Positions 1-64,000 of a stretch of 64,000 nt of DNA are shown here, one piece after another. How positions within the stretch are numbered: position 1 is the stretch's first letter; each line of letters starts with the position of its first letter. Both the position numbers and the translations under genes were made by a program. The notes beneath the pieces are model-generated. The model was given only the letters and a program-made list of their open reading frames with translations. It did not search any database and was not told the origin of the DNA. Source of the DNA: Bacteroidales bacterium (GTDB lineage: Bacteria; Bacteroidota; Bacteroidia; Bacteroidales; Prolixibacteraceae); the NCBI GenBank assembly GCA_012719495.1, contig JAAYAG010000122.1:1-64000 (forward strand). Reading direction: 5' to 3'.

Positions 1-128
1 CATAGGACAATGCTTCTGTCGAAGACGGCTGCAAATTTATAAAAAAAATCAAATTGCCAATAGAAAAGCAATTATTTATTCCATAAACTTTGATCTGTAA
101 AGATTTTTTTTCTGTTTAAGAAAATCTT

Positions 129-159
129 TTTGCTGTTTAAGAAAAATGGATTACTTTTG
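129..159 (+). promoter_or_regulatory. Consensus Bacteroidota promoter of tRNA-Phe
   Basis: A TTTG -33 element (129-132) and a TACTTTTG -7 element (152-159) are separated by exactly 19 bp. This matches the phylum consensus TTTG-N19-21-TAnnTTTG. The tRNA begins 18 nt after the -7 box. A 13-bp direct repeat, CTGTTTAAGAAAA, lies at 112-124 and 133-145, and its second copy fills the start of the spacer. Confidence 0.75.
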
Positions 160-177
160 ACGCCACAAAACCAATCG

Positions 178-250
<73 letters not shown>

Positions 251-252
251 CA

Positions 253-288
253 AAAAGGAAAGTTTTTTAAGCTTTCCTTTTTTATTTT
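253..288 (+). terminator. Rho-independent terminator after tRNA-Phe
   Basis: An A-run and GGAAAG pair with CTTTCC followed by a T-run, giving a short A/T-extended hairpin directly after the tRNA 3' end. Confidence 0.7.
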
Positions 289-382
289 AAGGCCATTGTA
301 TTTCAATAATATTGCACCCATGATTGAGGTTCAGAGAGCCCACTAATGGCGAATTTTCCCTCAGAAATACCACCTAAATCAT

Positions 383-390
383 TACATTTG
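383..390 (+). promoter_or_regulatory. Candidate -7 box of the dnaG operon
   Basis: TACATTTG matches TAnnTTTG. It ends only 4 nt before the dnaG ATG at 395, so a start site about 7 nt downstream would give a leaderless or nearly leaderless mRNA. No clear TTTG element lies 19-21 bp upstream, so the match may be fortuitous. Confidence 0.4.
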
Positions 391-394
391 TTTC

Positions 395-2353
395 ATGATT
401 GATCAATCAACAGTTGAGCGTATTATTGATGCTTCCGACATTGTGGAGGTGGTTCAGGAATTTGTTTCTCTTAAACGAAGAGGGGTAAATTATCTGGGTA
501 ACTGTCCTTTTCATAATGAGAAAACACCTTCGTTCACGGTTTCTCCTTCGAAACAGATCTATAAATGTTTTGGCTGTGGCAAAGGGGGCGGGCCAGTAAA
601 TTTTATCATGGAGCATGAGCATTTGAGCTACATTGAATCGCTTAAATACCTGGCAAAGAAATTCCATATAGAAATTGTTGAAGACGAAGAGACACCCGAG
701 ATGGCTGCTCAGCGCAACCAGCGGGAGAGCCTGATGATTGTATCTTCGTGGGCTGCCGAATATTTTGCCAGTTACCTCATGAACGAAAATGAGGGGCGGA
801 ATGTCGGGCTTAGCTATTTTAGGGAAAGGGGTTTTCGCGATGATACCATAAAAAAATTTCAACTTGGATACTGCCCCGATCAAAAAGATTTGTTTACGCG
901 TATGGCCCAGAAACAGGGCTATAAGATGGAGTTTCTCGAGGCAACGGGCCTCTCAATTAAGCGCGACGACTGGGTGCGCGACCGATTTGCAGGAAGGGTA
1001 ATTTTCCCTTTTCATAATTTGGCCGGGCGGGTAATTGCTTTTGGGGGCAGGGTTATGAAAACCGATCCCAATACGGCTAAGTACCTCAATTCGCCTGAGT
1101 CTGAGATTTACCATAAAAGTAAGGTCGTTTACGGGATTTATCATGCGAAAAGTGCAATAACCAAATTCGATAAATGTTATCTGGTAGAAGGTTATACCGA
1201 TGTACTCTCGATGCATCAATCGGGTATTGAGAATGTGGTGGCTTCGTCGGGAACTTCGCTCACAACCGATCAGATTCGGCTTATTAAACGCTTTACTCCA
1301 AATATAACCATCATTTACGATGGAGACCAGGCTGGCATAAAAGCCTCATTGCGTGGAATTGACATGGTGCTGAGCGAGGGAATAAATGTGAAGGTAGTTC
1401 CTCTTCCTGCAGGTGAAGACCCCGATTCTTTTGCCCGCTCGATGAATGCAAGTTCACTGTTGGAATATATTGCAGCCAACGAGACTGACTTCATTCGCTT
1501 TAAAACAACACTGCTGCTGAGCGAAACCCAAAACGATCCTATTGCCCGGGCTAAGCTTATTACCGACATTGTAAAGTCGATTTCTGTAATACCCGATAAC
1601 ATTACCCGTTCGGTGTACATCAGGGAATGCAGTAAGATGCTCGAAGTTGATGAAAATATTCTTTATGCAGAGGTCAATAAAATAAAACACAAAGACGACG
1701 AGGCGTTTGTCGAAAATGAAAAGCGTCAGGCCGCCCGTGCGCAGATGAACCCTCAGCCTGCAGCAACACTTCCTGAAAAGAAAAAGAAGAACCCTTGCGA
1801 CATAGAAGAAAAAGCATTGCTTCGCATCTTGCTTCGATTTCATAAGGAGGTGATATTTACTGTAGAGTCGGATGATGAAGGCGGTGAAGTTCCGGTTACA
1901 GTAGCCGAATATATTTTGTCAGAGTTGGAGCGCGATAACCTAACGTCTTCCGACCCGTTGGTACATCAGATTATAGGTGAATTCAGGGAGCATTATCAGG
2001 AGGATTTTTTCAATCCTGAACGTCATTTTGTGCAGCACGAAAATCCTGAAATTTGCAACCTCGTGAGTGGTCTGTTGGTCGATAAGTATATTGAAAGTGT
2101 TATTTGGAAACGAAAAGGCTCTTATGTCGAAGACGAACATGAAATATTGTACTTGTTGGTGCCTCGCTTGGTTGAGGAGTACAAATTGCGCCATGTGAAG
2201 ATTATGATCGCTGGTATGATGAAGCAGATTGGCGAACTGCAGAGTTCTGATGATCTGGAACGGATTATGGAGCTACAAACCATTATTCAAAACTTGAAGA
2301 AGGTAGAGAAAGAGTTGACAAAGAAACTGGGAAAGCGTGCAATAACCATATAA
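395..2353 (+). CDS. dnaG: DNA primase DnaG
   Basis: This 652-residue protein makes the RNA primers used to start Okazaki fragments, working with the DnaB helicase. The N-terminal CHC2 zinc-binding domain shows C37, H40, C58 and C61. It is followed by the primase N domain and a TOPRIM domain, with the catalytic Glu in LVEGYTDV near residue 264 and the metal-binding DGDQAG near 308. A charged linker around residues 445-465 leads to a helical C-terminal domain for helicase contact. Length is normal. The ATG at 395 gives the conserved N-terminus MIDQSTVERI. It heads a tight run with the next two genes (gaps of 9 and 8 nt). Confidence 0.97.
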   Translation: MIDQSTVERIIDASDIVEVVQEFVSLKRRGVNYLGNCPFHNEKTPSFTVSPSKQIYKCFGCGKGGGPVNFIMEHEHLSYIESLKYLAKKFHIEIVEDEETPEMAAQRNQRESLMIVSSWAAEYFASYLMNENEGRNVGLSYFRERGFRDDTIKKFQLGYCPDQKDLFTRMAQKQGYKMEFLEATGLSIKRDDWVRDRFAGRVIFPFHNLAGRVIAFGGRVMKTDPNTAKYLNSPESEIYHKSKVVYGIYHAKSAITKFDKCYLVEGYTDVLSMHQSGIENVVASSGTSLTTDQIRLIKRFTPNITIIYDGDQAGIKASLRGIDMVLSEGINVKVVPLPAGEDPDSFARSMNASSLLEYIAANETDFIRFKTTLLLSETQNDPIARAKLITDIVKSISVIPDNITRSVYIRECSKMLEVDENILYAEVNKIKHKDDEAFVENEKRQAARAQMNPQPAATLPEKKKKNPCDIEEKALLRILLRFHKEVIFTVESDDEGGEVPVTVAEYILSELERDNLTSSDPLVHQIIGEFREHYQEDFFNPERHFVQHENPEICNLVSGLLVDKYIESVIWKRKGSYVEDEHEILYLLVPRLVEEYKLRHVKIMIAGMMKQIGELQSSDDLERIMELQTIIQNLKKVEKELTKKLGKRAITI

Positions 2354-2362
2354 ATCAAATGT

Positions 2363-2848
2363 ATGAGAACTGTTTCTATTCAAGATAAAGCGGCCATCGA
2401 GTCGGTTATACGTTCATGTCGGACTTGTTTTCTGGGCTTGAGCGACGAAAATAATCAACCCTATGTTGTGCCTATGAATTTTGGGTATTCCGATGGGTTT
2501 ATCTATCTCCACTCAGCCAAAGAAGGCCGGAAATGGCAAGTTATGAATTCAAACCCTAAAGCTTGTGTTACATTCTGTCTGGGCGATGAGTTGGCCTGGC
2601 AAGATGAACATATTGCCTGCAGCTGGCGGGTTAAATCGAAAACAGTAATTGCCGAGGGAACCCTCGAGTTTGTTGATGATTTTGAGGAAAAGAAGAATAT
2701 CCTGAAAATATTTATGGCACAATATAGCGATCGTGAGTTTGAGTTTGGAGCTCCTGCCGTGCGAAATGTAGGGGTAATTCGAATGAAAATTGATGTATTG
2801 TCGGCAAAAGAATTTGGGGCGAAAGCAATAACCCCATGGAATTCATAA
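2363..2848 (+). CDS. Pyridoxamine 5'-phosphate oxidase-like flavin-binding protein
   Basis: This 161-residue protein looks like a split-barrel flavin-binding protein of the NimA/pyridoxamine-oxidase-like group. The segment CFLGLSDENNQPYVVPMNFGY is the typical first strand pair of these folds, followed by IYLHSAKEGRKW, the usual FMN-phosphate region. Family members bind FMN or FAD and reduce small substrates, but the substrate here cannot be read from sequence. It sits 9 nt after dnaG and 8 nt before the SDR gene and is probably co-transcribed. No signal peptide is present. Family assignment is good; function is open. Confidence 0.8.
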   Translation: MRTVSIQDKAAIESVIRSCRTCFLGLSDENNQPYVVPMNFGYSDGFIYLHSAKEGRKWQVMNSNPKACVTFCLGDELAWQDEHIACSWRVKSKTVIAEGTLEFVDDFEEKKNILKIFMAQYSDREFEFGAPAVRNVGVIRMKIDVLSAKEFGAKAITPWNS

Positions 2849-2856
2849 GTGTTTGA

Positions 2857-3891
2857 ATGATGAAAAAAGTGTTGGTTACCGGAGCCACCGGAATGTTAGG
2901 GTCCCGATTAGTATTCGATTTATTTAGCCTCGGGGTAAAAGTGAGGGCTATTTATCGGAGTCAAGCGCGTATCGATATATTTCGACGGTATATTAAACTG
3001 TATGGAGGTGATCCTGAGCGTGTAGTCGAATGGGTGGAATGGTGCGAAGCCGACTTGCTTAATTTTCATGAAATGAAAGATGCCCTCGAAGGGGTTGAGA
3101 TGGTTTACCATTGTGCCGCCATGGTTTCATTTTATCTGCCCGACAGAAGTGAAATGCTCCGGATCAACGTAAATGGAACAGGAAACCTTGTAAATGCCTG
3201 CCTCGAAACCGGGGTTAAAAGGATCTGTCATGTTAGCTCGATTGCTGCACTTGGAAAAGCCGAGGGCGATGGTCCAATTGATGAAACGGCCACATGGATT
3301 CCCGAAGAAAAACATTCGGGTTACAGCATCGCAAAATTTCACTCCGAGATGGAAATATGGCGTGGGGTAGAAGAGGGCTTGAAGGCTATAATTGTGAACC
3401 CTTCGGTAATTATTGGTCCTGGCGATTGGAAAAACGGAAGTTCAGCATTTTATGGTCAGTTGGCGCGGGGATTGCGCTTTTATTCAAGTGGGGCTACCGG
3501 CTTTGTCGACGTGCGAGATGTTTCGGCGGCTATGCTTTTGCTAACTCATGATGAAAACTTTTTGCAGGCCTGCGGAAATCGGTTTTTGCTGAATGCCGCA
3601 AACTTATCGTATCGCGAATTCTTCACCAAAATCGCCCTTTCGATAAATGCTAAAGTGCCCACGTTGCCTGTAACCAATGTAATGCTTTCGTTGGCTTGGC
3701 GCCTGGCTTTTCTGGCAGGAAAAGTAACAGGGAATAAGCCGCAAATTACTCAGGAGACTGCTTTAAGTGCATCGAAAAAAGCTACATATAATGGCTCAAG
3801 AATTTGTCGTGAGTACGGATTCACGTATCGGCCTATTGACGAGTCAATCATTGAAATTGGAAAGATATATCTTACTGATACTACCCGGTGA
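2857..3891 (+). CDS. NAD(P)-dependent epimerase/dehydratase (extended SDR)
   Basis: This 344-residue protein has the Rossmann nucleotide motif GATGMLG at residues 9-15. It also has the catalytic Tyr-x3-Lys (YSIAK, near residue 156) and the upstream Ser (HVSSIAALG). These define the extended short-chain dehydrogenase family, in which sugar-nucleotide epimerases, dihydroflavonol-reductase-like and 3-beta-HSD-like enzymes occur. Sequence alone does not settle the substrate. It ends the dnaG run. The downstream hairpin at 3965 lies between it and the convergent groEL. Confidence 0.85.
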   Translation: MMKKVLVTGATGMLGSRLVFDLFSLGVKVRAIYRSQARIDIFRRYIKLYGGDPERVVEWVEWCEADLLNFHEMKDALEGVEMVYHCAAMVSFYLPDRSEMLRINVNGTGNLVNACLETGVKRICHVSSIAALGKAEGDGPIDETATWIPEEKHSGYSIAKFHSEMEIWRGVEEGLKAIIVNPSVIIGPGDWKNGSSAFYGQLARGLRFYSSGATGFVDVRDVSAAMLLLTHDENFLQACGNRFLLNAANLSYREFFTKIALSINAKVPTLPVTNVMLSLAWRLAFLAGKVTGNKPQITQETALSASKKATYNGSRICREYGFTYRPIDESIIEIGKIYLTDTTR

Positions 3892-3964
3892 GGATTGTCC
3901 GGTGATAAAATATTTCTTGATAAGTTTTCTTTAGTAACAATCCAATATAATTTTAATGATAAAG

Positions 3965-4002
3965 AAAAAGGTTGCCTGCCAATTTGAACAGACAACCTTT
4001 TA
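3965..4002. terminator. Bidirectional terminator between the SDR gene and groEL
   Basis: AAAAGGTTG (3966-3974) pairs perfectly with CAACCTTTT (3993-4001). A and T runs on either side let it serve both converging transcripts. Confidence 0.75.
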
Positions 4003-4024
4003 GGTAATTATCGTGGATATGATG

Positions 4025-5680
<1,656 letters not shown>

Positions 5681-5688
5681 TTAAGAAA

Positions 5689-5967
5689 TTAAGCAATGTA
5701 GAGAACATCACTCTGAGAAAGTAAAAGATAATCAGTACCATCAATGTGTAATTCGGTGCCGGCATATTTACGATAGAATACAGTGTCGCCTGCTTTTACT
5801 TCCATCGTTTCGTCTTTCAATGCAGCTCCGGTCATTACAACTACTCCTTGCTGGGGCTTTTCTTTTGCTGAGTCGGGAATAATGATACCACTTGCCGTTT
5901 TTTCTTCTGCGGCTTTGGGTTCTACCAGGATTTTTCCTGCTAAAATTTTACCTTTTAAATCTGCCAT
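5689..5967 (-). CDS. groS: Co-chaperonin GroES (10 kDa)
   Basis: This 92-residue protein is the lid of the GroEL folding chamber. The start MADLKGKILAGKILVEPKAAEEKT, the mobile loop with SGIIIPDSAKEKP, and the C-terminal YAGTELHIDGTDYLLLSQSDVL are typical. It is the promoter-proximal gene of the groES-groEL pair. The start ATG at 5967 gives a full-length protein. Confidence 0.97.
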   Translation of the reverse strand: MADLKGKILAGKILVEPKAAEEKTASGIIIPDSAKEKPQQGVVVMTGAALKDETMEVKAGDTVFYRKYAGTELHIDGTDYLLLSQSDVLYIA

Positions 5968-6331
5968 TTTTTATGATTTTAAAGTTTAACATGCATTTTT
6001 TATTCGTGCATGAGGTTTCACAGATTTTGTGCCAATTGATTTTTCTGCCATTTTTTTACCTTATTTAATGGCGCCTCTGCCAATTCTCAGGCATATTTGT
6101 CTGTTTTTGATGTGTAAGCATTGGATAATAAGCTGTTTAGAGGCAAGAAAAGCCTGTCAGTGTGTCATACTTTGGGCTTTTTTGAAGTGTCTTGTTTTTA
6201 TTAAGCATGAAAAGCTTGTGTCGCAAGTTGTTACCGGCGCGAGTATTTTTCCTTCTTTTATATAATTGGTTAAAAAGAATGTTTTAGAAAAATTATACTC
6301 TTCTTGTATGTTGTTTATGGTTCTTATTACT
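5968..6331. other. 364-bp non-coding region upstream of groES
   Basis: This gap separates groES from the end of the HTH gene, both on the minus strand, and must hold the groES promoter. I see no TAnnTTTG box on the minus strand and no CIRCE operator. The only structure noted is a weak 6-bp dyad, CATGCA (5990-5995) and TGCATG (6007-6012), in the groES leader. Confidence 0.5.
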
Positions 6332-6517
6332 CTATTGACTCATCGACTTTGGGTCAAGATGCTGATCGAACCAGTTGTCGATGACCGATCTTCTGAAGCG
6401 CCATTCTTTGCCGAGTTTGGCTGCAGGTATTTTCCCGTTCTGCGCCCATGTGTATATTGTTTGAGGCTTGAGTTTTAAGTATTTTGCCACCTCTTCAATA
6501 GTCATTATTTCATCCAT
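6332..6517 (-). CDS. Small excisionase/BldC-like winged-helix DNA-binding protein
   Basis: This 61-residue protein is almost entirely one MerR/excisionase-type winged helix. MTIEEVAKYLKLKPQTIYTWAQNGKIPAAKLGKEWRFRRSVIDNWF contains the helix-turn-helix, the wing (KLGKEWRF) and the last helix. There is no effector or dimerisation domain. Single-domain proteins of this kind, such as lambda Xis and Streptomyces BldC, bind direct repeats cooperatively. Its ATG overlaps the stop of the membrane protein gene by one base (TAATG), so translation is probably coupled. By inference it may regulate its own operon through the tandem decamers at 7491-7530. Confidence 0.85.
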   Translation of the reverse strand: MDEIMTIEEVAKYLKLKPQTIYTWAQNGKIPAAKLGKEWRFRRSVIDNWFDQHLDPKSMSQ

Positions 6518-7302
6518 TATTTTTCATTCAACAGGTTAAATACCATGGTGTCGTTAAGTTGGTTCAGGCTGTCTTTAGATGGTATGCCTGTAACTGCTTC
6601 CTTATTGTCGGTATCGTTTGATGCCGACCATAGTTGCTTCACTGAATAAACAATTGCGGTATAAAAGTTCCCTTCATATTCTCTGAAAAGTTTAAAGTCT
6701 TCATTTTTATTACATAAGAATGGCCTCAAGTTCCAAGAGAGCTGTATGCCAACAAAGGCCAAGATAATAAACCAAATTTTAAAAACCGAAACGCCAATAT
6801 GCGGATAAATACTTTTTCTTTCACAGGCATATTTTAGTGCATCGACCATTAGCCGCATCCCAAAAATTCCTGAGAAAATAAAGATGGCAACGTGCAACAG
6901 TTGCAGAAAATGGTAGTTCCCGCCTGTAATCTGGAAGAGTATGATTATTGGGGCAAAGGAAAATGCGATGGATGCTGTAAGTACAAATCCGCTGAGAATT
7001 ATTACCAACATTTGCGATAGTGGCATTTTAGAGCCGAGAACTTGCTGGATGACAAAAAATGATGGGAAGCAAATAGCTATTGTGCTTAAAAACAAGAATG
7101 TTACTTTCAGACCGGCCACAAGCGATTGCAGAAAGCTGTGATAACTGCCCATCACAACACCGTATAGAAAAGTAAAGAGACAAATGATGGCCATTTGTTG
7201 AAGGATCAATTTTCGTGTTTCTTCTTTCGACCGTTCGTCGAAATACGACTCAGTGTTTTGAAAAACACTAAATACATTCATGAATTGGTTTTTCTTTTTC
7301 AT
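6517..7302 (-). CDS. Multipass membrane protein of unknown function
   Basis: This 261-residue protein has about five hydrophobic segments, roughly at residues 31-50, 58-83, 92-120, 131-155 and 168-190. A polar C-terminal tail of about 65 residues follows. The segment IQLSWNLRPFLCNKNEDFKL followed by REYEGNFYTAIV resembles a recurring Q-x-x-W-x-LRPF...EGNFY motif that I recall from uncharacterised bacterial membrane proteins. I cannot name a function. The start ATG overlaps the stop of the 46-codon ORF by four bases (ATGA), and its own stop overlaps the HTH gene start. The three genes therefore form one tightly coupled unit. Confidence 0.8.
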   Translation of the reverse strand: MKKKNQFMNVFSVFQNTESYFDERSKEETRKLILQQMAIICLFTFLYGVVMGSYHSFLQSLVAGLKVTFLFLSTIAICFPSFFVIQQVLGSKMPLSQMLVIILSGFVLTASIAFSFAPIIILFQITGGNYHFLQLLHVAIFIFSGIFGMRLMVDALKYACERKSIYPHIGVSVFKIWFIILAFVGIQLSWNLRPFLCNKNEDFKLFREYEGNFYTAIVYSVKQLWSASNDTDNKEAVTGIPSKDSLNQLNDTMVFNLLNEK

Positions 7303-7439
7303 ACCGAAATAATTTGTTGTATAATCTTGGATAACCTGCCCTGTTTTAGCTGAGGCAAGTTGAATAATACATTTTCTGCATTTGAGGACAACGAATCATG
7401 TTCGTTTTTTAGCATTACATTAATCATATCGTTCTGCAT
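7299..7439 (-). CDS. 46-residue small protein heading the membrane/HTH operon
   Basis: An ATG at 7439 opens 46 codons that end in TGA at 7299-7301. The stop overlaps the start of the membrane protein gene as ATGA. The peptide begins MQNDMINVMLKNEHDSL and ends GRLSKIIQQIISV. It is polar at the N-terminus and amphipathic towards the C-terminus, with no signal peptide. It resembles nothing I recognise. The exact stop/start overlap is the main sign that it is translated. It could be a regulatory partner or only a leader peptide setting expression of the membrane protein. Confidence 0.6.
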   Translation of the reverse strand: MQNDMINVMLKNEHDSLSSNAENVLFNLPQLKQGRLSKIIQQIISV

Positions 7440-7466
7440 TTTAGCCTTCGAACAATTAATTTGCAA

Positions 7467-7474
7467 TAAAGCTA
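7467..7474 (-). promoter_or_regulatory. Candidate -7 box of the sORF/membrane/HTH operon
   Basis: On the minus strand the sequence is TAGCTTTA, 7 of 8 to TAnnTTTG. It lies 28 bp upstream of the sORF start. No TTTG -33 element is present. The tandem decamers begin 17 bp further upstream, where a bound regulator could replace or block -33 recognition. Confidence 0.35.
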
Positions 7475-7490
7475 CGAAAAAGTTTTTAAC

Positions 7491-7530
7491 TATTGTTTGT
7501 TATTGTTATTTATTGTTTGTTATTGTTTGA
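7491..7530. repeat. Four tandem 10-bp direct repeats (operator-like)
   Basis: Four contiguous decamers read TATTGTTTGT, TATTGTTATT, TATTGTTTGT and TATTGTTTGA. They are spaced exactly one per 10 bp, so each unit faces the same side of the helix. They lie 52-91 bp upstream of the sORF start. The operon behind them encodes a small Xis/BldC-like protein of a type known to polymerise along direct repeats. Confidence 0.75.
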
Positions 7531-7566
7531 ATTTATTTAATGAATCTGATTGAGGAATATAACAGC

Positions 7567-7600
7567 AAAAAAAATGGCTACCTCAAAGGCAGCCATTTCT
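7567..7600 (-). terminator. Terminator of the secG operon
   Basis: Read on the minus strand, AAATGGCTGCC and its imperfect complement GGTAGCCATTT form a stem followed by a run of eight T. It lies 20 nt after the secG stop and separates that operon from the HTH module. Confidence 0.75.
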
Positions 7601-7619
7601 CTATATATGGTAATTTGTA

Positions 7620-7976
7620 TTACTCTGCTTTTTGTTCGGCACCCTGGCCTGCAGTTTCAATCTGGTCGGCTGATTTTGGGAAGTTGGGTGCTTGTGTTGG
7701 GTCAACTGCCGATTGGATTTGTTCGCTCATGATAGAACCTTTGGCTGATTCGTGACGAGGAATTGCAGCGCTGGCCAATATACATAGGAAAAGTAACGCA
7801 CCAGCAAGGTACCAGGTTGCTTTTTCAAGAAAATCGGCTGTGCGGCGAACGCCCATAATTTGGTTGCTACCGGTAAAACCTGCTGCTAATCCACCTCCTT
7901 TTGAGTTTTGAACAAGCACTACTAACACCAATAAAAGGCAAACTATAAAGATGAGGACAATTGCTAGTGTATACAT
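7620..7976 (-). CDS. secG: Preprotein translocase subunit SecG
   Basis: This 118-residue inner-membrane protein is the accessory subunit of the SecYEG channel. It has two hydrophobic segments, residues 2-23 and about 52-72. The conserved cytoplasmic loop VLVQNSKGGGLAAGFTG...GVRRTADFLEKATW lies between them. The C-terminal tail is low-complexity and rich in Gln, Ala and Glu. It is the last gene of the operon starting at 10448 and is followed by a clear terminator. Confidence 0.95.
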   Translation of the reverse strand: MYTLAIVLIFIVCLLLVLVVLVQNSKGGGLAAGFTGSNQIMGVRRTADFLEKATWYLAGALLFLCILASAAIPRHESAKGSIMSEQIQSAVDPTQAPNFPKSADQIETAGQGAEQKAE

Positions 7977-7981
7977 CGTTA

Positions 7982-8668
7982 TTATTCTTTAGATATTAAT
8001 TTTTTAATGTTTTCAATTTGACCGGCAAAGTAACTATTTTTTTCCGGGAATTTCAAAATTAATTTTTGATATGATTGTAAAGCTTCATTATACAAGCCCT
8101 GTTTCATGTATATTTTGGCTAATGTTTCTGTAATCAGCTCTTCTCCAACAATGCTGCTTTGGTCAGCAAGGTCGCGTTCATCATCTTTGTTCGCTTGGCG
8201 GAATCCATCTTTAGTAGTTCCCGCGGCAATAAATTTGTCGATAAGATCGGGTTTCAACGATCTTTGTTCGTTCAGAAGATCATCTTCGGGCTCGATAAGC
8301 CGAATGGCCTCTGATGTTTGAATATAAAAATCGTCGGAGAGGCTCTGTTCTTCGTCCGAAAGTTTTGCTTCTTCCATTAATTTATTGATAGACTCGTTGT
8401 CGAAGGGCAAGAATTCGAAGCCATCGTCAATTCTGGCAGGAAAGAAGAGAAAGCGATACAGCGCAGCCCTGTCGGGAATAAAAACGGCATGTTTCGATAG
8501 TTCTTCCTCGAATTTGTAACTATTAATGTTTTTGAGGTTTCTGAGGTACAAGATTCGGGCTAACGGAAAGAATGGATAATTATCTATCATTTCTTTCAGT
8601 GCGGGAAGTGTCGACTGGTCGAGAGTTTCCGGCTTTTTAAGGATTTGTATGAATTGTTGACTGTTCAC
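7982..8668 (-). CDS. Conserved Bacteroidota protein with C-terminal TPR-like repeat
   Basis: This 228-residue protein starts at GTG (MNSQQFIQILKKPETLDQS). The first 60 residues contain the PFFPLARILYLRNLK motif, common in unnamed Bacteroidota proteins at this locus. The C-terminal 50 residues, ITETLAKIYMKQGLYNEALQSYQKLILKFP, form one TPR-like helical pair, suggesting protein-protein contacts. There is no signal peptide or membrane segment. It lies 4 nt after lptE and 5 nt before secG. Its role is unknown, but it is fixed between two envelope-export genes. Confidence 0.8.
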   Translation of the reverse strand: MNSQQFIQILKKPETLDQSTLPALKEMIDNYPFFPLARILYLRNLKNINSYKFEEELSKHAVFIPDRAALYRFLFFPARIDDGFEFLPFDNESINKLMEEAKLSDEEQSLSDDFYIQTSEAIRLIEPEDDLLNEQRSLKPDLIDKFIAAGTTKDGFRQANKDDERDLADQSSIVGEELITETLAKIYMKQGLYNEALQSYQKLILKFPEKNSYFAGQIENIKKLISKE

Positions 8669-8672
8669 GTGG

Positions 8673-9185
8673 CTACCAATTTGCTACCGATTTGTTATAA
8701 ATATCGTCGATTATTTCTTTAATTATTTGTTCAATTAAATTGTCTTCAACGTCGCTCAGTAGTTGGCTCGAGTCAAAGTCGGCATAGGCCGAAAACTCGC
8801 TTTCGAAGTCTTGTTCTGAGTTTTTTCTGTTGGTGAACTTTACCGATATTTTAATCGTTAAGCGGTTCATCGAAGCTTCGTCGGTGCCGGCTTTGATCGA
8901 AACCGGTTGAACATCGTATTGGCTTATTGTTCCTTCAAACTCAAGGTCGCCTCCTTCGTCGAGATAATTTAAACTGGTTTGTCGGGTGAATTTTTCCCGT
9001 AACTTTTCGACAAAATAATTGCTGAGATTTGGGTTCACAAGTTTTGCCCTGTTAGGAAAATCGAGGATCGAATAAGTTTTTACATCGGGTGAAATGGATG
9101 CACCAGTGAAAGAATAGTTGATTTTACATCCAATAAATGCAACCACAAGCCCGGCGGCCAGTAAAAATTTCATCATTCGCTTCAT
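8673..9185 (-). CDS. lptE: LPS-assembly lipoprotein LptE
   Basis: This 170-residue protein has a lipoprotein signal peptide ending at the lipobox VAFIGC (C20). The mature part, INYSFTGASISPDVKTYSILDFPNRA, matches the Bacteroidota LptE family. That partner of LptD delivers lipopolysaccharide to the outer leaflet of the outer membrane. Its place directly behind the sigma-54-type regulator and ahead of the TPR protein and secG is typical of the phylum. No lptD is in the window. Confidence 0.88.
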   Translation of the reverse strand: MKRMMKFLLAAGLVVAFIGCKINYSFTGASISPDVKTYSILDFPNRAKLVNPNLSNYFVEKLREKFTRQTSLNYLDEGGDLEFEGTISQYDVQPVSIKAGTDEASMNRLTIKISVKFTNRKNSEQDFESEFSAYADFDSSQLLSDVEDNLIEQIIKEIIDDIYNKSVANW

Positions 9186-9191
9186 CGGGCA

Positions 9192-10448
9192 CTAATTTAT
9201 ATTGTATTCTTTAATTTTCCGATACAAGGTACGTTCTGAAATGCCAAGTTCCTGAGCTGCGTATTTCCTCTTACCGCTGTATTTACTCAAGGCCTTTTGT
9301 ATCAATTCTTTTTCTTTTTCCTCGAGCGATAGGGTTTCTTCAATGTATTCTTCGGTGTCTTGGATCAAGTGCTCGGGTTTGGCTATTACCGGTGTTGGCT
9401 GGCTAACCTGCTGGAGTTTGACCTCGGGAATTTGTTCTACATTGATATTCAGTTCATCTTCCTGATATAATTTGGTGATAATTCGCGCATTATCGCTTTT
9501 AACTTTTGGGCTGTCGTCTCCATGCTGCATCAGGTCGAGTACCAGTTTTTTCAGGTCGGTCATATCTTTTTTCATATCGAAAAGAACCTTGTACAGGATC
9601 TCGCGTTCATTTGAGAAGGTATTTTCACTTTCTTTCTGATAAATTGCTGGCAGTTGATGCTCGTGAAAATGAGGTAAGTATCCTCTTAATGTGATGCCCG
9701 ATATTTCGCGCTCTTTCTCGATAATAGATATTTGTTCGGTTATATTTTTCAATTGCCTTACGTTTCCAGGCCAGGGGAACGAGGTGAGAATATGTTTGGC
9801 TTCTTCATCGAGTTTTATTGGAGGCATGCGATATTTTGTCGCAAAATCAGTTGTAAACTTTCGGAACAGCAGGTATATATCGTCCCGCCGTTCACGAAGT
9901 GGCGGAACTTGCACTGGCACGGTATTAAGGCGGTAGTACAAATCTTCGCGAAATTTACCATTGTTAATTGCCTTAGGGATGTCGAGGTTTGTAGCTGCAA
10001 CAACCCTAACATTTGTTTTCAGCACGTCAGAAGAACCCACCCTAATGTATTCCCCGGCTTCGAGCACACGGAGTAAGCGCACTTGGGTCGAAAGAGGCAG
10101 TTCTCCTACTTCATCGAGAAAAATTGTACCACCGTCGGCTACTTCGAAATACCCTTTGCGATCGGAAAGTGCCCCGGTAAACGAGCCTTTCACGTGCCCA
10201 AAGAGTTCAGAATCGATGGTTCCTTCGGGTATTGCGCCACAGTTAACAGCAATGTAGCGACCATGCTTGCGCGATGAAAACTGATGGATAATTTGTGGAA
10301 ACGACTCTTTTCCTACACCGCTTTCTCCGGTGATAAGTACCGAGAGATCAGTTGGGGCAACCTGCACGGCCACTTCAATGGCCCGGTTGAGGGCGGGGGC
10401 ATTGCCAATAATTCCAAAACGTTGCTTTATGTCTTGTATATCAATCAT
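9192..10448 (-). CDS. Sigma-54-type AAA+ transcriptional activator without a receiver domain
   Basis: This 418-residue regulator begins almost at once with the AAA+ domain. Walker A is GESGVGKE (about residues 41-48), the sigma-54 contact loop reads GSFTGA, and the arginine-finger region is REDLYYRLN. A variable linker of about 110 residues follows, then a Fis-type helix-turn-helix, KYAAQELGISERTLYRKIKEY. No N-terminal sensor domain is present, so activity may be set by expression or a partner. The first residue of the loop is normally Ala in GAFTGA; Ser is a mild variant. It heads the lptE-TPR-secG operon with a 6-nt gap. Confidence 0.92.
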   Translation of the reverse strand: MIDIQDIKQRFGIIGNAPALNRAIEVAVQVAPTDLSVLITGESGVGKESFPQIIHQFSSRKHGRYIAVNCGAIPEGTIDSELFGHVKGSFTGALSDRKGYFEVADGGTIFLDEVGELPLSTQVRLLRVLEAGEYIRVGSSDVLKTNVRVVAATNLDIPKAINNGKFREDLYYRLNTVPVQVPPLRERRDDIYLLFRKFTTDFATKYRMPPIKLDEEAKHILTSFPWPGNVRQLKNITEQISIIEKEREISGITLRGYLPHFHEHQLPAIYQKESENTFSNEREILYKVLFDMKKDMTDLKKLVLDLMQHGDDSPKVKSDNARIITKLYQEDELNINVEQIPEVKLQQVSQPTPVIAKPEHLIQDTEEYIEETLSLEEKEKELIQKALSKYSGKRKYAAQELGISERTLYRKIKEYNIN

Positions 10449-10490
10449 GTCTTCTGCAACAAATATTCACACTCGATTTTACTAAGTAGG

Positions 10491-10498
10491 CAAAGTTA
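10491..10498 (-). promoter_or_regulatory. Candidate -7 box of the activator-lptE-secG operon
   Basis: The minus strand reads TAACTTTG, matching TAnnTTTG. It lies 43 bp upstream of the ATG at 10448. No TTTG -33 element is seen at the usual distance. Confidence 0.45.
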
Positions 10499-10746
10499 CA
10501 ATTTTTGAAGCTTAACTACGGGGTAAAAAACTTTTGCCTCTGTTATTTTTAGTTTTTTTAGCAGAGTTGACGTTTTAATGTCGATATAAAGTTGTAATGA
10601 CGTTTTTAATCCGCCATCATGTTATAAATAAAACCATTGGGTGAAAATGTTAGAGTGTGTATTTATTGTATTTAAGAATTCTGTTTCAATTCATTATTTT
10701 AACGGTTTAATTTAAATTTACCGAATGCAAATTACGTGGTATCGAT

Positions 10747-10754
10747 TACCTTTG
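10747..10754 (+). promoter_or_regulatory. Candidate -7 box of kdsB
   Basis: TACCTTTG matches TAnnTTTG. A start site near 10761 would give a leader of about 135 nt beginning just before the 10-bp dyad at 10772-10795. The -33 element is not obvious. Confidence 0.45.
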
Positions 10755-10771
10755 TTTGTCTCGGAAGAGAA

Positions 10772-10795
10772 TCAACCGAAAATAATTTCGGTTGA
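10772..10795. repeat. Perfect 10-bp inverted repeat in the kdsB leader
   Basis: TCAACCGAAA and TTTCGGTTGA flank the four-base loop ATAA. No T-run follows, so it does not look like an intrinsic terminator. It could be an mRNA 5' stabilising hairpin, an operator, or a protein-binding RNA element. Confidence 0.6.
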
Positions 10796-10895
10796 GAGCA
10801 TGTTGTTTGGTACGAGTTTAATTCAAATTCACACAAACGCGAAATATAAATCATTTGTAAATTAATTAGTTAAGAATAAAATAGAATATATACTT

Positions 10896-11642
10896 GTGAA
10901 AAAACCACTTATCGTAATACCGGCCCGTTATGCTTCAACCCGTTTCCCGGGAAAGCCGTTGGCATTGATTCATGGAAAACCGATGATTCAGCACGTATAT
11001 CAACGGTGCCGTGAGGTATGCAACCAAGTGGTTGTTGCCACCGATGATGATAGAATTGCCAGTGCTGTGAAAGGTTTCGGAGGTGAATATATCATGACTT
11101 CCCCTGATCACCAAAGTGGGACTGATCGTTGTGCCGAGGCTGTAGCAAGCTATGCTTCCAAGGCTGATTTCAATTTGGTGATCAATGTTCAGGGGGATGA
11201 GCCTTTTGTTGAAGCGACTCAGCTTGAGAAAATTATTGCCTGTTTCGATGATCCTTCGTGCGAAATTGCCACTTTGGTTGCGCCCATTTCTTCTTCCGAC
11301 GTTCTTTTTAATTCCAATAAGGTTAAAGTTGTATTGTCGACGAAAAACTATGCACTTTATTTCAGTCGGCAGCCCATCCCATTTCAGCGCGATGTTCCCT
11401 CTGGTGAGTGGCTCCATACTGCCAGTTATTATTTGCATATAGGCATGTATGCATTTAAACCCGAAGTGTTGGTGGCTGTGACAAAACTTGCTCCATCAAT
11501 GTTAGAACAATCGGAAAAACTAGAACAGCTCCGTTGGCTCGAAAACGGGTTCAGTATTAAAACTGCAATTACTCAAAACGAAAATACAGGCATCGACACA
11601 CCCGACGACTTGGCTCGTATATGTAGTATGCATATAAGTTAA
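10896..11642 (+). CDS. kdsB: CMP-KDO synthetase (3-deoxy-manno-octulosonate cytidylyltransferase)
   Basis: This 248-residue enzyme activates KDO with CTP for lipid A-core assembly. The N-terminal nucleotide-binding motif VIPARYASTRFPGKPL is diagnostic. TDDDRIASA, SGTDRCAEA and NVQGDEPF are further KdsB signatures, the last holding the metal-binding Asp. Translation begins at GTG (10896), giving MKKPLIVIPARY. Length is normal. It is followed 20 nt later by glgB, so the two may share a transcript. Confidence 0.95.
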   Translation: MKKPLIVIPARYASTRFPGKPLALIHGKPMIQHVYQRCREVCNQVVVATDDDRIASAVKGFGGEYIMTSPDHQSGTDRCAEAVASYASKADFNLVINVQGDEPFVEATQLEKIIACFDDPSCEIATLVAPISSSDVLFNSNKVKVVLSTKNYALYFSRQPIPFQRDVPSGEWLHTASYYLHIGMYAFKPEVLVAVTKLAPSMLEQSEKLEQLRWLENGFSIKTAITQNENTGIDTPDDLARICSMHIS

Positions 11643-11662
11643 TTAGGTTTAAAACCAACAAC

Positions 11663-13675
11663 ATGGAAATACCAAAAATTATTCAAAACGATGAGTGGCT
11701 TGCCCCATTTAGTCAAACATTTTTCGATTGGATCGACCTTTCGGGAAAAAAAGAAGCTGAACTTTGCGGAGACCAAACACTCTATGAATTTGCTTCGGGT
11801 CATTTTTATTTTGGGCTTCATCGCTTGAATGGAAAATGGGTATTTCGCGACTGGGCTCCTAATGCACAAAAGATTTATCTTATTGGGACTTTTTCGAATT
11901 GGCTCGACGAAGAAAACTATCGTCTTAAACCGCTAGGTAACGGATGTTGGGAAATTATTCTCGATGAGGATAAGATTAACCATGGCGATCTTTATGCCCT
12001 TTCAATTCATTGGAATGGGGGTAGCGGGAAACGTATTCCGGCCTGGGCTACCCGAGTTATTCAAGACCCAGACACCTATATTTTTAATGCTCAGGTTTGG
12101 TGCCCGGCAGAAGAATTTATATGGAAAAACGGAAAGAATTCTCCGCTTTCTGAGCCTCCGTTAATATATGAAGCCCATATTGGTATGAGCGGTGAAGAAG
12201 AAAAAGTGCATTCTTTCGACGAATTCAGAACTACAATATTGCCCAGAATTAAATCAGCAGGGTACAATACCATTCAATTAATGGCTATTCCAGAGCATCC
12301 ATATTACGGAAGTTTTGGGTATCATGTTTCAAGTTTTTTTGCTGCCTCATCACGCTTTGGAACCCCCGAAGATTTGAAACTCCTTATCGATGAGGCCCAT
12401 GGTATGGGCATAGCTGTTGTTATGGATCTTATCCACTCTCATGCGGTTAAAAACGAAGTGGAGGGGTTGGGAAAATATGATGGAACACGTTACCAATTTT
12501 TTCACGACGGACCTAGGGGCGAACATCCAGCATGGGATTCATACTGCTTTAATTACGGGAAAAACGAAGTGTTGCATTTTCTTTTTTCCAACCTAAAATA
12601 TTGGCTCGAGGAATACAATTTCGATGGCTATCGTTTCGATGGGGTTACCAGTATGCTTTATTATGATCATGGATTAGGGAAAGCCTTCACCTCGTATGGT
12701 GATTATTTTTCTCCAAATCTTGATTATGAGGCTGTTGTGTATTTTAGATTGGCTAATAAACTCATTCATCAGGTTAAGCCGAATGCCCTTTCAATTGCAG
12801 AAGATATGAGCGGGTTGCCCGGTCTGGCTGCGCCAATATCCCACGGAGGGTTGGGCTTCGATTACCGGATGTCGCTGGGTGTTCCCGATTACTGGATAAA
12901 GGTAATCAAAGAAAAAAAGGACGAAGAGTGGGAGGTAGGCGATATTTTCTATCAGCTTACCGCGCATCGCATGGATGAAAAAGTAGTTAGCTATGCTGAA
13001 AGCCACGATCAGGCTTTAGTGGGCGATAAAACTATAATTTTCAGGCTTATCGACAAGGAAATGTATTACAGCATGCGAAAAGATCAGCCAAATTTATCGG
13101 TCGACCGTGGTATTGCTCTTCATAAGATGATCAGATTAATAACGGCAAGTTGTGCTGGCGGCGCCTATTTGAATTTTATGGGTAACGAATTTGGTCATCC
13201 CGAGTGGATTGATTTCCCGAGGGAAGGCAACGGTTGGTCGTACCGACACGCCCGTCGGCTTTGGAGTATTGTCGATAACCATGAACTTAAGTTTCATTGG
13301 ATGAATGATTTCGATCGGGATATGATTGCATTGATTAGGAAGAAACAGTTGCTGGGGATACCTGAAATATGGAAAGTTTGGGAAAACCGATCCGATCAGG
13401 TATTGGCATTTACCCGTGGTGATTTATTGTTTGTCTTTAATTTTAACCCACAACAATCGTATGTCGATTACGGAATTCCTTTTGAACCGTCGAAGTTTAA
13501 GGTTGTGCTTACTACCGATTCTGGCATATATGGCGGCTGGGACAGGGTTGACGAAAGGGTTGCGTATTATTCCATGCCTTCGTCGGGGCTTGAAAGCCAG
13601 CATTATTTGAAACTATATCTTCCGGCACGTAGTGCCGTTGTGTTTCAAAAAGAGAAAATAAAAAGGATTATATAA
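11663..13675 (+). CDS. glgB: 1,4-alpha-glucan branching enzyme (GH13)
   Basis: This 670-residue enzyme creates alpha-1,6 branches in glycogen. An N-terminal CBM48-like beta domain (FRDWAPNAQKIYLIGTFSNW) precedes the GH13 barrel. The barrel has motif I DLIHSHAVKN, the nucleophile motif DGYRFDGVTSM, the acid/base region LSIAEDMSG and the final YAESHDQA. A C-terminal all-beta domain follows. The overall pattern resembles the eukaryote-like branching-enzyme subgroup common in Bacteroidota. It works with the glycogen genes at 19591-26925, although it lies 6 kb away, and is followed by a strong terminator. Confidence 0.94.
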   Translation: MEIPKIIQNDEWLAPFSQTFFDWIDLSGKKEAELCGDQTLYEFASGHFYFGLHRLNGKWVFRDWAPNAQKIYLIGTFSNWLDEENYRLKPLGNGCWEIILDEDKINHGDLYALSIHWNGGSGKRIPAWATRVIQDPDTYIFNAQVWCPAEEFIWKNGKNSPLSEPPLIYEAHIGMSGEEEKVHSFDEFRTTILPRIKSAGYNTIQLMAIPEHPYYGSFGYHVSSFFAASSRFGTPEDLKLLIDEAHGMGIAVVMDLIHSHAVKNEVEGLGKYDGTRYQFFHDGPRGEHPAWDSYCFNYGKNEVLHFLFSNLKYWLEEYNFDGYRFDGVTSMLYYDHGLGKAFTSYGDYFSPNLDYEAVVYFRLANKLIHQVKPNALSIAEDMSGLPGLAAPISHGGLGFDYRMSLGVPDYWIKVIKEKKDEEWEVGDIFYQLTAHRMDEKVVSYAESHDQALVGDKTIIFRLIDKEMYYSMRKDQPNLSVDRGIALHKMIRLITASCAGGAYLNFMGNEFGHPEWIDFPREGNGWSYRHARRLWSIVDNHELKFHWMNDFDRDMIALIRKKQLLGIPEIWKVWENRSDQVLAFTRGDLLFVFNFNPQQSYVDYGIPFEPSKFKVVLTTDSGIYGGWDRVDERVAYYSMPSSGLESQHYLKLYLPARSAVVFQKEKIKRII

Positions 13676-13718
13676 TGGGATTGAAATAAAACATCAATGG
13701 ACATTTCGAAGCTGATAT

Positions 13719-13751
13719 AAAAAAAAAGGAGGCCACGGCCTCCTTTTTTAT
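13719..13751. terminator. Bidirectional terminator between glgB and the exb operon
   Basis: GGAGGCC and GGCCTCC form a perfect stem around AC, flanked by seven A and six T. It serves glgB on the plus strand and the converging exbD on the minus strand. Confidence 0.9.
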
Positions 13752-13753
13752 TT

Positions 13754-14221
13754 CTATTTTTCAGCTTTTCGCGAAGAGTAGTTTATGTGCAATGCTGCAG
13801 CTTTTCGCAGTTCCTGCTTTATTTCGTTCACGATACCCATCTTGGTGAATTCATCCACTTTTAGCGATGTAATCATCTGTGGAATTTCCGATTCGTCACG
13901 AGCTTGACGTTCGGCTTCAATAAAGTCGGGTATTTCGGTAACTTTAGCAAACTTGTCATTCAACTGGATGTGAGGTTCGCTACCATATATGTGTTGCATG
14001 GCAGGAACAGGAACACCAACGTAGACATAGCTAACCAACGATTTTTTCTCCATTTTGTTGATTTCAGTTGCTTCAGGCAAGTGAATTTTCACCATAAGCG
14101 TATTCTGACGCATTGAAGTCGTCGACATGAAAAAGAACAACAACATGAATACGATATCGGGCAATGAAGCAGTAGAAATTGCTGGTAATTCTTTGGTATT
14201 ATCTTTCTTAAATTTCGACAT
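13754..14221 (-). CDS. exbD: ExbD/TolR-family biopolymer transport protein (second copy)
   Basis: This 155-residue protein has one N-terminal membrane segment, LPDIVFMLLFFFMSTTSM, with the essential proton-path Asp in DIVF. A periplasmic domain follows. Family members partner ExbB/TolQ to turn proton motive force into mechanical work on TonB or TolA. Its ATG overlaps the stop of the preceding exbD copy by one base. It is the last gene of the four-gene unit and is followed by the terminator at 13719-13751. Confidence 0.9.
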   Translation of the reverse strand: MSKFKKDNTKELPAISTASLPDIVFMLLFFFMSTTSMRQNTLMVKIHLPEATEINKMEKKSLVSYVYVGVPVPAMQHIYGSEPHIQLNDKFAKVTEIPDFIEAERQARDESEIPQMITSLKVDEFTKMGIVNEIKQELRKAAALHINYSSRKAEK

Positions 14222-14808
14222 TACTTTGCTCCTCCTATCCGTTTTGGTTCAGCTTCTGAAATTTTCTGAGGATAAATGTCTTGGATAATTTTCTGTTCAT
14301 CAGTTGAAAGATTAACATACGATTTTCCAAATTTATCCATCGCGAGTTCTTGTCGCAGTTCGTTAATGGCAGCAACCAGTTCGTTTTGTACCTGAATGTA
14401 AGCACCATACGTTGTTCCCACATCGTTACGTAACGATATTACTGCACTTTTCGAAATAACTTTATAGTTTCCAACAATATCGAATTCACGTACTTCCGTC
14501 TCAGGCATATTAGGTAAATCGAGCGGATTGGTTAAGAAGAGCTTAGCTTTTTCTTTTAAGTCTTCTACCCGGCAAATTTCACCTTCTACCATGAGCCTGT
14601 TTTCCTTATCGATAAGCACTACGAAGATATTCCGTTCCTTAATGGGCGGAGCATCTTGATCCATTTGATCCTCCGGTACCCATTGAGGCAACCTTCTTTC
14701 AAGCCCTTTATCCTGATCCATAGTTGTTGTAACCAAAAAGAAGATTAACAACAAGAATGCGATGTCGGCTAACGAAGCAGAAGGTATTTCGGGCATTTTC
14801 CTTGGCAT
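14221..14808 (-). CDS. exbD: ExbD/TolR-family biopolymer transport protein (first copy)
   Basis: This 195-residue protein has the conserved N-terminal helix SLADIAFLLLIFFLVTTTM, with the functional Asp in ADIAF, and a longer periplasmic domain than the copy behind it. Two different ExbD paralogues in one operon are common in Bacteroidota, suggesting a heteromeric ExbD in the motor. The stop TAA overlaps the next start as TAATG, pointing to coupled translation. Confidence 0.92.
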   Translation of the reverse strand: MPRKMPEIPSASLADIAFLLLIFFLVTTTMDQDKGLERRLPQWVPEDQMDQDAPPIKERNIFVVLIDKENRLMVEGEICRVEDLKEKAKLFLTNPLDLPNMPETEVREFDIVGNYKVISKSAVISLRNDVGTTYGAYIQVQNELVAAINELRQELAMDKFGKSYVNLSTDEQKIIQDIYPQKISEAEPKRIGGAK

Positions 14809-14837
14809 AATTCTCTCAATTTAATGATGTTGAAACA

Positions 14838-15305
14838 TCATGAACGTTTAAAAAATTTGGCAGCGCTAAATCCAATTACAGACAACGCTGCTCCAGCAAA
14901 AAGAATGTAAGTGGTTACAAGGCCAGTTCCAATCCATCTCGAAATAGATGGAGTTAATGAGCCGTTGGCCACGAATTTTTCAACCCCGAAAAATTTTGGG
15001 ATTTCACTCGATGAAACAGCATATGATATAACCACGATCAAAGCGAATGCTGCTATGATCAAAAGTGATGTTATTGCTTGTTTTTTGTCGGCTACCATTT
15101 GCTTTGCAGCATAAAATAATGCAACAAATGCTCCAATTGCAATTAGTATTTCAGACCAATATATGCTGAAAGTAATTAGACTTTCAGCCTTTGCCCCTGG
15201 GTTTTCCTGGGTTTCAATTGATGTTAACAATAAGATAAACAGAACAATTGAAATAGCAAACAATCCCCAGAGTACAAATTTGGCTATTTTTGTACCTTTC
15301 TCCAT
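14838..15305 (-). CDS. Small four-helix membrane protein of the exb operon
   Basis: This 155-residue protein has four hydrophobic segments, about residues 9-28, 46-68, 78-97 and 128-148, and no enzymatic motif. It lies 8 nt after exbB and 29 nt before the first exbD. The family is recognisable only by position and topology. Its constant place in the motor operon suggests an accessory or structural role, which is inference. Confidence 0.75.
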   Translation of the reverse strand: MEKGTKIAKFVLWGLFAISIVLFILLLTSIETQENPGAKAESLITFSIYWSEILIAIGAFVALFYAAKQMVADKKQAITSLLIIAAFALIVVISYAVSSSEIPKFFGVEKFVANGSLTPSISRWIGTGLVTTYILFAGAALSVIGFSAAKFFKRS

Positions 15306-15312
15306 CGCTCAA

Positions 15313-16125
15313 TTATTTTTTAATGTTATACTTAACGATCATGTCGAGCAATGAGATTGACGATTCTTCCATGTCGCCGGTAATGCTGTCGATTTTTGAT
15401 AAGCAGTAGTTATAGAAAATCTGAAGGATCATAGCCACGATAAGACCGAATACGGTTGTGATAAGAGCAACTTTGATACCAGCAGCAACGAGAGTCGGGC
15501 TAATGTCACCGGCAACTTCAATAGCATCAAAAGCCTGAATCATACCGATTACTGTTCCCAAGAACCCGAGCATAGGGCCTAAGGCGATGAACAATCCAAT
15601 CCAGCTTAAGTTTCTTTCAAGTAAGCCCATCTGAACTCCACCGTACGAAATAATCGATTTTTCAATTACTTCAACACCTTCGTTGTGACGGTCGAGACCT
15701 TGGTAGAAAATGCTGGCAACTGGGCCTCTGGTGTTGCGGCAAACTTCTTTTGCTGCTTCATAACCGCCCTTGTTAAGTGCCTGTTCAACATCGGTCAACA
15801 ATTTTTTGGTGTTGGTAGTTGCAAGGTTAAGATAGATAACACGTTCGATAGCCAATGCTAACCCAAGAATAAGACAGATAAGGATCGATGTCATGAATCC
15901 AGGGCCCCCTTCAATGAACTTTTGTTTCAATGCACTGTGCAACGATTGGCCTTCTTCTGCTGCTTTGGCAGCATTTTCAATTTTGTCAGCAGCAACATCG
16001 GCAGCAGGTTGTGCAGCAGCTACCTGCTCGGTGGCAGGAGCTTCAGTTTCCTGAGCTTTCACGCTTACCGATGATCCCAGAACGAACACTGTAAGTACAG
16101 CTATTAATGCAAATAATTTTTTCAT
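15313..16125 (-). CDS. exbB: MotA/TolQ/ExbB proton-channel family protein
   Basis: This 270-residue protein forms the proton channel of an ExbB-ExbD motor. A cleavable-looking signal sequence (residues 1-25, ending VKAQ) and an Ala/Glu-rich periplasmic stretch precede the three-helix core. The core includes FMTSILICLILGLALAIERV, NLSWIGLFIALGPMLGFLGTVIGMI and the last helix VALITTVFGLIVAMILQI. The segment LGPMLGFLGTVIGMIQAF is the family signature. It is the first gene of the operon, and tRNA-Ser lies 59 bp upstream on the same strand. Confidence 0.93.
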   Translation of the reverse strand: MKKLFALIAVLTVFVLGSSVSVKAQETEAPATEQVAAAQPAADVAADKIENAAKAAEEGQSLHSALKQKFIEGGPGFMTSILICLILGLALAIERVIYLNLATTNTKKLLTDVEQALNKGGYEAAKEVCRNTRGPVASIFYQGLDRHNEGVEVIEKSIISYGGVQMGLLERNLSWIGLFIALGPMLGFLGTVIGMIQAFDAIEVAGDISPTLVAAGIKVALITTVFGLIVAMILQIFYNYCLSKIDSITGDMEESSISLLDMIVKYNIKK

Positions 16126-16183
16126 GATGTTTTTAAAATTTATTCAACAATATTCTGATTTTTAATTTATTAATTCTTTTTAT

Positions 16184-16272
<89 letters not shown>

Positions 16273-16433
16273 AGATTTTTTTACTCAAACATTTTTGCAA
16301 GAGTGTCTCTTTTTATTCTCAACAATGAACGCATTATTCAAACTGATTACAATTTTTTCAATAATGTTACCTAAACATTACCAAGCAAAATTTGCGGGCT
16401 GAAAATTACAAAAAAAATAGAATAATCAACAAC

Positions 16434-17456
16434 CTATAATGTTATTTCTCCCCGAAGGTTTTTGTTGAGCATTTTTTTTATTTCTTCGGGGTGTCGGTTT
16501 TGTCCTAACAGGATCATCATTTTGGTTATTGCTGCTTCTGTTGTCATGTCATAACCGCTTAATACTCCGGCATCAAGTAGGTTTCGACTGGTTTCATATC
16601 GCCCCATTTTCACACTGCCTCCTGCGCATTGGCTAATGTTGAGTACGGTTATTCCTTTTAATACAGCTCTTTTTATTAATTGTGCAAACCATGGATCACC
16701 GGGTACATTTCCGCTTCCAAAGGTTTCGAGTACAAGGCCCCTTAGCCCTTCTATGCTGATAATTGATTCAAGGATTACTTTATTTATTCCCGGGAAGATT
16801 TTAACTAACACGACATGGGTGTCTATCTGGCTTTTCACTTTAATGGTTCCGGCGGGTAGTGGCGAAATAAACTCGTGATAATAAGAAATATCTACCCCGG
16901 CTTTGGCTAAAGGTGGATAATTTTTCGAATCGAAGGCTTTAAATTGTTGCGAGTCTATTTTAGTTGTGCGATTTCCCCTGAAAAGCATCGAGTTGAAATA
17001 GATGCACACTTCTGGCACTATAGGCTTGCCGTTGCGTTGAGCAGCAGCAATTTCGATGGCTGAAAGCAAGTTTTCTTTCCCGTCGGTACGTAGCATGCCA
17101 ATAGGGAGTTGTGAGCCAGTAAATATTACCGGTTTGCTTAAGTTTTCAAACATAAAGCTTAATGCCGAAGCAGTATATGCCATGGTGTCGGTGCCATGTA
17201 ATACAACAAATCCATCGAATTTGGTGTAATTGCTTTCGATAATCCTGGCAATTTTTTTCCATTGCTCGGGGGCAATGTTCGACGAATCGAGTGGCGGATC
17301 GAAAGATATCGATGTGATATTGAATCCGAACTTTAGTAATTGTGATAGTTCCTGCGAAAGTTGGTCGAAATTTACCGGCGACAACGCTCCGTTTTCAGGA
17401 CTTTCGGTCATCCCGATAGTCCCTCCGGTGTATATAATTAATATTGATGGCTTCAT
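16434..17456 (-). CDS. ansA: Type I L-asparaginase
   Basis: This 340-residue enzyme hydrolyses asparagine to aspartate and ammonia. Both catalytic threonine motifs are present: YTGGTIGM at the N-terminus and LHGTDTMAYTASALSFM near residue 90. No signal peptide is seen, which fits the cytosolic type I enzyme. The ATG at 17456 (MKPSILIIYTGG) is chosen over an in-frame TTG ten codons upstream because it sits immediately before the first strand. Confidence 0.93.
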   Translation of the reverse strand: MKPSILIIYTGGTIGMTESPENGALSPVNFDQLSQELSQLLKFGFNITSISFDPPLDSSNIAPEQWKKIARIIESNYTKFDGFVVLHGTDTMAYTASALSFMFENLSKPVIFTGSQLPIGMLRTDGKENLLSAIEIAAAQRNGKPIVPEVCIYFNSMLFRGNRTTKIDSQQFKAFDSKNYPPLAKAGVDISYYHEFISPLPAGTIKVKSQIDTHVVLVKIFPGINKVILESIISIEGLRGLVLETFGSGNVPGDPWFAQLIKRAVLKGITVLNISQCAGGSVKMGRYETSRNLLDAGVLSGYDMTTEAAITKMMILLGQNRHPEEIKKMLNKNLRGEITL

Positions 17457-17546
17457 TTGCCGATGTTTAGTGCTGCTAAAGTACAACTATATTAAATAAC
17501 ATTCAAAATAGTTTCTTCTTACCTTATAAAGGAAACAGCAAGAAAA

Positions 17547-18314
17547 TCAGGGGAGCACAAAGAGTTGTGAGGCGGTTTGAGTGGTTGTCTCAGCGACTTC
17601 CTCAAGAGTTATCCCTTTGATCTGAGCCACTTTGTGGGCAATGTGTGTGAGGTTGGCACTCTCATTGCGTTTTCCCCTTAAAGGAGCAGGGGCAAGATAA
17701 GGGGAATCTGTTTCGAGGATAATATTCTTTAAATCAACATGCTGAACAACGGTATCGACTCCGGAATTTTTAAAAGTAACAGTACCTCCAATCCCTATTT
17801 TGAACCCCATTGATATAACATGGTCGGCTTGCTCTGCAGTGCCAGAAAAGCAGTGAAAAACCCCCTTCATTTCAGGGTAGTATTCTTTTTTAATAATATC
17901 TGTAACCACTTCGTACGATTCACGGACATGAATTGAAATAGGTAAGTCGTACTGTTTTGCCAGTTGAATTTGACGGGAAAAAACGTATTCCTGTTCTTCG
18001 CGGAAAGTTTTGTCCCAATACAAATCGATGCCAACTTCGCCAATGGCATAAAATTTCCTTTTCGAAAGCCAGAATTCAACTACCTCGAGTTCTTCTTTGA
18101 AATCTTCTTTTACCGAGGTAGGATGAATACCGATCATCGGGAAACATATTCCAGTATAGCTGTCGGCTAAGTCAAGCATCATTTTAATTGATGAACTGTC
18201 GATGTTGGGGAGCATAATTTTTGTTACGCCTTGTTCCAACGCCCGTTTTATTACCTCGTCGACCTCGCCGTTGTATTCTCCTGAATAGATATGTGAATGA
18301 GTATCAGTGAGCAT
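17547..18314 (-). CDS. tatD: TatD-family metal-dependent hydrolase (DNase)
   Basis: This 255-residue TIM-barrel hydrolase has the metal-binding HSH of DTHSHIY, the GEVGIDLYWD segment with a ligand Glu, SIHVRES, FHCFSGT and the final LETDSPYLAP. All mark the TatD family. Members act as metal-dependent 3'-exonucleases in nucleic-acid quality control. The start ATG at 18312-18314 is unambiguous. It lies 90 nt upstream of the asparaginase gene on the same strand. Confidence 0.92.
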   Translation of the reverse strand: MLTDTHSHIYSGEYNGEVDEVIKRALEQGVTKIMLPNIDSSSIKMMLDLADSYTGICFPMIGIHPTSVKEDFKEELEVVEFWLSKRKFYAIGEVGIDLYWDKTFREEQEYVFSRQIQLAKQYDLPISIHVRESYEVVTDIIKKEYYPEMKGVFHCFSGTAEQADHVISMGFKIGIGGTVTFKNSGVDTVVQHVDLKNIILETDSPYLAPAPLRGKRNESANLTHIAHKVAQIKGITLEEVAETTTQTASQLFVLP

Positions 18315-18333
18315 CGTTGTTTAAAATTTGCGG

Positions 18334-18341
18334 CAAAAATA
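18334..18341 (-). promoter_or_regulatory. Candidate -7 box of tatD
   Basis: The minus strand reads TATTTTTG, matching TAnnTTTG, 20 bp from the tatD ATG. No TTTG -33 element is apparent. Confidence 0.35.
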
Positions 18342-18527
18342 AAAATTAAGTGATGGTTGGTGCTAAACTCTCCAAAAATATTACGTTATATTATTGTAAA
18401 TTGAAGATGTTGAAAATGAATAGACAACGAATACAGCAAGTTAGCCGGATAAATAATTGTTTTTTCGTCGACTTCAATTTTACAATTTTTTGATATATTG
18501 CCATGAAGGTAAATTGTAAGAACTGTT

Positions 18528-19538
18528 ATGGGCGTACAAAGAGGTGATTTTGCATTGCGGACTGAAGTTGAAACTGTAGATCTTGGGTTTAAGTTGGGAT
18601 ATTCTTCTCAGTCCCTATTTATTGGTTCATGTTTTTCCGACAATATTGGGAACATTCTTCTGCGGAATAAATTCCCGGTTCTGTCAAATCCTTTTGGCGT
18701 ACTTTACAATCCGATGTCGATTTCTAAGGCAATTGGGCGAATTATTCGTCATCAAAATATCGAAAAACGAGAGTTGGTTTTTCATAATAATCTTTGGCAT
18801 TCGCTTGATTTTCACGGATCTTTCTCCGGGCTGAACCCCGACGAGGTTGTTTTTCGTTGCAATCAAGCCATTGACTCAGCACATCGGTTCCTGAAAATAT
18901 CACGTGTTTTATTTATTACTTTCGGAACATCATGGGTATACCGTCATCGGCAGCGGAATATTATTGTTTCCAATTGTCATAAAATTCCAGACAATGAATT
19001 CGAACGGTTTTGTTTATCAGTTGATGAGATTGTGAATGAATGGCAAGGAATTTTGCTCGAAATACAAAAATTTAACCCAGACTTGAAGGTTGTTTTTACC
19101 GTTAGTCCGGTGAGGCACCTTAAAGATGGTATACATGCCAACCAGCTGAGTAAAGCCGCACTTTTACTTTCAATTGACGAAATAATCAGGAGAAGTATCC
19201 CTGGCTTGTGTGCATATTTTCCTGCCTATGAGATTGTTAATGATGAACTTCGCGATTATCGTTTCTACGATAAGGACATGGTTCATCTTTCTGAAACCGG
19301 GGTTCTCTACATTTTCGAGATATTCAAATCGGTATTTTTCTCTTCATCGACCATTGAATGTATGAAGAAAGTTTCATCGGTGGTAACTGCTGCTGAACAT
19401 AAACAATTAACAGAAGATATTTCGGCTATCAGGCAATTTGCCACTGCAATGTTACGCAAGATAGAAATACTTAAAATAGAGTATCCTGAGGTTAATTTTG
19501 ATGGAGAAATCAAACATTTCAGCGAACTTGGGGCATAA
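18528..19538 (+). CDS. GSCFA domain-containing protein
   Basis: This 336-residue protein carries the family-defining SLFIGSCFSDNIGN near residue 32. It also has the GTSWVYRHR, FTVSPVRHLKDG and DMVHLSETG segments typical of GSCFA proteins, an SGNH-hydrolase-like fold. These suggest esterase or acyl-transfer chemistry, but no substrate is established. No signal peptide is visible. It is 52 nt upstream of the glycogen debranching gene and may be co-transcribed with the glycogen cluster. Confidence 0.88.
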   Translation: MGVQRGDFALRTEVETVDLGFKLGYSSQSLFIGSCFSDNIGNILLRNKFPVLSNPFGVLYNPMSISKAIGRIIRHQNIEKRELVFHNNLWHSLDFHGSFSGLNPDEVVFRCNQAIDSAHRFLKISRVLFITFGTSWVYRHRQRNIIVSNCHKIPDNEFERFCLSVDEIVNEWQGILLEIQKFNPDLKVVFTVSPVRHLKDGIHANQLSKAALLLSIDEIIRRSIPGLCAYFPAYEIVNDELRDYRFYDKDMVHLSETGVLYIFEIFKSVFFSSSTIECMKKVSSVVTAAEHKQLTEDISAIRQFATAMLRKIEILKIEYPEVNFDGEIKHFSELGA

Positions 19539-19590
19539 GACAAACTATTTTTTTAATTTTATAAGGTGTAAAATCAATTATTAACGAGGA

Positions 19591-21549
19591 ATGAGTTACT
19601 TAAAATTCGATAAAAATCAACTGGTTAACCTTGAATATTCCTTGATGAGGGAAATATTGCATACCAATCGTGCCGGTTCTTATTGTTGCACAACGCTTTC
19701 AGGATGTAATACCCGTAAGTATCATGGTTTATTGGTATGCCCTAATAATTTACTCGACGGGGGCAAACACGTACTGCTTTCATCACTCGATGCAACAATT
19801 ATTCAGCATGGTGCCGAATTCAACTTGGGAATCCATAAATATTCCGGCGACTTTTATGAGCCCCGGGGACATAAATATATCCGTGATTTCGATATTGAAA
19901 CCATTCCTATTACCACGTATCGTGTTGGTGGTGTTATTCTTACAATGGAAAGGGTTTTGGTTGAAGAGGCCGAGCAAGTGCTTATCCGCTACACGTTAGT
20001 CGATGCTCATTCTGAAACTAAGCTCCGGTTCAAACCATTTTTAGCTTTTCGTAATGTGCATACGCTGAGTCATTCAAACCTCTATGCCAATTCAAAATAT
20101 AGAGAAGTTCCCAAAGGAGTAGCTTTTCAGTTGTATGACGGGTATCCGTCGTTGAACATGCAATTTTCAAAGAATACAGAGTATGTTCATAATCCCGATT
20201 GGTATTACAATATAGAATATATGAAAGATCGGACTCGGGGGTACGATTATCTCGAGGATCTTTTTGTTCCTGGTTATTTCGAAACAGATATTAAAAAAGG
20301 GGAAAGCATTGTTTTTTCAGCTTCTACAAGCGAAGCGAGACCAGAAGAACTGAAAAAACTGTTTACACGGGAAGTAAATAACAAAACTCCGCGTGATTCA
20401 TTTTTCGGTTGCCTTCGCAATTCTGCAGAGCAATTCGTGGTTAAAATGCCATCGTTCACCGACATACAGGCAGGATATCCTTGGTATAACGGGCGAATAA
20501 ATCAAACATTTGTTGCACTGCCCGGGTTGTCGCTCGCTTTGAATAACCCCGATTTGGTTTCCCGTATTATTGATACAAATGTGTCGAGGCTTAAAAATGG
20601 GTTATTTCCCAGAAAGTGGGGTAGGCATGGTTCCGATTATGACTCTGTCGACAGTCCGTTGTGGTTTTTCTGGACAGTACAAAATTTGGTCGACGACTTA
20701 GGAGGCAAGAAAGCTGTGTGGAAAAAGTACAAGCCCGCATTTACTGAGATTTTAGAGGCATTTAAAAAGGGCACCGATTTCAATATTGGTATGATGGAGA
20801 ACGGGCTTATCAATGCTTACACTCCTGGGATTGCACTTACCTGGATGAATGCATACTCCGACGGTTTTCCTGTAACTCCGCGTTATGGTTCTCCGGTTGA
20901 AGTTAATGCTTTGTGGTATAATGCAGTGTGTTTTGCCTTGGAGCTGGCATCTGAAGCAAAAGATAAGGCTTTTATCAAAGAATGGGGTGAGTTACCAGAG
21001 CACATCGCAGCCTCGTTCATCAGCACATTTTGGAGCGAAGAAAAAGGATATCTGGGCGATTGTTGCTTTCAGGGAACCTGTGATTGGACAATAAGGCCCA
21101 ACCAGGTTATTGCTGCAGCATTATATTATTCACCTCTTTCCAAAGAAATGAAGAAATCGGTGTTGAGCCTGGCCAAAAAAGATTTACTAACTCCACGTGG
21201 ACTTAGAACATTATCGCCTGAAAATGAAAGATATATGGGTAGTTACGAAGGAAATGAGCAACAACGGGAAGAAGCAATTCACCAGGGCTCGATATTTCCT
21301 TGGTTGATAGGCTTTTTTATCGAAGGCTATCTGAAAATTCATAAACGTGGAGGCTTAGCATTTACTAAAACCATAATGGAAGGATTTGAAGAAGAAATGA
21401 CCCAGCATTGTATCGGGACTATTTCTGAAGTATACAACGGAAATCCTCCGCACACAGGAAAAGGTTCAGTATCCCAAGCATGGAACATAGGCGAAATACT
21501 GAGAGCGTATCACCTAATTGATACGTATGAAAGTGAAAACCAAAATTGA
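19591..21549 (+). CDS. Glycogen debranching enzyme (amylo-alpha-1,6-glucosidase family)
   Basis: This 652-residue protein has an N-terminal beta domain (TNRAGSYCCTTLSGCNTRKYHGLLV) and a C-terminal (alpha/alpha)6 barrel of the GDE_C type. Barrel motifs include WYNGRINQTFVALPGLSLA, RKWGRHGSDYDSVDSPLWFFW and the catalytic-region TWMNAYSDGFPVTPRYGSPVEVNALWYNA. It removes alpha-1,6 branch stubs during glycogen breakdown. The stop overlaps a TTG in the next frame, but the following gene more likely begins at 21564. Confidence 0.9.
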   Translation: MSYLKFDKNQLVNLEYSLMREILHTNRAGSYCCTTLSGCNTRKYHGLLVCPNNLLDGGKHVLLSSLDATIIQHGAEFNLGIHKYSGDFYEPRGHKYIRDFDIETIPITTYRVGGVILTMERVLVEEAEQVLIRYTLVDAHSETKLRFKPFLAFRNVHTLSHSNLYANSKYREVPKGVAFQLYDGYPSLNMQFSKNTEYVHNPDWYYNIEYMKDRTRGYDYLEDLFVPGYFETDIKKGESIVFSASTSEARPEELKKLFTREVNNKTPRDSFFGCLRNSAEQFVVKMPSFTDIQAGYPWYNGRINQTFVALPGLSLALNNPDLVSRIIDTNVSRLKNGLFPRKWGRHGSDYDSVDSPLWFFWTVQNLVDDLGGKKAVWKKYKPAFTEILEAFKKGTDFNIGMMENGLINAYTPGIALTWMNAYSDGFPVTPRYGSPVEVNALWYNAVCFALELASEAKDKAFIKEWGELPEHIAASFISTFWSEEKGYLGDCCFQGTCDWTIRPNQVIAAALYYSPLSKEMKKSVLSLAKKDLLTPRGLRTLSPENERYMGSYEGNEQQREEAIHQGSIFPWLIGFFIEGYLKIHKRGGLAFTKTIMEGFEEEMTQHCIGTISEVYNGNPPHTGKGSVSQAWNIGEILRAYHLIDTYESENQN

Positions 21550-21563
21550 CTAATAAAGATTTG

Positions 21564-22871
21564 ATGATGAAGGTGTTAATGTTCGGTTGGGAATTTCCGC
21601 CCCATATTTCGGGTGGTTTGGGAACAGCTTGTTACGGGCTTACAAAGGGACTGTCGGGTTTCGATGATATTGAAATAATTTTTGTTGTGCCAAAAGCATG
21701 GGGCGACGAAGATCAGAGCTCGATGAAACTTATTGGGGCAGGAGATATACCGGTTACCCGCAAAAAAATCAAATTCGACGACATACAACAAAAAATCGAT
21801 TATTTTGAGGTCGATTCTATGATTGTCCCCTATGTCGACCCTGATGAATTCTGGAAACTGAGTTCAATAAAGCGTTCTTCAAAAACCCGTTTTGTTGAAA
21901 CTGACGATTTTGGTAAAATCAAATTCACCGGACAATACGGTGCCGATCTTATTTCAGAAATTTATAACTATGCATTAGTTGCCGAAACTATTGCTTCAGA
22001 CAATGAATTCGATATCATCCATGCGCACGACTGGCTGACTTATCCTGCCGGGATTGCAGCTAAACGGATATCAGGGAAGCCGTTAGTAATACACGTCCAT
22101 GCTACTGACTTCGACCGAAGTGGAGGAAGCGTGAACCCTAAGGTTTATGCCATCGAAAGGGAAGGGATGGAAGTAGCCGATAAAATAATAACGGTAAGTA
22201 ACCTTACTAAACAGATTGTAATTGAAAAATATGGGATCGATCCTTCGAAGGTTGTCACTGTGTACAATGCTGTTGAGCCGGTAACATTCGACACCCGCAA
22301 AGCACTAAAGCGAGGAATTGATGATAAGATTGTTACTTTCCTTGGGCGTATTACCATGCAAAAAGGGCCTGAATATTTTATTGAAGCTGCTCATAAAGTT
22401 TTGAAAAGGACAAAGAATGTACGTTTTGTGATGGCCGGAAGTGGCGATATGATGAATGCCATGGTGAGGCGCGCTGCTGCATTACGAATTACCGACCATT
22501 TCTATTTTACTGGATTTCTTCGTGGCGACGATGTGTTTAATATGTTTAAAATGAGCGATGTGTATGTAATGCCTTCGGTGTCTGAGCCTTTTGGCATATC
22601 TCCGCTCGAAGCAATGCAATCTGATGTACCGGTAATCATTTCAAAACAGTCGGGGGTAGCAGAAATTCTAACCCACGCCATAAAAATCGACTTTTGGGAT
22701 ATCAATGCCATGGCCGATGCAATTTATGCTTTGGTTACTTACCCCGCTTTATCCCGTGAATTTAAAAAGCAGGGTAGAACCGAAGTTGACAGCTTGCAGT
22801 GGAAAAATTCTGCAAAAAATGTCCGCGATGTATATATGAATACTTTGAACCTTATTAATAAAAAGATATGA
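21564..22871 (+). CDS. Glycosyltransferase family 4, probable glycogen synthase
   Basis: This protein of about 435 residues has two Rossmann domains. The N-terminal one opens with MFGWEFPPHISGGLGTACYGL, the sugar-nucleotide loop. The C-terminal one has FLGRITMQKGPEYFIEAA, where R and K contact the donor phosphate, and PSVSEPFGISPLEAM with the E-x7-E catalytic motif. Its place between debranching enzyme and GH57 suggests alpha-glucan synthesis. ATG 21564 is preferred to a TTG at 21546. Its stop overlaps the GH57 start by four bases (ATGA). Confidence 0.85.
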   Translation: MMKVLMFGWEFPPHISGGLGTACYGLTKGLSGFDDIEIIFVVPKAWGDEDQSSMKLIGAGDIPVTRKKIKFDDIQQKIDYFEVDSMIVPYVDPDEFWKLSSIKRSSKTRFVETDDFGKIKFTGQYGADLISEIYNYALVAETIASDNEFDIIHAHDWLTYPAGIAAKRISGKPLVIHVHATDFDRSGGSVNPKVYAIEREGMEVADKIITVSNLTKQIVIEKYGIDPSKVVTVYNAVEPVTFDTRKALKRGIDDKIVTFLGRITMQKGPEYFIEAAHKVLKRTKNVRFVMAGSGDMMNAMVRRAAALRITDHFYFTGFLRGDDVFNMFKMSDVYVMPSVSEPFGISPLEAMQSDVPVIISKQSGVAEILTHAIKIDFWDINAMADAIYALVTYPALSREFKKQGRTEVDSLQWKNSAKNVRDVYMNTLNLINKKI

Positions 22872-24226
22872 AGACTATTTGCCTCTATTTTCAACTCCAT
22901 CAGCCTTTTAGGTTTCGTCGTTATCGTTTTTTCGATATAGGGAACGATCATTATTATTACGACGATTACGCCAATGAAACCATTTTGCGCAAGGTGGCCG
23001 ACAATTGCTATCTGCCTGCCAACAAGGTTATTCTCGAGGCGATAAAGAAGCATAAAGGCAAATTTCGTGTAGCTTTTTCGCTATCGGGCATTGCCATAGA
23101 ACAGTTTTTGTTATATGCACCCGAGGTTATACAATCGTTTAAGGAGCTAGCCGATACCGGTTGTGTTGAGTTTCTTTCCGAGACCTATTCCCATTCTTTG
23201 GTTTCGTTGAAAAGCAAAGAAGCCTTTCAACATCAGGTCGAAAAGCACGATAATCTTATCGAGAAATATTTTGGAATGAAGCCATCCGTTTTCCGTAACA
23301 CTGAAATGATCTATTCCGACGAAATTGGAAGCATGGTTGCCGATATGGGCTTTAAAGCTATACTAACTGAAGGAGCAAAGCATGTTCTCGGCTGGAAGAG
23401 CCCCAACTTTATGTATACCAATGCAATAAATCCTCGATTAAAGGTGCTTATGCGTAATTTCAAGCTAAGCGACGATCTTTCATTTCGGTTTTCTAATCAT
23501 GCATGGTCTGAATTTCCGCTTACTGCGGATAAGTATGCCGGGTGGATCTCCAAACTCGACCCGAAAGAAGAAATCGTGAATATCTTTATGGATTACGAAA
23601 CATTTGGAGAACACCAAAAGGCAAGCTCAGGGATATTCGACTTTCTTAAAGAGTTTCCAAATGTTGCATTGAAAAATAAGTTGCTGAAGTTTGATACTCC
23701 TTCGTCGGTTGTTGATGCATTGCAGCCAGTTTCAAGTGTGCATGTACTTTATCCGATCTCTTGGGCCGATGAAGAACGCGATTTGTCAGCATGGTTAGGG
23801 AATGAGCTTCAGGAAGAAGCCTTTAATAAATTATATGCCTTACAGTCTCGTGTCGAAAAGTGTAATGACCCGGAGATATTGAAAGATTGGGAATATCTTC
23901 AAATTAGCGACCATTTCTATTATATGTGTACAAAATTCTTCTCCGATGGGGAAGTTCACATGTATTTCAACCCCTATGCTTCGCCTTACGAAGCGTTCAT
24001 TAATTATATGAATGTGCTTAGTGACTTTACGTTACGGTTAGATAAGGTAGTGCCGGAGAATGAGATGGAACGACAAATTTCAACCTTCCAGCGAATGCTC
24101 GACGAAAAGGAACAAAAAATTAAAAAGTTGGAAGCCGAATTAAAGATTAAACCAGTGCGGAAATCACCAGAGAAATCAACACAATTAGCTGAAAAACCAA
24201 AAGTTTCAAGGAAGAAGAGAGATTAA
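22868..24226 (+). CDS. Glycoside hydrolase family 57 (alpha-amylase/glucanotransferase type)
   Basis: This 452-residue protein shows the GH57 conserved regions in order. They are HQP at residues 11-13, VEFLSETYSHSL, the nucleophile region FRNTEMIYSDEIG, and the general-acid region FMDYETFGEH. The last 60 residues are Lys/Glu-rich and heptad-like (QISTFQRMLDEKEQKIKKLEAELK), probably a coiled coil. Family members hydrolyse or transfer alpha-1,4-glucans, and some are branching enzymes. The reaction here is not resolved, but the location indicates glycogen turnover in the cytosol, since no signal peptide is seen. Confidence 0.87.
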   Translation: MKTICLYFQLHQPFRFRRYRFFDIGNDHYYYDDYANETILRKVADNCYLPANKVILEAIKKHKGKFRVAFSLSGIAIEQFLLYAPEVIQSFKELADTGCVEFLSETYSHSLVSLKSKEAFQHQVEKHDNLIEKYFGMKPSVFRNTEMIYSDEIGSMVADMGFKAILTEGAKHVLGWKSPNFMYTNAINPRLKVLMRNFKLSDDLSFRFSNHAWSEFPLTADKYAGWISKLDPKEEIVNIFMDYETFGEHQKASSGIFDFLKEFPNVALKNKLLKFDTPSSVVDALQPVSSVHVLYPISWADEERDLSAWLGNELQEEAFNKLYALQSRVEKCNDPEILKDWEYLQISDHFYYMCTKFFSDGEVHMYFNPYASPYEAFINYMNVLSDFTLRLDKVVPENEMERQISTFQRMLDEKEQKIKKLEAELKIKPVRKSPEKSTQLAEKPKVSRKKRD

Positions 24227-24360
24227 ATCAACGTAAATTTCATTGAAGTAAAGAGTCTTTGCATTGCTTTTTAATAGATCTTTAGAAAAATATTACTCAA
24301 TTTGCCGGCCTTATACTTTATTTGGGAAAATATCGGCATAAAAATTAAATAGGAAAAAAG

Positions 24361-26925
24361 ATGGAAGGAGTACGTTTTATTGACAGAAGTTTTGGAAACG
24401 CACCTGCATGGAAAAGGCTTATTGTTGAATCGAATATACCGCAGAGTTTACTGCCACTTAAAGAAATTTCAAGAAACTTATGGTGGACATGGAACACCAA
24501 AGCCAGGGAATTATTTGAATACATAGACCCAGTAATTTGGGAAGAAGCTGCACACAACCCGGTTGTTTTGCTCGAGAGAGTAAGTTTTAGCCGCTTTAGT
24601 GAGCTTGAAAAAGATGAAGAATTCAGATATAAACTCGACTGGGTATACAATGACCTACGGAATTATATTTCTGAAAGGAGAAATAATGAAGGCAACAAGA
24701 TTGCATACTTCAGCATGGAATATGGGATTCACGACAGCCTTAAAATTTTCTCTGGTGGGTTAGGCGTTCTTGCCGGCGACTATTTAAAAGAAGCTAGTGA
24801 CTCGAAAATTAACATGGTTGCTGTTGGTTTGCTTTATCGCTATGGGTATTTTAAGCAGACACTTAACAATAAAGGCGAACAGATTTCAAATTACGAGCCG
24901 GAAGAATTCTCAAAAATTCCTGTTCAACCGGTTATGAATGGAGAAGAATGGCTCTCTGTAAGTGTTACGTTTCCGGGGAGAGAACTCCGTGCAAAAGTAT
25001 GGCAGGTAGACGTAGGCAGTGTTAAGCTTTATTTGCTCGACGCCGACCTTCAAGATAACCGAGAAGAAGACCGTTTTGTAACACACCACTTATATGGGGG
25101 CGATAACGAGAATCGACTTAAGCAAGAAATTTTGCTCGGTTTTGGTGGAATCAGGTTACTCCGCAAATTAGGTTTCGAAGCAGATATCTATCATTGTAAC
25201 GAAGGGCATGCCGCGTTTATCGGACTTGAAAGGATTCATGAATTGATAACCCAGAACAACCTTACATTTAATGAGGCTAAGGAAGTGGTTAGGGCATCAA
25301 CACTATTTACCACACATACTCCGGTTCCTGCAGGTCACGATGCTTTTCATTTGGATTTGTTGAAATCGTACGGGCAAGGTTTTCCCGAGAAGATCCAACT
25401 TTCCGACGAAGAGTTCTTGCAATTGGGAAGAGCTTCGGTTAATGAAGATCATTTCAATATGAGTTATCTTGCCGCTAACTTATCCCAGAACATTAACGGA
25501 GTGAGTATGCTACACGGTGATGTAAGCCGTAAGTTGTTGAAACCGCTTTATCCTGGCTATTTTCCCGAAGAATTGCATATAGGCTATGTTACTAATGGAG
25601 TGCATTATTCTACCTGGGCAGCAAAAGAATGGAAAGAATTACACAAAAAATACTTTGGCCATAACTTCCCTGAAAACCAAAGCGATTTCAAAATCTGGGA
25701 CAAAATTCAAGATGTACCCGATGAGGAAATTGTTAAGCTAAAGCAGCAATTGAAAATTAAGTTGATGGAGTATATCAAACAACGTTTTGCAGATACCTGG
25801 GTTCAGCGAAACGAAAATCCAAAGCTTATAACCGAAGCCTTAAGCCAGTTTAATCCTAATGCGTTAACTGTTGGTTTTGCCCGTCGTTTTGCGACCTATA
25901 AACGAGCTTATTTATTATTTAAAAACCTCGATCGGCTGAATGAAATTGTAAACCATCCTGAGCATCCGGTGCAGTTTATTTTCGCAGGGAAGGCTCATCC
26001 GGCTGACAAACAAGGACAAGATTTAATAAAATATATTGTTGAAACCTCGAAGCGACCTGAATTCATTGGAAAGATCCTTTTCATTCAGAATTATGATATG
26101 AATCTGGCCAAAATGATGCTTCAAGGGGTTGATATTTGGATGAATACACCAACTCGTCCGCTCGAAGCTTCGGGGACCAGTGGCGAAAAAGGGGTGATGA
26201 ACGGTACAGTTCACTTTTCGGTACTCGATGGTTGGTGGGTTGAAGGCTATAAACCCGAAGCTGGTTGGTCTTTGCCAATGGAACAGTCATTCGATGTGCC
26301 TGAATTTCAGGATGAATTAGATGCTGAAACCATTTATAACATCTTTGAACAAGAAATTATACCTGCATATTACAAAAGAAACAAAAAAGGAATTTCTGAA
26401 ACATGGATTTCTTATGTGAAAAACACGATTTCTGAAGTAGCTCCGCACTTTACTATGCGCCGACAGTTAAACGATTATATATCAAAATTCTATGGACCGC
26501 AAGCAGATCGTTATCGGATGTTGATTGCAGATGACTTTAAAGTAGCACGCAAAATATCAGGTTGGAAAGGCAATGTTGCTTCTAAATGGGATGGAATAAA
26601 ATTGGTTGAAGCAAACGTTGAACACGGAATTGCGCACACTTATAAAATTGGGGAAACTCATCCAGCTAAAATCACGCTCGATTTAAATGGGTTGACCTCT
26701 GAAGATGTCGGTGTTGAGATTGTGATTTCTAAGAAGCATGAAGAACGAGATGTTTTTGTCGAAACACAAGAGTTTAGAATTGAACATGTCGACGGAAATT
26801 ATTGTACATATTGTCTCGATCTCACGATACTTACTCCAGGAAGTTATAATTACGGGCTAAGGGTTTTTCCTAAAAATAAGTTGCTCCCGCATCGACTCGA
26901 TTTTCAATACTTGCATTGGATATAA
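24361..26925 (+). CDS. glgP: Alpha-glucan (glycogen) phosphorylase
   Basis: This 854-residue GT35 enzyme releases glucose-1-phosphate from glycogen. The N-terminal region LKEISRNLWWTWNTKARELFEYIDP is the extra domain of the short/archaeal-type phosphorylases. AYFSMEYGIHDSLKIFSGGLGVLAGDYLKEASD and VGFARRFATYKRAYLL follow, then the pyridoxal-phosphate motif EASGTSGEKGVMNG with its Lys. That motif has GEK where many have GMK; the Lys itself is retained. It closes the glycogen cluster and has its own terminator. Confidence 0.94.
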   Translation: MEGVRFIDRSFGNAPAWKRLIVESNIPQSLLPLKEISRNLWWTWNTKARELFEYIDPVIWEEAAHNPVVLLERVSFSRFSELEKDEEFRYKLDWVYNDLRNYISERRNNEGNKIAYFSMEYGIHDSLKIFSGGLGVLAGDYLKEASDSKINMVAVGLLYRYGYFKQTLNNKGEQISNYEPEEFSKIPVQPVMNGEEWLSVSVTFPGRELRAKVWQVDVGSVKLYLLDADLQDNREEDRFVTHHLYGGDNENRLKQEILLGFGGIRLLRKLGFEADIYHCNEGHAAFIGLERIHELITQNNLTFNEAKEVVRASTLFTTHTPVPAGHDAFHLDLLKSYGQGFPEKIQLSDEEFLQLGRASVNEDHFNMSYLAANLSQNINGVSMLHGDVSRKLLKPLYPGYFPEELHIGYVTNGVHYSTWAAKEWKELHKKYFGHNFPENQSDFKIWDKIQDVPDEEIVKLKQQLKIKLMEYIKQRFADTWVQRNENPKLITEALSQFNPNALTVGFARRFATYKRAYLLFKNLDRLNEIVNHPEHPVQFIFAGKAHPADKQGQDLIKYIVETSKRPEFIGKILFIQNYDMNLAKMMLQGVDIWMNTPTRPLEASGTSGEKGVMNGTVHFSVLDGWWVEGYKPEAGWSLPMEQSFDVPEFQDELDAETIYNIFEQEIIPAYYKRNKKGISETWISYVKNTISEVAPHFTMRRQLNDYISKFYGPQADRYRMLIADDFKVARKISGWKGNVASKWDGIKLVEANVEHGIAHTYKIGETHPAKITLDLNGLTSEDVGVEIVISKKHEERDVFVETQEFRIEHVDGNYCTYCLDLTILTPGSYNYGLRVFPKNKLLPHRLDFQYLHWI

Positions 26926-26932
26926 ATATTAC

Positions 26933-26961
26933 AAAAAAAACCGCGGCTAGCGGTTTTTTTT
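26933..26961 (+). terminator. Terminator after glgP
   Basis: Eight A, CCGC, loop GGCTA, GCGG and eight T form a short G/C-capped hairpin 7 nt after the glgP stop. Confidence 0.85.
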
Positions 26962-27041
26962 CAACTATTTTTTATTTCGAAGGGCAAAACAGTTGTCAAA
27001 ATTCAACGTTTTCAATTTTAAAATTGTAATGATATTATTTT

Positions 27042-27049
27042 TACTTTTG
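27042..27049 (+). promoter_or_regulatory. Candidate -7 box of the nucleoside hydrolase gene
   Basis: TACTTTTG matches TAnnTTTG and lies 11 bp before the ATG at 27061. A TTG lies 15 bp upstream, closer than the usual 19-21 bp. Confidence 0.4.
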
Positions 27050-27060
27050 TACGTTAACAA

Positions 27061-28017
27061 ATGACCAAATTGATGGAACCTCTTCAACCTAACTTGAAGC
27101 AGCATCCCGTTTTTTTTGATATGGACGGTGCAATTGACGACATGATTGGGCTATTAACCCTCATGGCTTTAGACAATTGTAAACTCACCGGAATAGCACT
27201 TACCAACGCTAATTGTTTTTCCGAATGTGCCGTGACACAAATTCAGCGGATAATTGGTCTTTTTGGTCAGCGTGATCTTCAGGTGGCCATCAGCAATGCC
27301 GAACCGGTTAATCAGTTCCCCGAAAAGTGGAGGGCAAAAAGCAGGTTATTGTCAAAATTGGCATTAGGACCTGATGACGAGTCCCAATTAGGATCGATTT
27401 CTAAGATGGAAGCAGCTCAGTTCACTGCTGAGAAAATTCTGGAACAAGATGAAAATACAACAGTAGTACTTACTGGGCCAGCAGCAAATCTTATTAATGC
27501 TATTCGTTTGTATCCTACTGTTTTACATAAAATTGATCGGATTGTGTGGATGGCAGGGGCTTTTTTAGCCAACGGGAATGTTATTGCTCCCGACCATGAT
27601 GGAAGTGCAGAATGGAATATTTTTTGGGATCCGGCCTCGGCAAGGGACTTGCTTCGCACGGGTGTGAAAATTGTTCTTTTCCCTCTCGATGTCTGTTGCC
27701 AGGTTTCGGTGGATAATTATTTATTATATCACCTTAGAGAAAACAGCCATTTCAGGCTTTCACAATTGGTTTGCGACATGCTTGAGATAGCTCAGAATAA
27801 CCATCCCGAATATTGCATGTGGGATGTTCTTCCTTGTCTTTTTGTGGGATATCCAGATATCGTGCGTTTATCAAATACTTCGATTGATATTGAAATGAGG
27901 GGAACTTCGATGGGAAATATGTTTAAAACATCAAAAGGCGCTCCCGTTCATTTTGCCTCTTTTGTCGACGACGATAAATTTTATAACTGCTTTATTGAGT
28001 TAATGAAGAAATTTTAA
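27061..28017 (+). CDS. Inosine/uridine-preferring nucleoside hydrolase family protein
   Basis: This 318-residue protein carries a nucleoside-hydrolase calcium-site variant, FFDMDGAIDDMIGL, equivalent to the canonical DxDxGxDD. It also has VVLTGPAANLINAIRLYP and the later AEWNIFWDPASARDLL. The family cleaves ribonucleosides to base and ribose. No signal peptide is seen, so the product should be cytosolic. It stands alone between the glgP terminator and the convergent response-regulator gene. Confidence 0.88.
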   Translation: MTKLMEPLQPNLKQHPVFFDMDGAIDDMIGLLTLMALDNCKLTGIALTNANCFSECAVTQIQRIIGLFGQRDLQVAISNAEPVNQFPEKWRAKSRLLSKLALGPDDESQLGSISKMEAAQFTAEKILEQDENTTVVLTGPAANLINAIRLYPTVLHKIDRIVWMAGAFLANGNVIAPDHDGSAEWNIFWDPASARDLLRTGVKIVLFPLDVCCQVSVDNYLLYHLRENSHFRLSQLVCDMLEIAQNNHPEYCMWDVLPCLFVGYPDIVRLSNTSIDIEMRGTSMGNMFKTSKGAPVHFASFVDDDKFYNCFIELMKKF

Positions 28018-28047
28018 AAAAATGAGATTGGCGAAACCAATCTCATT
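28015..28047. terminator. Terminator between converging genes
   Basis: AATGAGATTGG (28021-28031) pairs with CCAATCTCATT (28037-28047) around CGAAA. The T-run lies on the minus-strand side, so it best serves the response-regulator gene at 28135, but it may also slow plus-strand transcription. Confidence 0.75.
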
Positions 28048-28134
28048 GTGAAATTTTACAAACGGTAGGGTAAATATAAAATTACTGAAGGGATCTTATT
28101 CTTGAATCGTAAAATATTTGTTAGTCTGTTTACA

Positions 28135-28620
28135 TTATGGGATTAAGACAATGAATAATATTGCAATTAAAATTATAACGGCTAATGCAATAAAAAACCA
28201 TACAACGCCTGTTCGATAGCGTTTGTTTGATTTTACTAATTTATTGACCGATTGAATCTTGTTGATTTTATTGACCAGCTTTTTAAGTGCCATTTGGTCT
28301 TTCACAATGTAGTCATATGCTCCATATTTCATAGTATTTATTGCCACATCGATATTGTCTTGGCCCGAAAGGAATATGAACTCTATATTGGTGTTTTGTT
28401 CCTTAGCTTTTTTAAGTACATCAATCCCATTCATTCCATCAAGCAAAAAATCTTGAATAATGATGTCTGGATTTCGATACAAATTATTTATTGCATCTTC
28501 ACCCGAATAAAAAGGCATTACATTAGTGAAATTATTTGTTTTTAAGTAACTCACTATAAGCTTGTTGTATACTCTGTTATCTTCAACAACAAAAATTAAT
28601 GAATCATTGGTTTCCTGCAT
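28135..28620 (-). CDS. Receiver (CheY-like) domain with a C-terminal membrane anchor
   Basis: Residues 6-125 of this 161-residue protein are a complete receiver domain. It has acidic pair E13-D14, predicted phospho-acceptor D57, S85 and invariant K107. A short basic segment (KSNKRYR) then leads into one strongly hydrophobic helix, about residues 138-160, at the very C-terminus. There is no DNA-binding or enzymatic output domain and no neighbouring kinase. A tail-anchored receiver would hold phosphorylation-dependent contacts at the membrane. That role is inference; the domain calls are direct. Confidence 0.85.
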   Translation of the reverse strand: MQETNDSLIFVVEDNRVYNKLIVSYLKTNNFTNVMPFYSGEDAINNLYRNPDIIIQDFLLDGMNGIDVLKKAKEQNTNIEFIFLSGQDNIDVAINTMKYGAYDYIVKDQMALKKLVNKINKIQSVNKLVKSNKRYRTGVVWFFIALAVIILIAILFIVLIP

Positions 28621-28905
28621 AATAACCAGTTATGTTTCAGATTTGACGAATCCCGATTCCTTCTATTCTTCGAAATTACATTAAAAAAATTAACTGACCA
28701 TCTAATTTACAATTTTTATTTCATTCTTTTGTTAAATCGCGGCTTTATTTTTTAATTCCGGTGCTCCTATACGTGGGTTCTGTTCTTTCGTTTACCTGCT
28801 ATTTTATTTCATTTGCCGATATATTTATTGTAACCAATCTAGTTTCGATTGGCGCTTTTGTTGCTTAGTCTTTATCTTTAATCCAAAATTGAGAAATTTA
28901 TAGTC

Positions 28906-30429
28906 ATGCAAACAATTATTGTAATCCTTTCAGGAGTTTCGTTTTCATTAGAGCATAGAGCCTACGAACAGTTGAAAGCTTTCATCGACAAGATCTCGCT
29001 TCATTACTCTGGTTACAGCAACCAGCGGGCAATACTTATTGAGGTTGAAAGGCGTATTGCGTCATATTTCACCACAAACCGTCTTCCCGATAGTGATATA
29101 ATCAACGAGAGTTTGGTTCAAAATGCTATCGACTCGCTGGGCAACTCGGTGTATAGCTTCGAAAACGTAACTGCAGATCAGCAGCCGATTTACAATTCGG
29201 CAACCAATACCTCCGAGCCTTTATCTGGTTCAAAATTGTATCGCGATACCAATTCTGCCATTATTGGAGGTGTTTGTAGTGGGTTGGCGCAATACCTAAA
29301 ATCCGATAAAATAATTGTTCGCTTATTGTTTGTCGTGTTTTTCATTGTTTCATCTGGCTTAGTGCTTTTGGTATATATAATTCTTTGGATTGGAATGGGC
29401 AAAAAAAGCAATATTTTGCCTCCTCCGGCTTCTGCGGGTGAAAACAATGATTTGTCGGGGCAACGTAATTTTTCGCAGAATCTTTCTGGTTCAGCAAGCT
29501 CTGAGAATCGATATTCGCAAAATGTTGCAACCGAAAAGCCGGTTAAACCTTCTAGTTTTAACAAGGTTATAGGGTTCCTTCTTTTTGCTTTTGGGATATT
29601 GAACCTGGCTGCATTAATCACGGGTTTTGTTTTTTTATCCGAAGTTGTTGATAAATTACCACAAGTGTTTCATCCTCTAGCTCAAGATGGTTTTTTTAAC
29701 CACTTTTTTTCACAAACATCGAGTTCAACAATGGTTATTTCAGCCTTAGTTGTCCTGGGGTTGCCACTTCTGCTATTAATTTACTTAGGTTCCCGGTTAA
29801 TGTTTAATATATCTACAAGCGGCCGCCCGGTTGTTTTATCGGCATTGGCTGTTTGGTTCATCGCTATTGTGGTTGCCATTTCATCGGTGATAGGGGCGGT
29901 TAATGTTTTTAGTACTTCGGCAACAGCATCCGAAACGAATAGCCTCGCTTTTGCTTCCGATACAATATATATTAAACTTGCAACGGACGACAATTTTGAG
30001 AAAAAACCCAAAGTTAGCATGAACCATATCATGGTAGTTGATGATAATGGCGTTGAAAAAATTGTTGGTAAAGCCAAATTTACGGTCGAAAAAAGTGATG
30101 GAAATTATTCTGAACTTATAGTCAATAGGTATGCCAAAGGTAACAACTATCGCTCGGCCAAAACTAATGCCGATCGTATTGAATACGATTATTCGGTTGC
30201 GGGTGATACCTTGTTCTTAAGACAATTCTTTACGTTACAGAAGTCTGACAAATGGCGTTCTCAGCGGGTCGATTTAACTATGAAGCTTCCCACAGAGACA
30301 GTTATCTTTTTTCATCAGAGCTTGCTCCCAATTGTTTCCAGCATTGAAAATCAACAAAATATGTGGGAAGGCGATATGCTTGATAAGTATTGGGAAATGA
30401 GTGATAATGGTTTAACCCTTATAAAATAA
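28906..30429 (+). CDS. PspC domain membrane protein
   Basis: Residues 1-80 of this 507-residue protein form the Bacteroidota-specific region preceding PspC (LEHRAYEQLKAFIDKI...EVERRIASYF). Residues about 110-170 are the PspC domain, KLYRDTNSAIIGGVCSGLAQYLKSD plus its hydrophobic helix. Three further membrane segments follow near 220-245, 275-295 and 310-335. A C-terminal beta-rich domain of about 160 residues ends the protein. PspC relates to phage-shock/envelope-stress control. Two small envelope genes follow closely. Confidence 0.87.
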   Translation: MQTIIVILSGVSFSLEHRAYEQLKAFIDKISLHYSGYSNQRAILIEVERRIASYFTTNRLPDSDIINESLVQNAIDSLGNSVYSFENVTADQQPIYNSATNTSEPLSGSKLYRDTNSAIIGGVCSGLAQYLKSDKIIVRLLFVVFFIVSSGLVLLVYIILWIGMGKKSNILPPPASAGENNDLSGQRNFSQNLSGSASSENRYSQNVATEKPVKPSSFNKVIGFLLFAFGILNLAALITGFVFLSEVVDKLPQVFHPLAQDGFFNHFFSQTSSSTMVISALVVLGLPLLLLIYLGSRLMFNISTSGRPVVLSALAVWFIAIVVAISSVIGAVNVFSTSATASETNSLAFASDTIYIKLATDDNFEKKPKVSMNHIMVVDDNGVEKIVGKAKFTVEKSDGNYSELIVNRYAKGNNYRSAKTNADRIEYDYSVAGDTLFLRQFFTLQKSDKWRSQRVDLTMKLPTETVIFFHQSLLPIVSSIENQQNMWEGDMLDKYWEMSDNGLTLIK

Positions 30430-30433
30430 CCCT

Positions 30434-30967
30434 ATGAGTTTTTTTGTAAAATTAGGAATATTACTGGCCATGATCATGGCAAGTATTGTTGGAACGGCAC
30501 AAAATGCCACAAAAAAAGTATACGATATGTTTGAAGGCAAAGATGGTGTTTCTTCTATGAGCCTTTCAAAATCGGCAATGTCTTCTTATGAGATGTTCCT
30601 TGATGATGACACTAAAGATGTGCTCTCGAAACTTACCATGTTCCGATTTCTCAATTATGATGAAAACGATGGACAACTGACTTCTCAAAACGTGTTCGAC
30701 CGAATTGCCAATGAATTTAATAGTTCAGGTTATTTTACAATAACATCTTCAGAAATAAACTGCAGAGGCTGCAAACAGCAATGGAACAGTAGCGATGCAT
30801 TGCTATGGGGCAGAGGTAGCCGTTCGGCTATGAGCGAGTTTCATATCTTGCTGATAGACAGATCAGACTGTTTGCTTTTCTCCTTTTTTGGCAATATCTC
30901 CATCGATGATATTAACAAATGTGCCCAATTGAGCGACAAAGCTCAAATTACGGTCAACGCTAATTAA
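30434..30967 (+). CDS. DUF4252-like secreted protein
   Basis: This 177-residue protein begins with a signal peptide (cleavage after about residue 22, VGTAQ). The mature sequence KVYDMFEGKDGVSSMSLSKSAM...FRFLNYDENDG resembles the DUF4252 family of Bacteroidota, for which no function is known. No lipobox Cys is present, so it is predicted periplasmic or secreted. It starts 4 nt after the PspC gene and is presumably co-transcribed. Confidence 0.75.
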   Translation: MSFFVKLGILLAMIMASIVGTAQNATKKVYDMFEGKDGVSSMSLSKSAMSSYEMFLDDDTKDVLSKLTMFRFLNYDENDGQLTSQNVFDRIANEFNSSGYFTITSSEINCRGCKQQWNSSDALLWGRGSRSAMSEFHILLIDRSDCLLFSFFGNISIDDINKCAQLSDKAQITVNAN

Positions 30968-31003
30968 TAGAACTATTTCTAAACATCATTAAATTGTATC
31001 ATT

Positions 31004-31252
31004 ATGTCGTTTATCCTAACGTCTGTCATCTCGTCTTTTAGAGTGATTTTAACTTTAGTTGTTTTTATCTTTCTTCTCCGATGGATCTTCGGTCTTTTTA
31101 GTATGGGCAAGCAAGATTCGGGTAATGAAAATCATGTATATTCTAAAGAAGCAGGATATACAAAAATTATTGCAGGGAAGAAAGTTGCCAGAAAAGATAG
31201 CAAAGCCGAAGGGGAATATGTCGAATATGAAGAAATCGATGGTGAAAACTAA
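31004..31252 (+). CDS. DUF4834-like small membrane protein
   Basis: This 82-residue protein has one N-terminal membrane helix (VILTLVVFIFLLRWIFGLF) and a charged tail ending KAEGEYVEYEEIDGEN. The GEYV-acidic ending is the pattern I recall for DUF4834 proteins in Bacteroidota. It is 36 nt after the DUF4252-like gene and 38 nt before the metK promoter box, so it is probably the last gene of the PspC unit. Function is unknown. Confidence 0.72.
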   Translation: MSFILTSVISSFRVILTLVVFIFLLRWIFGLFSMGKQDSGNENHVYSKEAGYTKIIAGKKVARKDSKAEGEYVEYEEIDGEN

Positions 31253-31290
31253 TATAAAAAACAAAAATCTTTTTTGAAGGAGAATTGTTT

Positions 31291-31298
31291 TATATTTG
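31291..31298 (+). promoter_or_regulatory. Candidate -7 box of metK
   Basis: TATATTTG matches TAnnTTTG. A start about 7 nt downstream (near 31305) would put the mRNA 5' end directly ahead of the aptamer at 31311. A TTTG at 31273-31276 is only 14 bp away, so the -33 element is doubtful. Confidence 0.5.
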
Positions 31299-31310
31299 TT
31301 GCGTTAAAAA

Positions 31311-31360
31311 TGTGGAGAGATTTGTGAATGATTGCAACCACAGAAAAAAATGCTAAAGCA
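31311..31360 (+). promoter_or_regulatory. SAM-II-like riboswitch aptamer upstream of metK
   Basis: The segment carries, in order, P1 TGTGG (31311-31315), GATTTG (31319-31324), TTGCA (31332-31336), P1' CCACA (31338-31342) and GCTAAAG (31352-31358). ATTT (31320-31323) can form a pseudoknot with AAAT (31348-31351). From memory this order matches the SAM-II consensus (GUGG..GAUUUG..UUGCA.CCAC..GCUAAAG). It sits ahead of SAM synthetase and just after a -7 box. The metK ATG is 71 nt downstream, unlike alphaproteobacterial cases where the ribosome site follows at once. Confidence 0.7.
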
Positions 31361-31430
31361 TTCGTATATAAACGATTGCACATCTTTTTCACATCTTCCA
31401 CTCATTATTACTAATTTAAAGTTACGTATT

Positions 31431-32720
31431 ATGAGTTATTTATTTACCTCAGAGTCGGTTTCAGAAGGGCATCCCGATAAAGTAGCCGACCAAATTTCTG
31501 ATGCTATTCTCGACAAAATTTTGGCTTTCGATCCGAATTCGAAAGTGGCTTGCGAAACGTTAGTAACAACTGGCCAGGTGGTATTGGCTGGCGAAATTAA
31601 GACCGAAACATACATTGATGTACAGGAGGTTGCTCGAGAAGTGATAAACCGAATTGGCTATACCAAAGCCGAATACCGTTTCGATGGCGATTCATGTGGC
31701 GTTTTTTCTGCTATTCATGAGCAGAGTCCCGATATTAACCGGGGAGTAGTTCGCGAAGATCCTATGAATCAGGGGGCTGGCGACCAGGGAATGATGTTTG
31801 GATACGCATGTAAGGAAACCGACAACTATATGCCACTATCTCTTGAGTTGTCGCATAAATTACTTCTCGAACTGGCAGCAATTCGCCGCGAAGGAAAGGT
31901 AATGACTTATCTTCGTCCCGACTCGAAATCGCAGGTTACCATTGAATACAACGATAATGGAGACCCTGTTCGTGTAGATACCATTGTGGTTTCTACTCAG
32001 CACGACGACTTTATCCATCCTGTTAATAATTCAGTTGAGGCTCAGTTGAAAGCTGATGAAGAGATGATTGCCAAAATCAAAGCCGATGTTGTTTCGATTT
32101 TGATCCCCAGGGTATTGGCTACATTGCCCGAACGCGTTAAAGCGTTGTTCAACGATAAAATTATCTACCATGTAAATCCAACTGGTAAATTTGTTATTGG
32201 AGGTCCTCACGGAGATACAGGTCTTACCGGTCGTAAAATTATTGTTGATACCTACGGAGGAAAAGGAGCCCACGGGGGCGGAGCATTCTCAGGTAAAGAC
32301 CCTTCGAAAGTTGACCGTTCAGCGGCTTATGCTTGCAGGCACATTGCAAAAAACCTTGTGGCAGCTGGTGTTGCTGACGAAATTCTTGTTCAGGTTGCTT
32401 ATGCTATTGGCGTTGCAAAGCCAATGAATATTTTCGTTAACACCTATGGAAAATCGAATGTGAAATGTTCCGATAGCGTTATTGCACAGAAAGTTGCCGA
32501 GATCTTCGACATGAGGCCAAAAGCTATTGAACAACGGTTGAAACTTAGAAACCCGATTTATGAAGAAACAGCGGCTTATGGGCACATGGGACGCGAACCT
32601 AAAACAGTTGTGAAAAAGTTCAACTCTTCATATTTCGAAAATATAGAGGTTGAAGTAGAACTGTTCACTTGGGAAAAAATTGACTATGTTGACAAAGTAA
32701 AAGCAGCATTTGGTTTGTAA
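31431..32720 (+). CDS. metK: S-adenosylmethionine synthetase
   Basis: This 429-residue enzyme makes SAM from methionine and [24 protein letters not shown] is the conserved N-terminus and fixes the start at 31431. [16 protein letters not shown] and [21 protein letters not shown] are both MetK signatures. Length fits the longer Bacteroidota enzymes. The reading frame stays open upstream through the riboswitch, with an ATG at 31350 and a TTG at 31332, but those residues are not MetK-like. Regulation is probably by SAM through the aptamer. Confidence 0.97.
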
Positions 32721-32735
32721 TACAGTTCATTATAT

Positions 32736-32773
32736 AACAAAAAAAGAGAAGCACTTGCTTCTCTTTTTTTGTT
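32736..32773. terminator. Bidirectional terminator between metK and the acyl-CoA synthetase
   Basis: Perfect 18-bp arms (32736-32753 and 32756-32773) surround the loop CT. The core is GAGAAGCA/TGCTTCTC, flanked by seven A and seven T. It serves both converging genes. Confidence 0.92.
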
Positions 32774-32783
32774 AGTGTGATAT

Positions 32784-34673
32784 TTAAACGAATATATTTC
32801 CGTTTCGAAGTTTGTTGATAAGCTCGCTTAAACTGAGGTTAATTTTCGGGATTTTCAGTTTCTTTAGTCCGTTAGGTTCTTCGTCACGCGAAGTGGCAAA
32901 AATATCTTCAATGATATAGGCATACTTTTTAGCGATGTAGTTTCGCTTCAGTTTAAGAGTAGGCGACATTTCACCCGATTCGGGCGACCAACTGTCGGGC
33001 ACTAATCTAAAACGTTTGATCTCTTCGACTTGACCAAGGGTTTTGTTAATTTCTGAAACTTCACGCTGTAATGTTGAAAGAATCTCAGGATGGTTGATCA
33101 TTTCTTCGTGAGAAGAGAAGGCCAGGCCCTTACCTGCAGCCCATTTATCAATGTGACTGAACGAAGGAACAATTAGCGCTGAAGCAAACTTCTCGTTTTC
33201 GCCAATTACCATCGCATTTTCAATAAACATCGATTCCTTTAGACGGTTTTCAATCATTTGAGGAGCAATATATTTTCCTCCTGAAAGTTTGAAAATCTCT
33301 TTTTTCCGGTCTGTAATTTTCAGGTATTTACCTTCTACAAGAATTCCAATGTCTCCTGTGTGGAAAAATCCGTCCTGGTCAACAGCCATTTGTGTGCGTT
33401 CTTCATCTTTGTAATAGCCCATCATAACATTTGGTCCTTTGCAAAGAATTTCTCCATCCTCGGCAAATTTCACTTCAACACCGGCAAGTATGGGACCAAC
33501 TGTGCCAATGCGAATTTCATTAGTAGTAATGTTGCTGACCGCGATTACAGGTGAGGTTTCTGTAAGGCCATATCCTTCAATGGCTTGAATGTTGGCGATG
33601 CCAAGTACTCTGGCAATTCGTGGCTGCAAGGCTGCTCCGCCCGAGACAACATATTTCACATTCCCGCCCAACGCTTCTCTCCATTTTATATAGATCAGTT
33701 TGTCAGCAATTTTGCGTTTAATATTGAAAAATATTGAGAAAGGTTTACCATAGTCGAACTTTTTTCCAAGTTTGACAGCCCAGAAAAATAACGTCTTTTT
33801 GATGCCTTTCAACTCTTTTCCTTTATCGATCAGTCCGTCGTAAATTCTTTCCAATAAACGGGGCACGGTATTAAAAATGTCAGGTTTTATTTCTTTTAGC
33901 GCAGGCATTATCTGTCCGAGGTTTCCAACATAATAAATGGCAAGTCCCTTATATTGAAAATGATAGTTCATGCTGCGTTCGTAAACATGACAGAGTGGGA
34001 GAAAACTTATGGCTGTAGATTCTTTGCCTAATGGGTGGTGTTTTGAGTGGGCTTTAAAGTTGGAGCATAAATTCTCGTGCGACAACATTACACCTTTGGG
34101 CACACCTGTGGTTCCTGAGGTATATATTATGGTTGCCAAATGATTGCTCGAGATAGATGCTTTAATTTCATCCAGTAAAGGTTTGTTTTCAAATTTTACG
34201 CCTAATTCAACCAATTTTTTCCAGTTTTCAACCGACTCCAGTTCGTCGAACGAATAAATCTTTTCCAGCATGCTGGTCTCACTGACAAGATCGCAGATTT
34301 TGCTATACAGCTTTTTATCTCCTACGAACACAACTCTAGCTTCGCAATGCTCAAGGATGTATTTATATTCTTCGATACTAATGGTTGGATATATGGGTAC
34401 ATGCACTGCTCCAATTTGGGCTATCGCCAGATCGATAAAATTCCATTCGGGGCGGTTTACAGTTACTGTGGCAATTTTATCGCCCCTGTTAATCCCAATG
34501 GAAAGCAATCCATAACTCAGGTTGTTGACATAGTCGACATATTCTTTGGCTGAATAGGTGTACCAACCATTGGCATTTTTTCCACCCAAGGCTACTTTCT
34601 TCGAAGAGTATTCGGTATTATATAAGTCGAGAAGATCGAACGTCCGTTCGACCGACAGGTTATTAATTTCCAT
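32784..34673 (-). CDS. Long-chain acyl-CoA synthetase (AMP-forming)
   Basis: This 629-residue ANL-superfamily enzyme activates fatty acids to acyl-CoA through an acyl-AMP. The P-loop-like signature is IIYTSGTTGVPKGVMLSHENL, followed by the A5 motif EGYGLTETSPVI, HTGDIG and ITDRKKEIFKLSGGKYIAPQ. The C-terminal region resembles the FAA1/FadD15-like long-chain group. No signal peptide is seen. It is a single-gene unit between two terminators. Confidence 0.92.
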   Translation of the reverse strand: MEINNLSVERTFDLLDLYNTEYSSKKVALGGKNANGWYTYSAKEYVDYVNNLSYGLLSIGINRGDKIATVTVNRPEWNFIDLAIAQIGAVHVPIYPTISIEEYKYILEHCEARVVFVGDKKLYSKICDLVSETSMLEKIYSFDELESVENWKKLVELGVKFENKPLLDEIKASISSNHLATIIYTSGTTGVPKGVMLSHENLCSNFKAHSKHHPLGKESTAISFLPLCHVYERSMNYHFQYKGLAIYYVGNLGQIMPALKEIKPDIFNTVPRLLERIYDGLIDKGKELKGIKKTLFFWAVKLGKKFDYGKPFSIFFNIKRKIADKLIYIKWREALGGNVKYVVSGGAALQPRIARVLGIANIQAIEGYGLTETSPVIAVSNITTNEIRIGTVGPILAGVEVKFAEDGEILCKGPNVMMGYYKDEERTQMAVDQDGFFHTGDIGILVEGKYLKITDRKKEIFKLSGGKYIAPQMIENRLKESMFIENAMVIGENEKFASALIVPSFSHIDKWAAGKGLAFSSHEEMINHPEILSTLQREVSEINKTLGQVEEIKRFRLVPDSWSPESGEMSPTLKLKRNYIAKKYAYIIEDIFATSRDEEPNGLKKLKIPKINLSLSELINKLRNGNIFV

Positions 34674-34846
34674 AAATAAAAAAATGTTTTCCAGATTTCC
34701 AATCGTCTAAAGTATAATAATCCAATAAACCATGAAGCTTCATAGGGCTTATATCGATAAATAAATAAAGATTATTCATTATAAGAACTTGAGAAACAGA
34801 AATATATTTTTATTCTGGTTAGTAGCGTGATTTTGAATTTTAAAGA

Positions 34847-34894
34847 ATAAAAGTTGAAAAAGCCATGGATTTCCATGGCTTTTTCAACTTTTAT
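34847..34894 (-). terminator. Long hairpin terminator of alaS
   Basis: Two perfectly complementary 23-nt arms (34847-34869 and 34872-34894) surround a TT centre. The core is AAAAAGCCATGGA/TCCATGGCTTTTT. It lies 48 nt after the alaS stop and is unusually long for an intrinsic terminator. Its symmetry would let it act in both directions. Confidence 0.8.
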
Positions 34895-34941
34895 CAAGTA
34901 TTATATCACTTGGTTAATATACCAAGTTAGATAATGAGTCT

Positions 34942-37560
34942 TTATTTTATCGAAGACAAGGCAATTTCATAGGCTTGTTTGAGCCCTTCCGGGTTGTTCC
35001 CTCCAGCCGAAGCATAGAACGGTTGCCCGCCACCACCGCCTTGAATTGCTTTTGCTGCTTCGCGAACTATGTTCCCGGCATGTAACTTTCTTTCAGCCAC
35101 TAAATTGTCCGAAATAATAATCGACAGATTGGCTTTTCCCGCAATTGACGCTCCAACGACCATAAACAAGTTAGGAATTTCGTTGCGCAACTGGAAACAG
35201 ATGTCTTTAATGAGAGCGGCGTTTTCCAGTGTTAGCGTTTCGCTAATAATAGTAATGCCGTTTATAAGCTGAGCCTTTCTTTTCAATGAATCTTTAATCT
35301 TCATGGCTTCTTTTCGCTCAACTTCTTCAATTTGCTTGGAAAGAGCAGAATTCTTATCGTGAAGATCCTGAATTGCTTGCGGGATATCGGATGGGTTGTT
35401 AAGCAGCGATTTCAGTTGCTTTAATGTTGAGGTTGCATTTTCCAGATACTCTTCAACTTTTTGCCCTGTAATGGCTTCAATTCGCCGAACACCGGCAGAA
35501 ATTGCACTTTCTGAAATAATTTGAAACATTCCAATTTGTCCGGTTGCTTTTACGTGTATGCCACCGCAGAATTCAATAGAGTCGCCAAATTTGATAACGC
35601 GAACTTCTTCTCCGTATTTTTCCCCAAAGAGGGCAATAGCTCCCATCTCGTTGGCTTCTTTGAGCGGAATGGAACGAAATTCATTGCAGGAAATATTTTC
35701 CCTGATCGCCGCATTAACCAAACGTTGTACCGTCAGCAACTCTTCGTCGGTTACTTTTTGGAAATGGCTGAAGTCGAAACGCAAGTAATTGGGTGTAACC
35801 AGCGAACCTTTTTGTTCGACATGTGAACCCAATACTGTACGCAACGCGTGGTCGAGTAAGTGTGTGGCTGAGTGGTTGTTGGCAGTGCGCATGCGTGTTT
35901 CGTGGGGCACAATAGCTATGAAAGTTGTTGATGGGTCAGAGGGAAGTTTTTCGGTGATATGAATAATCAGGTTGTTTTCTTTTTGAGTGTCGATAATGGC
36001 AATTATTTCATTATCGGCTTCAATATGTCCCGAATCTCCGACTTGACCTCCGGATTCAGCATAGAAAGGAGTTTTGTCGAATACGAGGTGAAACAACGTT
36101 TTTTTAGCGGTTTTTACTTGCCGGTAACGGGTTATGCGTACTTCAGTGGTTTCAAAATCGTAGCCAAGGAATTCAACACTGTCGGAATTTCTGATTTCAA
36201 TCCAGTCGCCAGCTTCCTGAGCAGCTGCATTCCGTGAACGGCTTTTTTGCTGTTCCATTTCGGCATTGAACTGCTCAATATTGACCGATAAATTATTTTC
36301 TTTAAGGATGAGTTCGGTGAGGTCGAGAGGAAAACCGAACGTGTCGTAAAGGGTAAATGCATCTTTGCCATCAACTTCGTTTTTCCCGTCGGCTTTTACT
36401 TTTTGGATCATGCCGTCGAGAAGCCTGAGTCCAGTTTCCAATGTTTTGAGGAACGATTCTTCCTCTTCTTTAATCACTTTCGCGATGAGGTTTTCCTGTG
36501 CAACCAATTCGGGGAATGCATTGCCCATTTGGTCTTTAAGAACAGACACCAGTCTGTAAATGAATGCTTCCCTGAAGTTGAGGAAAGTGTAGCCATAGCG
36601 CACTGCACGGCGTAAAATGCGGCGGATCACATAGCCTGCCTTATTATTCGAAGGAAGTTGTCCGTCGGCAATGGCAAACGATATAGCCCGGAGGTGGTCG
36701 GCAATAACGCGCATGGCAATATCTTGTTTTGCGTCGATGCCATATTTTTTCCCGGCAAGCTTTCCAATTTCAGTGATAATAGTTTGAAAAACATCGGTAT
36801 CGTAATTTGATTGTTTACCCTGAATCACCATACAAAGTCTTTCAAAACCCATGCCGGTGTCGACATGTTTTGCCGGCAATTCTTCTAGTTTGCCATTTGC
36901 TTTGCGGTTATATTGAATGAAAACATTGTTCCATATTTCGATAACCTGAGGGTGGTCATTATTTACTAAATCTTTACCTGCAATCAATGCTCTCTCACTG
37001 TCGTGTCTGATGTCGACGTGTATTTCAGAGCAAGGACCACAGGGCCCTGTGTCGCCCATTTCCCAGAAATTATCCTTTTTGTTGCCCAAAAGGATCCGGT
37101 CTTCTGGAAGGAATTGCTTCCAATATTCAAAAGCTTCGTTATCTCTTGCAACGCCGTCTTCTTCATTGCCTTCAAATACAGTGGCATAAAGTCTGTCGGG
37201 CGAAATGCCCATTTTATCTACTAAAAATTCCCAGGCCCAACCGATGGCTTCTTTTTTGAAATAATCGCCAAATGACCAGTTACCGAGCATTTCGAACATG
37301 GTGTGGTGGTATGTGTCATGGCCAACTTCTTCAAGGTCGTTGTGTTTTCCCGATACGCGCAAGCACTTTTGGGTATCGGCAACACGGCGGTATTTTGCTG
37401 GTTCGTTGCCCAAGAAAATGTCTTTAAACTGATTCATCCCCGCGTTGGTAAACATGAGGGTTGGGTCGTTTTTAACAACCATTGGAGCAGAGCTGACAAT
37501 CTGATGTTCCTTGCTTTTGAAAAAATCGAGGAATGCTTTTCTTATTTCTTGAGATGTCAT
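34942..37560 (-). CDS. alaS: Alanyl-tRNA synthetase
   Basis: This 872-residue class II synthetase charges tRNA-Ala. The N-terminal catalytic core begins [22 protein letters not shown], with motif 2 region [16 protein letters not shown]. The editing domain contains the zinc/active-site [12 protein letters not shown] and the CGGIHV motif. The C-terminal Gly-rich [14 protein letters not shown] belongs to the C-Ala/DHHA1 domain. ATG 37560 is preferred over a TTG three codons upstream. Confidence 0.97.
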
Positions 37561-37620
37561 ATAACACAAAAAATTATTGAATTAGAAAAAATAGTCCTTA
37601 GGAATTTTTAAAAATATTAT

Positions 37621-37628
37621 TAGTTTTG
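37621..37628 (+). promoter_or_regulatory. Candidate -7 box of the M23 peptidase operon
   Basis: TAGTTTTG matches TAnnTTTG, 87 bp upstream of the ATG at 37715. No TTTG -33 element is visible. Confidence 0.3.
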
Positions 37629-37661
37629 CTACAGATAGGGAAAATTTCTATTTGAGCGATG

Positions 37662-37669
37662 CAAAAATA
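37662..37669 (-). promoter_or_regulatory. Candidate -7 box of alaS
   Basis: The minus strand reads TATTTTTG, matching TAnnTTTG, about 100 bp upstream of the alaS ATG in the divergent gap. The -33 element is not seen. Confidence 0.3.
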
Positions 37670-37714
37670 GAAATTGTACATTTAGAACGACTATTATTTC
37701 CAGTAATTTTTTGA

Positions 37715-38689
37715 ATGATGGGGGGACATAAATACCATTTTAATCCACAGACACTATGCTTCGAACCAAAAACGAAGAAGCGGAGCAAAAGTGTAATGTT
37801 AATTTTAGGCTTTTTAGTTTTTTTTGTTATTGTATCTATTGCATTCTCAACACTTTTTGTATCTCACTTCGAAACTCCCGAAGTAAAATCATTGCGCAAA
37901 GAAAATCAACAGCTTTTATCTCAATATAATTTTCTGAATTCTAAATTGACACAGTTGGAAACCGTACTAGAAGAACTTCAGGTGCGGGACGACAACATTT
38001 ATCGAGTTGTTTTAGGGAAAAACCCTATTCCGGAAGATGTTCGCAAGGCAGGTTTTGGAGGCGATAACAGGTACGCTTCGCTCGAACAGCTTAGCGATGC
38101 AGAAATTGTATTGAATACGTCGAAAAAAATAGATGAGATATCGAAACAGGCTTACATTCAGGCTAAATCGTATGAAGAAGTTTTGAACATTGCCTTGAAA
38201 AAAGATCGGGAAATGGCTTGCACCCCAGCTATTATGCCTGTTGCAAATAAGGATCTTGACCATACTTCTTCAGGATGGGGAATGAGGATTCACCCCATTT
38301 ATAAAGTAAAGATGTTTCACTGGGGGATTGATTTTGTTGCTCCCAAAGGAACAAAAGTTTACGCTACTGGCGATGGAATTGTAAAGGAAACCCCTTCCTT
38401 GCGCGATGGTCATGGAAAACATGTTGTTATCGACCATGGTTTCGGGTATTCAACACTTTATGCTCATCTTTCTGGTTTCAATGTTAAGCCCGGAGATAAA
38501 GTAAAGCGTGGGCAGGTAATTGGATTCATTGGGAGTACGGGAACTTCAACAGCTCCGCATTTGCATTACGAAGTTAATAAAGATGGAAGAAATGTAGATC
38601 CTAAACATTATTTCTTCAAGGATCTTACACCAGAGCAATTTGCTCAGTTGGTTGCCCGCTCGTCTAATAATGGGCAAAGTTTCGACTAA
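37715..38689 (+). CDS. M23-family peptidoglycan endopeptidase, membrane anchored
   Basis: This 324-residue protein has a short basic cytoplasmic N-terminus, one membrane helix (about residues 27-48), and a periplasmic coiled-coil (RKENQQLLSQYNFLNSKLTQLETVLEEL). A C-terminal LytM/M23 domain follows. The zinc ligands are intact: H and D in MFHWGIDFVAPKGT and the HLH of TAPHLHYEV. A catalytically competent cell-wall endopeptidase is expected. It starts a run with a MerR-like regulator 11 nt downstream. Confidence 0.92.
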   Translation: MMGGHKYHFNPQTLCFEPKTKKRSKSVMLILGFLVFFVIVSIAFSTLFVSHFETPEVKSLRKENQQLLSQYNFLNSKLTQLETVLEELQVRDDNIYRVVLGKNPIPEDVRKAGFGGDNRYASLEQLSDAEIVLNTSKKIDEISKQAYIQAKSYEEVLNIALKKDREMACTPAIMPVANKDLDHTSSGWGMRIHPIYKVKMFHWGIDFVAPKGTKVYATGDGIVKETPSLRDGHGKHVVIDHGFGYSTLYAHLSGFNVKPGDKVKRGQVIGFIGSTGTSTAPHLHYEVNKDGRNVDPKHYFFKDLTPEQFAQLVARSSNNGQSFD

Positions 38690-38700
38690 TGTAAATCATC

Positions 38701-39036
38701 GTGCCATACAAACAACCTATAATAGAAAAGCATTTTTACACCATTGGCGAAGTTGCTGAAATGTTTGGTGTGAACCCTTCGTTGATACGGTTCTGGGAAA
38801 AAAACTTTGACACGATTTCTCCGCAGAAGAACAAAAAAGGAAACCGTCTGTTTACTAAAGAATCGATAGAGGAAATCAGGCTTGTTTATCATTTGGTGAA
38901 AGAGAGGGGAATGACACTAAAAGGTGCCCAGCAAAAGATAAAACAAAATCGCGAAGATGTTGTGAATGAGCACGAAGTGGTTAAGCAACTTAAGAACATC
39001 CGTTGGATGTTGGTCGAAATCAAGAATGAACTATAA
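38701..39036 (+). CDS. MerR-family transcriptional regulator
   Basis: This 111-residue protein starts at GTG. It has a MerR winged helix, FYTIGEVAEMFGVNPSLIRFWEKNFDTISPQKNKKGNRLFTKESIEEI, followed by a short helix and a basic tail. Most MerR proteins carry a longer dimerisation or effector region; here only about 40 residues follow. It sits between the M23 peptidase and Nif3-like genes. The target is unknown. Confidence 0.87.
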   Translation: MPYKQPIIEKHFYTIGEVAEMFGVNPSLIRFWEKNFDTISPQKNKKGNRLFTKESIEEIRLVYHLVKERGMTLKGAQQKIKQNREDVVNEHEVVKQLKNIRWMLVEIKNEL

Positions 39037-39047
39037 TTTCTCTTGCC

Positions 39048-40145
39048 TTGAGAATTCATGATATTGTTAATTGCCTAGAAGAATTTGCACCCTCTGCTTT
39101 GCAGGAGTCGTGGGATAATTCCGGACTTATTACCGGCAACTTATCTTGGGAAGCTTCTTCTGCATTGGTATCCCTTGATGTCACCGAAGCTGTAGTGGAT
39201 GAGGCAATTGCCGGGGGAGAAAATCTTATTATTGCTCATCATCCGTTTATTTTTTCTGCGTTGAAGAAAGTTACAGGGCGCACTGAAGCCGAACGTATTC
39301 TTATCAAGGCGATTAAACATGATATTGCTATTTATGCAGCTCATACAAGTATCGATGTGGTTAATGGCGGTGTGAGCTATATGATGGCACGGAAGCTCGG
39401 TCTTGAAAATGTTGAAACCCTTTCGAAAACTAAAGAGCTGTTGAAAAAGATGGCTGTTTATGTTCCCGTAAGTCACGCAACACTTGTACGTGATGCTATG
39501 TTTTCGGCTGGAGCTGGGCATGTGGGAAATTATCGTTCGTGCAGTTTTAATGCTGCTGGAAAAGGAACTTTTATGGCTACCGAAGCGGCAACGCCTTATC
39601 TGGGCAGTCAAGGTGAATTTGTTGAAACAGATGAAGTTAAAATCGAAACTGTTTTTCCTTTTTATCTGCAATCGAAAGTCATTTCTGCTATGCTTGGTGT
39701 GCATCCTTATGAGGAAGTGGCATATGATGTCATTCCGCTCGACAATCAAGCCGGAAATGTTGGGTTGGGAGTGGCAGGATACCTAAGCGAGGCAGTTAAG
39801 GCCGATGTTTTTTTATCACATGTAAAAGATGTGTTTGGATGTGAGGCCGTCAAGTATGCGGGTGATGGGAGCAAGGATGTGCGGAAAATTGCACTATGCG
39901 GAGGGGCAGGAAGCTCGTTAATTGCAGAAGCCCGTCAGGCAGGAGCTGATTTATATCTCACCGGAGACATTAAGTATCATCAGTTCTTCGAAGCCGACAA
40001 TTCTATGGTTATTGCCGACATAGGACATTATGAAAGCGAACAATTCACTAAAGAACTTTTTTTAGAAATAGTTACAAATAAATTTTCTAAATTTGCCATC
40101 CGTTTGTCTAATGTGCAAACGAATCCTGTAAAATATTTGTTCTGA
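39048..40145 (+). CDS. Nif3-like dinuclear metal-centre protein
   Basis: This 365-residue protein has the Nif3/YbgI N-terminus ALQESWDNSGLITG, the metal-binding AHHPFIFSALKKV, YAAHTSIDVVNGG and the C-terminal LTGDIKYHQFFEA...IGHYESEQF. An inserted middle domain of about 100 residues resembles the PII-like insert of the long family form. The biochemical role is unsettled; GTP cyclohydrolase-like activity has been suggested for the family. Translation most likely starts at TTG 39048 (MRIHDIVNCLEEF), 12 nt after the MerR gene. Confidence 0.9.
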   Translation: MRIHDIVNCLEEFAPSALQESWDNSGLITGNLSWEASSALVSLDVTEAVVDEAIAGGENLIIAHHPFIFSALKKVTGRTEAERILIKAIKHDIAIYAAHTSIDVVNGGVSYMMARKLGLENVETLSKTKELLKKMAVYVPVSHATLVRDAMFSAGAGHVGNYRSCSFNAAGKGTFMATEAATPYLGSQGEFVETDEVKIETVFPFYLQSKVISAMLGVHPYEEVAYDVIPLDNQAGNVGLGVAGYLSEAVKADVFLSHVKDVFGCEAVKYAGDGSKDVRKIALCGGAGSSLIAEARQAGADLYLTGDIKYHQFFEADNSMVIADIGHYESEQFTKELFLEIVTNKFSKFAIRLSNVQTNPVKYLF

Positions 40146-40174
40146 ATCGATTAATATAAAAATTTACAAGCAAC

Positions 40175-40951
40175 ATGACAATGCAAAATCAGAACGTCGC
40201 TGGAAAAGAGATGTCCATTGAAGAAAAGTTGAGATTATTATTTGATCTACAGGCTGTAGCTTCCGAAATGGATAAGTTGAAAATACTTCGTGGCGAGTTA
40301 CCTCTTGAAGTTCAAGACCTGGAAGATGAAGTTGCCGGGCTGAAAACCCGTATAAACAATTATCAGGATGAAATAAAAAATCTTGAAACAGCTGTTGCAA
40401 GTCGCAAAGCTGCAATTGTTGAATCGAAAGGGTTGATTGCAAAATACACCGAACAGCAAAACAATGTTAGGAATAATCGTGAGTTCGACTCTCTTTCTAA
40501 AGAGATTGAATTCCAGAATCTTGAGATTGAACTCTCGGAAAAGAGGATTAAGGAGTTTACGGCTGAGTTGGAGAAGAAGAATACTGCAATAGGATCTTCT
40601 AAAGAGCAATTGAAAGAGCGCGAAGATGATTTGGATCGCAAGCAAACAGAGCTGGAAGAAATTACAGCCGAAACTAAAATTGAGACCGAGCGCTTGAACG
40701 AAAAGGCTTCTAAAATTGAAGTCCTTATTGAAGACAGACTCTTGGCCGCTTTTAGGCGTATTCGTAAAAATGCAAGAAATGGTTTAGCGGTTGTTTCTGT
40801 TGAACGCGATGCCTGCGGTGGTTGTTTTAATAAAATTCCGCCTCAGCGCCAACTCGACATTGCGTCGCACAAGAAGATAATTGTTTGCGAATATTGCGGG
40901 CGAATTCTTGTCGATAAAGACATTCATAATGACGGAACAATTGAAGAATAA
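40175..40951 (+). CDS. Coiled-coil protein with C4 zinc ribbon
   Basis: Residues 15-185 of this 258-residue protein are a long coiled coil with Lys/Glu/Leu heptads. The C-terminal 55 residues are a zinc ribbon, with CGGC in DACGGCFNKIPPQRQ and CEYC in VCEYCGRILVD. This is the zf-RING_7/DUF164-like family, commonly located next to Nif3-like genes in Bacteroidota. A role in RNA or nucleic-acid binding is sometimes proposed but not demonstrated. It is the last gene before the terminator at 40955. Confidence 0.9.
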   Translation: MTMQNQNVAGKEMSIEEKLRLLFDLQAVASEMDKLKILRGELPLEVQDLEDEVAGLKTRINNYQDEIKNLETAVASRKAAIVESKGLIAKYTEQQNNVRNNREFDSLSKEIEFQNLEIELSEKRIKEFTAELEKKNTAIGSSKEQLKEREDDLDRKQTELEEITAETKIETERLNEKASKIEVLIEDRLLAAFRRIRKNARNGLAVVSVERDACGGCFNKIPPQRQLDIASHKKIIVCEYCGRILVDKDIHNDGTIEE

Positions 40952-40954
40952 ATG

Positions 40955-40981
40955 AAAAAGGCTCCCGAAGGAGCCTTTTTT
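40955..40981. terminator. Bidirectional terminator between zinc-ribbon and receptor genes
   Basis: GGCTCC and GGAGCC close on a CGAA loop, flanked by five A and six T. It serves both converging genes. Confidence 0.9.
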
Positions 40982-40997
40982 ACATTATATACCGCTG

Positions 40998-43439
40998 TTA
41001 AAATTTTATGTTAGCACCAATCATAAAATGAATTCCTGCTTGGGGAAAGTATCCATCCATCTTATGTCTGCTACCATCGTATATGTATGAGTAAACCCAG
41101 GCATTCGTCTCATATTCTTCGTTGAATAAATTCATTACCTGAAGATGTATTTGAATGTCTTTTACGAAACCGGGCTGTATCGTGTAGCTCAATTTAAGAT
41201 TATTGACCAAGTAAGCATTGAGCGATCGGCTGTTGTTAGAGCTGTTGTCGATGTATTGTTTTCCAACGTATTGCGAGATGAATGATAATTTCAACCGGGG
41301 TATCGGCTCATAGTCGATAACACTGTTGGCAACTACCGATGGAGAGAAGGCTATGTTTGTTGTTCCTATCGAAATGCTGTCTTGTCCGCCGGTATCCCAA
41401 TTGTCAACATACTCCGTAAAGTCGACGATTTTATTGCTGCTCAGGGTTGTATTCAAGTTCCACGAAAGAGTTGGTAGTATCTTCACTCCTGCCGCCAGTT
41501 CTATCCCAGTTCGGTAACTTTTGTCGACATTCACCATGATGGCTGAACCCACATCGTTTATTTCGCCGGTTAAAATGAGCTGGTTTTTGTAGAGCATTAA
41601 ATAGAGGTTTGCCCCTGCCGAGAAATTGTTGCACGAAAGCTGATATCCCATTTCAAAATCATTCAACGTTTCAAATGTTGGCTGTTTGCCATTTGGATCT
41701 GCATCGGTAAAATTGCTTCTGTTTGGCTCGCGGTTTCCCACTGCCCAGGAAAGGTATGCCTTCGAGTTTGATGTTGGAAGAAAAGTGATTCCCAGTTTTG
41801 GGTTTAAAAAGTCGTAGTTGTGGTCTTGGGTCAAATCTCTAAGATCATCGTCAATTCCATCGATCGAATGCAGGATGTTACGGTATTGAAGATCGGCATA
41901 AAGACTCAATTGAGTGCTAATTGCAACATTATATTTTAGGTAGATATTGAAATCGGTTTTTAAGCCAGAACCTCGGTACCATTCAAAATCTTTAGGGTTT
42001 TCGCCCATAAATTCAGCCCAAATTACTTTTCCATAATGAAGCCCATCGTAGCGATTCCATCCGGCACCCAGGGTAATATCCGATTTCAGGTGCTTGTAAT
42101 TCAAAGAGTAAGTGCCGCCGTAGAAATGGTTGTAAAGCCATTTTTGACGAATGAGGTCAGTTGATGTTATTGTGTCTCTGTCTGTTATAAAATTCTTCAT
42201 TCCATAGTCGCCGAACTCCTGATCTTTTTTGAATTGTTCATAGTAACCTTGTCCGTGGGTGTAGAAAAGAGCAGTATTCATATTGATGCTGGGCCCGAAT
42301 TTCTGATTGTAAAGGAGTTGATAGTGATCTTGTCGGTAATTGTCGGTTTCGTTTTCGTAAGTGTAGAGGTTGTAGGTTCTGGGGTTTGAAGCCAGCATTT
42401 CGGCGGTTTCCTCCGCAGAATACAACCAGTGTTCTTCATAACGTTTCATACCATCAATATCGTTGTTGAGGCGTACCGATGGCACTCCGTTCCATGCCTG
42501 GTAAGTTTTCTCTTTGCCAGAGAATACAACCAGCTTAACAATTGATTGACCGGAATAATAACCGCCCGAGAGATAATATGAATTCATTTTAGTAAATGCA
42601 CGGTCTATGAAGCCATCGGAAGTAATAGCACTAAGCCTGGCATCAAAACTGAAATGATTATTTAGCAAACCGGAACCCGTACTGAACGTGTTTTTGAAGG
42701 TATTAAATGATCCGGCAGAACCACTGTATTCACCATAGGGTTCTTCCCTTAAAGTGGTAGTTTGCATATTAATGGTTGCCCCAAACGCGGCTGCTCCTTG
42801 GGTTGATGTGCCTACACCCCGCTGAATTTCAACTGTTTCGACTGAAGACGTAATGTCGGGCATATCTACCCAATACACATCGTGCGATTCGGCTTCGTTA
42901 AATGGAATGCCATTGATTGTTACATTGATTCGGTTTGCATCGGTTCCACGGATTCTGAAGCCGGTGTACCCAACACCAGCGCCAGCGTCTGATGTGGAAA
43001 CAAACGAGGGCGTTGTTGCAAGAATATAAGGGATATCCTGACCGATGTTCTTTTCTCTGAGTACGTTGGCAGTTAGGCGTGACGAAGCTACTGGCGCATT
43101 TACTCCGGCACGTGTGGCATAGACGAATACTTCATCAGTCATTACTTCGCTCTTCTGAAGGGTAATGGCAAGATGTAGGTCTTTGCTCAGGGTAATTTCG
43201 GTTGAGTAGGGTTGGTAACCGATAAATGAGACATTAAGCTGATACCGCCCATTTTTGAGTTTTGGAAATAAGAACTCTCCGTTTTCATTAGAGATGGCAC
43301 CCAAGGAGGTACCTTTCATAACAATTGTGGCTCCGGGGAGAGCTTCGTTCTCGGTCGTGGTAATTCTTCCCGATAAGTTTGATTGGGCAAAACCCAGTAC
43401 CCCGGTTAGTAAGATTAATACTGAAAATAAAAGTTTCAT
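40998..43439 (-). CDS. TonB-dependent outer-membrane receptor, TPP-riboswitch controlled
   Basis: This 813-residue receptor has a signal peptide (MKLLFSVLILLTGVLGFAQ) and a carboxypeptidase-regulatory-like domain (LSGRITTTENEALPGATIVMKGT). The plug domain includes GFRIRGTDANRINVTINGIPFNEAESHDVYW, and a 22-strand-type barrel ends in a terminal aromatic residue. ATG 43439 gives a clean signal peptide; an in-frame upstream start at 43472 does not. The TPP riboswitch and promoter upstream suggest thiamine or a thiamine precursor as ligand. It is a single-gene unit with a terminator. Confidence 0.92.
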   Translation of the reverse strand: MKLLFSVLILLTGVLGFAQSNLSGRITTTENEALPGATIVMKGTSLGAISNENGEFLFPKLKNGRYQLNVSFIGYQPYSTEITLSKDLHLAITLQKSEVMTDEVFVYATRAGVNAPVASSRLTANVLREKNIGQDIPYILATTPSFVSTSDAGAGVGYTGFRIRGTDANRINVTINGIPFNEAESHDVYWVDMPDITSSVETVEIQRGVGTSTQGAAAFGATINMQTTTLREEPYGEYSGSAGSFNTFKNTFSTGSGLLNNHFSFDARLSAITSDGFIDRAFTKMNSYYLSGGYYSGQSIVKLVVFSGKEKTYQAWNGVPSVRLNNDIDGMKRYEEHWLYSAEETAEMLASNPRTYNLYTYENETDNYRQDHYQLLYNQKFGPSINMNTALFYTHGQGYYEQFKKDQEFGDYGMKNFITDRDTITSTDLIRQKWLYNHFYGGTYSLNYKHLKSDITLGAGWNRYDGLHYGKVIWAEFMGENPKDFEWYRGSGLKTDFNIYLKYNVAISTQLSLYADLQYRNILHSIDGIDDDLRDLTQDHNYDFLNPKLGITFLPTSNSKAYLSWAVGNREPNRSNFTDADPNGKQPTFETLNDFEMGYQLSCNNFSAGANLYLMLYKNQLILTGEINDVGSAIMVNVDKSYRTGIELAAGVKILPTLSWNLNTTLSSNKIVDFTEYVDNWDTGGQDSISIGTTNIAFSPSVVANSVIDYEPIPRLKLSFISQYVGKQYIDNSSNNSRSLNAYLVNNLKLSYTIQPGFVKDIQIHLQVMNLFNEEYETNAWVYSYIYDGSRHKMDGYFPQAGIHFMIGANIKF

Positions 43440-43496
43440 TGTAATAAAGATTTTGGTTAAACAAATAACCAATGAGGCAGGAATTTACATCCTGAA

Positions 43497-43670
43497 AACA
43501 CCTTCCCTTCGCCGGTACTAGCCGGATCAGGTTCAGAGGGTATGATCTCAGCCCTTAATTTTTAACCCCGCTTAAATGTCGTTGAGAGAAGGTTGCTTCA
43601 GATGAAAACACACTGAAATTATCTTCTCAATACACTGGATGCAGGATTTTTATGGGCACCCCATTGTGTA
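43497..43670 (-). promoter_or_regulatory. TPP (thiamine pyrophosphate) riboswitch
   Basis: On the minus strand the THI-element landmarks appear in order. GGGGTGCC is at 43655-43662 and CTGAGAT at 43545-43551. ACCCTCTGAACCTGATC is at 43525-43541, and the P4/P5 closing segment CCGGCGAAGGGA follows at 43504-43515. A long internal P3 arm of about 100 nt is closed by TTGAGAAG against CTTCTC-TCAA with a one-base bulge. ACAC/GTGT can close P1. The aptamer ends about 60 nt before the receptor start, leaving room for translational or termination control. Confidence 0.93.
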
Positions 43671-43681
43671 AAATATCGATA

Positions 43682-43714
43682 CAAAGATATAGTATTTGTT
43701 CCCGAAGAACCAAA
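43682..43714 (-). promoter_or_regulatory. Consensus promoter of the TPP-controlled receptor gene
   Basis: On the minus strand TTTG (43711-43714) and TATCTTTG (43682-43689) are separated by 21 bp, matching TTTG-N19-21-TAnnTTTG. The predicted start near 43675 falls five bases before the riboswitch P1, so the transcript would begin with the aptamer. Confidence 0.8.
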
Positions 43715-43737
43715 TTAAGCCAATTTGCTTAGGACTT

Positions 43738-44442
43738 TTATTGCAGAGAATTAACCTCGTCGAATTCTTTTAGAGTATTCTTTAGTTGTTTCAAGTACTT
43801 GCCGTAGAGTCGGTTGAAGAATAAATGAAACAAGAAGTAGTAAATTGAAATTACAATACCCAATGTTAACAGAAATGACATACCAATAATCAGCCATTTG
43901 AAAAATGAAATATTAGAGATGTTGAGTTGCTGGGCAACAGTTTGAGAATTGAATCCTGAAATAAATCCGGTACTAAATGCGACTGTGATGTTTAAAAGGA
44001 TTATTATCAGTATTATATAAAACATGGTTTTATACAGATTTAGAGTCCTGATATGCAGGGTGATTTTTTTCTTAAGGTTGATTTGAGTACTGTTTTGTTT
44101 TTCAATGCGGTTGTAATTAACCCAAAAGACAATTATGGCAACAATAATTAGCAGGTATGTAAACCCTTCAATGGCTGTCATCCAGTTTACCAAATTACCT
44201 GAGAGGGTGGGCTCTGAGATAATTTTTTCGAGCTTTGGGGTAACCCGCATTTCAATGGCAACCCAAAGTCCAATCCAAGCCAAAATTATAATGAGCCCAA
44301 TACGGATATTTCGTCCAATTTTCTCAGTAATATCGAGAGTGCGGTTCTTTAGTAACGTGTCAATATCTTCCTGATTGAGTTGTCTTTTCTCGTTTTCGGA
44401 AGAAATTTTGTCCCATGTTTTCTTTAAATCTTCTAATTCCAT
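43738..44442 (-). CDS. Membrane protein coupled to an ECF sigma factor (possible anti-sigma)
   Basis: This 234-residue protein has a soluble N-terminus (MELEDLKKTWDKISSENEKRQLNQEDID) and four hydrophobic segments near residues 47-66, 85-108, 137-160 and 180-212. A short charged tail ends it. Its start overlaps the stop of the sigma factor gene by one base (TAATG). That coupling and topology fit a membrane regulator of the sigma factor. No recognisable anti-sigma domain such as zf-HC2 or FecR is present, so the role is inferred only from context. Confidence 0.72.
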   Translation of the reverse strand: MELEDLKKTWDKISSENEKRQLNQEDIDTLLKNRTLDITEKIGRNIRIGLIIILAWIGLWVAIEMRVTPKLEKIISEPTLSGNLVNWMTAIEGFTYLLIIVAIIVFWVNYNRIEKQNSTQINLKKKITLHIRTLNLYKTMFYIILIIILLNITVAFSTGFISGFNSQTVAQQLNISNISFFKWLIIGMSFLLTLGIVISIYYFLFHLFFNRLYGKYLKQLKNTLKEFDEVNSLQ

Positions 44443-44936
44443 TATGCTTCCTCCTCCATGAGTTTTTTTAATTTGCCCTTAATCCGGTTCATTTTTACGC
44501 GAACATAATTTTGCGTGATGCCTATTATCTCCGCAATTTCCTCGTACTTTTTATCTTCAAGGTACAGCAGGACAATCGATTTCTCAATTCTGGATAATTT
44601 TGCAATGGCTTTGTGTAACACTTTTACTTGGTCTTCGAATGTGTCGTCATAAATTTCATCGGGAATAAGATAGATGCTTTTCCCAATTTCGCTTCGGTCG
44701 GGCCGTTTCTTGTTCTTTTTAAAATGGGTAATGGCGGTGTTAAGCGAAACCTGATACATCCATGTCGATACTTTCGACTCGTTGCGGAATGTTGGGAATG
44801 AACGCCATAACTGGGATACAATTTCCTGAAAAAGGTCTTGCCGGTCTTCATGTGTGTCACAATAAATGCCACAAACTTTGTGGATTATCCCTTGGTTTTG
44901 GGTTACAATATTTAGAAACACATCTTTCACTGGCAT
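44442..44936 (-). CDS. ECF-type RNA polymerase sigma factor
   Basis: This 164-residue protein has region 2 (THEDRQDLFQEIVSQLWRSFPTFRNESKVSTWMYQVSLNTAITHFKK) and region 4 with a helix-turn-helix (YEEIAEIIGITQNYVRVKMNRIKGKLK). There is no region 1 or 3, which is the ECF form. A membrane protein gene overlaps its stop and is the likely partner. No -7 box of the housekeeping type was found upstream, which would fit self-activation but does not prove it. Confidence 0.92.
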   Translation of the reverse strand: MPVKDVFLNIVTQNQGIIHKVCGIYCDTHEDRQDLFQEIVSQLWRSFPTFRNESKVSTWMYQVSLNTAITHFKKNKKRPDRSEIGKSIYLIPDEIYDDTFEDQVKVLHKAIAKLSRIEKSIVLLYLEDKKYEEIAEIIGITQNYVRVKMNRIKGKLKKLMEEEA

Positions 44937-45111
44937 TATCCCTTAAAAAAGACCATTAGAATTGACCCGATAAACATTCTCTGTTTGCAATAATTACACA
45001 AATTACTAATTCTTACTAGCTTGAAACAGAATGATCTTCACATTTTTTGTTTTCAAATATCTTTGTGTTGAACATTCTGTTTTACGATATGTAGCATATT
45101 TGGCAAGAAAA

Positions 45112-46107
45112 TTACACTTTGAGCATTTTTAATTGATTTATTTCTGCCTGAGTCAGAAAACGCCATTTCCCCCGCGGCAGGTTCTTTTTGGTTAATCCGG
45201 CAAAATATACTCGGTCGAGTTTTGTCACCTCATAGCCAAGATGCTCGAAAATGCGGCGTACAATGCGGTTTCGGCCCGAGTGGATTTCGATGCCAATTTC
45301 GCGTTTGTCTTCTTCATCGACATAATTAATTGAGTCGGCTGCAATTGGACCATCATCGAGATCGATACCCCGGGCAACTGACAGAAGGTCGTTTTTGGTT
45401 AGCTGTTTATTAAGGGTGGCCTGGTATATTTTTTTCCGGGAATGACTTGGGTGGGTTAGCTTCTTCGCCAAATCGCCGTCGTTGGTAAAGAGCAGCAATC
45501 CTGTGGTATCGCGGTCGAGCCGGCCAACAGGATAAATTCTTTCCGGGCAAGCGTTGACAACTAATTCCATAACGGTTTTGCGCTCCTGTGGGTCATCGGT
45601 AGTTGTAACGTAACCTTTGGGTTTGTTGAGTAACAGGTAAACTTTTTTCTCCGGACAAAGAGATTGCCCGTTGAAACGAACATCATCGCTTAATGAGACT
45701 TTGGTGCCTAGTTCGGTGGTAATTTTCCCGTTGACAGTGACACATCCCGTGTTGATATATACATCGGCCTCGCGACGTGAACATACGCCTGAATTAGCAA
45801 GGAAGCGGTTCAATCTAATTTTTTCATCGGGACGGAAGCCTCTTTTGGCTGGAGTTGAAAGGGTTGGTTTCTTTCTTTCTACTACGGGCTTTTCTGTTTT
45901 TCCGGTTGATATAACTTCAACACGACTGTTCCTTTCGATGCCTTTGCCCGCCTGTTTGCTTGTAGCTTTGTTGGCTGGCTTTGATTTTATTCGGCTATCG
46001 CTCTTTTTTTTAGCTATTTGGGCTGGTGTGGTAGTTTTTCTTTTTAACTGGCTATTACCTGTTTTGTTACTTCTCATCGTTATTCTAATTTTTTGCAAAG
46101 GTCGCAT
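45112..46107 (-). CDS. RluB/RsuA-family pseudouridine synthase with basic N-terminal extension
   Basis: This 331-residue protein has a Lys/Ser/Thr-rich disordered extension (about residues 1-90), an S4 RNA-binding domain (IRLNRFLANSGVCSRREADVYI), and the synthase core. The core has the catalytic Asp in YPVGRLDRDTTGLLLFTNDGDLAKKL. Enzymes of this type isomerise uridines in rRNA. The basic extension probably adds RNA affinity. ATG 46107 gives the longest form; ATG 46077 is an equally good start. Confidence 0.9.
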   Translation of the reverse strand: MRPLQKIRITMRSNKTGNSQLKRKTTTPAQIAKKKSDSRIKSKPANKATSKQAGKGIERNSRVEVISTGKTEKPVVERKKPTLSTPAKRGFRPDEKIRLNRFLANSGVCSRREADVYINTGCVTVNGKITTELGTKVSLSDDVRFNGQSLCPEKKVYLLLNKPKGYVTTTDDPQERKTVMELVVNACPERIYPVGRLDRDTTGLLLFTNDGDLAKKLTHPSHSRKKIYQATLNKQLTKNDLLSVARGIDLDDGPIAADSINYVDEEDKREIGIEIHSGRNRIVRRIFEHLGYEVTKLDRVYFAGLTKKNLPRGKWRFLTQAEINQLKMLKV

Positions 46108-46237
46108 TTTTTTTGTTTAGAATATAATATTGTTCTTGAGAAAGAACCTCTTGTAAGATAATATGTTATATCAATAGATTATTTTTAATTTTTGTAAGAA
46201 GGGGCAGAAGATAGCTTGAAAGTTATTAAGGGTAATT

Positions 46238-47353
46238 TTGAAAATTGAAGCGATACATTTTATCTTTGGAAACAATATAAACACTGGTTTTTTGAGAAAA
46301 GTAATCCGAAATATTATCCTTGTGTTCAATATTTGTGTTGCACTGGCGTTGTTGGCATCTTACCTGGTGTCGGAGGTTAACCCTGTAAAGTTTTGGATTC
46401 CATCTGTTTTAGGCTTAGCTTTCCCATATTTGCTTCTAATTAATGTTTTGTTTGTCTTCTTTTGGATGTTTTTCAAACGTCAGTTTATTTTGATTTCAGC
46501 GGTATGTATTGTTATCGGAATGCACATCAATACCAGCTATTTTCAGTTTTTGCCTAGGCATACTGCTCGAAAAGAAGGAATTAAAGTATTGAGTTATAAC
46601 GTGCAAAATTTTTATTCTTACCTCGAAAAAAAGAAGGATAATGACGCTATTATTGATTTTATTGCAGCGCAAAAGGCTAACATTATATGCTTGCAGGAAA
46701 CAAAACTTCAAAAAGAAGGAGATCTGAATCCTATTAAGTTAAAAAGCATGTTCCCGGGTATTAAGCACTGTCAGTTGGCGCACCAAAGCAAGTGGGGAGG
46801 GCCAGTTACTTTTACCAGTTACCCCATAGTTTCGATGGGGGAAATTCGTTTTGAAGACACAAAGAACATGGTGATTTTCACTAATATTAAGATTGGTAAC
46901 GATACCGTGAGGGTGTATAATTGTCATTTGCAGTCGTTTGGAATTAATACATCTGCATATTCTGTTATTGACGATCCCGGCCTTGATTCTCAAAAGATGA
47001 AGGAAATGCGTACAATTGCTTCAAAACTTAAGTGGGGGAATATTTATCGGGCGAAGCAAGTTGTGAAATTAAGCGGGCATATTGCTGCATGTCCTTATTC
47101 CGTAATTGTTTGCGGCGACTTTAATGACACTCCTATTTCGTTCACATACGGCGAAATTAGCGCCAAATTGAAGGATTCTTTTGTTGAATCGGGGAGTGGT
47201 GTTTCAAATACTTACCGGGGCAAGCTTCCTCAGAATCGTATCGATTATATATTTCATTCGAAGCACTTTAAGGCATACAACTATACCCGACACAAGGTTG
47301 AATTCTCCGATCATTATCCAATAAGTACGTTTCTTGTGCAAAAGAAAAAGTAG
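46238..47353 (+). CDS. Endonuclease/exonuclease/phosphatase-family protein with membrane N-terminus
   Basis: Residues 20-95 of this 371-residue protein hold two to three membrane helices. The rest is an EEP-fold hydrolase with NVQNFYSY, ICLQETKL, VYNCHLQS, the metal-binding VCGDFNDTP and the C-terminal FSDHYPI with the catalytic His. The active site is complete. Placement outside the inner membrane suggests a phosphodiesterase or nuclease acting in the periplasm. Translation probably begins at TTG 46238, since no ATG precedes the first helix. Confidence 0.85.
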   Translation: MKIEAIHFIFGNNINTGFLRKVIRNIILVFNICVALALLASYLVSEVNPVKFWIPSVLGLAFPYLLLINVLFVFFWMFFKRQFILISAVCIVIGMHINTSYFQFLPRHTARKEGIKVLSYNVQNFYSYLEKKKDNDAIIDFIAAQKANIICLQETKLQKEGDLNPIKLKSMFPGIKHCQLAHQSKWGGPVTFTSYPIVSMGEIRFEDTKNMVIFTNIKIGNDTVRVYNCHLQSFGINTSAYSVIDDPGLDSQKMKEMRTIASKLKWGNIYRAKQVVKLSGHIAACPYSVIVCGDFNDTPISFTYGEISAKLKDSFVESGSGVSNTYRGKLPQNRIDYIFHSKHFKAYNYTRHKVEFSDHYPISTFLVQKKK

Positions 47354-47369
47354 GAAGTACAGGTTGTAG

Positions 47370-47849
47370 CTATTCTTTGATTAAAAGCACCACAGCATAC
47401 GACGAAATGCCTTCTTCGCGGCCAACGAAGCCTAATTTTTCAGTGGTTGTGGCCTTAACCGATATATTTGAAAAGGGAATATCCATTACCGAGGCAAGTC
47501 TTTCGCGCATGGTTGGAATATAATCTTTTAGTTTAGGGCGTTGGGCGCAAATAGTAGAGTCGATGTTGCCAACGCGGTATCCCATGGAGCAAACAAGCTC
47601 ACAGCACTTTTTAAGCAGTATCTTACTGTCGATGTTTTTGTAGGTATTATCGTTGTCGGGGAAGTGTTTGCCAATGTCGCCAAGCGCTAAAGCACCAAGC
47701 AGGGCGTCGCATATTGCATGGATGAGCACATCACCATCGGAATGGGCAACAGTACCTTTTTCGTGTTTAATTTTTATGCCTCCCAGCCAAAGCGATTCGC
47801 CTGCAGCCAAAGCATGCACGTCGTACCCGTTGCCCACTCTGATGTCCAT
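47370..47849 (-). CDS. ispF: 2-C-methyl-D-erythritol 2,4-cyclodiphosphate synthase
   Basis: This 159-residue enzyme forms the cyclic diphosphate in the non-mevalonate isoprenoid pathway. RVGNGYDVHAL carries the zinc-binding Asp and His. SDGDVLIHAICDALLGALALGDIGKHFPD is the family signature. ATG 47849 is chosen because the upstream in-frame residues belong to the end of porV. The start follows the porV stop by one base, so the two genes are probably co-transcribed, an arrangement without an obvious functional link. Confidence 0.95.
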   Translation of the reverse strand: MDIRVGNGYDVHALAAGESLWLGGIKIKHEKGTVAHSDGDVLIHAICDALLGALALGDIGKHFPDNDNTYKNIDSKILLKKCCELVCSMGYRVGNIDSTICAQRPKLKDYIPTMRERLASVMDIPFSNISVKATTTEKLGFVGREEGISSYAVVLLIKE

Positions 47850-47850
47850 G

Positions 47851-49023
47851 TTATTTTCTCCCTTTCTTTTTTCCTTGTTTCTGGAAATCGTCAAGGTCGA
47901 AACCGAGGGTAAACCTCAATGTATTTTCCAGAGGGCTTTGTCTCCTAAGGGTATAGATATAAGAGAAATCGAGCGAGAAAACGTTCATTTTGAGGCCAGC
48001 TCCAAACGAAAGATATTTTCTGTCGCCCTTATCTTTTGCTTCATTAAAAAACCCGGCACGAATAGCAAATTGGTTGCTGTACCAATACTCGGCACCGAGC
48101 GAAAGGGTAATTTCAGATAACTCTTCTGAAAAACCGCCCGGGGCATCGTGTAACGACGTAAAAATCCCTTCGATAGGACCAAGGTCTTGATTTCCTTCCT
48201 GTGAGAATACTAGTCGACCATCGATAGTGTCAAGGACAGGAGAGGGTACAAGCAGTTTGTTCAAATCGACTGAAAAACTCATTTTATTGTATTGGTCAAT
48301 CTCTGTTGAATAGTTACCACCAATCTTCAAATTAGTAGGAATAAAATCTTTATAAGCTCCGTTGTCGTAGGTTATTTTTGCACCAATGTTAGAAATGTTG
48401 ATACCCCCTGATATGACTGAATTTTTGCGGTTTTTGTAAATCTTTTTATTATAGAAAAATGCCACGTCGGCTGCGTATGAAGTACCAGCTTCGAGGTCGG
48501 CATCAATTATCCCGTTGTAAATATCGGAGAGGATGAAACGTAGGGCAACCGCTCCCGACCAGTTGTCGGACAGTTTTCTGCTATACCCGAAGTCAACCGC
48601 GAACTCATTAGGGTTCGATGAGCCATCGGGGGTTCCGTTAATAGTGAAAAGGTCCATAGAGCCTAAGTCGAAGTAACGCAAGCTTGCACTCAGCGCCTGA
48701 ATGTCGTCCAATTGATGATATCCCGTCAGATAGGCAAGATCCATATCTTTCACCAAGCTACGCAGCCAGGGAGTATATGATAAAGCGATACCAGAGCGGC
48801 TTTCAGTGAATACATATTTTGCCGGGTTCCAATACTGTGAATTAACATCAGGGCTGGTTGCTACCCCAACATCACCCATTGCTCCGCCCCTTGAGTCAGG
48901 GGCAATGGCCAGGAATGGAACTGCCGAACTAACAACATTCGATCCGGTTGCTGAATATTGAGCGCGGGCCATATTGCCCGATAATACAAGTAAAACTATA
49001 AGAATAAGAATATTACGTTTCAT
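47851..49023 (-). CDS. porV: Type IX secretion system outer-membrane protein PorV
   Basis: This 390-residue protein has a signal peptide (ending ARAQ). The N-terminal segment of the PorV/LptO family follows: SAVPFLAIAPDSRGGAMGDVGVATSPDVNSQYWNPAKY. A FadL-like beta-barrel ends in a basic tail. PorV shuttles T9SS cargo from the translocon to the PorU sortase. Its gene lies 121 bp downstream of porU on the same strand, as in Flavobacterium and Porphyromonas. Confidence 0.94.
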   Translation of the reverse strand: MKRNILILIVLLVLSGNMARAQYSATGSNVVSSAVPFLAIAPDSRGGAMGDVGVATSPDVNSQYWNPAKYVFTESRSGIALSYTPWLRSLVKDMDLAYLTGYHQLDDIQALSASLRYFDLGSMDLFTINGTPDGSSNPNEFAVDFGYSRKLSDNWSGAVALRFILSDIYNGIIDADLEAGTSYAADVAFFYNKKIYKNRKNSVISGGINISNIGAKITYDNGAYKDFIPTNLKIGGNYSTEIDQYNKMSFSVDLNKLLVPSPVLDTIDGRLVFSQEGNQDLGPIEGIFTSLHDAPGGFSEELSEITLSLGAEYWYSNQFAIRAGFFNEAKDKGDRKYLSFGAGLKMNVFSLDFSYIYTLRRQSPLENTLRFTLGFDLDDFQKQGKKKGRK

Positions 49024-49096
49024 TCGTCAAAAGTTATTTACTATTATTTTATGTCTTCTTTTCTAGAATAAATGCAAATCAAAAAATTAACTGTCC

Positions 49097-49104
49097 CAAA
49101 AATA
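49097..49104 (-). promoter_or_regulatory. Candidate -7 box of porV
   Basis: The minus strand reads TATTTTTG in the porU-porV gap, matching TAnnTTTG, 74 bp from the porV ATG. The -33 element is unclear. Confidence 0.3.
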
Positions 49105-49144
49105 GAATAACGGTTCGAATTTTTAGTTATTGCTTCGGTTTAAA

Positions 49145-52100
49145 TTATTTATTTACCACAACCATTTTCCCGGCACCATGTGCTGTCAATCCGCTTTGGC
49201 TTTTTAATTTTACTTGATAAACGAGCCATTGATGCCTGTTTACCGGCAATGCTTCTTCAAATAAGTTCCAGCGTACTTTCAGAGTAGTAGTTCGGCTTGA
49301 GGGAACTGACATTTCCGATATGTTGGCAATTTTTTGTCCGCTCAGAGTGTATATGTCAATTCCGATATTGAAAATGTCACCAGGCAAATTATGGTCGATC
49401 ACAAAATCGGTGTACGACGAAACCGGATTGGGCATGTTGCACACCGATGTGATCTTAAACCCGTTGTCAACAATAAAGTAAGTTTCTTTTTCAGCCGAAT
49501 TGTTCTGCACATCCCAAATTTTCACCCAGATTTTATGTTCTCCCGGTTCAAGACCTTCAATTGGATATATTATTCTTCCTTTTTGATAGCTGTCTGAAAT
49601 GTTTGAAAAATAGTTATTTAAGATTATTGGATTTGAATAATCGCCGTCAATTACAGCAACCAGGTCGTGCCCAATCCCGGCTCCAGCTGCATTAATGCCA
49701 CTTTCGTCAAAGATGTTCACCCAAAGCAACGCGCTCGAAGAAATTTTATCGTAGGGCTTAAAGTCTTCATTATTCATGAAGAGTTCAACTTCGGGAGGGG
49801 TATTTTCGGTTATCGGGTTGTTTCCCGAACCACCAATATTGATATTGGTTACAGCTCCATTGGCATCGTGTTCGTTGTCGGTGGCGTAAAATAATATTTT
49901 TCCCGGGCCAATATTATACGATATATCTTTGGGTACAATAAACGTTAACTGAAATTTACCGTCTACAACCGATGATTCCCCTTTGTAAATTACATTATTC
50001 TGAACCGGATATTCGAACGGTGTTCCTCCGTCGTTGGCAAGAGTCTGGGCTATTTGTTCCTTATCAAAAATTGTTGTGTTTACTTTCCCATTAAAATTTG
50101 GGATCAGATTGTCATTGTGGTCGGTTATCGAGCCTTCAATAGTCACTTTTTCGAGTGCGCCAAGGGTGATCCTGTTTGAATCTATTTCAACACCGTTTAT
50201 TTTATCAACGCAGACATTGAATTTTGGGAAAGCCAGACGTAGCGTTGGGTCAGCAAGTAGAACGAATTTTGATTTGTTTTCATCATTTTTGGCTAAGGAT
50301 GCTTTAGCATTTCGCATAACATCGCCAAGCCTTAATTTTTCGCCCATTTCATCGTGTTTAAAAATATTTTTGTAGAAAAGTTTGCTAAGTTCTTGGTTGC
50401 TATCACCAAATACAACTCGCGTAGTGGTGAAAATAGCAACAGCACCTCCCGAAGGGTTAAGCAATACATTTTCGCCAGCCGATGTTTCGTATGCATCGAA
50501 AGGTCCAAACTCGCATGTTGCTGTAAGAAACAGAGAAAGGGACTGGCTGTTTTTCCACGAGGAAATATCTTTAGTAACTACAATGTTTTCGCTAGCCATG
50601 GCATTCGGGTTTCCATGCCCAATATAATTAACGATCAGTGCGCCATCGTTAATCGTTTCGTTTATTTCTTTATTTGCATCGGGGTAAGAGAATCCTCCTG
50701 AGGTTGCTACTTGCTTATAGGCATCTATGTAGATCTTTTTTGACGAGAAACCTGGCCAATTCGTGTGAAGAATGGTGTTGATTTCTTCAGCATCTTTCAT
50801 ATATGCGTTACCATCTTCATCATCGGCAATTAGGCATACTGTATTTCTCCACGATCCAAGGGTCTCGTTACTTGAGTATTTAATAATTTTATCGATAACG
50901 ATTTCAGCTTGGTTTTCGGTTGCACAGGGAATCCGACCAAGCCCGATGTCGATGAACCCCGAGTTTTCGCCTTCGTCCTCATCCAGAAGTCCAAAGAAAT
51001 CGTCGCTAACAAAAGAAGATCCTTTGGTTAAAGAACCCACCGATTGATATGTTGGGATATAGTTGTTGAATTTTTCTTTGTCGGTGCTGCGGTTGTTATA
51101 TGAGCCGTCTCCCATAAGCAGTGCGTATTTAAATGTTGTTGCCGACGCTTTGTTCCGAGAAAAAAACATCCGGAACATATTCCGGATTGCAGCAATATCA
51201 GGTAACCCGGAAGAAAATTCGTTGAACACTTCGGTTGTGGTAACTACCAAAACACTAAGATTGTCGGAAGTTCGCCTGAATTCTGCCAGTCTTTCGGCTT
51301 GTTCGGCAAAGTTGGGATGGGTAACAATTATGAAATCATAATTAGGAAGCCCGTGAATATTTTGGTTTGGAACATTTGCTGAGAACTGGGGTTCGGGGAA
51401 ATTGCCATTAACAGGGTCAAACACCAAATATTCGCCAACAATTCCACCTGAGCATTTTATTGATGTGGTGTTGTTTGTGTTGTTGAAAGTAGAAAAAACT
51501 TGCTTTGGTTCAAGTGGGGAAGTAACGTTCCACACAATAGTATTATTATTGGTGTTTTCAATTCGGTATTCAACTGTTGTGTAATTTCTTACATCGGCAT
51601 TCCTGAAATCAGTTTGGCCCGATGAAAGTTGAAGCCTGGAGGGTACGGCAAGCGTTATGTTGTCGATATAAGCTTTACTGCCTTCGCCATTGTCGGGGGC
51701 AGAATAGGTAAAGTCAAGCGTAATATTACTTTTTGCTGGTATGTTTAATACCGATTTGACAAGATAGGCGTAATCAGCTCCGTCAGAACTTATGTTTACT
51801 GCCCGGTAGTCGATAGAATAGGAATTCGTACTATTTGCTTTGACGTTCATTTTTGAACCTTCGGAGCAGCGTGCGCCGGAATTTACAATCACTGATGCCA
51901 ATTTCCCATCTATAGCATTTTCAAAAGAGAAAGTATAGGTTTTACGCAAGCCAGAAAGCAGTAAGTCGCTGAACCATAGCCTTCCTGAATTGATCAGGTT
52001 GATTTCTTCTTTTTCGTAATGGGCTAAGGCAGTGTATGTAGAAATTGTTGTGTCTGCATTTTCTGCAGGAACTTCGAGGCCTGATGGTGCCGGTGAGGGG

Positions 52101-52579
52101 GAAATGTCAGAAGATAAGTAGAAAAATGTAGAATCACTATATAGATTAATTGTATGATCAAATGTCGAAGCTGAACTATTGTAACTCCAGCTTGTTGAAC
52201 CTGGCGAGTAAAAGAATATACAATTTGCTCCGCTTTTGTCTTTTGTATGTATAACAGGTAGTTGTGTCAAATCATCTGGATAGGGCAAATAATTCATTTT
52301 GGGCAGCATGAAACCACCGTTACTGTACACAGCCACATTCGATGGATTTGATATGCCCATACTATTTAATTTATTGTAGCTGAGTTTTACAATCCCCCTA
52401 TTTGTTGTCGACACTTTAATCCATTTTCCTGTTGCCAAAACAGAAGTATTAGCATACGTTGTACCATTCTTCTCTGATATAAGGTCAGTAGCACCCAACC
52501 CTCTTGCGTAAACATCAGTTGTGTAATGTGTTACGAGGAGAAAAAATGCAAGTAAGGATGGTAAAATATTGTGTCTCAT
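49145..52579 (-). CDS. porU: Type IX secretion system sortase PorU
   Basis: This 1144-residue gingipain-like C25 cysteine peptidase has a signal peptide. The catalytic His lies in VNYIGHGNPNAMASENIV and the catalytic Cys in LFLTATCEFGPFDAYETSAGE. A long N-terminal beta region, a C25 C-terminal domain and a final T9SS-type sorting-like domain (NPVSSYTDFVI...IDIYTLSGQKIANI) are visible. PorU removes the C-terminal signal of secreted proteins and attaches them to A-LPS. porV follows, and gldJ is divergent. Confidence 0.95.
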   Translation of the reverse strand: MRHNILPSLLAFFLLVTHYTTDVYARGLGATDLISEKNGTTYANTSVLATGKWIKVSTTNRGIVKLSYNKLNSMGISNPSNVAVYSNGGFMLPKMNYLPYPDDLTQLPVIHTKDKSGANCIFFYSPGSTSWSYNSSASTFDHTINLYSDSTFFYLSSDISPSPAPSGLEVPAENADTTISTYTALAHYEKEEINLINSGRLWFSDLLLSGLRKTYTFSFENAIDGKLASVIVNSGARCSEGSKMNVKANSTNSYSIDYRAVNISSDGADYAYLVKSVLNIPAKSNITLDFTYSAPDNGEGSKAYIDNITLAVPSRLQLSSGQTDFRNADVRNYTTVEYRIENTNNNTIVWNVTSPLEPKQVFSTFNNTNNTTSIKCSGGIVGEYLVFDPVNGNFPEPQFSANVPNQNIHGLPNYDFIIVTHPNFAEQAERLAEFRRTSDNLSVLVVTTTEVFNEFSSGLPDIAAIRNMFRMFFSRNKASATTFKYALLMGDGSYNNRSTDKEKFNNYIPTYQSVGSLTKGSSFVSDDFFGLLDEDEGENSGFIDIGLGRIPCATENQAEIVIDKIIKYSSNETLGSWRNTVCLIADDEDGNAYMKDAEEINTILHTNWPGFSSKKIYIDAYKQVATSGGFSYPDANKEINETINDGALIVNYIGHGNPNAMASENIVVTKDISSWKNSQSLSLFLTATCEFGPFDAYETSAGENVLLNPSGGAVAIFTTTRVVFGDSNQELSKLFYKNIFKHDEMGEKLRLGDVMRNAKASLAKNDENKSKFVLLADPTLRLAFPKFNVCVDKINGVEIDSNRITLGALEKVTIEGSITDHNDNLIPNFNGKVNTTIFDKEQIAQTLANDGGTPFEYPVQNNVIYKGESSVVDGKFQLTFIVPKDISYNIGPGKILFYATDNEHDANGAVTNINIGGSGNNPITENTPPEVELFMNNEDFKPYDKISSSALLWVNIFDESGINAAGAGIGHDLVAVIDGDYSNPIILNNYFSNISDSYQKGRIIYPIEGLEPGEHKIWVKIWDVQNNSAEKETYFIVDNGFKITSVCNMPNPVSSYTDFVIDHNLPGDIFNIGIDIYTLSGQKIANISEMSVPSSRTTTLKVRWNLFEEALPVNRHQWLVYQVKLKSQSGLTAHGAGKMVVVNK

Positions 52580-52604
52580 TTTATTTTTCTTTAAAAAACG
52601 GGTT

Positions 52605-52612
52605 CAAAATTA
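52605..52612 (-). promoter_or_regulatory. Candidate -7 box of porU
   Basis: The minus strand reads TAATTTTG, matching TAnnTTTG, 26 bp from the porU ATG. A TTTG element occurs only further away (34 bp). Confidence 0.4.
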
Positions 52613-52795
52613 AAATATTGTAGGACGAATTTTATTTGGTAGGGATCAAAATAAGTAAAATGAAACAACGTTTTCTCACAAATGGTTGAGTAGATTTCAA
52701 TTTAAAATTTATTTTTGTGTTTTATTTAAGAAAAAAATTGAATTTTATTGAACTAAAGAAAATGATTAAATACAATAAGTATTGGTCATTTTAGT

Positions 52796-52803
52796 TATAT
52801 TTG
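52796..52803 (+). promoter_or_regulatory. Candidate -7 box of gldJ
   Basis: TATATTTG matches TAnnTTTG, 27 bp from the ATG at 52831, with a predicted leader of about 20 nt. No TTTG at 19-21 bp upstream. Confidence 0.45.
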
Positions 52804-52830
52804 TTGCTAAACATTGTAATTATTTGGAAA

Positions 52831-54282
52831 ATGAGACAAATTACATTGATTCTGATAATGTTGCTTCTGGTCTTTACAGGTTGTAATAGTTCAAAGACGA
52901 AGAAAAGTCCGCTGTCAAAAACCGGAGGTCAGCCTTCTCGCACTACAGGGTGGCAAGCAAACGATATGGAAGTGTTTGGTTTTACTGACCCGGCCTATAT
53001 AGAGCAACAGACTGGTCCTGGTTTGGTATTGGTTCAAGGTGGAACATTTACCATGGGTAGAATCGACGAAGATGTAATGCGCGATTGGGACAATACCCCT
53101 CGTCGTGTTACTATTGCTTCTTTCTACATGGACGAAACCGAGGTAACCAATCTCGATTATAGGCAGTATCTGGCATGGTTGAGGTATGTATATCCCGGAA
53201 ATTCTGAAGTATATCAAAAAGCATTGCCCGACACCTTGGTTTGGCGAGAAGAACTGGCTTACAACGAACCCTGGGTGGGTAATTACCTCAGACATCCATC
53301 ATATAGTAATTACCCCGTAGTTGGTGTAAGCTGGATTCAGGCAAATAATTACTGTAAATGGAGAACTGACCGTGTAAATGAATATCTTTTAGTAGAAAAC
53401 GGATACCTTGCCCTTGACTCTGCTCAGCGCGATGCCAACACTTTCTCAACTGAAGGATACCTGATGAACCATTATCAGGGAACTCCGGGTCAATATGACG
53501 AACGGATTCGTTGGGAAAATGGTTTATTGCTTCCTAACTACCGACTTCCGACCGAAGCTGAGTGGGAATATGCAGCCCTTGGGCTTATAGGCGAAGCCGA
53601 TGGCGAATTGCTTACACAGCGTAGAATGTATCCTTGGTCGGGTACTTTTATCCGTGAAGACCAGAAAAATGCCAAAGGTCAGATGAGGGCAAACTACGTC
53701 AGAGGACGAGGCGACTACATGGGTATGGCCGGGGCTCTTAATGATGCTGCTGACATAGCTGGCGATGTATTTTCTTATGCTCCCAATGATTATGGTATAT
53801 ATTGTATGGCAGGTAACGTGAACGAATGGGTTGCCGATGTTTATCGTCCCTTAACTCCGTTCGACGTAGAAGAATTTCAACCTTTCCGTGGAAATGTTAT
53901 TACAGAATACCGTCGCGATGCTCAAGGTAATGTTCTTTTTAATGATTTAGGACAGCCTGTTCTCGACACTGTTGCCGATTATCGTAACTATGGTGATGGC
54001 GATTATCGTTCACTGACCGATCAAAGCAAATGGCTGCAAAAGCAAGATTCTCTTTCAACTAACTACATGTATGTTCAAAGTAAAAGCGCTGGTGTAATCA
54101 GTTCAATGATTACCGACCGTGAAAGAGTTTATAAAGGTGGTTCATGGCGTGATCGTGCGTATTGGTTGAATCCAGGCTCAAGGCGTCACCTCGATGAAAG
54201 AGATGCCCGTGCCGATATCGGTTTCCGTTGCGCGATGACCCGTCTCGGCCCTCCTATTCAAGGAAAAACTTCAAAAAAATAA
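52831..54282 (+). CDS. gldJ: Gliding-motility/T9SS lipoprotein GldJ
   Basis: This 483-residue lipoprotein has the lipobox LVFTGC (C18). Its formylglycine-generating-enzyme-like (SUMF1) fold shows GPGLVLVQGGTFTMG, FYMDETEVTNLDYRQYL, PTEAEWEYAALG and GSWRDRAYWLNPGSRRHLDERDARADIGFRCA. GldJ and the related GldK/PorK form the periplasmic ring of T9SS. The neighbours (porU and porV on one side, murF on the other) match the gldJ locus of Flavobacterium. ATG 52831 gives the signal peptide; upstream in-frame codons do not. Confidence 0.88.
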   Translation: MRQITLILIMLLLVFTGCNSSKTKKSPLSKTGGQPSRTTGWQANDMEVFGFTDPAYIEQQTGPGLVLVQGGTFTMGRIDEDVMRDWDNTPRRVTIASFYMDETEVTNLDYRQYLAWLRYVYPGNSEVYQKALPDTLVWREELAYNEPWVGNYLRHPSYSNYPVVGVSWIQANNYCKWRTDRVNEYLLVENGYLALDSAQRDANTFSTEGYLMNHYQGTPGQYDERIRWENGLLLPNYRLPTEAEWEYAALGLIGEADGELLTQRRMYPWSGTFIREDQKNAKGQMRANYVRGRGDYMGMAGALNDAADIAGDVFSYAPNDYGIYCMAGNVNEWVADVYRPLTPFDVEEFQPFRGNVITEYRRDAQGNVLFNDLGQPVLDTVADYRNYGDGDYRSLTDQSKWLQKQDSLSTNYMYVQSKSAGVISSMITDRERVYKGGSWRDRAYWLNPGSRRHLDERDARADIGFRCAMTRLGPPIQGKTSKK

Positions 54283-54289
54283 ATATAAG

Positions 54290-54320
54290 ATCCTGCTGAA
54301 AAATCAGCAGGATTTTTTTT
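54290..54320 (+). terminator. Terminator between gldJ and murF
   Basis: ATCCTGCTGA and TCAGCAGGAT form a 10-bp stem with loop AAAA, followed by eight T. It lies 8 nt after gldJ, so murF 15 nt further on depends on read-through or its own promoter. Confidence 0.88.
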
Positions 54321-54334
54321 AACAATGAAACCTA

Positions 54335-55645
54335 ATGGACCGAACTATTCAATATTTATATTTGCTGTATAAGAAAAATCAACGGGTATTTACCGATAGC
54401 CGTCAGGCATCTGGAGGCGGGATTTTTTTTGCATTGAAAGGCGATAATTTTGATGGAAACGATTTTGTTGAAAAAGCCATTGCCCAGGGTGCTGATTATG
54501 CTGTATCTGACCGCAAAGATTTTATTGGAAATGAAAGTGTTATTTATGTTGAGGATACTTTAAAAGCGCTTCAGCTTTTAGCCAATTACCACCGGCGGCA
54601 GCTTTCAATCCCAGTTCTTGCTATAACTGGAACCAATGGTAAAACCACTACCAAGGAGTTAATATCTAGTGTTTTGGCTGCGAAATACAATGTTTTGTTT
54701 ACTCAGGGAAACCTCAATAATCACATTGGAGTGCCACTTACTCTGTTGAAGATTACCGATGAACACACGCTGGCTGTTATCGAAATGGGGGCAAACCACC
54801 CGGGTGAAATAGATTTTTTGTGTACTATAGCAGAACCTGATTATGGGTTGATTACCAACGTGGGGCGTGCTCACCTCGAAGGGTTTGGCTCGTTTGAGGG
54901 GGTGAAAAAAACCAAAGGTGAATTATACCGGTTTGTAGCAAAATCGGGCAAAGCGCTTTTTGTTAATGTCGGGAATGAGCATTTATTAAAGATGCTTCCG
55001 GAGGGAGTTGAGAAAATTACTTATTCGCAGGCTGACAACAACGCAATGTTAGTCGGCGAAGTTGCCAGTGATGGGTTGTTGCTGGTAGCGAAAGTATTAT
55101 TTTCCAAGGGTTGGCTCTACATTAAAACAAACCTGACAGGAGCATATAATCTCGAAAATGTGTTGGCCGCTTGTTGTGTCGGTTCATATTTCAATGTCGA
55201 TCCTTTGCTTATTCAAAAGCAAATCGAAAATTATGTACCTTCAAATAACCGGTCTCAGGTGATGAAGCTAAACAGCAATGTGATTATTGTAGATTGTTAT
55301 AATGCAAACCCTTCGAGTATGGAGGTTTCGGTGCGGAATTTTATGCAAATGAAAAGCCAGTCGAAGACTATGATCCTTGGCGATATGCTTGAGCTTGGTG
55401 ATGAATCGGAGGCAGAACACAGAAAAATTGTTGAGTTGGTTTTATCGTCGGGTATTGATGATGTGTATTGGATTGGTAATAATTTTTCGCAGGTAGCTCC
55501 TGATTCAGCAAAGAAATTTGATCGGGTTGATGATTTATTGCCCGTGTTGGGGAAGATGAACTATCAAGATCGGATGATTCTCATTAAGGGTTCGAGGGGT
55601 ATACAATTGGAAAAAGCAATTCCGGTTTTTAACTTGACAACTTAG
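54335..55645 (+). CDS. murF: UDP-N-acetylmuramoyl-tripeptide--D-alanyl-D-alanine ligase
   Basis: This 436-residue Mur ligase adds D-Ala-D-Ala to the peptidoglycan precursor. The ATP loop is ITGTNGKTTTKELI, the central domain has NLNNHIGVPLTLL and EMGANHPGEIDFL, and the C-terminal domain has DCYNANPSSMEVSV and GDMLELGDES. These are MurF signatures. The domain order (N-terminal UDP-binding, ATPase, C-terminal) and length are normal. Confidence 0.95.
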   Translation: MDRTIQYLYLLYKKNQRVFTDSRQASGGGIFFALKGDNFDGNDFVEKAIAQGADYAVSDRKDFIGNESVIYVEDTLKALQLLANYHRRQLSIPVLAITGTNGKTTTKELISSVLAAKYNVLFTQGNLNNHIGVPLTLLKITDEHTLAVIEMGANHPGEIDFLCTIAEPDYGLITNVGRAHLEGFGSFEGVKKTKGELYRFVAKSGKALFVNVGNEHLLKMLPEGVEKITYSQADNNAMLVGEVASDGLLLVAKVLFSKGWLYIKTNLTGAYNLENVLAACCVGSYFNVDPLLIQKQIENYVPSNNRSQVMKLNSNVIIVDCYNANPSSMEVSVRNFMQMKSQSKTMILGDMLELGDESEAEHRKIVELVLSSGIDDVYWIGNNFSQVAPDSAKKFDRVDDLLPVLGKMNYQDRMILIKGSRGIQLEKAIPVFNLTT

Positions 55646-55684
55646 ATATTTTAAACCTTCACTCCGGCTAGTTTGTTCAAAAGC

Positions 55685-55709
55685 AAAAAAAGTCCCGCGT
55701 TGGCGGGAC
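55685..55709 (-). terminator. Terminator of the interrupted thioredoxin gene
   Basis: On the minus strand GTCCCGC and GCGGGAC close around a four-base loop and are followed by seven T, 5 nt past the stop at 55714. Confidence 0.85.
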
Positions 55710-55986
55710 CTGATTAGTCTTTTGTTACACCCAAAACTTCTTTAAACGCTTGCTCGAAAGTTTCTTTCGGAAGAGCACCCATTGCCATTTGTGGTTTGCC
55801 TTCTTTGGGGACAAACAATAGCGACGGAATGCTTTGTATGCCGAACATCGCAGCTAATTCACGTTCCTCTTCGGTGTTCACTTTGTAAATATTTAGTTGA
55901 ACGTGAATAATACCGTCAGCCACATCTAAACATTTGATTATTAACAGCTGATTGTTCGTAAGTTCCGGATTATATACCATAAAAAA

Positions 55987-56022
55987 TGCAAGGTTTTCGG
56001 TAAATTGGCAGAAAACCTTGCA
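55987..56022. repeat. 12-bp inverted repeat at the transposase start
   Basis: TGCAAGGTTTTC (55987-55998) and GAAAACCTTGCA (56011-56022) are perfect complements with a 12-nt loop. The loop contains a TTG that could start translation, and the ATG at 56026 lies 4 nt beyond the stem. In a read-through transcript the hairpin would cover the start region. Confidence 0.8.
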
Positions 56023-56025
56023 GAA

Positions 56026-57360
56026 ATGATCGGAAAAATAGAAAAGAACCCTCAATTAGAGATGTTCAAAGTCCCACTCAAGCAATTCATTAACGAAGGC
56101 CATGAACTGGTACTACTTTCCCGGAAAATCGACTGGGAACAGCTTCAATCAGAGCTAAGCGTATACTATTGCGGGGATAATGGTAGGCCGTGCATACCTA
56201 TCCGCACCATTGCGGGCATCGTTCTTTTGAAGCGGATATTTGACGAAAGTGACGAGAGCATATTGGACAGATGGGTAGAAAACCCCTATTGGCAATATTT
56301 CTGTGGGGAAGTTTATTTCCAGTACGAGCCTCCTTTTGACCGGACTGAACTGATCAAGTTCCGCAAACGGATTGGCGAAGAAGGCTCGGAAAAACTGCTC
56401 AAAATGTCGGTTCAACTGTTCACCAAGAAAGAGTTCCAGGAAGATGAGGTTTTGATCGATACAACAGTGCAGGAGAAGAACATCACTTACCCTACGGATG
56501 TAAAACTACAAAAGAAAATTATCGAGAAGTGCAGGGAGATTGCGGTCAAAGAAGGGATCGAACTACGGCAGACTTACCGGAGGGAACTGAAACAGCTGAT
56601 GATAGACCAGCGTTTCCACAACCATCCCCGGCGGAGGAAGAAGGCATTGGCAGCTGCCCGCAGGATAAAAGTCATTGCCGGAAGGGTTATGCGCGACGTT
56701 GAAAGGAAAATGGACAACAACCAAAAAGAAAAGTACGCACCACAACTTGATATTTTCAACAAAGTATTGGCACAGGAAAGGAGCAGCAACGATAAGGTTT
56801 ACAGTTTGCACCAACCCCATGTGAAGTGCATCGCCAAAGGGAAAGAGGCGAAGAAGTATGAGTTTGGGAACAAAACATCGATCGTAAAGACGAAGAAATC
56901 GGGGATCATTGTTGGGGCAATGGCATTTATCGACAATGTTTACGATGGCGACACCCTGTTGCCACAATTGGAACAAACGGAAAGGATCACCGCTCACAAA
57001 CCCAAAGTAGGGATTGCCGACAGGGGCTACAAAGGGCGAAAGTCCGTAAACGGGGTACAGATCGTAATCCCTGCAAAATTGCCAGCTTATGCGACCAATT
57101 ATCAAAAGCAGAAAGCAAGGAAACGGTTTAGGGCAAGGGCGGGGATCGAACCGACGATCGGACATCTCAAACAAGACCACCGGATGGGCAGGAATTACCT
57201 TTTGGACGAGCAGGGCGATTTGGTCAATACCCTGCTGGCGGCGGCAGGGTTCAACTTAAGAAAAATGCTCCAGCGGTTGAAGGCTGGAGCACTTGATATT
57301 TTTGTCAGATTTATCTGGCGTATTTTTGCCATGGGTTGGAACCCCAAATATGCGTTTTAA
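56026..57360 (+). CDS. DDE transposase (IS5/IS1182-like)
   Basis: This transposase of about 444 residues has the N-terminal DUF772-like region (SVYYCGDNGRPCIPIRTIAGIVLLKRIF...YWQYFCGEVYFQ) and a DDE core. The likely catalytic residues are the Asp in LIDTTVQEKN, the Asp in GIADRGYKGR and the Glu in RAGIEPTIGHLKQDHRMGRNYL. All are present and the frame is intact, so it may be active. Translation may start at ATG 56026 or at TTG 56005 within the hairpin loop. Confidence 0.92.
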   Translation: MIGKIEKNPQLEMFKVPLKQFINEGHELVLLSRKIDWEQLQSELSVYYCGDNGRPCIPIRTIAGIVLLKRIFDESDESILDRWVENPYWQYFCGEVYFQYEPPFDRTELIKFRKRIGEEGSEKLLKMSVQLFTKKEFQEDEVLIDTTVQEKNITYPTDVKLQKKIIEKCREIAVKEGIELRQTYRRELKQLMIDQRFHNHPRRRKKALAAARRIKVIAGRVMRDVERKMDNNQKEKYAPQLDIFNKVLAQERSSNDKVYSLHQPHVKCIAKGKEAKKYEFGNKTSIVKTKKSGIIVGAMAFIDNVYDGDTLLPQLEQTERITAHKPKVGIADRGYKGRKSVNGVQIVIPAKLPAYATNYQKQKARKRFRARAGIEPTIGHLKQDHRMGRNYLLDEQGDLVNTLLAAAGFNLRKMLQRLKAGALDIFVRFIWRIFAMGWNPKYAF

Positions 57361-57622
57361 AAAAACATGGGTTTTTCACGTTCGACTATTTAGCTTTTTA
57401 CCATATTCTTGCTGAAGTTGTTCTAGCACAGGGGCAATCATTTTACAGGGGCCGCACCAATCGGCATAAAAGTCTATTAAACAAGGGGCATCGCCTTCAA
57501 ATTTCCAATCTTTATTTTCCTCAAAGTTGAAAACTTTATTTTTAAATGTGTCGATAGTTAAATGTTCTAACATAGTATTTGTTTTTTAGTTGTTTCTTAC
57601 TTGAGTTATATGTATTACACGA

Positions 57623-57630
57623 CAAAGATA
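57623..57630 (-). promoter_or_regulatory. Candidate -7 box of the thioredoxin gene
   Basis: The minus strand reads TATCTTTG, matching TAnnTTTG, 50 bp before the thioredoxin ATG at 57573. It is intact despite the IS insertion downstream. Confidence 0.4.
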
Positions 57631-57654
57631 GAGCGGCGTTTTTCATTTTTCTGT

Positions 57655-57662
57655 TACTTTTG
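57655..57662 (+). promoter_or_regulatory. Candidate -7 box of the CCA-adding enzyme gene
   Basis: TACTTTTG matches TAnnTTTG, 32 bp before the ATG at 57695. It lies back to back with the thioredoxin box at 57623-57630. No TTTG -33 element is visible. Confidence 0.4.
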
Positions 57663-57694
57663 TCACATAGCATTTTATTGTCAGGGAGCAAGCA

Positions 57695-59122
57695 ATGATG
57701 GATTTTTCAAAGCATATTGATTCTGTTGTTTTCAAGGCTGTTGCAAAACAAGTACAGGAGTTGGGGGTTGAGGCCTATGTAATTGGCGGTTTTGTGAGAG
57801 ACTTGGTTCTTGGCAGGCCATCTAAAGATGTCGATTTTGTTACCACTGGCGATGGTATTGAGTTGGCAAGCAAAGTTGCCCATTCTCTTAATCCACGCAT
57901 AAAAGTGAATTATTTCAAAAATTTTGGAACGGCACAGTTCAATTACCAGGGGCTTGATTTTGAATTTGTTGGTGCAAGGAAAGAATCGTATTCCCGAGAC
58001 TCGCGAAAGCCAGTTGTTGAAAGAGGAACACTGGAAGACGATTTAAACCGTCGCGATTTTACAATTAATGCAATGGCGATTAGTTTAAACGGCAATTCTT
58101 TTGGACAACTCATCGATCCGTTTAATGGATTACATCATATCGATATAAAATTGATTAAAACGCCTCTCGATCCGGAGATAACTTTCGACGACGACCCCTT
58201 GAGAATGATGCGTGCCATTCGGTTTTCAGCCCAGTTGAGCTTCTCTATCGAAGAGGAAACGTTTAATGCAATTGCAAAATATAACGAACGAATCTCTATC
58301 GTTTCAAAAGAAAGGATCGTAGACGAGTTGAATAAAATAATGCTGTCGGCAAAGCCCTCGGTAGGTTTTAAACTCATGGATAAAGCAGGGCTCCTGCCTC
58401 ATATATTGCCTGAAATGTCCCGGATGAAAGGTGTTGAGGTAAAAAACGGGATAGGCCATAAAGACAATTTTCATCATACACTGGAAGTACTCGACCAATT
58501 GTCAAAAAAATCAGACGACTTATGGCTGAGATGGTCAGCTCTTTTACATGACATAGCCAAGCCTCTTACCAAGAAGTTTGTTGAAGGGCAGGGGTGGACT
58601 TTCTATGGACATAACTACTTGGGAGCTAAAATTATTCCTGGCATTTTCAAGCGACTTAAACTTCCTCTCAACGAAAAAATGAAGTTTGTTCAGAAGATGG
58701 TGGGCTTACACATGAGGCCAATTGTACTTAGCGAAGAAGAAGTTACCGATTCGGCCGTAAGGCGGTTACTTTTCGAGGCAGGAGATGATATTGACTTACT
58801 TATGACTCTTTGTGAGGCCGATATCACTTCGAAAAATGAAGAAAAAGTAAATACTTTCCTGAATAATTTTCAACTGGTACGCAGTAAACTGAAAGATATT
58901 GAAGAGCGAGATGCTATTCGTAATTTTCAGCCACCGGTATCGGGAGAGACTATTATGAGTACATTTGGAATTGGTCCGGGCCGGGAAGTTGGAATTATCA
59001 AAAACACCATAAAGGAAGCAATTTTGGATGGTGAGATACACAATAACTTTGAAGAAGCATTTCAGCTGATGCTGAAGCAAGGAAAAGAATTGGGCTTGCT
59101 TCCAAAGAATCAGAAAGGGTAA
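57695..59122 (+). CDS. cca: CCA tRNA nucleotidyltransferase with HD domain
   Basis: This 475-residue class II nucleotidyltransferase adds or repairs the 3' CCA of tRNAs. The active-site motif is [22 protein letters not shown], with the catalytic [15 protein letters not shown] and [16 protein letters not shown] are the nucleotide-selecting regions. A C-terminal HD domain ([16 protein letters not shown]) suggests an added phosphohydrolase activity. Both tRNA genes in this window lack an encoded CCA, so the enzyme is needed for maturation. Confidence 0.95.
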
Positions 59123-59363
59123 AGGTATAAAATTGTGCAACCTCAAAAAGTTGTACTCAATAATCTGAGTTAATTCCGAGTAAAAACACTGACCGAACGG
59201 GGTTAAAAGTATCATTATTAATTGTATTATCCTTATTTGCAGGATTTTGATTTGCGGACTGTTAAAATAATATCTTCGCAACTTTTAACCATCTCGAATA
59301 CTTTTTTTTTAATATTTTTGGAGTTTGTTAAAAAGTGTTATCATTTTAAAATGACAAGACGCA

Positions 59364-61688
59364 ATGGCTAAAAGGAAATTTTTATGGAGCATTCTGGTGC
59401 TTCTGATCATATTTTTTTCATGCAAAGACGACCAAGATAAATATGCCCGTCCTGAATGGTTAGCAGGGAAAGTATATTCTCAAATTGAGGATGTTGATGA
59501 ACTTTCAGAATTTGCTAAATGCATAAAGATCGTTGGCTACGATTCTGTAATTAACGTTTCGGGGAGTTATACCGTATTTGCACCAACCAATGATGCAATA
59601 AAACAGTACTTGCAAAAGAATAATTATAGTTCGGTTGACGATATTCCTAGGGCAAAGCTATTAGAGATAGTTAAATATCATATTGTACAAAACCCATGGA
59701 GCCGGGATCAGTTACGTTCACTTGACGTTAACGGTTGGATTGACCCGGAAGATGAGGAAAATGATGAACCACGAGGGTTTAAGAGGCAAACCTTGTTGCT
59801 GCGCGATAACTTCAAATGCGGAGTCAAAGTATTGGATCAAGAAAAGAAGATGCTTATGATTATTGACTCTTCAACGACAACTTGGAACCGTAGGGTCATT
59901 ACCGATTCGCGAAAGTTCGCTCCGATTTTTTATGCTGAATATTTCGGAATTTATAATTTGCAGCTTTCTGATTATGCATTCTACTTTGACCGGCAATTTG
60001 AAAATGCCGACGATATGTATTATGTTGATGCTAAACTTCTGGGGCAGGAGATTTTTGCTGAAAACGGCTTTATACATAGAATTGATAGGGTTGTTGAACC
60101 ATTGCTCAATGCAAATGAAATTTTAACTTCTACTACGGATGATTACGATTACTCAAAATTTTTAAATTTAGTAAACCAATTCCCATCTTTGAATTGGAAC
60201 TCTGACAAAACATATGATCAGGAAGGTGCCGATCTGGGCTTGGCGGTTGATTCACTTTTCGATTTAACGTATCCAGAACTTACATTCAATATAAATAGTG
60301 AAAAGACTAAAGCTATTTCGGGTGGAGCGGGTCTACCCAGTGATGTAACCATCCGGTTTCACCACGGATTGATTGCACCAACCAATGAGGCTTTCGATAA
60401 GTTCGTCAATCAATATATTGTAGGTTTTAATCAATGGGGATCTCTCGAAAAGGTACCGTATAAAATCCAGAAAATTATTGCTAACACTTATTTTTCAGGG
60501 AACCCGATTTATGAAAGCGATATTGCCAATGGGTTTTATAACGGAGAAGGAGATATCCTGCGCCTCGACCGTTCAACGGTTGTTCAAAAGCAATTTGGAA
60601 GTAACTGTACATTTATAGGAGTGAATGAACCTATTGTTCCCCGTGCGTTTAAAAGTGTTACAGGTCCCGTGTATCGTCAAACCGGCTATTCAACAGTAAT
60701 GAACGCTATTGAATTTTCGGGCTTGCTTTCGGCTTTGAAACGAGAAGGGAAAAACTATGGACTATTTGTTGTACCAGACAGCCGATTGAAATTTGACTCA
60801 ACATTGCTGTTCTATCCAAAGATGAGAGCCAATGACTATGAGGAATTTAGAGCCTATCAAAGAGCTAAGCAAGGGAATAGGGCGTTTTTCCTTTCGGCAA
60901 ACGATATCAGGTTGTTGCTTTTGAACCAAGTTACTGTTGATTTGCCAACAGGAAGTGCCAATAAAGAGTTTTTACAAACGCTAGCTGGGAACTATATAGT
61001 TTGGGACAACAGAACAGGCTTGGTTAGGGGAACAACAAGTTCGACCGATGGTCATAACGGTAGTGGTGACAGGGTTGATATTTCTCCATTTAAAATAAGT
61101 GAAGATACCGATAATGGGAACACCTATAATGTTGACGCCTGGTTCAGCTTTTCTACTGTGACATTATACAATACCATTGCAAGCGAATTTAAAGAATTTC
61201 ACAGCTTACTTGTGAAAGCAGGCTTAGCTGATGAAAGCCGATATGTTTACAAGTTTATTTCTTCAAGTCAGTTATACACAGTTTTTGCTCCTACACCAGA
61301 AGCACTGCAAGCTGCAAATGCCAGTGCCCTAGAAGGTGAAGAATTGGTTAGGTTCTTAAAAATGCATTTTGTAGTTGGCGATTTGATTTTTACCGATGGG
61401 AAAAAACCTGCTGGTTATTATGAAACCACATATTCAGTTGCAGCCACATCAAATTCTCCTGCACATAACTTAGCGATTTATATTACCCCAGGCACCGACA
61501 AGATTAGCATAGCCGGATCAAATGGCGGTAATTATCTTACGGTTAATGAATCAGAAAAAACAAACATTGTATCGTCGCGAAACCTGAATGCATCGAATGC
61601 AACTACGAATTATAAAAATATTGCCACAACAGGCGTAATACATTCTATTGATAAAGCGTTGATTTTTAATCAAATTGATGTGAAATAG
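59364..61688 (+). CDS. Fasciclin-repeat (FAS1) surface lipoprotein
   Basis: This 774-residue lipoprotein has the lipobox IIFFSC (C20) followed by DDQDK, the acidic surface-export-like stretch seen in Bacteroidota lipoproteins. About four FAS1 modules can be traced. The first has GSYTVFAPTNDAIKQYL, the second IAPTNEAFDKFV, the third MNAIEFSGLLSALKREGKNYGLFVVPDS, and the fourth LYTVFAPTPEALQAAN...THSIDKAL-like ending. FAS1 domains mediate adhesion or ligand contact. The SusC-like gene begins 173 nt downstream, suggesting an outer-membrane complex. Confidence 0.88.
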   Translation: MAKRKFLWSILVLLIIFFSCKDDQDKYARPEWLAGKVYSQIEDVDELSEFAKCIKIVGYDSVINVSGSYTVFAPTNDAIKQYLQKNNYSSVDDIPRAKLLEIVKYHIVQNPWSRDQLRSLDVNGWIDPEDEENDEPRGFKRQTLLLRDNFKCGVKVLDQEKKMLMIIDSSTTTWNRRVITDSRKFAPIFYAEYFGIYNLQLSDYAFYFDRQFENADDMYYVDAKLLGQEIFAENGFIHRIDRVVEPLLNANEILTSTTDDYDYSKFLNLVNQFPSLNWNSDKTYDQEGADLGLAVDSLFDLTYPELTFNINSEKTKAISGGAGLPSDVTIRFHHGLIAPTNEAFDKFVNQYIVGFNQWGSLEKVPYKIQKIIANTYFSGNPIYESDIANGFYNGEGDILRLDRSTVVQKQFGSNCTFIGVNEPIVPRAFKSVTGPVYRQTGYSTVMNAIEFSGLLSALKREGKNYGLFVVPDSRLKFDSTLLFYPKMRANDYEEFRAYQRAKQGNRAFFLSANDIRLLLLNQVTVDLPTGSANKEFLQTLAGNYIVWDNRTGLVRGTTSSTDGHNGSGDRVDISPFKISEDTDNGNTYNVDAWFSFSTVTLYNTIASEFKEFHSLLVKAGLADESRYVYKFISSSQLYTVFAPTPEALQAANASALEGEELVRFLKMHFVVGDLIFTDGKKPAGYYETTYSVAATSNSPAHNLAIYITPGTDKISIAGSNGGNYLTVNESEKTNIVSSRNLNASNATTNYKNIATTGVIHSIDKALIFNQIDVK

Positions 61689-61861
61689 TTTGTTGCGATT
61701 AGTTAAAAGAAATGGAAATTAGGCGTTTAAATATAATGAGGCGAACAATTATACAAAACACTGGCATAGGTAAACCAAGAAACGGTTTGTTATCAAAATG
61801 TGCCATGCAATCTTGCTCTATGTCAGCATCTTCTGGCAATAACGCGATTAATCTTTTTTGT

Positions 61862-64000
61862 ATGAAACGATTATTGAAAATCACTTTTTGTGCCGTTTTT
61901 ATCCTATTGCTGAGTTCGGTTGATGCATGGTCTCAAACGGCTCAAATTGTTCGGGGAAGGTTGTCTGATAAAAAAACAGGAGAGCCGGTAATTGGGGCAA
62001 CTGTTGCCGAGGTTGATGGCGATAACCGTATTATTGGAGGAACAGCTTCCGATATTAACGGGGACTTTATCTACAAAGTGAAGAATACAGGGAATAAGTT
62101 GCAAATTAGCGTAATTGGCTACCGTTCGAAAGAGGTAGCGCCTTCTTTTTCAGGAGCCATGTCTATCGCTATGGAATCGTCTGATATCGAAATTGATGCA
62201 GTTACAATAACCGGTCAGCGTCAGGCTTCTTCTGGATTAACCAATGTTGAAGAACGAGATAAGGCTTCTTCTTCGGTAAAACTTGAGCTCATTGAGATGC
62301 AGGAAGCTGGGGTAACTTCAGCCGCCGATGCCCTTCAAGGAAAAATTTCCGGGCTCGATATTATCAGTTCATCTGGTGACCCTGGTTCTGGTTCTCAAAT
62401 TGTAATTCGCGGGTTAAGTTCAATTGGGAACAACAAGCCGCTTATTGTTATCGACGGGGTGCCTCAAGACCGTGTTTCATCTGATGTTGACCTTAGTTCG
62501 GCCGACGATGAAGATATCAGTAATATGCTGAATATTGCCTTGCAAGATATAAAATCAATCGAGGTACTTAAAGATGCCGGGGCTACTGCAATTTATGGAT
62601 CAAAAGGAGCCGACGGGGTGTTGCTCATCGAAACCCGAAAGGGGAAAATGGGCGATGTCAGGTTTGAATATCAATATAAGCATTCGCTTAATGTACAACC
62701 TCCTGCTATTCCTATGCTGAATGGTGACGAATATATTATGCTCCAGCTTGAACAATTGCACAATGCCCGGGGTGTTTTCGATTTGCCCCGCGAAATTGCA
62801 TACGACCGAGATTTTGACGACTTCTATAATTATTCAGCAAATACCGATTGGCTGGGCGAGATTACCCAGAATGCAACCACCATGGATCATTATTTTGCCC
62901 TTTCCGGTGGTGGTGACAAAACTCGTTACTCAGCATCATTTAGTTATCTAGATGAAGAAGGAACTACTATCAACAATAGGTTTAATCGTTTTTCGACCCG
63001 TATAAACCTTGATTATATCCTCTCGAAAAAATTGATGTACACTGTTTTATTCAGTTACACCAACAGTGGAACTGACAAAAATTTCATTTTTAACGAAGGG
63101 CAAGGCGACAATGAAAAGAACATTCGTAAAATGGCCTATACAAAAGCGCCTAACATGAGTGTGATGGAACATGACAGGGATGGAAACTTAACAGGGGAGT
63201 ATTTTAACCCAATTAACAGTTATCAGGGAAATGGAAGCGATTACTTCAATCCTGTTGCCGTGGGGCGACTTAGCAAAAACAATAAACGTGAGCATAGCCT
63301 CGAGACTACTTTCAAACTGAGGTACATGCTCAATGAATCTTTTATTTTCCGTCAGACAGTTTCGTTCCAGTATTCAGGTTCAAAGACAAATAAATTTCTA
63401 CCATACAATGCAATGGGTATCGATTGGATAAACTGGCAGGTGAACAAGACAGAAGAATCAAACAATATTTGGTCGGCCATTCGTACCGAATCGCAATTTG
63501 CATTTAATGCACCTTTTGAAGATACCAAAATACATGACCTTTCGGGAGCCATTAGCTGGTCAACAAACCAGTCGGGATCAGAATGGATGAACTTCCAAAG
63601 TAACCGTACCGCTTCGATCGACTTGCAAGATCCCGCCTCTGATGCCCAGATCAACTGGATTGGTTCCGGCTCAGGCGAATCACGTGAAATGGGTCTATCG
63701 TTCAACCTAAATTATAAATTCCTCGACCGGTACATGGCTCAATTCAATGCCCGTGCCGACGCGAACTCTTCTTTCGGGAAAAACAACAGGTGGGGGCTTT
63801 TCGAGGGGATTTCTTTGGGGTGGCGCTTTTCCGACGAACCTTTTCTTGACGGTGCTGATTGGTTAGGTGAGAGTAAAGTGCGTGTAAGTTGGGGGACATC
63901 GGGTAGGCCACCAAGTGACCCTTATGCCCGCTTTGGCTTGTTTACCAGCTCTGGCGATTATGTTCGCAACTCGGCTATTATTCCTAACAGCATTCAGCTC
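61862..64000 (+). CDS. SusC/RagA-type TonB-dependent receptor (N-terminal 713 codons, runs off the window)
   Basis: The frame from ATG 61862 is open to the window edge. It starts with a signal peptide (MKRLLKITFCAVFILLLSSV, ending AWSQ), then a carboxypeptidase-regulatory-like domain (GRLSDKKTGEPVIGATVAEV). The SusC plug follows with IVIRGLSSIGNNKPLIVIDGVP and IEVLKDAGATAIYGSKGADGV. Barrel strands come after. SusC proteins import oligomers with a SusD lipoprotein; that gene would be to the right. The frame is also open upstream to ATGs at 61736 and 61712, but those residues do not look like a signal peptide. Confidence 0.93.
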   Translation, partial: MKRLLKITFCAVFILLLSSVDAWSQTAQIVRGRLSDKKTGEPVIGATVAEVDGDNRIIGGTASDINGDFIYKVKNTGNKLQISVIGYRSKEVAPSFSGAMSIAMESSDIEIDAVTITGQRQASSGLTNVEERDKASSSVKLELIEMQEAGVTSAADALQGKISGLDIISSSGDPGSGSQIVIRGLSSIGNNKPLIVIDGVPQDRVSSDVDLSSADDEDISNMLNIALQDIKSIEVLKDAGATAIYGSKGADGVLLIETRKGKMGDVRFEYQYKHSLNVQPPAIPMLNGDEYIMLQLEQLHNARGVFDLPREIAYDRDFDDFYNYSANTDWLGEITQNATTMDHYFALSGGGDKTRYSASFSYLDEEGTTINNRFNRFSTRINLDYILSKKLMYTVLFSYTNSGTDKNFIFNEGQGDNEKNIRKMAYTKAPNMSVMEHDRDGNLTGEYFNPINSYQGNGSDYFNPVAVGRLSKNNKREHSLETTFKLRYMLNESFIFRQTVSFQYSGSKTNKFLPYNAMGIDWINWQVNKTEESNNIWSAIRTESQFAFNAPFEDTKIHDLSGAISWSTNQSGSEWMNFQSNRTASIDLQDPASDAQINWIGSGSGESREMGLSFNLNYKFLDRYMAQFNARADANSSFGKNNRWGLFEGISLGWRFSDEPFLDGADWLGESKVRVSWGTSGRPPSDPYARFGLFTSSGDYVRNSAIIPNSIQL

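Follow-up and report, generated by a model that had tools for sequence, protein, structure and literature searches.

How SAM could control the metK gene through a SAM-II aptamer in a phylum that hardly uses Shine-Dalgarno (SD) pairing is the question raised by this locus of a Bacteroidota genome. The preliminary description placed a SAM-II-class aptamer in front of metK, and an RF01726 match of 62.7 bits bears this out. The window referred to here is the whole stretch of DNA that was analysed, with a length of 64,000 nucleotides. The preliminary description also held that SD occlusion right after the pseudoknot is unavailable here and that the expression platform must differ. Both points agree with the findings in this work, as the pseudoknot is 64 nt away from the AUG in a phylum without classical SD sequences, and as a downstream strand can pair with both the aptamer and the start site in relatives. 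The reading that we regard as probable from the modelled folds is that the metK mRNA begins with an RF01726 aptamer, which works with a translational OFF platform covering the start codon. Support for it comes from the combined pattern of the family and not from the letters of the window. The new part is the output, and the aptamer itself is already known. The features of the promoter, the aptamer, and the gene are as follows.

31270 to 31298, + strand: likely promoter judged from the sequence, with TTTTTTG at 31270-31276 (-33-like) and TATATTTG at 31291-31298 (-7 box TAnnTTTG)
31306 to 31366, + strand: SAM-II (long loop) aptamer, RF01726, 62.7 bits
31311 to 31315, + strand: P1 5' strand UGUGG, from the Rfam alignment
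31323 to 31330, + strand: pseudoknot (P2) 5' strand UGUGAAUG, pairs with 31359-31366 in a register supported in relatives
31338 to 31342, + strand: P1 3' strand CCACA, from the Rfam alignment
31352 to 31358, + strand: conserved core GCUAAAG, from the Rfam alignment
31359 to 31366, + strand: pseudoknot (P2) 3' strand CAUUCGUA, pairs with 31323-31330
31431 to 32720, + strand: metK, which we take to be S-adenosylmethionine synthetase, an ORF with a homologous start at 31431

The RF01726 covariance model (SAM-II, long loop) matched 31306-31366 of the + strand over model positions 1-60 of 60, with 62.7 bits against a gathering score of 44 and an E value of 1.1e-9 for the whole window. This match and one tRNA are the two gathering-level Rfam matches in the 64-kb window, and the window's own genome has one RF01726 match. 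All motifs named in the preliminary description are present in the order that it gave, which is GTGG (31312-31315), GATTTG (31319-31324), TTGCA (31332-31336), CCAC (31338-31341), and GCTAAAG (31352-31358). GCUAAA is also present in the family leaders that were recovered by the covariance model. The end of the element was moved from 31360 to 31366, where the match ends, and the proposed ATTT/AAAT pseudoknot was replaced by the pairing of 31323-31330 with 31359-31366. The suggested check with the RF00521 (SAM_alpha) model was answered in part, as that model reached 16 bits at the same site against a cut-off of 36 and the SAM-II long-loop model RF01726 matched strongly. The element thus differs in score from the RF00521 SAM-II/metA element, with which it shares the core order, P1, and the pseudoknot (PMC1273637). 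With RF01726 it shares the aptamer sequence, P1, and the conserved core over the full model (PMC2864571).

The pseudoknot of the window has 8 bp and lies between the loop and the strand after GCUAAA. Among 34 distinct family leaders, 77% of the cells for its first six pairs hold a standard pair compared to 25-41% in slid registers; among all 160 distinct leaders the share is 61% compared to 31-42%. Pair 3 exhibits four pair types among the 34 distinct family leaders, with the pairing kept despite the variation. P1 gives little evidence either way because its core is near-invariant and because most of the 160 distinct leaders were recovered with a pattern that fixes GTGG (a scan that returned at least 119 stretches). 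Three of the four core pairs never vary among these leaders, and the outermost of the four is A-U in 1 leader and G-C in the other 159. The outermost P1 pair, 31311-31342, is often unpaired in relatives. The covariation sought by the preliminary description was found in the pseudoknot, which varies with pairing kept, and compensatory change is nearly absent from P1 because GUGG/CCAC is almost invariant. Judging from its sequence, this aptamer would bind SAM.

The aptamer lies directly upstream of metK, whose AUG is at 31431, and a metK start is present after the aptamer in all 92 of the 92 fresh family leaders. The name of the gene at 31431-32720 is taken from the preliminary description and from general knowledge of the family. 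The earlier placement of the transcript start just before the aptamer by a -7 box is supported. The box TATATTTG at 31291-31298 puts the start probably a few bases before P1, and in 128 of 152 leaders TANNTTTG precedes GTGG by at most 32 nt, compared to 9 of 152 with the box at -80 to -41. The -33/-7 promoter consensus is general background, save for what a published text says on the main promoter of B. thetaiotaomicron.

A search of the window's own genome together with 60 relatives identified the SAM-II element in 52 of these 61 genomes. Among the 9 genomes without a match, metK relatives with 60-71% identity were recovered in 5. Within the window's family, with its own genome counted, a larger search identified the element in 127 of 140 genomes and in every one of the 23 genera searched. 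Among 198 genomes from across the phylum 26 had the element, and 24 of these 26 exceeded the cut-off. These larger searches used stricter filters that lost some weak matches. The aptamer is ordinary for its lineage, since it is found in most genomes of the family (127/140), and it has been in print since 2005 and 2010. The 2005 paper reported SAM-II in the Bacteroides group, with B. thetaiotaomicron in a figure legend (PMC1273637), and RF01726 was listed for Bacteroidetes and marine sequences in 2010 under 'SAM-II long loops' (PMC2864571).

The MetK tree, which was built with a quick method and in which the label 'S' denotes a threshold chosen by us, groups the window with two Prolixibacteraceae rows in a clade that has 97% SH-aLRT support. 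Several other loci were observed during these searches. Genome G058, of the same order and one of the 5 genomes with metK but no SAM-II match, has a SAM-I/IV riboswitch (RF01725, 54.2 bits) at 1336-1432 of locus L202 with the metK ATG at 1486. Its metK thus carries SAM-I/IV where most relatives carry SAM-II, which is an exchange of aptamer class before an orthologous gene. Genome G269, a member of the window's family, has two SAM-II copies above the cut-off, at C143:2595-2654 and C35:45040-45099 (54.7 and 53.6 bits). Three loci (L147, L081, and L160) have metK with SAM-II on contigs labelled as Lachnospiraceae (Bacillota) or Chlorobiota. L147 is found among Muribaculaceae and Porphyromonadaceae rows of the tree and L081 beside Bacteroidales rows, therefore these assemblies are possibly mislabelled or contaminated. 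A second weak match in genome G038 (32.7 bits, L053) was rejected, as it has no aptamer-pattern match and no metK start after it, and by eye it resembles a terminator-like hairpin.

Translational riboswitches commonly use sequestor and anti-sequestor strands, where one strand pairs exclusively with the aptamer or with the initiation region, and start-site sequestration as such is textbook. Textbook switches usually hide the SD sequence. The proposed switch would instead hide the start codon and the bases flanking it, in a phylum where SD pairing is rarely used. The proposed strands downstream of the aptamer are as follows.

31388 to 31401, + strand: candidate anti-aptamer strand UUCACAUCUUCCAC, predicted duplex with 31312-31316, 31318-31320, and 31323-31328
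31400 to 31405, + strand: candidate sequestor 5' strand ACUCAU, from folds of the downstream part, with a 2-nt overlap with the anti-aptamer strand
31409 to 31428, + strand: candidate sequestor inner helix, 31409-31416 with 31420-31424 and 31426-31428, from the fold
31431 to 31436, + strand: candidate sequestor 3' strand AUGAGU, the metK start codon and codon 2, from the fold

At low SAM, 31388-31401 would invade the aptamer by pairing with the 5' strands of both P1 and the pseudoknot; the start site would be relatively open, so that MetK is made. When SAM is bound, P1 and the pseudoknot would hold the 5' half of the aptamer and release the downstream strand. The 3' edge of this strand, at 31400-31405, would then pair with the start codon and codon 2 (31431-31436) and block initiation. 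An SD sequence would be unnecessary for such a switch. The anti-aptamer and sequestor helices share only 2 nt (31400-31401), therefore one fold can hold both the altered aptamer and the covered start. When the RNA 3' end is set at 31450, the minimum free energy (MFE) structure keeps the sequestor while the 5' arm pairs elsewhere.

The leader sets differ between tests, with 158 leaders in the own-shuffle duplex test, 152 in the own-versus-other tests and the terminator and promoter counts, and 134 in the anti-strand shuffle. The fresh set was reduced from 92 to 39 leaders by dropping 53 that were at least 80% identical to an earlier leader or outside 60-220 nt. The analysed set leaves out locus L053, which has no match to the aptamer, leaders in which no metK start was recognised (L003, for example), repeated downstream sequences, length outliers, and loci L173-L197. 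The permutation and Fisher tests ignore the shared ancestry of the leaders.

The duplex of UUCACAUCUUCCAC with the 5' half of the aptamer has 14 bp and -14.9 kcal/mol, and the MFE structure of unliganded 31306-31460 is the anti-aptamer form. In the window alone this duplex is not significant against shuffles (p=0.095), and the whole leader folds somewhat better than its shuffles (z=-2.14, 7 of 200 as good). The CACA of the strand is invariant in the 5 near leaders that were aligned. The loops differ between lineages and the downstream strand follows the loop sequence. The downstream region of a leader pairs with its own aptamer 5' arm better than those of other leaders do, with z=-11.1 by permutation over 152 leaders (kinship ignored). 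The same comparison gives a median z of -5.5 with one leader for each of 45 loop classes, and z=-6.1 (p=0.0002, kinship ignored) for the 39 fresh distinct family leaders. Against its own shuffles the duplex is better at p<0.05 in 46 of 158 leaders, with a median z of -1.1. In the unliganded ensemble, GUGG of the P1 5' strand pairs preferentially with the downstream strand rather than within P1, in 32 of 35 and 35 of 39 leaders.

The pairing of the start codon exhibits a similar picture. The sequestor hairpin of the window alone has z=-1.26, with 21 of 200 shuffles as good. Across leaders, the start region pairs with its own upstream leader better than with those of others (z=-7.8 for 152 leaders and z=-3.7 for L001-L052, kinship ignored). 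In several relatives GGGA is located at the start, either with codon 2 (AUGGGA) or just before the AUG, and it goes with UCCC upstream. This UCCC is present in 13 of 14 first-set family leaders with GGGA compared to 6 of 21 without (p=2e-4), in 35 of 42 compared to 41 of 116 among all leaders, and in 19 of 20 compared to 3 of 19 among fresh distinct leaders (Fisher, p=4e-7, kinship ignored). Nine motif pairs were compared in three sets, and several of the pairs were not significant; GGGA/TCCC is the strongest and the sole pair that was carried to the fresh leaders. Other letters serve the start pairing in L045 (CACAAAUUUU with AAAAUUUGUG) and in L238, L250, L290, and L291 (GAUCAAUU with AAUUGAUC). 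Besides the window, one distinct fresh leader (L273) pairs ACUCA with UGAGU in its fold. For ATGAGT/ACTCAT there is no association (1 of 17 compared to 1 of 18). The start-region duplex energies of the fresh leaders give a weak own-versus-other signal (p=0.06). Complementary blocks of at least 6 between the start region and the upstream leader are not in excess, with 53 of 74 own compared to 48.9 (sd 3.6) swapped. An excess does appear when the count is narrowed to the anti strand's 3' part, with 37 of 152 own compared to 8.6% with the strands of other leaders. At family level, a downstream strand complementary to both the aptamer and the initiation region, as strand exchange calls for, thus appears to be present from the sequences, and the window alone is not significant.

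The cost of opening -10 to +3 was modelled in whole family leaders with the aptamer free or masked, where masking stands in for SAM binding and ignores the pseudoknot and the ligand energy. Masking raised the mean opening cost from 3.52 to 5.83 kcal/mol (+2.30) over 74 leaders. The cost rose by more than 1 kcal/mol in 51 of the 74 and fell by more than 1 kcal/mol in 1. In shuffled leaders masking raised the cost by 0.66, which gives z=16.3 for real compared to shuffled leaders (z=8.3 for the first set of 35 and z=12.9 for the fresh set of 39). Against shuffles of the anti strand alone the effect on accessibility is modest, with z=2.0 and 2.6, and 5.9 over 134 leaders. In an earlier test that covered the downstream part only, blocking the anti strand changed the cost by 2.46 on average, and the change exceeded 0.5 in 36 of 50. 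The opening cost of the window rose from 4.7 to 7.7 kcal/mol on masking. The modelled probability of the sequestor helix at 31431-31436 is 0.87-0.93 masked compared to 0.33-0.81 unmasked over six 3' ends. For context, the 38 ORFs of the window have a median opening cost of 3.6 kcal/mol and 2 of the 38 exceed 7.7, metK being counted there from an upstream in-frame ATG. The highest modelled cost among the 38 (17.5 kcal/mol) belongs to the first ATG of the ORF at 56026, which may be a wrong start or have a structured leader.

Since masking raises the opening cost, SAM should turn metK OFF, and this direction would also be expected for a SAM synthetase. The computation established the family membership, the pseudoknot, the complementarity of the anti strand across relatives, and the lower modelled accessibility of the start site on masking. 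SAM binding by this RNA, the OFF direction in the cell, and translation as the level of control are inferences.

Other outputs of the same aptamer were weighed against the start-codon platform. The strongest of them, which we nevertheless hold to be unlikely, is Rho-dependent termination, where SAM binding would release a leader strand that has C but no G and on which Rho could load, and transcription would stop before metK. The stretch 31379-31420 holds no G and the SAM-bound proxy frees part of it from the aptamer, no intrinsic terminator was found in the leader, and Rho control by a riboswitch is known (Hollands 2012, cited in PMC12121620). However, Rho leaves unexplained why the strand tracks the start-codon region (GGGA/UCCC) and why the opening cost rises, and it could act second, once translation is blocked. 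An action of the aptamer on mRNA stability instead of initiation is quite improbable. High SAM stabilised the metA and metZ RNAs in S. meliloti (PMC9373788), but this explanation leaves the anti-aptamer and start-site pairing without a reason. It is more improbable still that the pseudoknot itself hides the ribosome-binding site, which is the canonical SAM-II output modelled for S. meliloti metA (PMC9373788). In the window 64 nt separate the last base of the pseudoknot from the AUG, and the phylum is described as being without classical SD sequences (PMC7366714, PMC6847099). In the S. meliloti metA switch, too, a SAM-II riboswitch controls translation and the start codon in use lies downstream of it; there the SD sequence within the riboswitch is sequestered on SAM binding, whereas a separate downstream strand is proposed here to act on the start codon (PMC9373788).

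Two further outputs receive next to no probability for this locus. Initiation at the AUG at 31350 within the aptamer would give an N-extended MetK or a regulatory upstream ORF. In the window this AUG reads into metK in frame and without a stop, and it is in frame in 67 of 163 distinct leaders, slightly more than one third. It is both in frame and stop-free in only 10 of 163 distinct leaders, and the candidate (aptamer core AUGCUAAAG, window 31350-31433) was rejected as a start or upstream ORF on this count. Intrinsic transcription termination, as in some relatives, receives equally little. A terminator-like hairpin is present in 12 of 152 leaders, 7 of the 12 being in one 13-row clade of Bacteroidales that consists mostly of ruminant-gut assemblies by name. 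But there is no intrinsic terminator in 31200-31500 of the window, and none was called among the scanned first-set leaders L001-L052, with the fresh leaders L204-L295 lying outside that scan. The terminator-like hairpin rows of the wider 14-row Bacteroidales clade are L085, L098, L112, L126, L130, L134, L154, and L168. CTCCGCA is in the hairpin of 6 of these 8 rows (for instance L126, L134, and L154) and, judged by eye, can pair with the P1 5' strand UGUGGAG; therefore the same kind of anti-P1 strand would be the 5' arm of the terminator. The sequences of these rows suggest a change of output from translation to transcription.

The start-codon platform, our preferred reading, is consistent with the report that in F. 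johnsoniae, a member of a phylum without SD, ribosome density is lower where bases close to the start codon are paired (PMC6847099). With regard to small RNAs, how mRNAs are controlled at translation in Bacteroidota without classical SD has been described as a question still to be answered (PMC7366714). The text on the long-loop class, which points to an additional file for details, gives no expression platform (PMC2864571), and one is proposed here. Among the open-access matches listed, none describes the output of Bacteroidota SAM-II switches; subscription papers and supplements are outside that search. The 2007 survey, in its text on SAM-II, stated that the mechanisms lacked experimental proof and took the distal pseudoknot as the interface to the platform (PMC2258182).

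For the Bacteroidales metK SAM-II family as a whole, we lean slightly towards a broader reading. In this reading one invading strand would read the state of the aptamer and cover the start codon, co-evolving with codon 2 or the bases before the AUG. Sister lineages would have rewired such a strand into an intrinsic terminator, and the arrangement may be a general design for a phylum with weak SD usage. If true, a conserved switch that covers the start codon would be a concrete answer to how riboswitches control translation in Bacteroidota, testable in laboratory strains such as B. thetaiotaomicron and F. johnsoniae. It would also give an expression platform to a class whose mechanisms, in the text of the 2007 survey on that class, were not experimentally established (PMC2258182).
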